DNA of 35,648 nucleotides from Candidatus Methanomethylicaceae archaeon (GTDB taxonomy: Archaea > Thermoproteota > Methanomethylicia > Methanomethylicales > Methanomethylicaceae): the NCBI GenBank assembly GCA_025057955.1, contig JANXER010000012.1:1-35648 (forward strand). Reading direction: 5' to 3'. The notes under the pieces are model-generated. The model saw nothing but the letters and a program-made list of their open reading frames with translations. It made no database searches and was not told where the DNA came from. Positions 1 to 35,648 of the stretch are shown here, in pieces (position 1 is the first letter of the stretch; every line of letters starts with the position of its first letter). A program made the translations under genes and the position numbers.

Positions 1-77
1 CTGGTATTATTATATTTCTACCCCATATCCAGAAGGATATAAGAGTTGTAATAAATCCTGCTAGCATTCCCCATCTT
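1..77. repeat. 77-bp exact copy of a segment of the SSS symporter gene
   Basis: Bases 1-77 match bases 1358-1434 without a mismatch, the latter lying inside the symporter gene (codons about 460-486 on the minus strand). The match ends at base 78, and its left end is the window edge, so it could extend further. No reading frame continues beyond it, so here it is only a gene fragment. A length of exactly 77 is a common de Bruijn k-mer size, so an assembly-graph join is as likely as a real duplication. Confidence 0.9.
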
Positions 78-108
78 ATAGTTAAACCTTATAAGTTAGT
101 TTAACTAT
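78..108 (+). promoter_or_regulatory. palindromic operator/promoter of vapBC
   Basis: A perfect 10-bp inverted repeat (ATAGTTAAAC at 78-87, GTTTAACTAT at 99-108) surrounds an 11-bp spacer holding a TATA-like TTATAAG at 89-95. The vapB start follows at 116. Antitoxins of the AbrB type commonly bind palindromes over their own promoter, so autoregulation is the natural reading. The left arm begins directly after the 77-bp repeat. Confidence 0.6.
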
Positions 109-115
109 AATGTAA

Positions 116-373
116 GTGGTGAACATTTTGAATGAAGTTGTACTAAAAATAAGGAAAAAAGGCGTACTGATACTGCCAAAGGCCTTAAGGAAATCCGCAG
201 GTATAGAAGAGGGCGAGGTAATAGCAGAGGTCAGAGATGGCGAAATTGTAATAAGACCTCTTAAGCCCAAAGTCGTAGACATTGATCGATCTATCATTGA
301 GAGGCTTCTGAGTGAGGAGAAAAAACTTGAAGAAGAAAAATTCGAAAGTCATCTCAGAGGGATACGTAGTTGA
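116..373 (+). CDS. vapB: AbrB/SpoVT-type antitoxin (VapB family)
   Basis: This 85-residue protein has an N-terminal swapped-hairpin AbrB DNA-binding domain: a beta strand with KIRKKGVLILPKALRKSAGI, then EEGEVIAEVRDGEIVIRPL, covering about residues 8-50. A charged C-terminal helix of about 30 residues would wrap the toxin. It starts with GTG-GTG at 116/119. The PIN toxin gene begins inside its 3' end, the usual antitoxin-first arrangement. Expected role: repress its own promoter through the palindrome at 78-108 and neutralise the partner nuclease. Assignment to VapB rather than another AbrB-type antitoxin rests on the PIN neighbour. Confidence 0.85.
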   Translation: MVNILNEVVLKIRKKGVLILPKALRKSAGIEEGEVIAEVRDGEIVIRPLKPKVVDIDRSIIERLLSEEKKLEEEKFESHLRGIRS

Positions 374-794
374 TACAAGTGTTTTAGTGGAGTATATTTT
401 AAGGGGAGCACCGCAGAGAATCAAGGTTGAAGAACTATTTAATAGTGCTTTAAAAAAACAAATAGAACTTTATATAACGCCAACAACAATCTCCGAGCTA
501 CTGTATGTAGTCTCAAAAATTTACGAGATGGCTAATGTGGCTAAAGCAAACGAAGAAGCTTTAAACTATGTTAGATGGCTCATGAAAAGAGCAAAAATTA
601 CAGAGATTACAGCTGATATCGCTATAAAAGCTGGAGAACTTAAGAAGAAGCTAAAAGTAGCTCTATCGGATTGTTACGTTATAGCCACAGCTATAGATCT
701 TCAAACAAAGGCACTTTTTCTAAGACAAGAAAAGGAAATGAGTGGAAAGAACCTTGAGAATTTACCTATGATATTCTTGAACCAAATTAAATGA
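327..794 (+). CDS. vapC: PIN-domain ribonuclease toxin (VapC family)
   Basis: This is a PIN-domain protein of about 155 residues. Its acidic residues fit the Mg-dependent RNase site: Asp in YVVDTSVLVEY, Glu in TTISELLYV, Asp in ALSDCYVIATA, and further acids in the C-terminal AIDL/RQEKE region. I prefer the TTG at 327 because GAGGAG sits seven bases upstream; a GTG at 312 in the same frame would add five residues. Either start overlaps vapB by about 50-60 bases, so translation is coupled. The PIN family cleaves RNA (often tRNA or rRNA) when freed from its antitoxin. The target cannot be read from the sequence. Confidence 0.85.
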   Translation: MKKKNSKVISEGYVVDTSVLVEYILRGAPQRIKVEELFNSALKKQIELYITPTTISELLYVVSKIYEMANVAKANEEALNYVRWLMKRAKITEITADIAIKAGELKKKLKVALSDCYVIATAIDLQTKALFLRQEKEMSGKNLENLPMIFLNQIK

Positions 795-1198
795 TATTAT
801 TAAATGTATTAGAAAGTTTGTATTCTTAAATCTGACATCTCAGTTCCATAATTTAAATTCCCTCAAGTATCTATAAGCAAGAAATATCTATAAGCACGAA
901 CATCTTCCTCATGAATTAAAATAAAACAAGCACAATAAAATGATAAATAAATGTCATGCTATTTCATCTAAAATCAGATCAAAAAAGATAAGGATTTCTT
1001 GCTCCTTTCAAAAAGATGTTAGGGATATAATCTCAGCTTTCATTTATCATGAATAATATGCCTTTTTTTCTCATGTTTGGTCCACATATAGAAACCAAAA
1101 ATTCAATCCATGAAAATTACAAAGGATCATAAAATAATCCCTTTGTCCTACAACTCAATGTGGTATATTACAAACTTAGCTCTTTCCTTCTAACACTT
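795..1198. other. gene-free spacer between vapC and the symporter gene
   Basis: About 400 A+T-rich bases hold no convincing gene. The longest open stretch seen (ATG at 940, about 37 codons, plus strand) has no recognisable features. Two 16-base near-identical direct repeats lie at 868-883 and 885-900 (TATCTATAAGCA followed by AGAA or CGAA). A 7-bp hairpin (ACAAAGG at 1119-1125, CCTTTGT at 1140-1146) could help end transcription from either side. Confidence 0.5.
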
Positions 1199-1217
1199 AA
1201 TACAAAAAAATAAAAAA
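1199..1217 (-). terminator. oligo-T terminator after the symporter gene
   Basis: Immediately after the symporter stop codon, the minus strand reads a T6 and a T7 tract separated by one A. Archaeal RNA polymerase terminates at such T tracts without needing a hairpin. This closes the paaK - small membrane protein - symporter transcript. Confidence 0.6.
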
Positions 1218-2813
1218 TTAGTCAGCACGTATGAATCTACCAGTCAATGTTTCTTTTAGTAGCCCCTCTGAATGAGGCTTTGTAATGAAGGAGAGTATTA
1301 GAGTTACTGCTGTGCTTGCAATAAAGCCAGGAACTACTGCATATAAAGCTACTACACCTGGTATTATTATATTTCTACCCCATATCCAGAAGGATATAAG
1401 AGTTGTAATAAATCCTGCTAGCATTCCCCATCTTGCTGCATGCTTATTCATTCTTCTCCAGTATAATCCACCAATGATTGGCCAGAAGAAGCAACTTACC
1501 ATTATTGAAAGAGCTGCCCATATGAACCATGCAAGCATGGGTTGTGGTGTTAATGAAAGCCACCAAGATGTTACACCTATTATTATAATGACTATTCTAC
1601 TAATCCATTTCAATGCATTATCTGAAAGATTCGGTCTTATAACCTTCTTTACAATATCGTATGAAATATTGCTTGCTGCAGTTACTAAGAGTCTATCTGT
1701 AGTGGACATTACAGCTGCTAATACACAAGGCAAAAGTAATATGAAGATGCCATATGGTAAAGCTGCTTTTGCTATTGTTGGAAAGGCCATATCGTTCCAG
1801 GCTACAACAACACCACCTTCAAGCTTAAGAGAGGATATGCTCAATCTTCCTTGAGCCCATGCCACTCTAGCAGCGAGACCTATTAAGGATGTGGCCATTA
1901 TTATTGGTACGCTTAATGAATACATCAATATTGGGCCCCATTTAGTATATTTCGGATCTTTGAAGCATAGCACATTGTTAACAATATGTGGTGCTACCAT
2001 TAGACCCAATGGAACAGTCAATCCAAATAATGTTAAATTATAAGCCCATCCAACAAGTGGCATCTCTGCGGGTCCAAAGGGCTTATCCAGAAATTGTGCA
2101 AAAGCATAAGCCTCAGAGACTCCTCTCACCATTTTTTGCAATATTGGGACTTGAGAAGCAAGTTCATTTAGAGCAATCCATCCACCAACCCAACCTATTA
2201 TCATGGGTGCCATCACTATAGCTATTACAATCATTATTAATGCTTGTAAAAGTGTGGTCCATGCTGTAGAAAACATTCCTCCACTTACAACATAACCTAA
2301 TACAACTATGAGTGCTATGAATGATGCCATTGAGTATGGTACTCCAAGCACAACTTCACTTACTACTCCTATTGCAGTATATTGACCAATTAAGTAAGCA
2401 AAGCATGTAACAGCTGATATTAATCCAGCAAGTACTCTCATCCATTTTGGATCTTCATAGCGTACTGCCAAGTAGTCCTGCATTGTAAGTATTTGGAATT
2501 TCTTCCTTAAGCTCCACATCTTATATCCAATTAGAAGGGTGCAAAAGGATATAGCAAAAGGAGGACCTATAACTCTCTCCCATAGATTTGCCCAACCGCT
2601 TTGAAATCCAAGGCCTGCTACTCCTATTATTGTCATTCCACTTGTTACAGAGCCTATCATTAATAATACATATGTCCAAAATCCAAGCTGTCCAGAGGCT
2701 GAAATAAAATCAGAAATAGTCTTTGTTCTTCTTGCTCCAAAGATGGATATAATTGCAATTGCAATAAAGTAAGCTGCAGTTATACTAATAGCCATTATAT
2801 CAAAACTATTCAT
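1218..2813 (-). CDS. sodium:solute symporter (SSS family), first copy
   Basis: This 531-residue integral membrane protein has about 13 hydrophobic segments from residue 8 to 515 and the SSS (LeuT-fold) character: ISDFISASGQLGFW after the first helix, TMQDYLAVRYEDPKW, and ATSLIGLAARVAW in the middle. SSS carriers use a sodium gradient to import small solutes such as carboxylates, proline or pantothenate; the substrate is not readable here. Its ATG overlaps the stop of a 59-aa membrane protein (ATGA), and a PaaK-type CoA ligase lies upstream, which points to an organic acid. Part of its sequence recurs at the window start. Confidence 0.9.
   Translation of the reverse strand: MNSFDIMAISITAAYFIAIAIISIFGARRTKTISDFISASGQLGFWTYVLLMIGSVTSGMTIIGVAGLGFQSGWANLWERVIGPPFAISFCTLLIGYKMWSLRKKFQILTMQDYLAVRYEDPKWMRVLAGLISAVTCFAYLIGQYTAIGVVSEVVLGVPYSMASFIALIVVLGYVVSGGMFSTAWTTLLQALIMIVIAIVMAPMIIGWVGGWIALNELASQVPILQKMVRGVSEAYAFAQFLDKPFGPAEMPLVGWAYNLTLFGLTVPLGLMVAPHIVNNVLCFKDPKYTKWGPILMYSLSVPIIMATSLIGLAARVAWAQGRLSISSLKLEGGVVVAWNDMAFPTIAKAALPYGIFILLLPCVLAAVMSTTDRLLVTAASNISYDIVKKVIRPNLSDNALKWISRIVIIIIGVTSWWLSLTPQPMLAWFIWAALSIMVSCFFWPIIGGLYWRRMNKHAARWGMLAGFITTLISFWIWGRNIIIPGVVALYAVVPGFIASTAVTLILSFITKPHSEGLLKETLTGRFIRAD
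1358..1434. repeat. in-gene copy of the 77-bp repeat
   Basis: This is identical to bases 1-77. Here it lies in frame within the symporter gene, so this is the native copy. Confidence 0.9.
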
Positions 2814-2989
2814 TGAGCTCCCTCCTTATTTGGTGGCTTCCACTTTATTGCCCATAGCAATAGGATTGCTACTTGAATGATTATGGGTAATACCAAGCAA
2901 GTAAATGTAATTGGAAGCATGCCAAGTATTCTATCTGAGGACGACTCTCCAATTAATAAAATTGCTAATAAAAGGCTTAATACTTCCAT
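2810..2989 (-). CDS. small membrane partner of the SSS symporter (59 aa)
   Basis: A short gene of 59 codons lies exactly between paaK and the symporter. The protein has a hydrophobic N terminus (MEVLSLLLAILLIG), a second long hydrophobic stretch (MLPITFTCLVLPIIIQVAILLLW) and a charged tail, i.e. one or two membrane helices. Its ATG overlaps the paaK stop (TAATG) and its TGA overlaps the symporter ATG (ATGA), so translation is tightly coupled in both directions. Small proteins of this size commonly precede SSS carriers (YhdT before PanF, DUF3311-type proteins). I infer the same helper-subunit role and cannot name the family. Confidence 0.75.
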   Translation of the reverse strand: MEVLSLLLAILLIGESSSDRILGMLPITFTCLVLPIIIQVAILLLWAIKWKPPNKEGAQ

Positions 2990-4290
2990 TATGCCAACCT
3001 CCTTAAATCCATTATTCTTTTTGCTTTGCCTTCGCTCCTAGGCAAAGTTCCAGGTGGAAGAATTTCCACCGTAGTTCTAAGTTGAGTGGTTCTCTTAATT
3101 TCATCAAATATCTCTTGCTTTAATCTTTCAATTACATCGGCTTTTCCTGCAACCCCATTATTTACTTCTATTTTCACAGTAATATCATCTATACCAGAAA
3201 GCACTATTAGGAAGTTTCCATTTGTCTCCCTATGAGATGCAATAATTTGCTCTATTGTAGAAGGATATAGACCTATGCCTCTAATTTTAATCATATCATC
3301 AATTCTACCTCTCATCCAATCCACTCTTATATGAGTTCTACCACATTCACAGGATCCTTCTATGAATCTTGTGATATCGCCTGTTCTATAGCGAATCAAT
3401 GGCATTGCTTCTCTCGTCAATGGTGTTATTACAAGCTCTCCCTCCTCCTCCACATCCAAGGGCTCTCCAGTTTTTGGATCTATTATTTCAGCAAGAAAGT
3501 GATCCTCCCAAATATGTAGACCAGACTTAAATCTACACTCTATAGCAACGCCAGGACCTCCAACTTCAGCGAAGCCATAATTATTGAAGGCATCTATTCC
3601 TAGACCATTCTCTATTTTCTTACGCATTTCCTTAGTCCATGGCTCAGCGCCTAGTATTCCTATTCTCAACTTAAGCGAATTTCTAATTCCATCGTTAGCT
3701 TCAAGAGCTTCAATTAATCGTAAGGCAAAGGAAGGTATAGCGTGAAATATAGTAACACCAAAATCTCGCATTATTTCAAGCTGCTTCTCTGGACTTCCAG
3801 AACCAAATGGAATAACTGTTATACCAAATCTCTCAGCTCCTTGAATTAAACCAAGACCTCCAGTGAACATTCCTTGAGAGGTTGTATTTTGAAATACATC
3901 GCCCTTCCTTGCTCCTACACATGCAAATCCTCTAGCCATAAGCTCAGACCATATCTTTAAATCTCTTTTAGTATAGAAAGTGGTAACTGGTTTATTGGTA
4001 GTACCAGAGGAAGAATGGACGCGCAACACTCTATTAATAGGTACAGCTAAGGCACCGAATGGATAACAATTTATAAGATCTTTCTTTGTTGTAAATGGAA
4101 GTTTATGCAAATCCTCCAGTCCATTTATTCCATTTGTAACTCCTGCTTGTGCTAGTTTTTCCCTCAAAAATGGAGTTTTTTTAGCTCTATTTAGGGTTTT
4201 CAACAACCCTATTTTTTGTATTTTTTTAAGGATTTCTCTATCTATTTTTTCTAGATTTGGTTGGAAATAGACTTCAGGAGTTGTAAACAC
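2989..4290 (-). CDS. paaK: phenylacetate-CoA ligase family (PaaK-like) acyl/aryl-CoA ligase
   Basis: This 433-residue AMP-forming CoA ligase has the PaaK layout: the phosphate-binding loop HSSSGTTNKP (about 92-101), the adenine-binding NNYGFAEVGGPG region, LIRYRTGDITR, and the C-terminal lid with GRIDDMIKIRGIGLYPSTIE. The family activates a carboxylic acid with ATP and CoA; phenylacetate is classic, but archaeal relatives may use other acids. It starts at GTG 4290 behind AAGGAGG. It is first in a transcript with a small membrane protein and an SSS carrier, so import and activation of the same acid is likely. The leader upstream is structured. Confidence 0.85.
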   Translation of the reverse strand: MFTTPEVYFQPNLEKIDREILKKIQKIGLLKTLNRAKKTPFLREKLAQAGVTNGINGLEDLHKLPFTTKKDLINCYPFGALAVPINRVLRVHSSSGTTNKPVTTFYTKRDLKIWSELMARGFACVGARKGDVFQNTTSQGMFTGGLGLIQGAERFGITVIPFGSGSPEKQLEIMRDFGVTIFHAIPSFALRLIEALEANDGIRNSLKLRIGILGAEPWTKEMRKKIENGLGIDAFNNYGFAEVGGPGVAIECRFKSGLHIWEDHFLAEIIDPKTGEPLDVEEEGELVITPLTREAMPLIRYRTGDITRFIEGSCECGRTHIRVDWMRGRIDDMIKIRGIGLYPSTIEQIIASHRETNGNFLIVLSGIDDITVKIEVNNGVAGKADVIERLKQEIFDEIKRTTQLRTTVEILPPGTLPRSEGKAKRIMDLRRLA

Positions 4291-4409
4291 AACTCCTCCT
4301 TAGGTTTTGCAAGAACCTACACCTCCTATATTCCTCACTGGAGTGCGCAACTTAATCGATTTTTTAATAAACTAAACTCCTCCTAGTTTTCACCCGCACT
4401 CCTCCAGTG
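4291..4409 (-). promoter_or_regulatory. structured 5' leader of the paaK transcript
   Basis: On the minus strand the predicted transcript begins near 4409 and has about 118 untranslated bases. CACTGGAGGAGTGCG (4409-4395) can pair with CGCACTCCAGTG (4347-4336), leaving a 3-nt bulge, so the leader opens with a stem that encloses about 47 bases. Further on, TAGGTT and AACCTA can form a second hairpin that ends just before the real ribosome site AAGGAGG. Three extra GGAGG motifs lie in the leader. This is unlike the short or absent leaders elsewhere in the window and could be a regulatory RNA; no known riboswitch class is recognised. Confidence 0.4.
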
Positions 4410-4430
4410 TAGAAAACTATCAAACTATTT

Positions 4431-4448
4431 GATATTTAAATTTTTTGG
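4431..4448 (-). promoter_or_regulatory. TATA box/BRE for the paaK transcript
   Basis: The minus strand reads CCAAAAAATTTAAATATC here, a good archaeal BRE plus TATA element. A start about 25 bases downstream falls near 4409, at the first base of the leader stem. Confidence 0.55.
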
Positions 4449-4457
4449 AAAAAAAAA

Positions 4458-5996
4458 TTAAGAGAAGAGTTCTCTTAGCCTCTCCTCTGATACTGGCTTT
4501 GTTAAAAGGCTTACTACAAAGTAAATCACTCCACAGCCCAGCATTAATGTAAGAGCCCATATGCCCCAGTGATTGAATGGATGAACGAATTTTCCATAAA
4601 CTGAGGGGTGAAGTAAAGCCATTGATAGTCCATATATTATTGTTGCAAGAGCTCCAGCCTTAGTAGCTCTCTTCCAATACATTGAAACTGCAACTACAAA
4701 GAAGAATATTCCTGCTTGAGCAACAGCCGATCCAGCCATGAACTCTGAGAGTACTGGAGGAGGTGAAGTATATGTCCACCATAGTGGAATTATCATTATT
4801 GGAATTATTAATAATCTTGAAATCAAAAGAAGCGCCCTCTTGTTTAAGCTTGGAATTGCATTATTTATAATATCCCTAGTTACATTAGTGGCCATGATCA
4901 TAACCATACCAGCCAATGTTGAAATTGCAGCAGCAAATACTGCCATGGAAAATGCTGCTGCTCCTATAGGTCCTCCCATAGCCATGCTTACTAAGGTAGC
5001 AGCAGCATCTCCATAAACTGGAGCTATTTTCATCAATTCCGATCCCCAAACTGATCTAGCAGCCAAGCCCATGGCACCAATCATGAGGGGTGTTAGGCAA
5101 TTCAAAATTACAATGATCATAAGTATAGAGTACTCTCTTTTTGTTACTTTTCTAATCCCAAGGAATCTAGCTATATTATGCGGAAATCCAGTTGCCATGA
5201 GTAGAAACATAATCATAGCTGCAATAGCACCTATCCAATCATAGCCAGCAGTAGCAGGTATGGTAGGAGCAACATAATTGCTCAGTGAAATGCCAGTATC
5301 CCTACCTCCTGGCACTACGAAGGTGGATTTTGATATCGCCTCAGCTATTTTAGCAGGACCTCCGGCCCAAATTATAGAACCTATTCCAAAGATCCATCCA
5401 ACTATCATGAATATCAATCCCTGTATCGCTAGGGAGAACTGTGTTCCAGTATATCCTCCAAGCGCAAGATATACTCCACATATAATTGCTGTAAATACCA
5501 AGCTCATTAGCCAATCTGTGCCTGTTGTTAATCTCCAAACTGAGGCCATTGCTTTATACTGCCCAACACTATAAACTATCAAAAGAAGAATCATTGTAGC
5601 CCCAGTGATTGCTTGAAGGAGTCTACTATTGAATCTAAGCTTTACAGCCTCTGGAACTGTTCTTGCTCCAAGAGCAGCATATCTTCTCATTCTATATCCA
5701 AGAACAACACAAAGGGATAGACCCATCAAATTCGTTACTCCTATTAGCCAAGATCCAGACCATCCATAAGTATATGCAAGCCCAGCATTTCCATATATAG
5801 CCCAGCCACTCATCCATGTTGCTGTAAGCGCTAAGCCAGTTACAATAGGCCCTATATCTCCACGACCAACCAACCATTCATCAAAGCTCTTCGTCTTTCT
5901 AAAGAAAATTATACTTACTCCAGCACTGATAATCAGCATTAGCGTTACTCCGACAATTGTGGAAATTATACTTTCTGAAGTAGGCTGAGGTATCAT
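4458..5996 (-). CDS. sodium:solute symporter (SSS family), second copy
   Basis: This membrane protein of about 512 residues has some 13 hydrophobic segments and typical SSS motifs: KSFDEWLVGRGDIGPIVTG after helix 1, GARTVPEAVKLRFNSR, and TAGYDWIGAIAAMIMFLLMATGFPHNIARFLGIR in the central helices. The chosen start is the ATG at 5996 behind GGAGGAG; a TTG at 6011 in frame lacks a ribosome site. It is clearly diverged from the first symporter, not a recent copy. It is coupled (TAATG) to its own 55-aa membrane protein and sits downstream of a winged-helix regulator. Substrate unknown; a carboxylate is plausible. Confidence 0.88.
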   Translation of the reverse strand: MIPQPTSESIISTIVGVTLMLIISAGVSIIFFRKTKSFDEWLVGRGDIGPIVTGLALTATWMSGWAIYGNAGLAYTYGWSGSWLIGVTNLMGLSLCVVLGYRMRRYAALGARTVPEAVKLRFNSRLLQAITGATMILLLIVYSVGQYKAMASVWRLTTGTDWLMSLVFTAIICGVYLALGGYTGTQFSLAIQGLIFMIVGWIFGIGSIIWAGGPAKIAEAISKSTFVVPGGRDTGISLSNYVAPTIPATAGYDWIGAIAAMIMFLLMATGFPHNIARFLGIRKVTKREYSILMIIVILNCLTPLMIGAMGLAARSVWGSELMKIAPVYGDAAATLVSMAMGGPIGAAAFSMAVFAAAISTLAGMVMIMATNVTRDIINNAIPSLNKRALLLISRLLIIPIMIIPLWWTYTSPPPVLSEFMAGSAVAQAGIFFFVVAVSMYWKRATKAGALATIIYGLSMALLHPSVYGKFVHPFNHWGIWALTLMLGCGVIYFVVSLLTKPVSEERLRELFS

Positions 5997-6163
5997 TATT
6001 TCTCCTCCCAATATTTCAATCTAAGGAGCAATAGTATTATGCACCAAATTACGCTTAGAGTAAAGATTCCCCAGTATGCTATCCATCCTCCAATTGTCGA
6101 TGCAATTATTGGTGCTGAAATAAAACACAAAGAGAGTAAGATTAGAAAAAATGCAATATTCAT
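5996..6163 (-). CDS. small membrane partner of the second SSS symporter (55 aa)
   Basis: This 55-residue protein has two hydrophobic helices (MNIAFFLILLSLCFISAPII and IAYWGIFTLSVIWCIILLLL) and a short charged tail ending LKYWEEK. It starts at ATG 6163 within an ATGA overlap with the regulator stop and ends with TAATG over the symporter start. The position mirrors the 59-aa protein before the first symporter, although the two sequences do not look alike, so this seems to be a repeated architecture. Helper or assembly subunit is an inference. Confidence 0.75.
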   Translation of the reverse strand: MNIAFFLILLSLCFISAPIIASTIGGWIAYWGIFTLSVIWCIILLLLRLKYWEEK

Positions 6164-6495
6164 TTAATTTCCCTCCTTATTTCTTCTACTACAATCAGGC
6201 CAGAGTATGTTAGCCTCACAGGAACTCCCTTTCTGTAAATTGCCCCACCTTCAATAAGTAGTAAGTCTCTGAGTAATCGCAAATTCCATTTTGCCGTGGA
6301 CTCTGGTATTTTAAGGGTTTTTGAAACTTCCTTAACATAGCTGGAGATGGTTAATTCTAAATGTTCATTTTCCATAATGTACAATAGAATTTTCTTTTGA
6401 ATATCAGTTAAAACTCTGGAGCAGATTTTTTTCAAAGATTCTTCAAGGATTTCAGGAGGGGGGGCAATAGCTATATTACTTGAAAAGGCAGACAC
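6160..6495 (-). CDS. winged-helix transcriptional regulator
   Basis: This 111-residue protein has a helix-turn-helix in the middle: VLTDIQKKILLYIMENEHLE, a helix ISSYVKEVSKTL, and the recognition helix IPESTAKWNLRLLRDLLLIE. A wing follows (GGAIYRKGVPVRLTYSGLIV). It resembles one-domain ArsR/MarR-like archaeal regulators, with no visible ligand domain. It starts at GTG 6495; an AAGGAGG lies 18 bases upstream, farther than ideal, so the exact start is unsure. As the first gene of the unit with the small membrane protein and symporter, it probably controls its own operon. Confidence 0.75.
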   Translation of the reverse strand: MSAFSSNIAIAPPPEILEESLKKICSRVLTDIQKKILLYIMENEHLELTISSYVKEVSKTLKIPESTAKWNLRLLRDLLLIEGGAIYRKGVPVRLTYSGLIVVEEIRREIK

Positions 6496-6539
6496 CTTTG
6501 TACTTCTGGCCGACCTCCTTCACAAATTTCCCTCCGTAA

Positions 6540-6575
6540 TTCTTTCTAAGAAAGCTAAGTTATATTTAAGCCTAT
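6540..6575 (-). promoter_or_regulatory. promoter of the regulator-symporter operon
   Basis: The minus strand carries GGCTTAAATATAACTTAG, a TATA element about 65-75 bases before the GTG start, followed by GGAGGG and AAGGAGG. I see no clear palindrome. Confidence 0.4.
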
Positions 6576-6588
6576 TGGACAAATAATT

Positions 6589-7668
6589 TTATCCAAATTT
6601 CATAATTTTCAGCCTTTTCAAAGCATTAAGCCTCTCTCTTTCATTAATTTTAGCATTCTCTATCGCAATCCTTAGAAATTCTATAGCTTCATCCATTTCC
6701 TTCCTTCTAACAGGAAAAGGAACTCCATCCTTACCACCAAAGGCGAAAGAATATTTAACTGGATCCTTCCAGCTTGGTGGCTCACCATATATTAAATCGG
6801 AGATGAGAGCAAGACCTCTAACAGTAGAAGGCCCTATTCCATTTATGGAAATCAATTCCTCATAATTCTTAGGCTGAAGTTCATATGCAATCTCAAGGGC
6901 CTTCCAATTAATATTCCAAGGCATAATTAACACTCTATCACTCATATATTCTAGAAGCGATCTTTGTTCAGGCTTAACCACATACTTCATAACTTTTTTT
7001 GGATTTTCCCTAGCAATATCCACTGAGATTTTACGACAATTTTCAGACTCCTTTGCAACCATATTTAAAACTTTATTTTCTCTATGGCCAACTATGGCCT
7101 TATGGGGCTCCACAATGAAACAATTCATCTCCTCAGAGAGCCAATGATATCTACGAGCTAATCTATTTTCAGGATTCATTCCTTGTTGTACAACTGCCCA
7201 CTTTCCATTTTCAGCCATGAAGAAGACGTGATGATATAGTTGATATCCTGCTTGAACGGCCACATTATCTATCTTTGCGCTCATTTTGCTTGCATATATC
7301 ATATTATCTATTTTCGAAGTAGAAAGTCCAAGATCCTCTCCAGCTTTAATAATCTCCTCAGGGGTTCTCCTTGATCTTAAGCCTTTTCCACCACAAATAG
7401 CAATTCCAGTTTCACTAGGGTTTATTACAGATTTTAAAACCCCAGTAACAACTGTAGTTACTCCTGAAGAGTGCCAATCAAAACCAAGAGTGCAACCAAG
7501 CGCTTGAAACCAATATGGATTTGATATCCTTCTTAATAATTCATCCCTACCAAATTCATCAATAATTATTAATACTATGCTTTTTGCTAAAGCCTTCATT
7601 CTTCTAACTAACCAAGCTGGAGCATATCCATCATGCAATGGAAGATAGGCAAAGCCCGTATGAGGCAC
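6589..7668 (-). CDS. DUF763 family protein (COG1415) with helix-hairpin-helix
   Basis: This protein of about 359 residues matches the DUF763 pattern: N-terminal TGFAYLPLHDGYAPAWLVRRM, then DEFGRDELLRRISNPYWFQALG and LGFDWHSSGVTTVVTGVLK, and a late helix-hairpin-helix ELISINGIGPSTVRGLALI. The hairpin motif suggests nucleic acid binding; the family has no established function. I chose the GTG at 7668 (VPHTGF). The upstream in-frame start at 7707 would add an odd hydrophobic MIKVIFFLIAIIH and reach past the TATA box, while 7668 lies the right distance from it for a leaderless start. It shares that promoter with the phosphatase on the other strand. Confidence 0.82.
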   Translation of the reverse strand: MPHTGFAYLPLHDGYAPAWLVRRMKALAKSIVLIIIDEFGRDELLRRISNPYWFQALGCTLGFDWHSSGVTTVVTGVLKSVINPSETGIAICGGKGLRSRRTPEEIIKAGEDLGLSTSKIDNMIYASKMSAKIDNVAVQAGYQLYHHVFFMAENGKWAVVQQGMNPENRLARRYHWLSEEMNCFIVEPHKAIVGHRENKVLNMVAKESENCRKISVDIARENPKKVMKYVVKPEQRSLLEYMSDRVLIMPWNINWKALEIAYELQPKNYEELISINGIGPSTVRGLALISDLIYGEPPSWKDPVKYSFAFGGKDGVPFPVRRKEMDEAIEFLRIAIENAKINERERLNALKRLKIMKFG

Positions 7669-7684
7669 ATGAATTATAGCGATT

Positions 7685-7700
7685 AGGAAAAATATAACCT
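7685..7700. promoter_or_regulatory. shared TATA element between divergent DUF763 and phosphatase genes
   Basis: AAATATAACC on the plus strand (GGTTATATTT on the minus) lies about 20 bases from the GTG at 7717 (plus) and from the GTG at 7668 (minus). Both genes would be leaderless and fired from one A+T core. Confidence 0.45.
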
Positions 7701-7716
7701 TAATCATATAATATTC

Positions 7717-8487
7717 GTGAATTTGAAAGAACTTATCGCTGATGTTGAAAAATTATTAAAAAGAGAGAGAAAGCTAATTGAAATTGAAAATCTTCCAGTA
7801 GTAATAATAGGGGATATTCATGGCGATTATCTATCGCTTGAAAGTATTCTAAATAATTTGAAAGATGAAATTATTGTATTCCTAGGAGATTATGCAGATA
7901 GAGGGCCATCACCAATTGAAGTTTATGAAAGAATTTTTGAGCTTAAACTTTCCCATCCAGAGAGAATATTTATTTTGAGAGGAAATCATGAGGCTCCAAA
8001 TCTTTTTCCATTTCATCCCCATGATTTGCCTTGGCATTTAAAATATAAATATGGAGATTCCTGGATAGAACTCTATCAATCGCTATTAAAAGTTTATAAT
8101 GAGATGCCAATAGCTGCAATTGTTAAAGATTTTGCCCTTTTACTACATGGTGGAATATCCCCAAATATAGATGTAAATAGCTTAAGAAACCCAAATATGG
8201 AAGTTTTGGAAATAGTTCTATGGAGCGATCCTTCTGATGAAGTTCGTGGATTTATACCATCCCATAGAGGAGCTGGTGTTATTTTTGGACCGGATGTCTC
8301 ACTAAGGATTTTAAATGAAATTGGTGTTAATTATTTAATTAGATCACATCAAGCAGTAAAATATGGATATAGATGGAATCACAATATGAAGGTTCTTACA
8401 ATATTCTCTTCAAAGAATGTATACAATCTAATAAGTGGAGCTTATGCAAGAATTATGTATGATGGAATAAAAATAATCACTTTTTAA
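7717..8487 (+). CDS. PPP-family serine/threonine protein phosphatase
   Basis: This 256-residue metallophosphatase has the full PPP signature: GDIHG (32-36), GDYADRG (57-63), GNHE (89-92), His144 in LLHGGISP, LWSDP (168-172), and His211 in IRSHQAVKYGYRW. These residues hold the two metal ions and phosphate. Archaeal PP1-type enzymes of this size dephosphorylate Ser/Thr (and sometimes Tyr) in the cytosol. It starts at GTG 7717, probably leaderless. Its stop overlaps that of the M48 gene on the other strand by four bases. Confidence 0.92.
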   Translation: MNLKELIADVEKLLKRERKLIEIENLPVVIIGDIHGDYLSLESILNNLKDEIIVFLGDYADRGPSPIEVYERIFELKLSHPERIFILRGNHEAPNLFPFHPHDLPWHLKYKYGDSWIELYQSLLKVYNEMPIAAIVKDFALLLHGGISPNIDVNSLRNPNMEVLEIVLWSDPSDEVRGFIPSHRGAGVIFGPDVSLRILNEIGVNYLIRSHQAVKYGYRWNHNMKVLTIFSSKNVYNLISGAYARIMYDGIKIITF

Positions 8488-9884
8488 AATTCTCTCAAGG
8501 AATTTATAAATCCCTTTATACAGCCCAATATTGCAAATATCATGGAATTCTTTATTTTTGAAATATCCAATTCCCTAAGAACTTTTATTCTATAATATAG
8601 TGGAGGATGAGGATCCCATTTTATCCAATCTCCAAAGTTCACTAATTCAAAGGATAAATTCTGATACTTTATTAAACCTATTTTTCTAAGAGAGGATGCT
8701 AATGCCTTTGGATTTTTAGTAATAATTGCTGCATCTAAATCAGCTCTCGCCTCTAGAAATTTTGCTACAAAAAAGAGCAAAGTGAAGGATATAAGTAAAT
8801 ATAGAATATCAAAAAATAGACCAAATCTAGAAATTATCGGCCAAACAATATAGACCCTTGTTAAATACTCAAAGGTAGCAAGGCTCATTAATACTAGAGG
8901 ATCTCTAGCTTTTACGTGACTTAGTTCATGTGCAATTACAGCTTCAACCTCTTCCTCATTCATGTATGCTATTAAACCACTTGTAATCATTATTGCAGAT
9001 CTATTAGGAGAGAAACCAGTAGCAGCAGCATTTGGAGGAATAATATTCACTAAGGTTATTCTAGGAATTTTTTTAAATTTAAATTTCGAAGCCAACCTCT
9101 CAACTATTTTATATATATTTAAAACTTTTATTTCAATGGACTCTGGCTTGCAATGAATTCCATACTTACTAAATGTAGATATAAACACCTCTGGGTTCAA
9201 CTCTCTTCCCAAGGCTAAAGTAGCATCATATATTTCCTTTTTTATCTCCTTTATTTTAGGATAACAAATTTTCAAAATTTCTTCGAACTCTTTAGCTCTC
9301 ATCTTTACCTCAGCAATATGTATTGTGGAATTATCTTCTGTAATATCAAATTCTCCTCTATAGCCAATGAGCTTATGTGCAAATATTAGAATTAGAAACT
9401 GTAAGGCCACGAGGATTAAAGGAGTCATCATTTCAAAAAATTGATATAAAATTATCCCAAATATTATGATGAGCATAAATAGGTATAGAAAGTTTCCAAA
9501 TACAATGGATCCTATTATTTTTTTAAACCTATTTTCCTCTCTCTTTGGAAAAATATCCATTTTTGGGGAAAAAACAAGAAAGAGGGATGAAGTCTCCCTA
9601 AAATAAGATCGTATCATATTTTCTATTTCCAAATCCAATATTCTATACTCTCTTTCATTAATTCTCTCTTCAGAATAGTAATAAATTTCAATTTTTTCAC
9701 TTGTTGCTTTTATTACTATGTCGAGAATTCGTCCACCCATAATTGAAATTCTATATTGTATCATTCCAATTCCTTCAATTATTGATCTATTAAGATAGTG
9801 AAGATTTGGATTTCTTTCCAAAATTCTAATCAAATAATCCAATAGTCCAGAGAGTTCCTCTGATGGAACCTTTATATCAAGCAA
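8484..9884 (-). CDS. M48 (HtpX-like) membrane metalloprotease with N-terminal extension
   Basis: This 466-residue protein carries the zinc motif HELSH at 319-323 and the third ligand Glu in FLEARADLDAA near 378. The substrate loop PPNAAATGFSPNRSAIMITSG, typical of HtpX, precedes it. Two membrane helices lie at about 127-170 and two more at about 340-375. Residues 1-120 form a soluble region I do not recognise, longer than in ordinary HtpX (about 290 residues). HtpX-type enzymes clear misfolded membrane proteins. The first possible start after an in-frame stop is TTG 9884, without a close ribosome site, so the N terminus is moderately certain. Confidence 0.85.
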   Translation of the reverse strand: MLDIKVPSEELSGLLDYLIRILERNPNLHYLNRSIIEGIGMIQYRISIMGGRILDIVIKATSEKIEIYYYSEERINEREYRILDLEIENMIRSYFRETSSLFLVFSPKMDIFPKREENRFKKIIGSIVFGNFLYLFMLIIIFGIILYQFFEMMTPLILVALQFLILIFAHKLIGYRGEFDITEDNSTIHIAEVKMRAKEFEEILKICYPKIKEIKKEIYDATLALGRELNPEVFISTFSKYGIHCKPESIEIKVLNIYKIVERLASKFKFKKIPRITLVNIIPPNAAATGFSPNRSAIMITSGLIAYMNEEEVEAVIAHELSHVKARDPLVLMSLATFEYLTRVYIVWPIISRFGLFFDILYLLISFTLLFFVAKFLEARADLDAAIITKNPKALASSLRKIGLIKYQNLSFELVNFGDWIKWDPHPPLYYRIKVLRELDISKIKNSMIFAILGCIKGFINSLREF

Positions 9885-9907
9885 TGCTCTATGCTACCCC
9901 CCACTCA

Positions 9908-9974
9908 AGTCCTCTATCAAATAAATGCTCCCCTAGTTTAATTTAAGAGGACATATTAAAAAATATAGAGGACT
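9908..9974. promoter_or_regulatory. GAGGAC boxes in the divergent M48/Lrp promoter region
   Basis: AGTCCTCTAT at 9908-9917 and ATAGAGGACT at 9965-9974 form a perfect 10-bp inverted pair. A third box, AGAGGACAT, begins at 9946, exactly 21 bp (two helical turns) before the AGAGGACT at 9967. Spaced sites on one face of the helix suit an Lrp-type octamer, and the gene downstream encodes one, so autoregulation is a reasonable guess. Confidence 0.5.
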
Positions 9975-10008
9975 ATAATAAATAATAAAATTATATTAAG
10001 TGATCTTC

Positions 10009-10431
10009 ATGAAGAACTTAGATGAAATTGATCTAAGAATATTATCTATATTGAAGGAAGACGGTAGAGCACCCTTCACAAAGATCGCAAGTGAGCTTGG
10101 ATTATCAGAGGCTGCTGTTAGAAAGAGGGTTGAGAAGCTTAAAGCGGAGGGCATCATAAAGAAATTTACTATAGATATAGATATAGGAGAAAGCGTACAA
10201 GCATTAATAATGATAAATGTTTCTCCATCCTATCCAAATCCTATTGTGGCTCAAGCAATAAAGAAAATAGAAGGTATTGAAAAGGTATTTGAAGTAGCAG
10301 GAGAGGTCGATGTAATAGCAATAGCTTCAGGAAAGAGTATACAAGAGATAAATAGACATATAGATGATATAAGACGAATAGAAGGAGTTGCTAAAACTAG
10401 TTCCATGATTGTACTTAGGTCATGGGTTTGA
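10009..10431 (+). CDS. lysM: Lrp/AsnC family regulator, LysM-like
   Basis: This protein of about 140 residues has the Lrp/AsnC layout: an N-terminal HTH (LDEIDLRILSILKEDGRAPF, TKIASELGLSEAAVRKRVEK) and a C-terminal RAM ligand-binding ferredoxin-like domain with IEGIEKVFEVAGEVDVIAIA. The ATG at 10009 is chosen because GTGATC lies just upstream; a GTG at 10000 is the alternative. It lies directly before lysX in the same direction. In Sulfolobus the Lrp-type LysM controls the lysWXJK genes in response to lysine, so the same role is likely. The symbol rests on this context, not on a specificity residue. Confidence 0.8.
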   Translation: MKNLDEIDLRILSILKEDGRAPFTKIASELGLSEAAVRKRVEKLKAEGIIKKFTIDIDIGESVQALIMINVSPSYPNPIVAQAIKKIEGIEKVFEVAGEVDVIAIASGKSIQEINRHIDDIRRIEGVAKTSSMIVLRSWV

Positions 10432-10458
10432 TTTTCGTACTTTTATATACGATAATAA

Positions 10459-10481
10459 ATAGAATAGAAAAAATATTCTAT
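10459..10481 (+). promoter_or_regulatory. upstream 23-bp palindrome of the lysX promoter
   Basis: ATAGAATA (10459-10466) and TATTCTAT (10474-10481) form a perfect inverted repeat with a 7-bp spacer. It has the same total length and the same outer bases (ATAGA...TCTAT) as the second palindrome, centred 37 bp downstream. Confidence 0.6.
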
Positions 10482-10487
10482 AGCGAA

Positions 10488-10498
10488 ATATTTAAATA
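10488..10498 (+). promoter_or_regulatory. TATA box of the lysXYZJK operon
   Basis: ATATTTAAATA gives a good archaeal TATA element between the two palindromes. The predicted start lies near 10520-10525, just before the lysX ATG at 10535. Confidence 0.6.
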
Positions 10499-10518
10499 GA
10501 TTCGAATAACGAATCTAT
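10496..10518 (+). promoter_or_regulatory. downstream 23-bp palindrome of the lysX promoter
   Basis: ATAGATTCG (10496-10504) and CGAATCTAT (10510-10518) form a perfect 9-bp inverted repeat with a 5-bp spacer, abutting the TATA box. A protein bound here would block transcription factors, so repression by the neighbouring Lrp-type protein is the likely mechanism. Confidence 0.65.
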
Positions 10519-10534
10519 CAAGGTTTGATTCAAA

Positions 10535-11386
10535 ATGGTGGGACTGGCTATACTTTATGATCATATGAGATGGGAGGAAAAAGCACTATATGAAGCTTGT
10601 AAAAAGCGCAATATTGATTTCTCATTAGTTAATGCTGAAAATCTTTCGCTTGATATAACATCTAGTGAAAAACCCAAGGAGCTTAAAGATGTGGTACTTC
10701 AGAGATGTGTAAGCTACTTCCGTGGTCTTCATTTGTCCGCTGTAATTGAAAGCTATGATATAAAAGTAATAAATAGCTTTAGAACTATGGAGATCTGTGG
10801 AAATAAAGTATTGAATTCTCTAATCTTCAAAAAGCATAATATTCCCACTCCTAGGACATATATTGCATTTACCACAGAGGCTGCTTTAGCTGCACTTGAA
10901 AAATTAGGATATCCTGCAATTTTAAAGCCAGTGATAGGAAGTTGGGGAAGATTAGTATCTCTATTGAAGGATAGAACTTCAGCAATTGTTGCTCTAGAAC
11001 ATAGAGAGATGATGTTTCCACTCTATCAAGTATACTATTTACAAGAAATGATTAAGAGGCCGCCCAGGGATTTGAGAGTTTTTGTCATAGGTGATGAAGT
11101 TCCTGTGGCAATTTATAGAATAAATGAGAATGATTGGAGAACTAATACTGCAAGAGGAGGACGTGTAGAGAGATGTCCAATTGATGAAGAAATAAGAGAG
11201 TTGGCATTAAGAGCTGCAGAAGCTGTTGGTGGAGGAGTTTTTGGAGTGGATATGATGGAAAGTGAAAATGGTTATGTAGTTCATGAAATTAATGCTACTG
11301 TTGAATTTAGAAATACTGTTCCAGCCACTGGAGTGGATATACCTGGAATGATTATTGACTATGCCATTAGGGAGGGGAAAAGATGA
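10535..11386 (+). CDS. lysX: LysX/ArgX: LysW-alpha-aminoadipate (or glutamate) ligase
   Basis: This 283-residue ATP-grasp ligase joins the amino group of alpha-aminoadipate (or glutamate) to the C-terminal Glu of the carrier LysW. The family fold shows in LAILYDHMRWEEKALYEA at the N terminus, the ATP lysines around YPAILKPVIGSWGRLVSLLK, YLQEMIKRPPRDLRVFVIGD, and the metal-binding end VVHEINATVEFRN. It is first in a run of five genes with start-stop overlaps; its own end overlaps lysY (ATGA). Crenarchaea often use one gene set for both lysine and arginine, with separate LysX and ArgX. Which substrate this copy takes is not settled by reading. Confidence 0.88.
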   Translation: MVGLAILYDHMRWEEKALYEACKKRNIDFSLVNAENLSLDITSSEKPKELKDVVLQRCVSYFRGLHLSAVIESYDIKVINSFRTMEICGNKVLNSLIFKKHNIPTPRTYIAFTTEAALAALEKLGYPAILKPVIGSWGRLVSLLKDRTSAIVALEHREMMFPLYQVYYLQEMIKRPPRDLRVFVIGDEVPVAIYRINENDWRTNTARGGRVERCPIDEEIRELALRAAEAVGGGVFGVDMMESENGYVVHEINATVEFRNTVPATGVDIPGMIIDYAIREGKR

Positions 11387-12438
11387 TATCCATTGGAATA
11401 ATAGGAGGCTCTGGTTATACTGGTGGGGAGATTTTAAGAATTCTATTAAATCATGAAAAAGTGGAAATTAAAGCTGTAACTTCAAGAGAATATGCTGGAG
11501 AGCCCATATTTAGAGCTCATCCACATTTGAGAAAAATAACCGATATGAAGTTTATAGAGCCTGATTTAGAAAAAATTGCATCATTATGTGATATAGTTTT
11601 TTTAGCAGTTCCTCATGGAACAGCAGCACCAATGGTAAAAAGATTGTTAGAAGCTGGAATTAGAGTTATAGATTTAAGCGCTGACTTTAGATTAAAGAAT
11701 AAAGAAGATTATGTAAAGTGGTATGGATGGGAACATCCTTGTCCCGAATTATTAGAATTAGCAGTATTTGGTCTACCAGAGTTCCATAGAGATGAAATAA
11801 GAAATGCTAAGCTTGTAGCAAATCCCGGCTGTATAGCAACTGCTAGCATACTTAGTATAACTCCAATAGTGAAGGCTGGCTTTGTAGAATATGATAGAAT
11901 TGTGCTTGATGCTAAAATAGGATCATCAGGTGCTGGAACCTCTGTTAGTGAGGCAACACATCATCCAGAGCATTCAAATTTAGTGAGAGCCTATAAGCCA
12001 GTAATGCATAGGCATACTCCTGAGATTGAACAAGAAGTTTCATTAAAATCAGGAAGCAAGATCACCGTGGCTCTCACACCTCATGCAATAGATATGGTGA
12101 GAGGAATTTTAGTTACAGGGCATATGTTTCTCAAAAAAGAAATCACTATGCAAGAGATTTGGAAGGTCTATAGAGAGATGTATCAAAATGAGCCCTTTGT
12201 GAGAATTGTAAGAGATCATAAAGGATTACATAGACTTCCCGATCCAATGAATGTCATAGGATCGAACTTCTGTGATGTTGGTTTTGAAATAGATGCTCAT
12301 GCTAATAGAATTGTAACCTTTGGAGCTCTTGATAATTTAATGAAAGGAGCTGCAGGACAAGCTGTTCAAAATCTTAATATAATGATAGGCGTTGATGAGA
12401 GGATGGGAATAGGACTTACAGGGGTTAGACCAGTATGA
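11383..12438 (+). CDS. lysY: LysY: LysW-aminoadipyl/glutamyl phosphate reductase
   Basis: This 351-residue NADPH-dependent reductase of the ArgC type turns the LysW-linked acyl phosphate into the semialdehyde. The nucleotide motif GIIGGSGYTGGEIL lies at residues 5-18 and the catalytic Cys150 in ANPGCIATAS. The downstream SSGAGTSVSE and AYKPVMHRHTPEIEQE regions are typical of the family. Its start overlaps lysX and its stop overlaps lysZ, both as ATGA. It should act after LysZ on the same carrier-bound intermediate. Confidence 0.9.
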   Translation: MISIGIIGGSGYTGGEILRILLNHEKVEIKAVTSREYAGEPIFRAHPHLRKITDMKFIEPDLEKIASLCDIVFLAVPHGTAAPMVKRLLEAGIRVIDLSADFRLKNKEDYVKWYGWEHPCPELLELAVFGLPEFHRDEIRNAKLVANPGCIATASILSITPIVKAGFVEYDRIVLDAKIGSSGAGTSVSEATHHPEHSNLVRAYKPVMHRHTPEIEQEVSLKSGSKITVALTPHAIDMVRGILVTGHMFLKKEITMQEIWKVYREMYQNEPFVRIVRDHKGLHRLPDPMNVIGSNFCDVGFEIDAHANRIVTFGALDNLMKGAAGQAVQNLNIMIGVDERMGIGLTGVRPV

Positions 12439-13244
12439 AAATTGTTCTAAAAATTGGAGGAGATTTGTTAAAAGGAGAAGAGCCAAATATCTCTTTAATA
12501 GAGGACATAAAGGAATTTTCAAAGAGAGGAGGATTAATAATAGTTCATGGCGGAGGAGATAGAGTTACAGAAATTGCTACTAAATTGGGAAAAGAGCAAA
12601 AGTTTGTTATTTCTCCTGAAGGATTCAAAAGTAGATATACTGATAGAGAAACAGTAGAAATCTATGCTATGGTAATGGCTGGAGAGATAAGTACTAAGAT
12701 TGTTGGAATGTTGCAATCCTTTGGAATAAATGCAATTGGATTATCTGGATTTGATGGAGGATTATTGAGAGCAAAAAGAAAGGAGAGAATTGTAATAGTA
12801 GATGAAAATGGTAGAAAGAGGGCAATTGATGGTGGTTATACTGGAAAAATAATATCAGTTAATGAAAAATTATTGGAGCTTATTATTACAAATGGCTATG
12901 TACCAGTGATATCTCCATTAGCAATGGGAGAAACTTTTGAGCCATTAAATGTTGATGGAGATAGAACTGCTGGTGCAATAGCTGGAGCAATAAAAGCAGA
13001 CTATTTGATATTTCTTACTGATGTGGAAGGTGTAATTATTGATAATAAAATTATTCCAAAAATAAGTTTAGAGGATTTAGAGGGAGCTCTAAGGAAAATA
13101 GGACCAGGGATGTCTACAAAGGTTCATGCTGCAGCGGAAGCCATAAGAGGTGGAGTGGGTAAAGCCATCATAACTTCAGGATTTATTGATAGACCAATAA
13201 CCAATGCCATAGAGGAAAGGAGCGGTACTATAATATGTCGATAG
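12435..13244 (+). CDS. lysZ: LysZ: LysW-aminoadipate/glutamate kinase
   Basis: This 269-residue amino acid kinase is related to N-acetylglutamate kinase and phosphorylates the side-chain carboxylate of the LysW-bound amino acid. Visible motifs are KIGGDLLKG at the start, IIVHGGGDRVTEIA, NAIGLSGFDGGLLRAKRK, and the ATP-site stretch YLIFLTDVEGVIIDNKIIPKIS followed by GPGMSTKVHAAAEA. The gene overlaps both neighbours (4 bp with lysY, 10 bp with lysJ), so stoichiometric translation is expected. Confidence 0.9.
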   Translation: MKIVLKIGGDLLKGEEPNISLIEDIKEFSKRGGLIIVHGGGDRVTEIATKLGKEQKFVISPEGFKSRYTDRETVEIYAMVMAGEISTKIVGMLQSFGINAIGLSGFDGGLLRAKRKERIVIVDENGRKRAIDGGYTGKIISVNEKLLELIITNGYVPVISPLAMGETFEPLNVDGDRTAGAIAGAIKADYLIFLTDVEGVIIDNKIIPKISLEDLEGALRKIGPGMSTKVHAAAEAIRGGVGKAIITSGFIDRPITNAIEERSGTIICR

Positions 13245-14416
13245 CAAAATTTGAGGATATTTTCCTAGCTAATACCTTCTGGAAGAGGCCCATAACATTA
13301 GTAAGAGGCTTTGGGGCAAAAGTTTGGGATTCTGAAGGAAAAGAGTATATAGATTGTGGCTGTGGTTATGGTGTAGCATTGCTTGGACATTGTCATCCTA
13401 AAATTGTTGATGCTATAAAAAAGCAATGTGAAAAATTGATAACATGTCATGGATCATTCTATAATGATATGAGAGAAGAATGTCTTGCAAGATTATATAA
13501 AATAAAGCCAAAGGGCACAGAGAGAGTGTTTCTATCCAATTCTGGAGCTGAGGCTATTGAGGCTGCAATTAAACTTGTTAGAAAATTTACTGGAAAGAAG
13601 AAAATAATTGCCATGGTGAATAGTTTTCATGGTAAAACCATTGGAGCACTTTCACTTACTTGGAATCCAAAATATCGAGAGCCCTTTTTGCCATTGCTTG
13701 AAGGAATAAAATTTGCAAGTTATGGAAATATAGAGAAATTGAAGAGTTTAATAGATGAAGAAGTAGGTGCAATATTTATTGAGCCAATACAAGGAGAAGG
13801 AGGAGTAAATATTCCTCCACCAGAATATTTGAAAGAGGTAAGAGAGCTTTGTGATAATAAAGGAATTTTATTTGTATTAGATGAAGTTCAATCTGGTTTT
13901 GGGAGAACGGGTAAAATTTGGGCTCATGAACATTTTGGCGTAAAGGCTGATATATTATGCGCTGGAAAAGCTTTAGGAGGAGGATTGCCTATAGGTGCAA
14001 CCTTTGCTCATGCTGATATAATGGATTCGCTCAAAAGAGGAGAACATTCCAATACCTTTGGTGGAAATCCCTTAGTATGTGCTAGTTGTGCAGCTGCTAT
14101 TGATGTTTTACTTGAGGATGGCTTAATAGAAAACGCCAAGATTATGGGAGATTTTCTAATGAATGAAATTTCGAAGATTGAAAGTAAAATAATAAGAGAG
14201 ATTAGAGGAATGGGATTAATGATTGGAATAGAGATGAGGTTTGAAGTAAAGGATATTATACTTGAAATGCTTAAAAGAGGAGTAATAGTTTTGGAAGCTG
14301 GAAGAAATGTAGTTAGATTACTTCCACCACTTGTAATTAAAAGGGATGAAGCTGAAAAAGTAATTTCAGCATTTGAAGAGGTTGTAAGAATACAAGAGAA
14401 GAATTTACTTGGTTGA
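13235..14416 (+). CDS. lysJ: LysJ: LysW-aminoadipate semialdehyde/ornithine aminotransferase
   Basis: This 393-residue class III PLP aminotransferase has the cofactor lysine Lys245 in LCAGKALGGGLP, DEVQSGFGRTG from residue 216, and the phosphate-binding SNSGAEA at 101-107. It adds the terminal amino group to the LysW-bound semialdehyde, giving LysW-lysine or LysW-ornithine. The start ATG at 13235 lies 10 bases inside lysZ. The lysZ-lysJ-lysK order, rather than plain argD, supports the LysW pathway reading. Confidence 0.9.
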   Translation: MSIAKFEDIFLANTFWKRPITLVRGFGAKVWDSEGKEYIDCGCGYGVALLGHCHPKIVDAIKKQCEKLITCHGSFYNDMREECLARLYKIKPKGTERVFLSNSGAEAIEAAIKLVRKFTGKKKIIAMVNSFHGKTIGALSLTWNPKYREPFLPLLEGIKFASYGNIEKLKSLIDEEVGAIFIEPIQGEGGVNIPPPEYLKEVRELCDNKGILFVLDEVQSGFGRTGKIWAHEHFGVKADILCAGKALGGGLPIGATFAHADIMDSLKRGEHSNTFGGNPLVCASCAAAIDVLLEDGLIENAKIMGDFLMNEISKIESKIIREIRGMGLMIGIEMRFEVKDIILEMLKRGVIVLEAGRNVVRLLPPLVIKRDEAEKVISAFEEVVRIQEKNLLG

Positions 14417-15510
14417 AAAGTATGGAATATCCATTGGAGCTTCTATTAAATTTATTGAAAATTTATAGTCCTAGTGGAAAAGAAGGAAAAATTTCAGAAT
14501 TTATTGCTTCAGAGCTTAATAGGCTTGGATTTAATGTTAAAGTGGATGAAGTAGGAAATGTTGAAGCTAGTTTGGGAACAGGAAGGCCACATGTACTACT
14601 CTGTGGGCATATGGATACTATTAAAGGCTTTATAAAGCCTAGAATTAGAGGGAGAGTCATTTTTGGTAGAGGAGCTGTGGATGCTAAAGCACCTCTTGCA
14701 GCACTAATATGTGGTGCTAAAAAATTTTCAGAAGTCAATGAAAAAGGTAAAATAACTATACTAGCTGTAGTGGATGAGGAAAAAAATAGCACAGGAATAA
14801 AGCATTTCCTAAATAGATGTAATGAAGAATACGATTATGCTATTTTTGGAGAGCCTAGTGGAGCTTATGGATTAACCATAGGATATAGAGGGAGATTACT
14901 TTTTAAGATTTCATGTATTACTGAATCTGGTCATGCTAGTGTTCCACAATTCTTTGAAAATGCCATATACTTAGCAAAGGATGTAATTAATGAGCTACAA
15001 ATGCTTGAACAAAGATGGGAGGGGCTTGAAAAGGAGAGATTTTGGACACCAAGCCTTTGTGTCACTAAGATAAGAGGAGGAGAATATCATAATACCGTAC
15101 CCTCTCATTGTAATATGATTATTGATGTCAGAGTGCCACCAATGATGCGAAATGATGTGGAAAGAGAAATCCTTTCAGCTTTAGAAAAATTTCTAAAAAC
15201 AGAAAAAGTATCCATTAGTTTATTGGATGAATGTGAACCCTTCTTAGTTCAAGAAAATTCCGAACTCATAGAAGCATTTGTTCAAGCTATAAGAGAAATA
15301 GCTGGAGTGGACTGTAAATTTCATAGAAAAACTGGAAGTGGAGATGTTAATGAGTTCATAAAAAAATTCAATATTCCATGCGTTGTATATGGTCCTGGAA
15401 ATTCAAAATTAAGCCATACTAAAAAGGAAAATATATCAATAAAGGAATATCTTGAAAGTATAGAAATTATAAAAAATGCTTTAATTAAACTCTTTCAAAA
15501 ATGGCATTAA
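14413..15510 (+). CDS. lysK: LysK: LysW-lysine/ornithine hydrolase
   Basis: This 365-residue M20-type metallopeptidase releases free lysine or ornithine from LysW. Metal ligands show as His66 and Asp68 in LLCGHMDTIKG, Asp90 in GRGAVDAKAP and the acidic pair in VVDEEKNSTG; a dimerisation domain sits in the middle and a late His in NSKLSHTKKE. TTG 14413 overlaps the lysJ stop (TTGA), like the ATGA joints earlier; ATG 14422 would remove three residues and is equally possible. It is the last gene of the operon. Confidence 0.88.
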   Translation: MKSMEYPLELLLNLLKIYSPSGKEGKISEFIASELNRLGFNVKVDEVGNVEASLGTGRPHVLLCGHMDTIKGFIKPRIRGRVIFGRGAVDAKAPLAALICGAKKFSEVNEKGKITILAVVDEEKNSTGIKHFLNRCNEEYDYAIFGEPSGAYGLTIGYRGRLLFKISCITESGHASVPQFFENAIYLAKDVINELQMLEQRWEGLEKERFWTPSLCVTKIRGGEYHNTVPSHCNMIIDVRVPPMMRNDVEREILSALEKFLKTEKVSISLLDECEPFLVQENSELIEAFVQAIREIAGVDCKFHRKTGSGDVNEFIKKFNIPCVVYGPGNSKLSHTKKENISIKEYLESIEIIKNALIKLFQKWH

Positions 15511-15512
15511 AA

Positions 15513-15875
15513 CTATTCAATCGGTATTGTGAAGGATCTTTCTCTCTTCGGAAGCTTTATCTCAAGTATACCACTTTTGAATCTAGCTTTAGCAGCCTCT
15601 GGATCAACTCTAGAAGGTAAATTCATTCTCTTAGTATATTTGAAGAATTTGATCTCTCTTTGAAAAGTCCCCCATTTTTCATAATGTATTACTCTTCTTA
15701 CTCTAGCTTCAATAGATACTGACTGTTCTGATACATTGATTTTAATGTCAGATTTATCCTCCACAAAGGGCATATCCACTCTAATAATTATTTCATCTTC
15801 ATCTTCATAGACTTCAGTCAATGGTTCAATGCAACCAGATTCATAATCCCACATAATTCTTCTAACCCAGAACAT
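15513..15875 (-). CDS. hsp20: small heat-shock protein (Hsp20)
   Basis: This 120-residue protein consists mainly of an alpha-crystallin domain: EDEDEIIIRVDMPFVEDKSD, strands through RRVIHYEKWGTFQREIKF, and the hallmark ARFKSGILEIKLPK near the end, followed by a short tail ending TIPIE with an I-x-I-like anchor. It acts as an ATP-independent holdase in the cytosol. The start ATG sits eight bases after GAGGTG, which itself overlaps the stop of the upstream PAC2 gene, so the two are co-transcribed. Confidence 0.9.
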   Translation of the reverse strand: MFWVRRIMWDYESGCIEPLTEVYEDEDEIIIRVDMPFVEDKSDIKINVSEQSVSIEARVRRVIHYEKWGTFQREIKFFKYTKRMNLPSRVDPEAAKARFKSGILEIKLPKRERSFTIPIE

Positions 15876-15887
15876 ATACAGAACACC

Positions 15888-16640
15888 TCATACATACATT
15901 AATGGAAGCTCATATTCTTGAGATTTGCCCATTTTCTTCAAGTTCTCCGCAGTTTTTCTCATAAGTTCTCTAGCGCTTAATCTTATCTCCTCAGATCTAT
16001 CCATTAGAGATTTTACATCTACATTTAATGTCACGAACTTATTAAGAGCTGTAATTACCGAAGCGGCTGCCCCAGGATCGGGATAATTTGGATAGGATTC
16101 TGCAAGAAGTACAAGATTTGGAATTCTCTCTTGTAATGAATATTTAGCTATTAGAGCATATGGTCCTACTAAAAAGCCTTCCTCCATGATAAGTATTTCC
16201 ATTTTCTTTAAATTATCCCTTATGTATTCCATATTTGATGCTCCATAAACTTTAGGAATTTCGATATCAAGCCTGTTTGGAACACCAACGCCACCAAGAG
16301 ATACAAGCATTGAGGTCTTCTTTTCCTTAGACCAATTTACTATGGATTTTGCTAAAGGATGTATAGATTCTGGTGTAAGTGCTATCTCAGAAAATATTGC
16401 AAGCATATTTCTCTTTTGATATATTCTTAGGGGATAAGTTGGCGTCCCTCTATGAAATACAACTATTGGTGGAAATATTTCAGAATCTATGTAAGCTACT
16501 TCCTCCATATCTAGAGATTTTATTATATGAGATACTGCAATTACTCCAACAAGTCCAACATCTGGAAGACCACAAATTATCACTGGATTTTCCACTTTTA
16601 TATCAGTAGTTTCTATTATGGAAATCTCTTCCAAACTCAT
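15888..16640 (-). CDS. PAC2 family protein (proteasome assembly chaperone-like, COG2047)
   Basis: This 250-residue protein has the PAC2 nucleoside-phosphorylase-like fold. The signature is PVIICGLPDVGLVGVIAVSH (about 19-38), with FHRGTPTYPLRIYQKRNMLA, SLGGVGVPN and DPGAAASVITAL further on. Archaeal homologues (PbaA/PbaB type) associate with proteasome subunits, so a role in protein quality control fits. It is followed within 12 bases by hsp20. Confidence 0.82.
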   Translation of the reverse strand: MSLEEISIIETTDIKVENPVIICGLPDVGLVGVIAVSHIIKSLDMEEVAYIDSEIFPPIVVFHRGTPTYPLRIYQKRNMLAIFSEIALTPESIHPLAKSIVNWSKEKKTSMLVSLGGVGVPNRLDIEIPKVYGASNMEYIRDNLKKMEILIMEEGFLVGPYALIAKYSLQERIPNLVLLAESYPNYPDPGAAASVITALNKFVTLNVDVKSLMDRSEEIRLSARELMRKTAENLKKMGKSQEYELPLMYV

Positions 16641-16664
16641 AATCTATACTATGTTTTTACTTAT

Positions 16665-17963
16665 TTAAAGAATTTCTTCTAAAATTAATATTGGTCCTTC
16701 TTTATTAATTATCTTATATTTCTTTCCTTTCTTTAAACCAGTGTTACATTTCGCTTGCCAATGTTCTCCTCTGAATATAACGAAGCCAATTTCATTTGGT
16801 TGAGTGTCTGAGATTGAAATTGCAATTTCTCCAATTATTTTATCTATAATAGAGGGTTTTTTTCTAACTTGTATCACCTTAAATGCTATAAAACTAAATA
16901 TTATCGATAGAACTAACGCCGTAGTAATTAATGAATATGTAAATGTGGCATACCATTCACTTGAGACTGCCCATTTTTCTGGTTCCAATGGGGTTATGAA
17001 CAGTGATCCAAATGTCAGTAATATTATTCCAGATATGCCAAATAATCCAAAGCCAGGAGTTAATAATTCATAAATCAATAATATAGCCCCTGCGATCATC
17101 ATTATCAATGAGGCTATGTTTATATCAAATCCCATTCCAATTAGTGCCAATAATATAGCTATAGCTCCAAGGATTTCTCCACCGTGTCCAGGGGCGGATA
17201 ATCCATATATTAAAGCTAGCAAACCTATCAAAAACAAAAGACTTGAAATTGTAGGATCAGATATTACATTTATCAAGCTATCTCTGAATCTAAAATTATA
17301 TTCTATTATTTTTGCATTGAGTGTTTTAAGAATTATATTTCCAATTGAGGTGTTCACATTCATTCCATCAATTTTCCTAAGCAAAGATTCTATGCTTTCT
17401 GCTCTAACTTCAATAACTCCATACTTATAAGCCTCTTCATCATTAACATTTAGATTTTCAGTGATAAATCTAATAGCTATTGTTTCATTTCTCCCATGAG
17501 CTCTAGCTTGAGTTGACATAACAGATATTAGAGCATTTATTATCTTTGTATCATTAATGGGCGCACTACCTAATGGAGAGTAAGAGATTGGTTGGCATGA
17601 GCCTATTACTGTATATGGAGCCATTGCCGCAATATGACATGCCATTAATATGTATGTGCCAGCAGACCATGCTGTTGTGCCAATGGGATAAACATATCCA
17701 ACTATTGGAATTGGTGAATTATCTATTAATGTAATCATCTTGAGAGTAGCATCTAAGCTTCCACCAGGAGTTGAGAGTAAAATTATTATAGCTGAAGCTC
17801 TTTCACGTTTTGCAACCTCAATAGCATCAACAAGCGCCTCATAATGAGCAATTGATATTGTTCCACTTATTTTAAATACTAAAACTTTCTCCTCAATAGA
17901 GTAAACTTGTGAAAAAGCCAAAATTGAAAAAATAATTAATAGAAAAATTACTTCTTTCCTCAT
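16665..17963 (-). CDS. nfeD: NfeD-type membrane-bound serine protease
   Basis: This 432-residue protein starts with a signal-like hydrophobic segment (about 4-20), then a ClpP-like protease domain with STPGGSLDATLKMI. Ser100 in TTAWSAGTYILMA and Lys140 in NDTKIINALI match the Ser/Lys dyad of Pyrococcus PH1510. Several membrane helices follow (about 235-360), and a C-terminal NfeD OB-fold domain ends the protein (about 375-432). The family cleaves the C terminus of its stomatin partner. The start overlaps the SPFH gene stop (ATGA), the conserved STOPP-NfeD arrangement. Confidence 0.9.
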   Translation of the reverse strand: MRKEVIFLLIIFSILAFSQVYSIEEKVLVFKISGTISIAHYEALVDAIEVAKRERASAIIILLSTPGGSLDATLKMITLIDNSPIPIVGYVYPIGTTAWSAGTYILMACHIAAMAPYTVIGSCQPISYSPLGSAPINDTKIINALISVMSTQARAHGRNETIAIRFITENLNVNDEEAYKYGVIEVRAESIESLLRKIDGMNVNTSIGNIILKTLNAKIIEYNFRFRDSLINVISDPTISSLLFLIGLLALIYGLSAPGHGGEILGAIAILLALIGMGFDINIASLIMMIAGAILLIYELLTPGFGLFGISGIILLTFGSLFITPLEPEKWAVSSEWYATFTYSLITTALVLSIIFSFIAFKVIQVRKKPSIIDKIIGEIAISISDTQPNEIGFVIFRGEHWQAKCNTGLKKGKKYKIINKEGPILILEEIL

Positions 17964-18763
17964 TTCCCTGACCTATCCAATGCCTTGGCTATACCTGCAA
18001 ATTCTGCAACTCCCATAGAGCCTGAGCTTGTGACTAATATCAAGTTCTTCTCCCTTGCAACCTCAGATATCATTTGAAACTCTCTTAAACGAAGTGCTAT
18101 TGGATTCATTTCATAAAGTTTTGCAGCCTCGCTCATTCTTTTAGCTGCTTCATATTCACCCTCTGCAATTATTACTCTTGATCTTCTTTCCCTTTCAGCC
18201 TCTGCTTGTTTTGCCATAGCTCTTTGTAATGATTCTGGTAGAACTACGTCCTTTATAACAACAGCTGTTACTTTTATTCCCCAAGGATCTGTAGGAATAT
18301 CCAAGGCCATTTGAAGCTTTTGATTTAACTCCTCTCTTTTAACAAGAAGATCATCAAGAGTAGCTTGACCAATAATATCCCTAAGTGTTGTTTGTGCTAG
18401 TAGGTTTGTTGATAGTACATAATTCTCAACATTAACAATAGCTTTCACTGGATCATAAACTCTATAATATACTACAGCATCAACTTGAACAGTGACGTTA
18501 TCCTTTGTTATTATTGTTTGTCTAGGAACGTCGAATGTCAATACTCTTAAATCAACTCTTCTGAAGGTATCCACAAATGGAATTATAAAGAATAAACCTG
18601 GTCCCTTTGCACCTAAAAGTCTTCCCAATCTAAATATGACCGCTCTTTCGTATTCTTTAACAATTTTTATAGCAGATGCTAAAAACCAAAGCACAATTAT
18701 TAGAGCTATGATGTAGACTAGGAAATTTGTTATAAATGGAATTATCTGCTGAGTTATTATCAA
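17960..18763 (-). CDS. SPFH/stomatin-like protein (STOPP partner of NfeD)
   Basis: This 267-residue protein has one N-terminal membrane helix (about 8-30) followed by an SPFH domain: KEYERAVIFRLGRLLGAKGPG, FVDTFRRVDLRVLTFDVPRQ, TKDNVTVQVDAVVYYRVYDP. A coiled-coil rich in Ala, Glu and Arg (AKQAEAERERRSRVIIAEGE) comes next. It oligomerises in the membrane and scaffolds the NfeD protease. It starts at TTG 18763 behind AAGGGG. A hydrophobic C-terminal segment (ILVTSSGSMGVAEFAGIAKA) resembles the NfeD cleavage site of archaeal stomatins. Confidence 0.9.
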   Translation of the reverse strand: MIITQQIIPFITNFLVYIIALIIVLWFLASAIKIVKEYERAVIFRLGRLLGAKGPGLFFIIPFVDTFRRVDLRVLTFDVPRQTIITKDNVTVQVDAVVYYRVYDPVKAIVNVENYVLSTNLLAQTTLRDIIGQATLDDLLVKREELNQKLQMALDIPTDPWGIKVTAVVIKDVVLPESLQRAMAKQAEAERERRSRVIIAEGEYEAAKRMSEAAKLYEMNPIALRLREFQMISEVAREKNLILVTSSGSMGVAEFAGIAKALDRSGK

Positions 18764-18805
18764 ATTTAACCCCTTAAAAACTATTATAAAACAAGAATAT
18801 ATTCT

Positions 18806-18919
18806 CTACTCTTGAGGCTCCCATAATTCAAGTGGGCTTTCCCATAGTTTATCAATTCTATTACGCAATTTTCTTCTTACTATAATTCTTCTTTTCAATA
18901 ATAACAATTTTATCTCCAT
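18806..18919 (-). CDS. possible 37-aa basic peptide
   Basis: A short frame encodes a very basic first half (MEIKLLLLKRRIIVRRKLRN) and an acidic, Trp-containing end (LWESPLELWEPQE). A TATATA element lies about 24 bases upstream of the ATG, the spacing expected for leaderless transcription. It precedes the SPFH gene by 42 bases in the same direction. Chance is possible at this length; I recognise no family. Confidence 0.3.
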   Translation of the reverse strand: MEIKLLLLKRRIIVRRKLRNRIDKLWESPLELWEPQE

Positions 18920-18981
18920 AAATATAGTAGTTGTCGAAGTATATAATGATTTTTCTCGACTTATACCTTAATAAAGTTCGT

Positions 18982-20013
18982 CTATTGTCTAATTATTTTA
19001 TGAATTGCCTCTGCCATGATTTCATACGTTCTATCCAGCTTACCAAATATTTTTGCTCCAGCATTATAGACATCAAACTCCATTAAATCCATACCTACAA
19101 TTTTTGATTTGGATTTTTTTATATAAGATATAAGAGAATATAACTCATTATGTGATATACCTAAGTAATCTAAAAAGCGAGCTCCTCTAATAGAGGTATT
19201 TGCACAAACATCTACATCAATAGAAATATAGGTATATGGAAGTGAATTATTTAAAATAATCTTACATGATTCTTCCCAACGCTTTTCTAAATCCTCCTTT
19301 CTTATAATATGAACTTTTGATTCCTCAATACTTCTATAAAATTCTACAAATCTTTTCACTCTCTCATCATCAATTTCTTCAGCTGTTCTTGAGGGATAAT
19401 CATTCACACCTATTATGAAGATGTTTTCTGGTGGTAGCTCCTTTGCAATATAATTCAAAAAGGAATCAGCATTATAGCTATCTGATCTATTGTATATGTA
19501 AGGATCAAAGGGTGAAAATTTTGTATATGGATTGTTTTCTAAATCATATTGTATTAGACCACATCTTATCGTTGGTAATATGAAATCAGTATGACTATCA
19601 AATACTATCAATCTAACATTTTCATAACCATATTCCTTACATATTGCTCTTATCACCCCACCCGAAAGTGAATGATCTACACCTATTAGAATTGGAACAT
19701 CTGGAATTATATTGGAGTATACATTATTCATGAGTTGATCAGCATATTCCTTACAACCATTAGAGTCTATGAAGGTTACTATATTTTCCACTGTAACCAT
19801 AAAGATTATTTCTAATGGTGGTGTAGGAGTGAGCCATGGTTCAATCTCATTTTTAATTAATTCAAAAGGATTTTCAAATTGATTTAAAATTCCAACAGCA
19901 GGATCTCTAAATGGCACATTTCGATAATTCTCTTTACAAGCCTCTATTTTTCTATTTATATAGGCAATTCTTTCATCCGGATCTAATAAACCATTAAGAA
20001 ATTTAAAATTCAT
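18982..20013 (-). CDS. ureohydrolase (arginase/agmatinase/formiminoglutamase superfamily)
   Basis: This 343-residue protein carries all six manganese ligands of the ureohydrolase fold: His114 in LIGVDHSLSGG, Asp139, His141 and Asp143 in VFDSHTDF, and Asp266 and Asp268 in YISIDVDVC. The usual GGDHS, DAHxD and SFDxDxxDP motifs are altered (GVDHS, DSHTD, IDVDVCANTS), so it is a divergent branch. An N-terminal extension of about 100 residues contains its own WLTPTPPLEIIFMVTVEN segment. The enzyme class hydrolyses guanidino compounds to urea or similar; the substrate is unknown. It follows the GlcF/HdrD-like gene by 16 bases, across a T7 tract. Confidence 0.8.
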   Translation of the reverse strand: MNFKFLNGLLDPDERIAYINRKIEACKENYRNVPFRDPAVGILNQFENPFELIKNEIEPWLTPTPPLEIIFMVTVENIVTFIDSNGCKEYADQLMNNVYSNIIPDVPILIGVDHSLSGGVIRAICKEYGYENVRLIVFDSHTDFILPTIRCGLIQYDLENNPYTKFSPFDPYIYNRSDSYNADSFLNYIAKELPPENIFIIGVNDYPSRTAEEIDDERVKRFVEFYRSIEESKVHIIRKEDLEKRWEESCKIILNNSLPYTYISIDVDVCANTSIRGARFLDYLGISHNELYSLISYIKKSKSKIVGMDLMEFDVYNAGAKIFGKLDRTYEIMAEAIHKIIRQ

Positions 20014-20029
20014 AAAAAAAGAGATTAAA

Positions 20030-21271
20030 TTATTTTCTTTTTACTATTGGCTCAAGTATTTCGACTATATCGAGCATTTGCATCTTTGATTTCAATGCAT
20101 CGATGGCATCATTAAGATTTCTCCAACAGAATGGACACACACATGTAATTATAGAGGCGCCAGTGGTTTCAGCCTCTTTCACACGCTTCATTGAGGTCTC
20201 AACAGAATAGTCTGGAAAGCCACCTCTTACACCACCGCCTGCACCACAGCAGAATGAGAATTTTCTATTTCTATACATCTCAACAAGCTTCAGACCAGGA
20301 ATAGCCTTCAATACATTACGTGGAGATTCATAAACTTCAGCATGTCTTCCTAAGTGGCATGGATCATGATATGTAACTATATTATTGAAGGTTCCTTCAA
20401 ATTCAATTTCTCCCTTATTTATCATATCTTCCACTAGTTGAATTGTATGAATTACCTTAACGCCTTCCATTTTTCCAAATTTATCAGCATATCCTTCTGG
20501 TGGATCCTTTACATAATCTATTGATAGTGTTCTATAGCAACCAGCACATGTGGTTATGAAACCACTTGCACCATATTTCTCCGGTAATTCTCTATTGTGT
20601 TCTATGAACTCCTTTGCAATATTGTACTGTCCAGTTCTCAATAGTGGAGATGCACAACACCATTCATCTGGAGTTACTGTGAAGTCGATCTTCAATTTCT
20701 GAAGTAGCTTGAATGTAGCTAAAGCTATATTCTTTTGTCTATAAGATGCTGTACATCCTGCAAAGTATATGTACTCCGCCTTCTTTGGAAGAGAGTCTCT
20801 AACACTAGCAGGCAACCAATTGAGTCTATCCTCATGCTTCTCCATGTATGGATTCTTATTAACGCCTATTGTAGAGCTCCACTTTTTAACACCTTCAGGT
20901 ATACCCATATTAAACTTCCAAGCCTCTCCCTTGAGAGCTTCGAATATCCTCAGAAGATAGTCCTTTATATCAGTCTCACACATCTCCACGCATGCACCAC
21001 AACCTATGCATGTGTAAATTACATGGGTGGTTTTTTCGGACCATTGTATCATGCCACTCAATAAACCTTTGGCCAAAGCCGCTTTACCCTTTGATCCTCT
21101 ATATGCCTCAAATTGATACTTATCTCCTTGTGGGCATATCATTGCAGCAAAATTTTCAGTTGAACCATACTCATAGCCATATTTGCAGTTTCCACATTGC
21201 GTGCACATAGATATTCGATCATAGAGTTGAGCTAACTCTTTTAGATCTGTATTCTTCAAAACAAGAGCCAT
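20030..21271 (-). CDS. HdrD/GlcF-like iron-sulfur protein with two CCG domains
   Basis: This 413-residue protein binds two [4Fe-4S] clusters near the N terminus (Cys23/26/29/46 and Cys88/91/94/98). It then has two complete CCG cysteine-rich motifs: Cys173, Cys205-206, Cys242, Cys245, and Cys305, Cys341-342, Cys377, Cys382. Two full CCG motifs are the mark of HdrD, the subunit that splits the CoM-S-S-CoB heterodisulfide, and also of GlcF-type partners of flavin oxidases. It has no membrane helix. The flavoprotein gene ends 12 bases upstream. With an MCR operon nearby, a heterodisulfide reductase role is attractive; glycolate or lactate oxidation is the alternative. Confidence 0.85.
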   Translation of the reverse strand: MALVLKNTDLKELAQLYDRISMCTQCGNCKYGYEYGSTENFAAMICPQGDKYQFEAYRGSKGKAALAKGLLSGMIQWSEKTTHVIYTCIGCGACVEMCETDIKDYLLRIFEALKGEAWKFNMGIPEGVKKWSSTIGVNKNPYMEKHEDRLNWLPASVRDSLPKKAEYIYFAGCTASYRQKNIALATFKLLQKLKIDFTVTPDEWCCASPLLRTGQYNIAKEFIEHNRELPEKYGASGFITTCAGCYRTLSIDYVKDPPEGYADKFGKMEGVKVIHTIQLVEDMINKGEIEFEGTFNNIVTYHDPCHLGRHAEVYESPRNVLKAIPGLKLVEMYRNRKFSFCCGAGGGVRGGFPDYSVETSMKRVKEAETTGASIITCVCPFCWRNLNDAIDALKSKMQMLDIVEILEPIVKRK

Positions 21272-21282
21272 TATAATCCCTC

Positions 21283-22743
21283 CTATCTAATACCAAGCTT
21301 ACCTGGATTCATAATATTATTCGGATCAAGCATATCCTTTATTTTAGTCATTAGGTATACATAGCCAGCATCTGCTGCTGCATTCAACTCATTCATATAT
21401 TCCACAGGCGGTTTATAAGGAAGCATTCCTAATGGAATACCTGCTCTTATGCATTCTACCATAGCATCCCTTGCAGCTTTAACAGATTCAGGGTTTCTTT
21501 TATCAAATGGAGTCATTAATCTAAGCATTCCATAATGAGCCCCTTGGAAATCTGTAAATCTAACAGCTGGTGATAGATTATGTCTTATGTATATTTCCTT
21601 CCATTTTTCATAAAGTATGGGCCAGCTCTTACATGGTGCGAATGTTCCTGGCCAAGCAAGACCACCACCGCATGATTTTGAATAGTTCTTAGTTGAACCT
21701 ATGATTCTACTTGGTAGTTCAGTTCTACCCCTCTTTGCCTCTGGTGGATATTCAAAATCTATAAGCTTTGTTCCCCTTGCTTTTTCCTCCGCAACTACTT
21801 TCTTCCACATCTTTCTCTTGTATTCTAGCTCCTCCTCACTCCATCCACTTATTACAGTATAACTAAACCACTCAGGAGTATCCTTTGGCTTCTCTTGATA
21901 TGGATATGGTATTGGTATTTGAGCTAACCACCAGCTTACTGCAGTAACTTCATCACAAAGGGAATAGTGGCGCCAGTGAACCATATATCTTGTCATATCA
22001 TATGCTGTTTCAGCAGCAATTGTCAATACATCTTTATATGGTCTAATTGGAAATATCCAAATTCCAAGCTTTGTAACTATACCAGTAGTGCCCATCCATC
22101 CTAGGAATAATCCATCCATCCTTGGTAATGGAAGGAATGAATGCCAAGAGTCTGAGAATGCACAAGATCCTAGCTTTACAACCTCAGCTGTAGGTAATAC
22201 AACTTCCATACTTGATATTAATTGGCTATTTATACCTAATCTACCATTCAAATGTCCAATACCATGATTTATTGCCATAGCTAATACTGATGCTGATGCT
22301 GGATGTACCCCCCAGCCAAATTCAAAACCCTTTGAAAATTCATAACCTTCCCATTGTGGATTTGTTGCTTTTAGAGCAGCAGATAATTGAGCATGGCTTA
22401 CTCCTGGTTCTATTATAGCATAACATGTCTCTGGATCAATTTTTATAATTTTGTCCATTCTCTTCAAATCCATTACTATGCCGCCCTCTTCAGGAACACA
22501 TAGACCTCCAATGTTTGTAGCATTCACATAAGGTATAACGGGTATTCTCATGTGATTAGCAAGGCGAAGTACACGTTGAATTTCTGTGACGGTTTTTGGC
22601 ATTACGACATAATCTGGCAATCTTGGATCTGCCCATGTTAAATCCCAAGAATATGGTAGAAGTACTGCCTCTTCATTGCTCACATAGTCTGGACCAACTA
22701 TCTGTTCAAGCTTTGCAAGAACTTCTCTATTTCCTCTTGCCAT
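21283..22743 (-). CDS. GlcD-like FAD-dependent oxidoreductase
   Basis: This flavoprotein of about 486 residues has the FAD_binding_4 (PCMH) domain at the N terminus (PDYVVMPKTVTEIQRVLRLA, PYVNATNIGGLCVPEEGGIV, GRLGINSQLISSMEVVLP) and a C-terminal FAD-oxidase domain ending DMLDPNNIMNPGKLGIR. The ATG at 22743 lies behind GGAGG; the in-frame TTG at 22758 is inside that ribosome site. Relatives oxidise 2-hydroxyacids and hand electrons to a CCG iron-sulfur partner, here the next gene. In archaea with MCR, GlcD-HdrD pairs have been proposed to feed heterodisulfide reduction. The electron donor is unknown. Confidence 0.87.
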   Translation of the reverse strand: MARGNREVLAKLEQIVGPDYVSNEEAVLLPYSWDLTWADPRLPDYVVMPKTVTEIQRVLRLANHMRIPVIPYVNATNIGGLCVPEEGGIVMDLKRMDKIIKIDPETCYAIIEPGVSHAQLSAALKATNPQWEGYEFSKGFEFGWGVHPASASVLAMAINHGIGHLNGRLGINSQLISSMEVVLPTAEVVKLGSCAFSDSWHSFLPLPRMDGLFLGWMGTTGIVTKLGIWIFPIRPYKDVLTIAAETAYDMTRYMVHWRHYSLCDEVTAVSWWLAQIPIPYPYQEKPKDTPEWFSYTVISGWSEEELEYKRKMWKKVVAEEKARGTKLIDFEYPPEAKRGRTELPSRIIGSTKNYSKSCGGGLAWPGTFAPCKSWPILYEKWKEIYIRHNLSPAVRFTDFQGAHYGMLRLMTPFDKRNPESVKAARDAMVECIRAGIPLGMLPYKPPVEYMNELNAAADAGYVYLMTKIKDMLDPNNIMNPGKLGIR

Positions 22744-22810
22744 TTTTTTAACCTCCAATTCTTTTTCTTATTAATTCAAGACTTAAAGATATATAAATTT
22801 CGGAATAGAA

Positions 22811-22820
22811 AGTATAACCT
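22811..22820 (+). promoter_or_regulatory. TATA box of pycB
   Basis: AGTATAACCT lies about 25 bases before the ATG at 22843, consistent with a leaderless transcript. Confidence 0.4.
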
Positions 22821-22842
22821 CATTAGACTTATGTAAAGCAAT

Positions 22843-24294
22843 ATGTTTAAAAATGAATTCATACCATTTACTTTACAATGGTGGAATACATTGCTAAAGG
22901 TCATAGATACTACTATAAGAGATGGTCAACAATCCTTGTTTGCTACTAGAGTAAAGATAGAGGATATAATTCCAATATTGGATAAAATGGATGAGATTGG
23001 ATTTTATGGTTTAGAGGCATGGGGAGGGGCAACCTTTGATGTTGCAATAAGATATTTAAATGAAGATCCTTGGGAGAGATTGAGAAAAATTAAAAGAAGT
23101 TTGAAAAAAACAAAGGTAGTAATGTTATTAAGGGGAAAGAACCTCGTAGGATATAAGCACTATTCTGATGAAGTTATAGAAACTTTCGTAAAGAAATCTT
23201 ATGAAAATGGTGTTGATGTTTTTAGAATTTTTGATGCACTTAATGATATAAATAATTTAAGAAAAGCAATAGAGGTTGCTAAAGAGGTTGGAGCAGAGGT
23301 TCATGGTGATGTTGTATATACACGCAGTCCAATTCATTCAGTTGATTACTTCATTGATATAGCTAAAAAAATAGCTGAATTAGACGTGGATGCCATAAGA
23401 ATAAAGGATATGGCTGGATTACTATCTCCAAGAGTAACATTTGATTTAGTAAAAGGAATTAAAAAGGAAACAGGACTTCCAGTTGGGCTTCATTCCCACT
23501 ATTCATGTGGATTAGCAGCTCTATCATATATGAAAGGAATAGAGGCAGGAGCTGATTTCATAGATACTGCACTACATCCCTTCGCCTTTGGTACTTCTCA
23601 ACCATCGATAGAAGTACTATATGATGCTCTAAGAAATACTGGACTATTGGCTCACCTCAATATTGAGTTAATATATGAATGTGCTGAATACTTTGAAAGA
23701 CTAAGGGATAAATATAAAGGATATAGCTCTCCTTACACTGAGAGAATAGATCCAAGAGCTTTGAGGCATCAAATACCCGGTGGCATGATGTCGAATCTAG
23801 TAGCTCAATTAAGGGAATTCAATGCATTATCTAAATTAAATGAAGTTTTGAATGAAGTTCCAATTGTGAGAAAGGATTTAGGATATCCCCCACTAGTGAC
23901 TCCAATGAGTCAAATTGTTGGAACTCAAGCTGTAATGAATGTAATTACAGGAAAAAGATATGGTGTAATAATAAAGGAAGTTGAAGACTATATAAGAGGG
24001 CTCTATGGAAAGCCACCTGGTGAAATAAATAAAGAACTAATGGAAAGAGTAAAACCTTCAAATCCTGGGAAAGAATTAACATTCAAGGATATACCTGAAG
24101 ATGTTAAAGCTCTGTTTAAGAAGGAGGAGGATGCTCTTACTTATTTACTATTTCCTCAAATAGCAGTTCAATTTCTAAAAGGTGAAGTAAAAGGCATTAC
24201 ATCAGAAAAGAAGGAGGAATCGAGAAAGGAAATTAAATGGTTCAAGGTTAAAATTGGAAATGAAGAGATAGAGGTTAAAATTGAGACTCAGTGA
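22843..24294 (+). CDS. pycB: pyruvate carboxylase subunit B / oxaloacetate decarboxylase alpha, carboxyltransferase
   Basis: This 483-residue protein has an HMGL-like TIM barrel with VIDTTIRDGQQSLFATRV and GFYGLEAWGGATFDVAIRYL, the lysine that becomes carboxylated in AIRIKDMAGLLSP, and the metal motif LHSHYSCGLAA. The conserved PYC/OADA region with DPRALRHQIPGGMMSNL follows. It transfers CO2 between biotin and pyruvate/oxaloacetate. The protein stops where a biotinyl domain would start (KVKIGNEEIEVKIETQ), and no biotin carboxylase or biotin carrier gene is in the window, so partners must be encoded elsewhere. The upstream in-frame residues are accepted because a TATA box fits the ATG. Confidence 0.9.
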   Translation: MFKNEFIPFTLQWWNTLLKVIDTTIRDGQQSLFATRVKIEDIIPILDKMDEIGFYGLEAWGGATFDVAIRYLNEDPWERLRKIKRSLKKTKVVMLLRGKNLVGYKHYSDEVIETFVKKSYENGVDVFRIFDALNDINNLRKAIEVAKEVGAEVHGDVVYTRSPIHSVDYFIDIAKKIAELDVDAIRIKDMAGLLSPRVTFDLVKGIKKETGLPVGLHSHYSCGLAALSYMKGIEAGADFIDTALHPFAFGTSQPSIEVLYDALRNTGLLAHLNIELIYECAEYFERLRDKYKGYSSPYTERIDPRALRHQIPGGMMSNLVAQLREFNALSKLNEVLNEVPIVRKDLGYPPLVTPMSQIVGTQAVMNVITGKRYGVIIKEVEDYIRGLYGKPPGEINKELMERVKPSNPGKELTFKDIPEDVKALFKKEEDALTYLLFPQIAVQFLKGEVKGITSEKKEESRKEIKWFKVKIGNEEIEVKIETQ

Positions 24295-24336
24295 ATTTAA
24301 ATAAAAGGAATAATACTTATTTTGAAGGGATGGAAT

Positions 24337-25377
24337 ATGGAACTTCTTAAGAAGATAAGTGAAGCTCCTGGAATTTCAGGGTTTGAATATGGAATTGCTG
24401 AAATTGTAAAGAAGGAATTGAAGGAATATGTAGATAAAATAGAGGAGGATAAGTTAGGCAATCTCTATGCTTATAAAGGAAATGGTCAAAAGACAATAAT
24501 GATCACAGCACATATGGATGAAATAGGACTTATGGTGAAACATATAGATGATAGAGGATTCATAAGATTTGCAAAAATTGGAGGAGTGCCTGATCATGTA
24601 TTATTAGGTCAAAGGGTACAAGTACATGGTAAATATAAGAGAATAAATGGAGTTATAGGCTGTAAAGCAATACATGTAATGAAAGAAGAGGAGAGAAAAC
24701 AATTAGTAACATATGATAAAATGTTCATAGATACGGGTTCAACAAAGGAACAATTAGAGAAATATGGGGTGAAGGTTGGCAGCCCAATAACTATAGAGAG
24801 AAATTTAATTGAATTGGAAAATGGACTTATAGTTGGTAGAGCTATGGATGATAGAGCGGGATGCTATATTCTAATAGAGGCATTGAAAAGAGCTAAGCCA
24901 TTGCATAAAATGGTAGCAGTTTTCACAGTTCAAGAGGAAGTCGGCCTTAGAGGAGCAACTGTAAGCGCTTATGCTGTTAAGCCAGATATAGGAATTGCCA
25001 TTGATACTACCATTGCAGGAGATCATCCAGAAATTGGAGAAAGTGAAGCTCCAGCTAAATTAGGCCAAGGACCGGTGATAGTAGCTGCAGATGGTAGAAG
25101 AGAATCACTAGGAGGAGGACTTTTAGCTAATCCTATGGTAATGAATTGGATTATTGAATTAGCGGAAAGGCTTCAAATTAAATATCAGCTTGAAGTTTTA
25201 GAGGGGGGTACAACTGATGCCGCTGCCATACAATTGTCAAGGGAAGGAGTTCCATCTAGTTGTATCTCAATTCCAGCAAGATATGTACATACATTCAGTG
25301 AAGTAATCTCAAAAAGTGATATTGAAAATGCAATCAAGCTATTAATAGGAATAATGGAAAATCCAGCACCATTTTAG
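24337..25377 (+). CDS. M42 family aminopeptidase
   Basis: This protein of about 346 residues is a dinuclear zinc/cobalt peptidase of the M42 (TET/FrvX) family. Metal and catalytic residues are seen as His and Asp in ITAHMDEIGLMV, Asp in RAMDDRAGCY, the Glu pair in FTVQEEVGLRGATV, Asp in IAIDTTIAGDHPE and His in ARYVHTFSEV. The ATG at 24337 is preferred over TTG 24322 because AAGGGATGG sits between them. M42 enzymes form tetrahedral dodecamers in the cytosol that degrade short peptides. This could pair with CstA-type peptide uptake, although no direct link is visible. Confidence 0.9.
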   Translation: MELLKKISEAPGISGFEYGIAEIVKKELKEYVDKIEEDKLGNLYAYKGNGQKTIMITAHMDEIGLMVKHIDDRGFIRFAKIGGVPDHVLLGQRVQVHGKYKRINGVIGCKAIHVMKEEERKQLVTYDKMFIDTGSTKEQLEKYGVKVGSPITIERNLIELENGLIVGRAMDDRAGCYILIEALKRAKPLHKMVAVFTVQEEVGLRGATVSAYAVKPDIGIAIDTTIAGDHPEIGESEAPAKLGQGPVIVAADGRRESLGGGLLANPMVMNWIIELAERLQIKYQLEVLEGGTTDAAAIQLSREGVPSSCISIPARYVHTFSEVISKSDIENAIKLLIGIMENPAPF

Positions 25378-25387
25378 CGTGGATTGA

Positions 25388-26071
25388 ATGATTAGATATC
25401 ATCTACAAAGGGTAATGAAAAGTCATGAAATGGGATTATTGGGAGATGATATCCTTAAAGAGCTTATTGAAAAATTACCAATGATCGATGAGTTAATATG
25501 TGAGATTGAAAAAACATTTGATTTAAACTACCCCCCTATAATTATAGATCCAAACTTAATAATAGTAAGATATCCAACCAGCTTTGCTACAACAGTTATT
25601 TATGCGTCCACACAAATACAAAAATTGAATGATAAACTCACTCTATGTGTTGAAATGACCCTTCCATTTTTGCTATTTGCAAATAAAGATTTAATAAAGG
25701 CTTGTTTAGCACATGAATTTTTACATTATATATTTGCTACTATAATCATCCATAGAAGAGAGTTTGATAAACTCCTTGGTCAAAAACCCATATCATTGGA
25801 AGTATTGATGGGTTTCGATGATACATATTTAGTTAAGCCAGAGAATTGGATGAAAGATTCAGAGATTATAAGTCTTATAAAAAGATTCTTCAATCCAATA
25901 ATAAAAGATAGTGATTTGGAGGAAAAAATACAAGAGAATTGGATTAAAAAGTCACTTCCAATAAAAGAAGTAAGACCAGAGGATCTTCAAATAAGAATCC
26001 CAATTCTTGAGATTGATAAAATTTCACTTGATAGAAAAATCTTAGAGTACAAGGATAAATATTCTTATTAA
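25388..26071 (+). CDS. unrecognised HEXXH-containing protein
   Basis: I do not recognise this 227-residue protein. It has a zinc-protease-like HEFLH at residues 109-113 within a hydrophobic helix (IKACLAHEFLHYIFATIII), after a strand-rich region (PPIIIDPNLIIVRYPTSFAT). The second half is charged, with possible third ligands such as the Asp or Glu in VLMGFDDTYLVKPENW. No signal peptide is seen. It starts 10 bases after the M42 peptidase stop, so the two are likely co-transcribed, and both could serve peptide turnover. A minimal gluzincin-type protease is a guess. Confidence 0.65.
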   Translation: MIRYHLQRVMKSHEMGLLGDDILKELIEKLPMIDELICEIEKTFDLNYPPIIIDPNLIIVRYPTSFATTVIYASTQIQKLNDKLTLCVEMTLPFLLFANKDLIKACLAHEFLHYIFATIIIHRREFDKLLGQKPISLEVLMGFDDTYLVKPENWMKDSEIISLIKRFFNPIIKDSDLEEKIQENWIKKSLPIKEVRPEDLQIRIPILEIDKISLDRKILEYKDKYSY

Positions 26072-26094
26072 ATAGAGCATAATAATTGACTATT

Positions 26095-27345
26095 ATGGAT
26101 TTCATTGTAAGAGATATTCAATTAGCTGAAAAAGGAAAGAACTTAATAAAATGGGCAGAGGATCACATGCCAGTATTAATGGAAATAAGAAGAAGATTTT
26201 TCGAGGAAAAGCCTCTTAAAGGAATAAGAATAGGTGCTTGTCTTCATGTAACTAAGGAAACTGCAGCGCTTATAAAGACGCTCAAGTTGGGAGGTGCAAG
26301 TATAGCACTTGCTGCATCTAATCCATTATCAACACAGGATGAAGTAGCAGCAGCTCTTGCTAGTGAAGGAATAAGTGTATATGCATTGAGAGGTGAAAGT
26401 CGAGAGGAATATTATAAGTTTATAGAAATGGTCTTGAAAACTGAACCTATGATAACAATAGACGATGGCGCTGATTTAGTTACATTGCTTCATCAGGGAA
26501 AAGGAAATTTAAATAAAGTCATTGGAGGAACTGAGGAGACTACTACTGGTGTGTTTAGACTAAAAGCACTTGCTGAACGAGGATTACTGAAATATCCGAT
26601 AATTGCAGTTAATAACGCTGAGACTAAGTGGGATTTTGATAATGTCTATGGTACTGGTCAAAGCACCATAGATGGAATATTAAGAGCTACCAATGTTTTA
26701 ATTGCTGGTAAGAGGTTTGTAATAGCAGGTTATGGACATTGCGGCAGAGGAATAGCAATGAGAGCTAAAGGGATGGGTGCTCGTGTAATAGTCACTGAGG
26801 TAGATCCATTTAAAGCTTTAAAAGCAGTTATGGATGGATTTGATGTAATGCAAATGAAAGAGGCTGCAAAATATGGAGATATATTTGTAACAGCAACTGG
26901 AAATAAAAATGTTATAAGAAAGGAGCATTTTGAATTAATGAAGGATGGCGCTATACTTGCAAATGCTGGACACTTCAATGTGGAAATAGATGTAAAGGGT
27001 CTAGAAGAAATAAAGAGCTTTAAAAGAGAGATAAGGGAGAACGTAGAAGAATACGTTCTAAAGGATGGTAAGAAATTATATCTCATAGCTGAAGGTAGGC
27101 TTGTAAATCTTGCAGCTGCTGAAGGACATCCAAGTGAAGTAATGGATATGAGCTTTGCAAATCAAGCTCTCTGTGTAGAGTATTTGAAAAATAACGCTGG
27201 AAAGCTTAAATCGATTGTTTATGATGTTCCAAGAGAGATAGATGAAATGGTAGCAAAATTGAAATTGAAAACTATGGGAATTAAAATTGATGAATTAACT
27301 GAAGAACAATTGAATTATATAAAGAGTTGGTGGGAAGGTACTTGA
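26095..27345 (+). CDS. ahcY: S-adenosylhomocysteine hydrolase
   Basis: This protein of about 416 residues hydrolyses S-adenosylhomocysteine to adenosine and homocysteine, recycling the product of SAM-dependent methylation. Visible are [61 protein letters not shown], the NAD loop [19 protein letters not shown] and [11 protein letters not shown]. The size fits the archaeal form, which lacks the eukaryotic insert and the C-terminal tyrosine tail. ATG 26095 is chosen; TTG 26086 is three codons upstream. The stop overlaps the DUF169 start (TGATG). Confidence 0.93.
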
Positions 27346-28088
27346 TGGAAAAGATAGATGAATTAAACAGTTATCTGAGGTTAAAATCCAAAATAGTAGG
27401 AATAAAGCTATTCGACTCTGAAATTAAGACCAAGATTCAAAGAAGACCCAAGAAAAAGCTGATCATATGTCAAATTATAAATGCTGCAAGATTATATGGA
27501 TGGGCTTGGATGATTTTATCTGAAGATGTGGAGTGTATATTGGGAGCCATAGCACTGGGATTGAGGGAGGAAAGCTTTGTGAATATAAAAGAAGTTTTCA
27601 TGAGATTAGGATATGTGAGCGATGATGAAAGCGCTAGAAAATTTGCTAGTAAAATTCCAAGAATTGAAAAAACCAAAAGGGGATTCGTAATAGGACCTCT
27701 GGAAGTTTTTGATATTGAACCAGACCTCTTAATAATGTATGGGAATAGTGCACAGATCATGAGGATGGTGCAGAGCACAGTCTATGCCATGGGAGGAGAG
27801 AGATTAACCTTCAGCACTTCTGGAGATTGTGGAATCTGTGGTGATGGAATTGCTAGTGCTTATATCACTGAAAGACCTCAAGTTGTAATACCATGTTATG
27901 GAGAAAGAAGGTTTGGACATTCACAAGATGATGAATTGGCAATGGTAATACCATTCAAATATTTGGAAGGGATTATAGAAGGACTTAGAAAAACACATAA
28001 TGCAGGAATTCGCTATCCTATTCCCATAGCTGCTGTTATTACAGAGTTGGAAGTTCCAAAAGAGTTAAGCGTTAGAACCCTCAGCTGA
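27345..28088 (+). CDS. DUF169 family protein (COG2043)
   Basis: This protein of about 247 residues matches DUF169: an N-terminal LRLKSKIVGIKLFD, a conserved Cys in KLIICQIINAARLYGW, a second Cys in EDVECILGAIALGL, and a CxxC in STSGDCGICGDGIASAY. A pattern of MYGNSAQIMRMVQ and VVIPCYGERRFGHSQDDELA follows. The function is unknown; the conserved cysteines suggest a metal or cluster site. DUF169 genes recur in anaerobes near corrinoid methyltransferase genes, which fits the neighbourhood here. The ATG at 27345 overlaps the SAH hydrolase stop, so it is co-translated. Confidence 0.8.
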   Translation: MEKIDELNSYLRLKSKIVGIKLFDSEIKTKIQRRPKKKLIICQIINAARLYGWAWMILSEDVECILGAIALGLREESFVNIKEVFMRLGYVSDDESARKFASKIPRIEKTKRGFVIGPLEVFDIEPDLLIMYGNSAQIMRMVQSTVYAMGGERLTFSTSGDCGICGDGIASAYITERPQVVIPCYGERRFGHSQDDELAMVIPFKYLEGIIEGLRKTHNAGIRYPIPIAAVITELEVPKELSVRTLS

Positions 28089-28089
28089 A

Positions 28090-28116
28090 AGGGAATTTAA
28101 GAAAAAAATAATATTT
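28090..28116 (-). terminator. T-rich terminator after the MtaA-like gene
   Basis: Right after the stop codon, the minus strand reads AAATATTATTTTTTTCTTAAA, a typical archaeal oligo-T stop. The DUF169 gene converges on it from the other side. Confidence 0.5.
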
Positions 28117-29106
28117 CTAGGAGACTACTGCCTTTACCATTGCCATTATATTTTTGGTGGGAGTACGAGGGGCAATTCCACAGCTCGGTGCCACTATGTC
28201 TACTCCTAATGAAATGGCTTGTTTTGTAGCATTGAAGACTTCTTCTTCAGTTCCATTTAATAACACACCAGCGGAGGGAATATTACCAATTAGTGCAACC
28301 TTCCTTTCTCTAGCTATAGATTTAGCCACGGAGAGATCCACCTTCTCTTCAATGCTTAAACCAGAAAATCCACAATCAATCATATGATGAATAATTGGGG
28401 TAGCATTTCCACATATATGAAGTATTGCTCTTCTTGATAATTCTGCTATGGACTTAAGTGGTCCTTTTGAGAACTTCTCAAACATTTTAGGACTTATTAC
28501 GGATGGAGAGGCTGTTGGATCTGCGGGAGCTATAATATCTGCGCCCTCTCTTATAAGCTCCTTAGCGTATATGGTGCAGGCCTCTCCTGCCTTATCAAGA
28601 TAAGCCTTGACCTCCTCTGGCTTCTTTATCATCATAAGACATAGGCGTTCCACACCTAATAGATGACCAGCTAAAGTTGTAGGTCCTTCAAATCCAACTA
28701 TTAGGGGGACTTCTAATTTCATTTTCTTTATTATGTTGATGGCCTCTAGAATAGTTCGAACTCTATAGCTATCCAAAAGTCCATTCGTAGTTGGACTCTT
28801 TCCTTGATCATATAGTGTTTTTGCTACTGATGGTTGACGATCTTCTCTACCCTTCTCTATTACACATCCCATTGCCTCCGCTAATACGGTTAAACAGAAG
28901 GGAATCCTTACACCTTCTAATCCTGCAATACTATGAGCTGCCAAGGCAAGTTTAGCCATGAGCTCTCCATTAAAATGAGCCTCAGGCCAATGTGCTCCCG
29001 AGGCAGCCATCAATTCAACTGTGCCAGTTTGAGTGACTGAAAGAACAGAGGGGCGATCAACTTTCTCTCCAGCCAATATCTTAAAAGTTCTCTCCTTAGG
29101 AGTCAT
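28117..29106 (-). CDS. mtaA: MtaA/MtbA-type methylcobamide:CoM methyltransferase (UroD family)
   Basis: This 329-residue protein of the uroporphyrinogen-decarboxylase fold belongs to the methyltransferase branch: TPKERTFKILAGEKVDRPSV, SVTQTGTVELMAASGAHWPE, and zinc ligands His230 and Cys232 in LHICGNATPI with Cys309 in APSCGIAPRTP. The zinc activates the thiol of coenzyme M to take a methyl group from a corrinoid protein. That the H-x-C...C set is intact argues for CoM methylation rather than heme synthesis. It is the last gene of the mcr region and has its own promoter. A corrinoid protein gene lies at the other end of the cluster. MtaA versus MtbA specificity is not resolved. Confidence 0.87.
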   Translation of the reverse strand: MTPKERTFKILAGEKVDRPSVLSVTQTGTVELMAASGAHWPEAHFNGELMAKLALAAHSIAGLEGVRIPFCLTVLAEAMGCVIEKGREDRQPSVAKTLYDQGKSPTTNGLLDSYRVRTILEAINIIKKMKLEVPLIVGFEGPTTLAGHLLGVERLCLMMIKKPEEVKAYLDKAGEACTIYAKELIREGADIIAPADPTASPSVISPKMFEKFSKGPLKSIAELSRRAILHICGNATPIIHHMIDCGFSGLSIEEKVDLSVAKSIARERKVALIGNIPSAGVLLNGTEEEVFNATKQAISLGVDIVAPSCGIAPRTPTKNIMAMVKAVVS

Positions 29107-29111
29107 AATTA

Positions 29112-29134
29112 TAATTAAAGGTAAAAAATATAAA
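29112..29134 (-). promoter_or_regulatory. cstA terminator and MtaA-like gene promoter
   Basis: The minus strand reads AAACTTTTTTATATTTTTT here. It serves as a T-rich stop for cstA and contains a TATA element about 25 bases ahead of the ATG at 29106, giving a leaderless transcript. Confidence 0.45.
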
Positions 29135-29139
29135 AAAGT

Positions 29140-30813
29140 TTAGAATTCCTCGAATTTAAGAAAGGTTTCTCTCTCCTCTGGTGTATAACCTTTTCTCCAT
29201 CTCTTTCTTGCCCACTCAAATACATATATCAATGTTATAACTGCAGCCATTAATGATACGAATCCAGGAATAATGGCACCTGCGCTAAAGTTCCACCATG
29301 CTCCATAGATTGCTGCTGGAAGAGCTATGCCAAATAATGTAATTACCATGGCAATTCTCCAGTATATTGGATTCTTACCATGTAATTTTGCCCATTCTCC
29401 AACAATTATAAATGAAAATACAGCTAGTGAAGTTGAAAGTATTGGGAAGAGGGCCCAAATTTGTAGATAGGCACCGCTTAGAGCAAGCCCGATTACAATG
29501 AATGCTGTTATTGTAGCAGCAATCCATCTTGATGCATTAACATATCTTGTTATTTTCTTCTTAGTAACTAGCTGAACGAACTCTAATCCCAATACTCTCA
29601 TGTTTCTAAAGCCAGAATAGAAGGTACTCATAATGAATACTATTACAATCCACATACCTAGGATCATCAGCGCCTCAGTACCCAATGGCAATATGGTTCC
29701 TACAACTTTTGCAAACCCAAGACCATAAGCTGCAGTCCAACCAGCCTTTAATGCTGGAAGATATGTAGCAACAGGAAGTACTAACATTGCTAAGAAGGCA
29801 GTCCAGAGGCCTACGCTCTCTAGAACTTCTCCTCCATATCCAATTATTCTAACCCATCTTTCCTCTGGAAAGCGTTTACAAGTATAAGCTCCAATCCAAA
29901 AAACATGCATTCCAGTAAGAGCGCCACATGAAACCATCATAGTAATTCCAGGGTAGAACCAACCACTAGGGGTAAGCGCTCTATCATAGAATATTAGGGG
30001 GGGATATTCTGTTATGGGCACATTAGCTACTAAAGCACCAATGAACATTAAAACAACACCCGTTGCCATATAGAGGAACATCATAAAGTTAGCTGGCTCT
30101 GAATATAGCCAATTGGGCAGACATGCAGCCAATATACCAATTACTGCGAGAATTAAATACCATGCTTCTGCAGGCAATCTAACAGGATACATCATTCCAA
30201 TATATAATGCTATCAAGAATATCACATACTGCATAATACCAACAAGCCATACTGGCCATCCCTTTCTATATAATAAGTAACCAGATGGAGGACCTATCAC
30301 TGCTAGGAGTATGATTGGTATGAATAAGCTTGGTCTTGCGGTTGTTCCAGCGATAACTAATCTAACGAATGCAGCACAAAAGCTTACTATAGCTAGATAA
30401 CCAATGAATGTAAATAGAATGCCTGAAAGCGGTGTTATCCACCTATAAGATACTTCACTTGCTGTTTGACCACGTTGTCTCATCATAACAAAGCCGGTTG
30501 CATAATCATGAACTGAACCAAGGAAGATATTAACTGGTAATACATATAATATTCCAGAGGCCCATCCCCATTGCGCTATTGCCACACCTCCAGCCAAAGG
30601 AGCGCCTCCTGCAGTTGCAGCCCAGTGATCGCCGAAGAGCGAATATGGATTCGCTGGATAAAAGTCGAAATCATCTCTGAAGACACATGCAGGAGTCTTT
30701 CTATTGGGATCTGGCGTGAAATAGGTCCTCTCTAATCTTTTTGAAACAACGAATATACCAAATAGATAGAAAGCTAAAGCAATTATTACTAAAAGTCCAG
30801 TAGTCATTTGCAT
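29140..30813 (-). CDS. cstA: carbon starvation protein CstA-type transporter
   Basis: This integral membrane protein of about 557 residues has some 16 hydrophobic helices. The CstA signature is present: SLFGDHWAATAGGAPLAGGV, AQWGWASGILYVLPVNIFLG, SVHDYATGFVMMRQRGQTAS and ITMMVSCGALTGMHVFWIG. Bacterial CstA/BtsT carriers import peptides or pyruvate. I chose ATG 30813 behind GGTGA; the upstream TTG at 30834 would add seven residues. It follows mcrG by about 120 bases with its own TATA, so it may be separately expressed. Its place inside an MCR cluster is unusual and may point to the carbon substrate used. Confidence 0.9.
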   Translation of the reverse strand: MQMTTGLLVIIALAFYLFGIFVVSKRLERTYFTPDPNRKTPACVFRDDFDFYPANPYSLFGDHWAATAGGAPLAGGVAIAQWGWASGILYVLPVNIFLGSVHDYATGFVMMRQRGQTASEVSYRWITPLSGILFTFIGYLAIVSFCAAFVRLVIAGTTARPSLFIPIILLAVIGPPSGYLLYRKGWPVWLVGIMQYVIFLIALYIGMMYPVRLPAEAWYLILAVIGILAACLPNWLYSEPANFMMFLYMATGVVLMFIGALVANVPITEYPPLIFYDRALTPSGWFYPGITMMVSCGALTGMHVFWIGAYTCKRFPEERWVRIIGYGGEVLESVGLWTAFLAMLVLPVATYLPALKAGWTAAYGLGFAKVVGTILPLGTEALMILGMWIVIVFIMSTFYSGFRNMRVLGLEFVQLVTKKKITRYVNASRWIAATITAFIVIGLALSGAYLQIWALFPILSTSLAVFSFIIVGEWAKLHGKNPIYWRIAMVITLFGIALPAAIYGAWWNFSAGAIIPGFVSLMAAVITLIYVFEWARKRWRKGYTPEERETFLKFEEF

Positions 30814-30847
30814 ACAATTCACCACAGCTTCCAATAATATTAAATTT

Positions 30848-30905
30848 AAAACAAATATTTAATGATTTCCAAAAAGTTTAAAAACATAATTATAATTATA
30901 AGCTT
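30848..30905 (-). promoter_or_regulatory. mcrG terminator and cstA promoter region
   Basis: The minus strand contains a T5 tract followed by AACTTTTTGG and then CATTAAATATTTG, a TATA-like box about 45 bases before the cstA ATG. An A+T palindrome (ATAATTATAATTAT) lies near 30885-30900. The main mcr transcript probably ends here, at least partly. Confidence 0.4.
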
Positions 30906-30931
30906 GTTATATAAAAGTATTAATTATATCA

Positions 30932-31693
30932 TTAGCTTTTACTTAAGGCGCCTCTTACTCTATTTTCATAAGTACTAAATATCATTTTGCAAAATTCCAT
31001 TGAGTCTTTTTCGAAGTCTATATTGTCTATTCTATACGCACAGGTTCTTCTCTTTAGTTCTCCCTCATCAGCTTTTGGACCGAAATTAATTGGTTTATCT
31101 AGAGTTTTTCCCCATTGATCCTTCACATAGTATACGCATTTATCTTCCTGAGAATATATCACCCTTCTCTTTGCATCAAACATTAGTCCATTTTCATCTA
31201 ATCTAAGCGAATGTCCATGAACAGTAATTGCCCTTATGGCATTTACTGCAGGATCAAAGATCTCGGTTTCTAATAACTCTTTTGTAACATTCTCAAGATC
31301 GCGCTCTCGCATTTCAAGGGGAGTTCTACCAGAAAGAGCTCCAACATCACATCCCCTATATCTCCAATGATACATTCTCGCTCTAATAGTAGGCGTTATT
31401 GGAGCATGGTATATTGAGTCAGTAAATTGAACAAATCTAATTAAATCACCAGCCTTAGCACCAGGGGTTGGCTCAACGAGCTTTCTTATTGGACATTCTG
31501 GTTCTCCTAACTCATCAAGAGAGGGATGCATTGATTTATATGCTTCACCTGGATGTCTAAATCCTAAAAGCTTTATAATTTCTTCATCAGAAATACTACG
31601 TATCTTTTTTAATTTATAATCTGGATTAAGGTATTTCCTTCTATTTTCTGCAATTATAGTTCCTCCAGGACATAATTGAGGCTTATAATCCAT
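30932..31693 (-). CDS. mcrG: methyl-coenzyme M reductase gamma subunit (divergent)
   Basis: This protein of about 253 residues aligns with McrG throughout: AENRRKYLNPDYKL, LGFRHPGEAYKSMHPSLDE, GAKAGDLIRFVQFTDSIYHA, YRYRG-like RYRGCDVGALSGR, ERDLENVTKELLETEIFDPA and VHGHSLRLDENGLMFD. The LSGR arginine, which holds the CoM sulfonate in MCR, and the VHGH histidine are retained. The start is ATG 31693 behind GGAGGTGAT; that ribosome site is the last codons of mcrB, so the genes are coupled. An in-frame GTG at 31702 is less likely. The gene order places it after mcrB, not before mcrA as in methanogens. Confidence 0.92.
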   Translation of the reverse strand: MDYKPQLCPGGTIIAENRRKYLNPDYKLKKIRSISDEEIIKLLGFRHPGEAYKSMHPSLDELGEPECPIRKLVEPTPGAKAGDLIRFVQFTDSIYHAPITPTIRARMYHWRYRGCDVGALSGRTPLEMRERDLENVTKELLETEIFDPAVNAIRAITVHGHSLRLDENGLMFDAKRRVIYSQEDKCVYYVKDQWGKTLDKPINFGPKADEGELKRRTCAYRIDNIDFEKDSMEFCKMIFSTYENRVRGALSKS

Positions 31694-31694
31694 C

Positions 31695-33023
31695 TCAATC
31701 ACCTCCTTCTAATGCTGCTTCCACAATGCTCTCTATTGGATTATTAAACTCTTTTACATTCTTAAATATCTGCGAGAAAATACCTGCAGTTTTCTCTGGT
31801 GGATATGTTAAAGTACCTGCATCTAAAGCTGTTGCTGCAGCTACACATGGCATAATAAACAACTTTGAGCTCTTTAAATTTGGATGATTAGCATTCATAA
31901 TCCCAACCTCTCCACCACCATATAATGCATGTGTAAGAAAATCAAGCAACAGTCCTGTTCCAAGAGCTCTTCCAAATTCAACATCTGGAAGCCCTGTTTC
32001 ATTAAAGAGCATTTCATTATAATTTACAATAACGCTTGAAACTCCATGTGCACTTCTTGCAGCGCCACAATTTACCATAGTAGCTGCTAGCATACCAGCT
32101 GCAGCATATGCATTCCAAAGCTCAATATCAATTGGCTCATAAATTACAAAGCCCGATGGTAATTTTTCCTTAGGCCTTATTACACCATCATTTAATGCTC
32201 TAGTTAATATCTCACATAATACCTTACCTGTAGTACCATTCTTTCCCATAGTCTTAACAGTACTATAAACTAAATTGCCTGCATTTAAACATTCATAAGC
32301 AAATCCTAACAAATAAAGCCTCTTGTATCTCCCTATCAAATTACCAGAGTTAACTAAGTATCCCATTTCAAAACAACCAGCAAGAGTTGCTGCTTTCATT
32401 GCATTTCTATTAGCAATAGCTACAATTACATTAGATTGAATTGCTCTCCAACCATATCCAAGATGTTCAAGTCTAAGTGGTGATGTTAAGGCAGAAGTTA
32501 TTGCCCCTCCTTTAAACTCTATAGTACTAGGATATCTACCAAATACTGCAGTTGAAACTGCTTGTGCTTTTATTGGCTCAATTTTAAATTCTTCAACTAT
32601 TGCTTGAACTACTGCGGATCCAGCTATTAATGAGGCAGCGGTATAATCTGCACTTACTTCCATCATATTCATTGGAATTTGAACTAAGAGTTGTCTTCCT
32701 TTATTTAGGACTTCCACCCTTCCATCATCATTAGAAGTACTAATTAATCTTTCAACACGTTCACGTATTTTTTCAGCATTATCAACAATTGCTATATTTG
32801 GAATAGAATAATGAGGCATTTTGCAAAATTCTCCACCAAGCTCACCAGTCCTAAGAGATTTTTCAATTTTCTCTAAGTTAATTATAGCCGTACGCTTTAT
32901 TTCATATAATATCTTTCTAATTGCTCTATTATGTATTGGATTCAATTTTTCTAAATGAACTTTTTCTGCTATTAATTTTCCATTATCATTATATATTTCA
33001 ATGAAGTCAGGAATTTTTTGCAA
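31695..33023 (-). CDS. mcrB: methyl-coenzyme M reductase beta subunit (divergent)
   Basis: This 442-residue protein shows the McrB pattern: IEIYNDNGKLIAEKV, the KRTAIINLEKIEKSLRTGE stretch, VSADYTAASLIAGSAVVQAI, LWNAYAAAGMLAATMVNCGA and MPCVAAATALDAG. Active-site residues read by comparison with Methanothermobacter McrB: Tyr367 is kept (Tyr368 in THALYGGG), His379 is kept (His380 in NANH), and Phe361 is kept. Phe362 is Leu and Ser365 is Ala. It starts with TTG 33023 behind GGGTGA, 11 bases after the mcrA stop. Confidence 0.93.
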   Translation of the reverse strand: MQKIPDFIEIYNDNGKLIAEKVHLEKLNPIHNRAIRKILYEIKRTAIINLEKIEKSLRTGELGGEFCKMPHYSIPNIAIVDNAEKIRERVERLISTSNDDGRVEVLNKGRQLLVQIPMNMMEVSADYTAASLIAGSAVVQAIVEEFKIEPIKAQAVSTAVFGRYPSTIEFKGGAITSALTSPLRLEHLGYGWRAIQSNVIVAIANRNAMKAATLAGCFEMGYLVNSGNLIGRYKRLYLLGFAYECLNAGNLVYSTVKTMGKNGTTGKVLCEILTRALNDGVIRPKEKLPSGFVIYEPIDIELWNAYAAAGMLAATMVNCGAARSAHGVSSVIVNYNEMLFNETGLPDVEFGRALGTGLLLDFLTHALYGGGEVGIMNANHPNLKSSKLFIMPCVAAATALDAGTLTYPPEKTAGIFSQIFKNVKEFNNPIESIVEAALEGGD

Positions 33024-33034
33024 ATTCTCACCCT

Positions 33035-34687
33035 TTAGTGAGGAGGTATTATAGGATCTCTTTCTCCCTCTGGCATAAACTCTCTAAGAGCGCCCTTTAC
33101 GAGCATTTTTCGAATGTTTCCAAAATCAAATGGAAGTGCATTATCTGCGAAGGCAACTTTTATCAGAGGATTGCATGCATATGCATCACCACGAGCAATA
33201 TAAGCTCCTGCAATTGCACATGGAAATGTTGTAAGATTTGCAACTACATTATAGTCAGGATAGCTTGCATTTCTCATTTCTATTATTTGTGATTGATCTG
33301 TAAGCAATGTCCATTCGTTTGCATGTCCTTGATGATGGAATTGATCTTGTGCAAAGAAGCCAAGTCTTCCAACTCTTTCTTTATTTATCATTTGAGTGAG
33401 GTGGGCTGCTTGAGTACCGATTATTGGATCCCCTGAGGCAAGTCCACCAGCTATTGCTGCAGCATATGCTATAACTCTTGAACGCAATGATCCTCCAAAT
33501 AACATCTCACAGACAAGAGGTGAAGAATCATATATATCTTGACAGTACTTTGAAGTGGCATAAGCTATTTCTTCAACAGTTTGTAAGTTTGCAGGAGCTT
33601 TGCCAAAACCACCATACTTTTCTTGAATAAATCTTGCCATATGTTCTACTATTGTGTCAAAAACTTCATTGCTAATTAGAAAAACTACTCTCATGGGGGC
33701 TCCAAGCCCTCCAGAGAGCATTTGTTGAAGCCAACCAGCATCTAATATTATTGATGCAATTTCTGCTACATCTAGTAAATATCTTATAGGATCCTCTGGA
33801 TAAACTCTATCCGACTGTACAATATCACAGATATATCCAAAGGGTATTCCGCCCGGAGAATTTTCTCCTCTACCATAACGAACTGCTATTGTATCGCCAA
33901 CTCCAATTATTGCTTGATGTCTTAAAGTATACACTAATGCATTTATGGCAGTTTCACCTGAAATTCCATATACATTAGCAAAAGCAGATAGACAAGTGGT
34001 AGCAACCCAACGCTTTGTCATAGCAGAGCCATAGTTTCTAACGGCAATAGTAGGAATTCTTGCAACAGCAAATATTCTATTACCAATATCTCGCTTTATT
34101 ATTTCTGCTTTATCTTTTTTGAATAGTTTATTTATGTCCAAAACAATTCTACCATCAAGGGAAGATACAAGCTCATCATTCCCAGAGAATAATTTAACAT
34201 ATGAGTCTTTAACAAGTAATGGATGTATTTCAAACATATGTTCTTGAATAGCAGCAGCCCCTCCAATAGTATGATTCCAAACCTCTATTAAGCGATTTAA
34301 ACTATCAGGCGTAATCACTTTACCTAATCTTTTTTGCAATATTTCATGAGCTGGGGTTAAATCAACGATTGCAGTTCTAGCAATATCATCAAACATTTGC
34401 ATTATTGCAGCATTATTGCAAATATGTAAGTCCTCACCTTCTACAACAACTCCTTCTTTACTTATCATATAAGGAGCAATCTTTCTTTGGCCCAATGGAA
34501 TACCAAGATCAGGATTATAACGAGGAAGATTAAGTTGTTTTTCCAATATTCTTGCATAATTATAAAACTCTTGCTTTCTTTTTGATTGTCTCCACGCTCC
34601 AAATTTATAGAATTGTGTTCGTTTTTCTTTTGAAGATTCTTGAAATACCTTTTCTAAGGCTTTAATGAATTTTTCCTCTTCAGCCAT
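33035..34687 (-). CDS. mcrA: methyl/alkyl-coenzyme M reductase alpha subunit, highly divergent active site
   Basis: This 550-residue protein is collinear with McrA end to end, e.g. YNPDLGIPLGQR, NNAAIMQMFDD, IQEHMFEIHPLLVKDSYVKL, RGENSPGGIPFGY, FADNALPFDF and KGALREFMPEGER. The nickel-ligand Gln is kept (Gln148), as are His257 and Arg270. Numbered from ATG, the chamber is changed: Ala330 for Phe330, Met332 for Gln332, Arg333 for Tyr333, Phe445 for Tyr444, Ala446 for thioglycine 445, His451 for Asp450, Gln453 for Cys452, Tyr271 for methyl-Arg271, Leu401 for methyl-Gln400. The ATG at 34687 behind GGTGA beats TTG 34699. It is intact with no frameshift. It is an F430 enzyme of altered chemistry or substrate. 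Confidence 0.95.
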   Translation of the reverse strand: MAEEEKFIKALEKVFQESSKEKRTQFYKFGAWRQSKRKQEFYNYARILEKQLNLPRYNPDLGIPLGQRKIAPYMISKEGVVVEGEDLHICNNAAIMQMFDDIARTAIVDLTPAHEILQKRLGKVITPDSLNRLIEVWNHTIGGAAAIQEHMFEIHPLLVKDSYVKLFSGNDELVSSLDGRIVLDINKLFKKDKAEIIKRDIGNRIFAVARIPTIAVRNYGSAMTKRWVATTCLSAFANVYGISGETAINALVYTLRHQAIIGVGDTIAVRYGRGENSPGGIPFGYICDIVQSDRVYPEDPIRYLLDVAEIASIILDAGWLQQMLSGGLGAPMRVVFLISNEVFDTIVEHMARFIQEKYGGFGKAPANLQTVEEIAYATSKYCQDIYDSSPLVCEMLFGGSLRSRVIAYAAAIAGGLASGDPIIGTQAAHLTQMINKERVGRLGFFAQDQFHHQGHANEWTLLTDQSQIIEMRNASYPDYNVVANLTTFPCAIAGAYIARGDAYACNPLIKVAFADNALPFDFGNIRKMLVKGALREFMPEGERDPIIPPH

Positions 34688-34955
34688 ATCTTTCACCAAA
34701 ATATTTTATATCTTTTTTAATTAGATAGGAAATCTTTCTTAATAATATTTCAGTTCTTTCATCATTTTTTTCAAATTCAAAATCACACCTAGGACATCTA
34801 AGCTTATTACAATTGAAGACTGAATTCCTACAGCCAATACATGCAATGCCTCTTGATTGAAGTAAAGAGAAACGATAATGACATTGTGGACATTCATAAA
34901 TGTTACTTGTTGCTAAGGATACTTCTTCATTTAGTTCTCTTTCCCAATATTCCAA
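34680..34955 (-). CDS. small zinc-ribbon protein coupled to mcrA
   Basis: This 91-residue protein has a four-cysteine zinc ribbon (Cys22, Cys25, Cys39, Cys42) and a second cysteine group (Cys49, Cys54, Cys57 in FNCNKLRCPRCDFEF), followed by a basic helical tail (ILLRKISYLIKKDIKYF). It starts at TTG 34955, directly after an in-frame stop, with GAGGGA six bases upstream. Its stop lies in the first codons of mcrA (ATGGCTGA), so the two are translationally coupled. I do not recognise the family. It is the first gene of the mcr transcript and may be an assembly, cofactor-insertion or regulatory factor for this enzyme. Confidence 0.72.
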   Translation of the reverse strand: MEYWERELNEEVSLATSNIYECPQCHYRFSLLQSRGIACIGCRNSVFNCNKLRCPRCDFEFEKNDERTEILLRKISYLIKKDIKYFGERYG

Positions 34956-34992
34956 TTATCATCCCTCATTTAACCAATATGTGGCTAAGATA

Positions 34993-35012
34993 ATCTTTTA
35001 TACCTATAGGAA
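34993..35012 (-). promoter_or_regulatory. promoter of the Zn-ribbon/mcrABG operon
   Basis: The minus strand reads CCTATAGGTATAAAAGATT: a strong TATA (TATAAAAG) preceded by the 8-bp palindrome CCTATAGG. A start about 25 bases on gives a short leader before the TTG at 34955. Confidence 0.55.
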
Positions 35013-35044
35013 AATATTATATCTTACATAACTATAAAATTGTT

Positions 35045-35076
35045 TTTTGATATATTAAATTAAAATATGGTGATAG
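35045..35076 (+). promoter_or_regulatory. promoter and ribosome site of the corrinoid-protein gene
   Basis: TTTTTTGATATATTAAA at 35043-35059 supplies a TATA element and GGTGAT at 35070-35075 is a good ribosome site five bases before ATG 35081. If this TATA is used, transcription would start close to the ATG; a second A+T box near 35012 (AAATATTATATC) would include the ribosome site. Confidence 0.4.
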
Positions 35077-35080
35077 ATAA

Positions 35081-35648
35081 TGGTCAATGAATTTGATGAA
35101 ATTTTAAAGGCAGTTATGAATGGAGACACTTTCACCATAATTAATTTAATTAATGATGGGTTGAAAAAAGGAGAAAATCCGAAGAAAATATTTGAGGCTC
35201 TAGCTACTGGGATGATAAGATTAGGGGAAAAATTATCAAAAAAGGAAATTTTCCTACCAGAACTTGTAATTGCCTTTGAGGCCTTTAAAAGGGGAATGGA
35301 GATTCTAGAGCCAATTTTAAAAAGTGAAGGAGAGAGGACAAAAAAATTGAAGGTAGTTTTGGGCACTGTTCAAGGAGATATACATAATATCGGAAAGGAA
35401 ATTGTAAAAGTAATGCTTGAGGCTGCAAACTGTGAAGTATATGATTTAGGAGTTGATGTTCCACCAGAAAAATTTGTTGAAAAGGTAATTGAAACAAATG
35501 CCGATATATTGGGATGCTCTTGTTTAATATCTATTGGAATACCATATCTAAAGAAAACTGTGGAAAAAGTAAAATCAATAAGAGGAGGTAAAACAAAGAT
35601 ATTAATTGGTGGCTTTGTCACAAGTCCAGAGTTGGCAAATGAGTTGGG
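35081..35648 (+). CDS. methyltransferase-associated corrinoid protein (MtbC/MttC type), 3' end beyond the window
   Basis: The first 189 codons of an open frame run off the right edge. Residues 1-85 are the helical cap domain (EILKAVMNGDTFTIINLIND, IFEALATGMIRLGEKLSKKE, IFLPELVIAFEAF). Residues from 90 form the B12-binding Rossmann domain with the DxHxxG motif: Asp100, His102, Gly105 in GTVQGDIHNIGKEIV, then DLGVDVPPEKFVEKV, GCSCLISIG and ILIGGF. About 20-25 residues are missing at the C terminus. The His is the lower cobalt ligand. Such proteins carry a methyl group from a substrate-specific methyltransferase to an MtaA/MtbA enzyme, and one is encoded at 28117-29106. The matching substrate methyltransferase may lie just downstream. 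Confidence 0.9.

Follow-up and report, generated by a model that had tools for sequence, protein, structure and literature searches.

The window, a stretch of 35,648 nucleotides that forms contig C3 (35% GC) of genome G000 (1.21 Mb, 94% complete, class Methanomethylicia), encodes a complete but strongly divergent MCR, mcrA'B'G'. The residues that surround coenzyme M (CoM) are replaced, whereas the charged coenzyme anchors are intact. We tentatively favour, with the balance of evidence close to even, the reading that the host has in it a second, working F430 enzyme, one for the reductive cleavage of a CoM thioether whose group is not methyl and which a corrinoid/URO-D module provides. For this MCR' we infer F430 binding, the reaction, its direction and the nature of the group cleaved (R). 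MCR, whose chamber hardly varies, is the source of nearly all biological methane.

The zinc-ribbon gene, mcrA', mcrB' and mcrG' all run leftward at the right end of the window, where they overlap or lie 11 bp apart, with mcrG' and mcrB' sharing 8 bp. The genes and the codons discussed below are:

34699..33035, minus strand: mcrA' (divergent McrA), 554 aa from a TTG start; the other start, taken in the original prediction, is ATG 34687
31695..33023, minus strand: mcrB', 442 aa
30932..31702, minus strand: mcrG', 256 aa
34680..34955, minus strand: zinc-ribbon protein, 91 aa, overlapping the start of mcrA'
35080..35648, plus strand: corrinoid (B12-binding) protein with a DIHNIG motif, its 3' end lost at the contig end
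33689..33700, minus strand: mcrA' codons A334, P335, M336 and R337 (F330A, T331P, Q332M and Y333R)
33350..33355, minus strand: mcrA' codons F449 and A450 (Y444F and G445A, the latter the thioglycine position)
33485..33487, minus strand: mcrA' codon L405 (Q400L, methylglutamine position)
33875..33877, minus strand: mcrA' codon Y275 (R271Y, methylarginine position)
33242..33250, minus strand: mcrA' codons N484, V485 and V486 (one-residue deletion at N481, the site that holds the CoB thiol)
34244..34246, minus strand: mcrA' codon Q152 (Q147, nickel ligand, kept)

Profile searches find the MCR alpha, beta and gamma domains all present, with mcrA' matching both MCR_alpha_N (4.6e-87) and MCR_alpha (1.5e-18). 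In NCBIfam, mcrA' falls below the canonical alpha equivalog threshold (534.6 bits against the TIGR03256 cut-off of 767.75), as does mcrB' for its own model (449.6 bits against 516.25 for TIGR03257), and mcrG' passes the gamma cut-off (308.5 against 172.1 bits). An AlphaFold2 model built from a 15-row alignment has a mean pLDDT of 46, too low for fold searching or pocket modelling.

HMMER aligns mcrA' with Methanothermobacter marburgensis McrA essentially without gaps, and with none across the GGLGAPMR and GFFAQDQ segments, so the tyrosines cannot be recovered by a change of register. The five substitutions named in the original prediction (F330A, Q332M, Y333R, Y444F and G445A) are correct in this alignment. 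Beyond that list are R271Y, T331P, Q400L, Y446Q, C452Q and the deletion of N481; M324L is a further change, and the VGHQ that follows N481 is altered. The canonical cage of Tyr333, Tyr444 and Phe330 is missing together with Asn481. Four residues that are modified in MCR are lost, namely thioglycine-445 (G445A), methylarginine-271 (R271Y), methylglutamine-400 (Q400L) and methylcysteine-452 (C452Q), and the CoM contacts F330, Y333, Y444 and G445 are all substituted (contact list from PMC12842094; roles of MCR pocket residues from PMC12842094, PMC12413448 and PMC7058361). The Q332M change is unremarkable by itself, because ANME-2d MCRs carry Met at this position.

By contrast, the charged anchors are intact. 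The alpha subunit keeps Q147, R225, H257, R270, F443 and V482, and mcrG' keeps L117 and the CoM sulfonate residue R120. In mcrB', F361, H364, Y367 and H379 are retained and F362L and S365A are changed; we take H364 to be a coenzyme anchor in MCR. Q147, R225, K/R256, H257 and R270 are present in all four genomes that carry mcrA', and beta H364 and H379 and gamma R120 in all three full operons. The original prediction had assigned Q147, H257 and R270 to the nickel; all three are kept, but only Q147 is a nickel ligand, H257 and R270 belonging to the CoB phosphate site. Its description of the chamber as almost completely rewritten likewise fits the CoM shell and the modified-residue positions but not the anchors. 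At sites invariant among 28 canonical McrA proteins, mcrA' differs at 16 of 34 in the pocket and at 68 of 197 elsewhere (Fisher p=0.11), and at four of five CoM contacts (p=0.06). The divergence is protein-wide, with pocket changes somewhat commoner than changes elsewhere but not significantly so.

The four carriers of mcrA', which comprise G000 (the window), G009, G018 (JASFYK, L031) and G021 (JACIVP, Methanosuratincola MAG-2, L032), belong to a single Methanomethylicia family. Their mcrA' copies are 78–92% identical, that of the window being 78–80% identical to the other three, and the named substitutions are fixed in all four genomes with only position 332 varying (M, I or V). None of the four copies contains an internal stop. 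In the G018–G021 pair, the sole one with unsaturated dS, dN is 0.050 and dS 1.68 (dN/dS ~0.03), and mcrA' is under strong purifying selection. The residues shared with three other genomes, the lack of internal stops and the low dN relative to dS rule out chance or decay.

Contig C47 of G000 encodes a canonical McrA that is 43–44% identical to mcrA', with a YcaO gene near the canonical mcr operon; methane formation is therefore already covered in this host. In a tree of the four mcrA' proteins, 24 canonical Methanomethylicia McrA and four McrA from the PDB, the mcrA' proteins form a 100/100 clade separated from the canonical proteins by a branch of ~2.9 substitutions per site, a length that rules out recent duplication. 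The corresponding branch of the less diverged mcrG' is ~1.0. The branching order within mcrA', window | (G009 (G018, G021)), does not conflict with that of the canonical proteins, making vertical inheritance with repeated loss plausible. In the sister genome G001 the conserved neighbours run to CstA and are then followed by an unrelated gene, from which we conclude that the mcrA'B'G' operon is a present/absent cassette. Misbinning is ruled out because the flanks are 68–94% identical and syntenic with G001, and the GC3 of mcrA'B'G' (0.17–0.23) is low like that of the rest of the contig.

Genes for CstA-like and MtaA proteins lie downstream of mcrA'B'G' (28117-30834, the MtaA scoring just under its cut-off at 397.6 against 400 bits). 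Relatives that have no MCR' conserve this pair along with DUF169, AhcY and other genes, and the two occur together without MCR' in G001, G006, G007 and G011, which identifies them as ordinary neighbours. The same holds for PaaK and an SSS transporter, as PaaK is found in almost all relatives, and this pair therefore gives no support for a carboxylate substrate. Further into the window are a GlcD-like FAD-linked oxidase with an Fe–S protein resembling TfrB/HdrB (20030-22758; 90–94% identical in G001) and an arginase/agmatinase-like protein far below cut-offs (18982-20013; 43.9 against 174.3 bits) that is possibly a divergent ureohydrolase. A 227-aa protein matching no Pfam or NCBIfam family (25388-26071) contains an HEFLH motif, is perhaps a metallopeptidase, and keeps its place beside AhcY in relatives.

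The upstream genes form a recurrent module. Its genes run in G009, G018 and G021 as corrinoid protein, URO-D2 and zinc ribbon, then mcrA' and mcrB', followed by mcrG' where the contig reaches that far. The window differs in that its corrinoid gene is divergent from mcrA' and is ended by the contig end; the encoded protein is 49–55% identical to those of the other MCR' operons. URO-D2 is a 364-aa protein that retains the HIC...C zinc ligands and has MtaA (4ay7; 3.8e-11) as its best solved relative; identity to the G021 copy is 91% for G018 and 73% for G009. We found no URO-D2 partner in the 94% complete G000, where the best match is 27% identical; the break of the contig within the corrinoid gene may be the reason. 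The zinc ribbon is conserved in the four mcrA' operons and in G007. The latter, at L093:3-845 (G007:C12) and L094:11945-12025 (G007:C50), has the corrinoid and zinc-ribbon genes in the divergent arrangement of the window and a terminal fragment of URO-D2 at the end of another contig, which suggests that URO-D2 follows the corrinoid gene. Unrelated genes, and no mcrA'B'G', come after its zinc ribbon, so that G007 appears to have lost mcrA'B'G' and kept the transfer module. In G003:C68, G004:C2 and G005:C3, too, genes of the URO-D family have other zinc ribbons nearby, suggesting that URO-D methyltransferase systems generally have such a partner.

A reductase of non-methyl R-S-CoM would be the simplest account of the kept anchors, the remade thioether shell, the normal MCR in the host and the attached module. 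Such an enzyme would hold F430, the sulfonate of CoM and the phosphate of CoB as usual, and its cavity at the nickel and thioether would be reshaped for a group other than methyl. F330A would widen the pocket, and Arg333 could stand in for the tyrosine hydroxyls as a hydrogen-bond donor and may touch R. The corrinoid protein and the URO-D-type (MtaA-like) transferase would move R from a donor to coenzyme M, and MCR' would cleave R-S-CoM with HS-CoB to RH and CoM-S-S-CoB, the latter entering the host's ordinary heterodisulfide pool. There is precedent in Methanosarcina, where corrinoid methyltransferases can transfer ethyl groups to CoM and, with MCR, ethane forms in low yield (PMC12450230), and alkane formation by ACR is backed by back-flux work (PMC11543930). 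Three features of our data count against this reading: in the window the corrinoid gene and mcrA' are transcribed in opposite directions, no URO-D partner was found in G000, and the pocket shows no significant excess of changes over the rest of the protein. So does the fact that corrinoid/URO-D modules usually transfer methyl groups. A variant in which Arg333 pairs with a charged substrate group, such as that of a carboxylate-bearing CoM thioether in place of a plain alkyl-CoM, strikes us as improbable. We know of no MCR-family enzyme with a non-hydrocarbon substrate or product, and such an enzyme would be the first.

The resemblance of the module to methyl-transfer systems, and the second MCR copies of many methanogens, also fit an isoenzyme that still reduces methyl-CoM and is tied to one methyl donor. 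We consider this unlikely, as residues invariant in 28 canonical McrA proteins, both tyrosines included, have given way to others that are fixed across the clade, whereas characterised isoenzymes retain the active-site architecture. With N481, the two tyrosines and the thioglycine position gone, MCR' could instead have ceased to reduce a thioether and serve in, for example, F430 holding, disulfide chemistry or regulation, but we regard this as very unlikely for three subunits kept together under constraint with intact charged coenzyme anchors.

Unlikely, too, is an enzyme of the ethyl-CoM reductase (ECR) type run oxidatively, turning ethane or a short alkane into alkyl-CoM that is partly oxidised, for example to acetate. 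Its attraction is that, in the available text of the published reports, the second McrA proteins of LCB019-004 and FUM_bin.40 cluster with Ethanoperedens/Argoarchaeum and acetate production is suggested for FUM_bin.40; G009 is very probably LCB019-004. However, hardly a gap is needed to align mcrA' with the enzyme of methanogens (550 aa), whereas ECR has 595 aa with surface insertions that form its ethane channel and scores 368 bits, near the bottom among solved MCRs. A corrinoid/CoM-transferase module would also be unexpected for alkane uptake. MCH (a Wood–Ljungdahl marker) and CdhC (an ACS marker) were not found in the four carrier genomes, and although absence from genomes that are 77–94% complete is not proof, this favours reduction over complete alkane oxidation.

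The reductive reading aside, there is good support for the original prediction that the enzyme works and that its chemistry is altered: the operon is intact and coupled, selection is purifying, the substitutions are fixed, the cofactor anchors are retained, the host has its own canonical MCR, and an alkyl-transfer module is linked. mcrA' is a natural test of which residues the chemistry needs, since it keeps the anchors but has lost both tyrosines, the ligand of the CoB thiol and the thioglycine position. Linkage to the module suggests that cells make something other than methane with it, which bears on whether ethane and other light alkanes are biogenic. G021 is a carrier from Methanosuratincola, and because an isolate of this genus is in culture (PMC12244365), a test is feasible.

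The lineage itself is already known from published trees, given that G009 is very probably LCB019-004: G009 has three McrA matches against three mcrA genes in LCB019-004, although GC content is 49–52% in the G009 stretches examined and 53.7% in LCB019-004. In the available text of Lynes et al. 2023 (PMC10033731), the second McrA of LCB019-004 groups with Ethanoperedens, Argoarchaeum and a Methanosuratus MAG, and ethanogenesis or ethane oxidation is suggested with the pathway unspecified; FUM_bin.40 is a second case of such an McrA (PMC10766756). The expectation of a deep branch outside known MCR/ACR groups is not supported by these reports, in which two MAGs carry second McrA proteins that group with ethyl-CoM reductases; one of the MAGs very probably hosts a homologue of mcrA'. 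These proteins are very probably of the mcrA' lineage, and the available text of the two papers gives their placement without describing residues or operons. A search limited to the available main texts returned no description of the chamber substitutions or the gene module.

Compared with characterised systems, the module has the composition of MtaA/MtbA-type CoM methyltransferase systems, and URO-D2 shares their HIC...C ligands while being only 21–27% identical to MtaA-type proteins. Ethyl-CoM reductase of Ca. Ethanoperedens thermophilum (7B1S) is likewise an MCR-family enzyme with an altered chamber, but its channel-forming insertions are missing from mcrA', and its nickel ligand is Met where mcrA' has Gln. 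Canonical MCR (M. marburgensis 3POT; G000:C47) shares with mcrA'B'G' the alpha–beta–gamma composition, Gln147, the CoB phosphate anchors, Arg gamma120 and a near gap-free alignment, with alpha subunits 38–44% identical. It differs at F330, Q332, Y333, Y444, G445, R271, Q400, C452 and N481, and in gene order, which in the host is B-G-A for the canonical operon and A-B-G for mcrA'B'G'.
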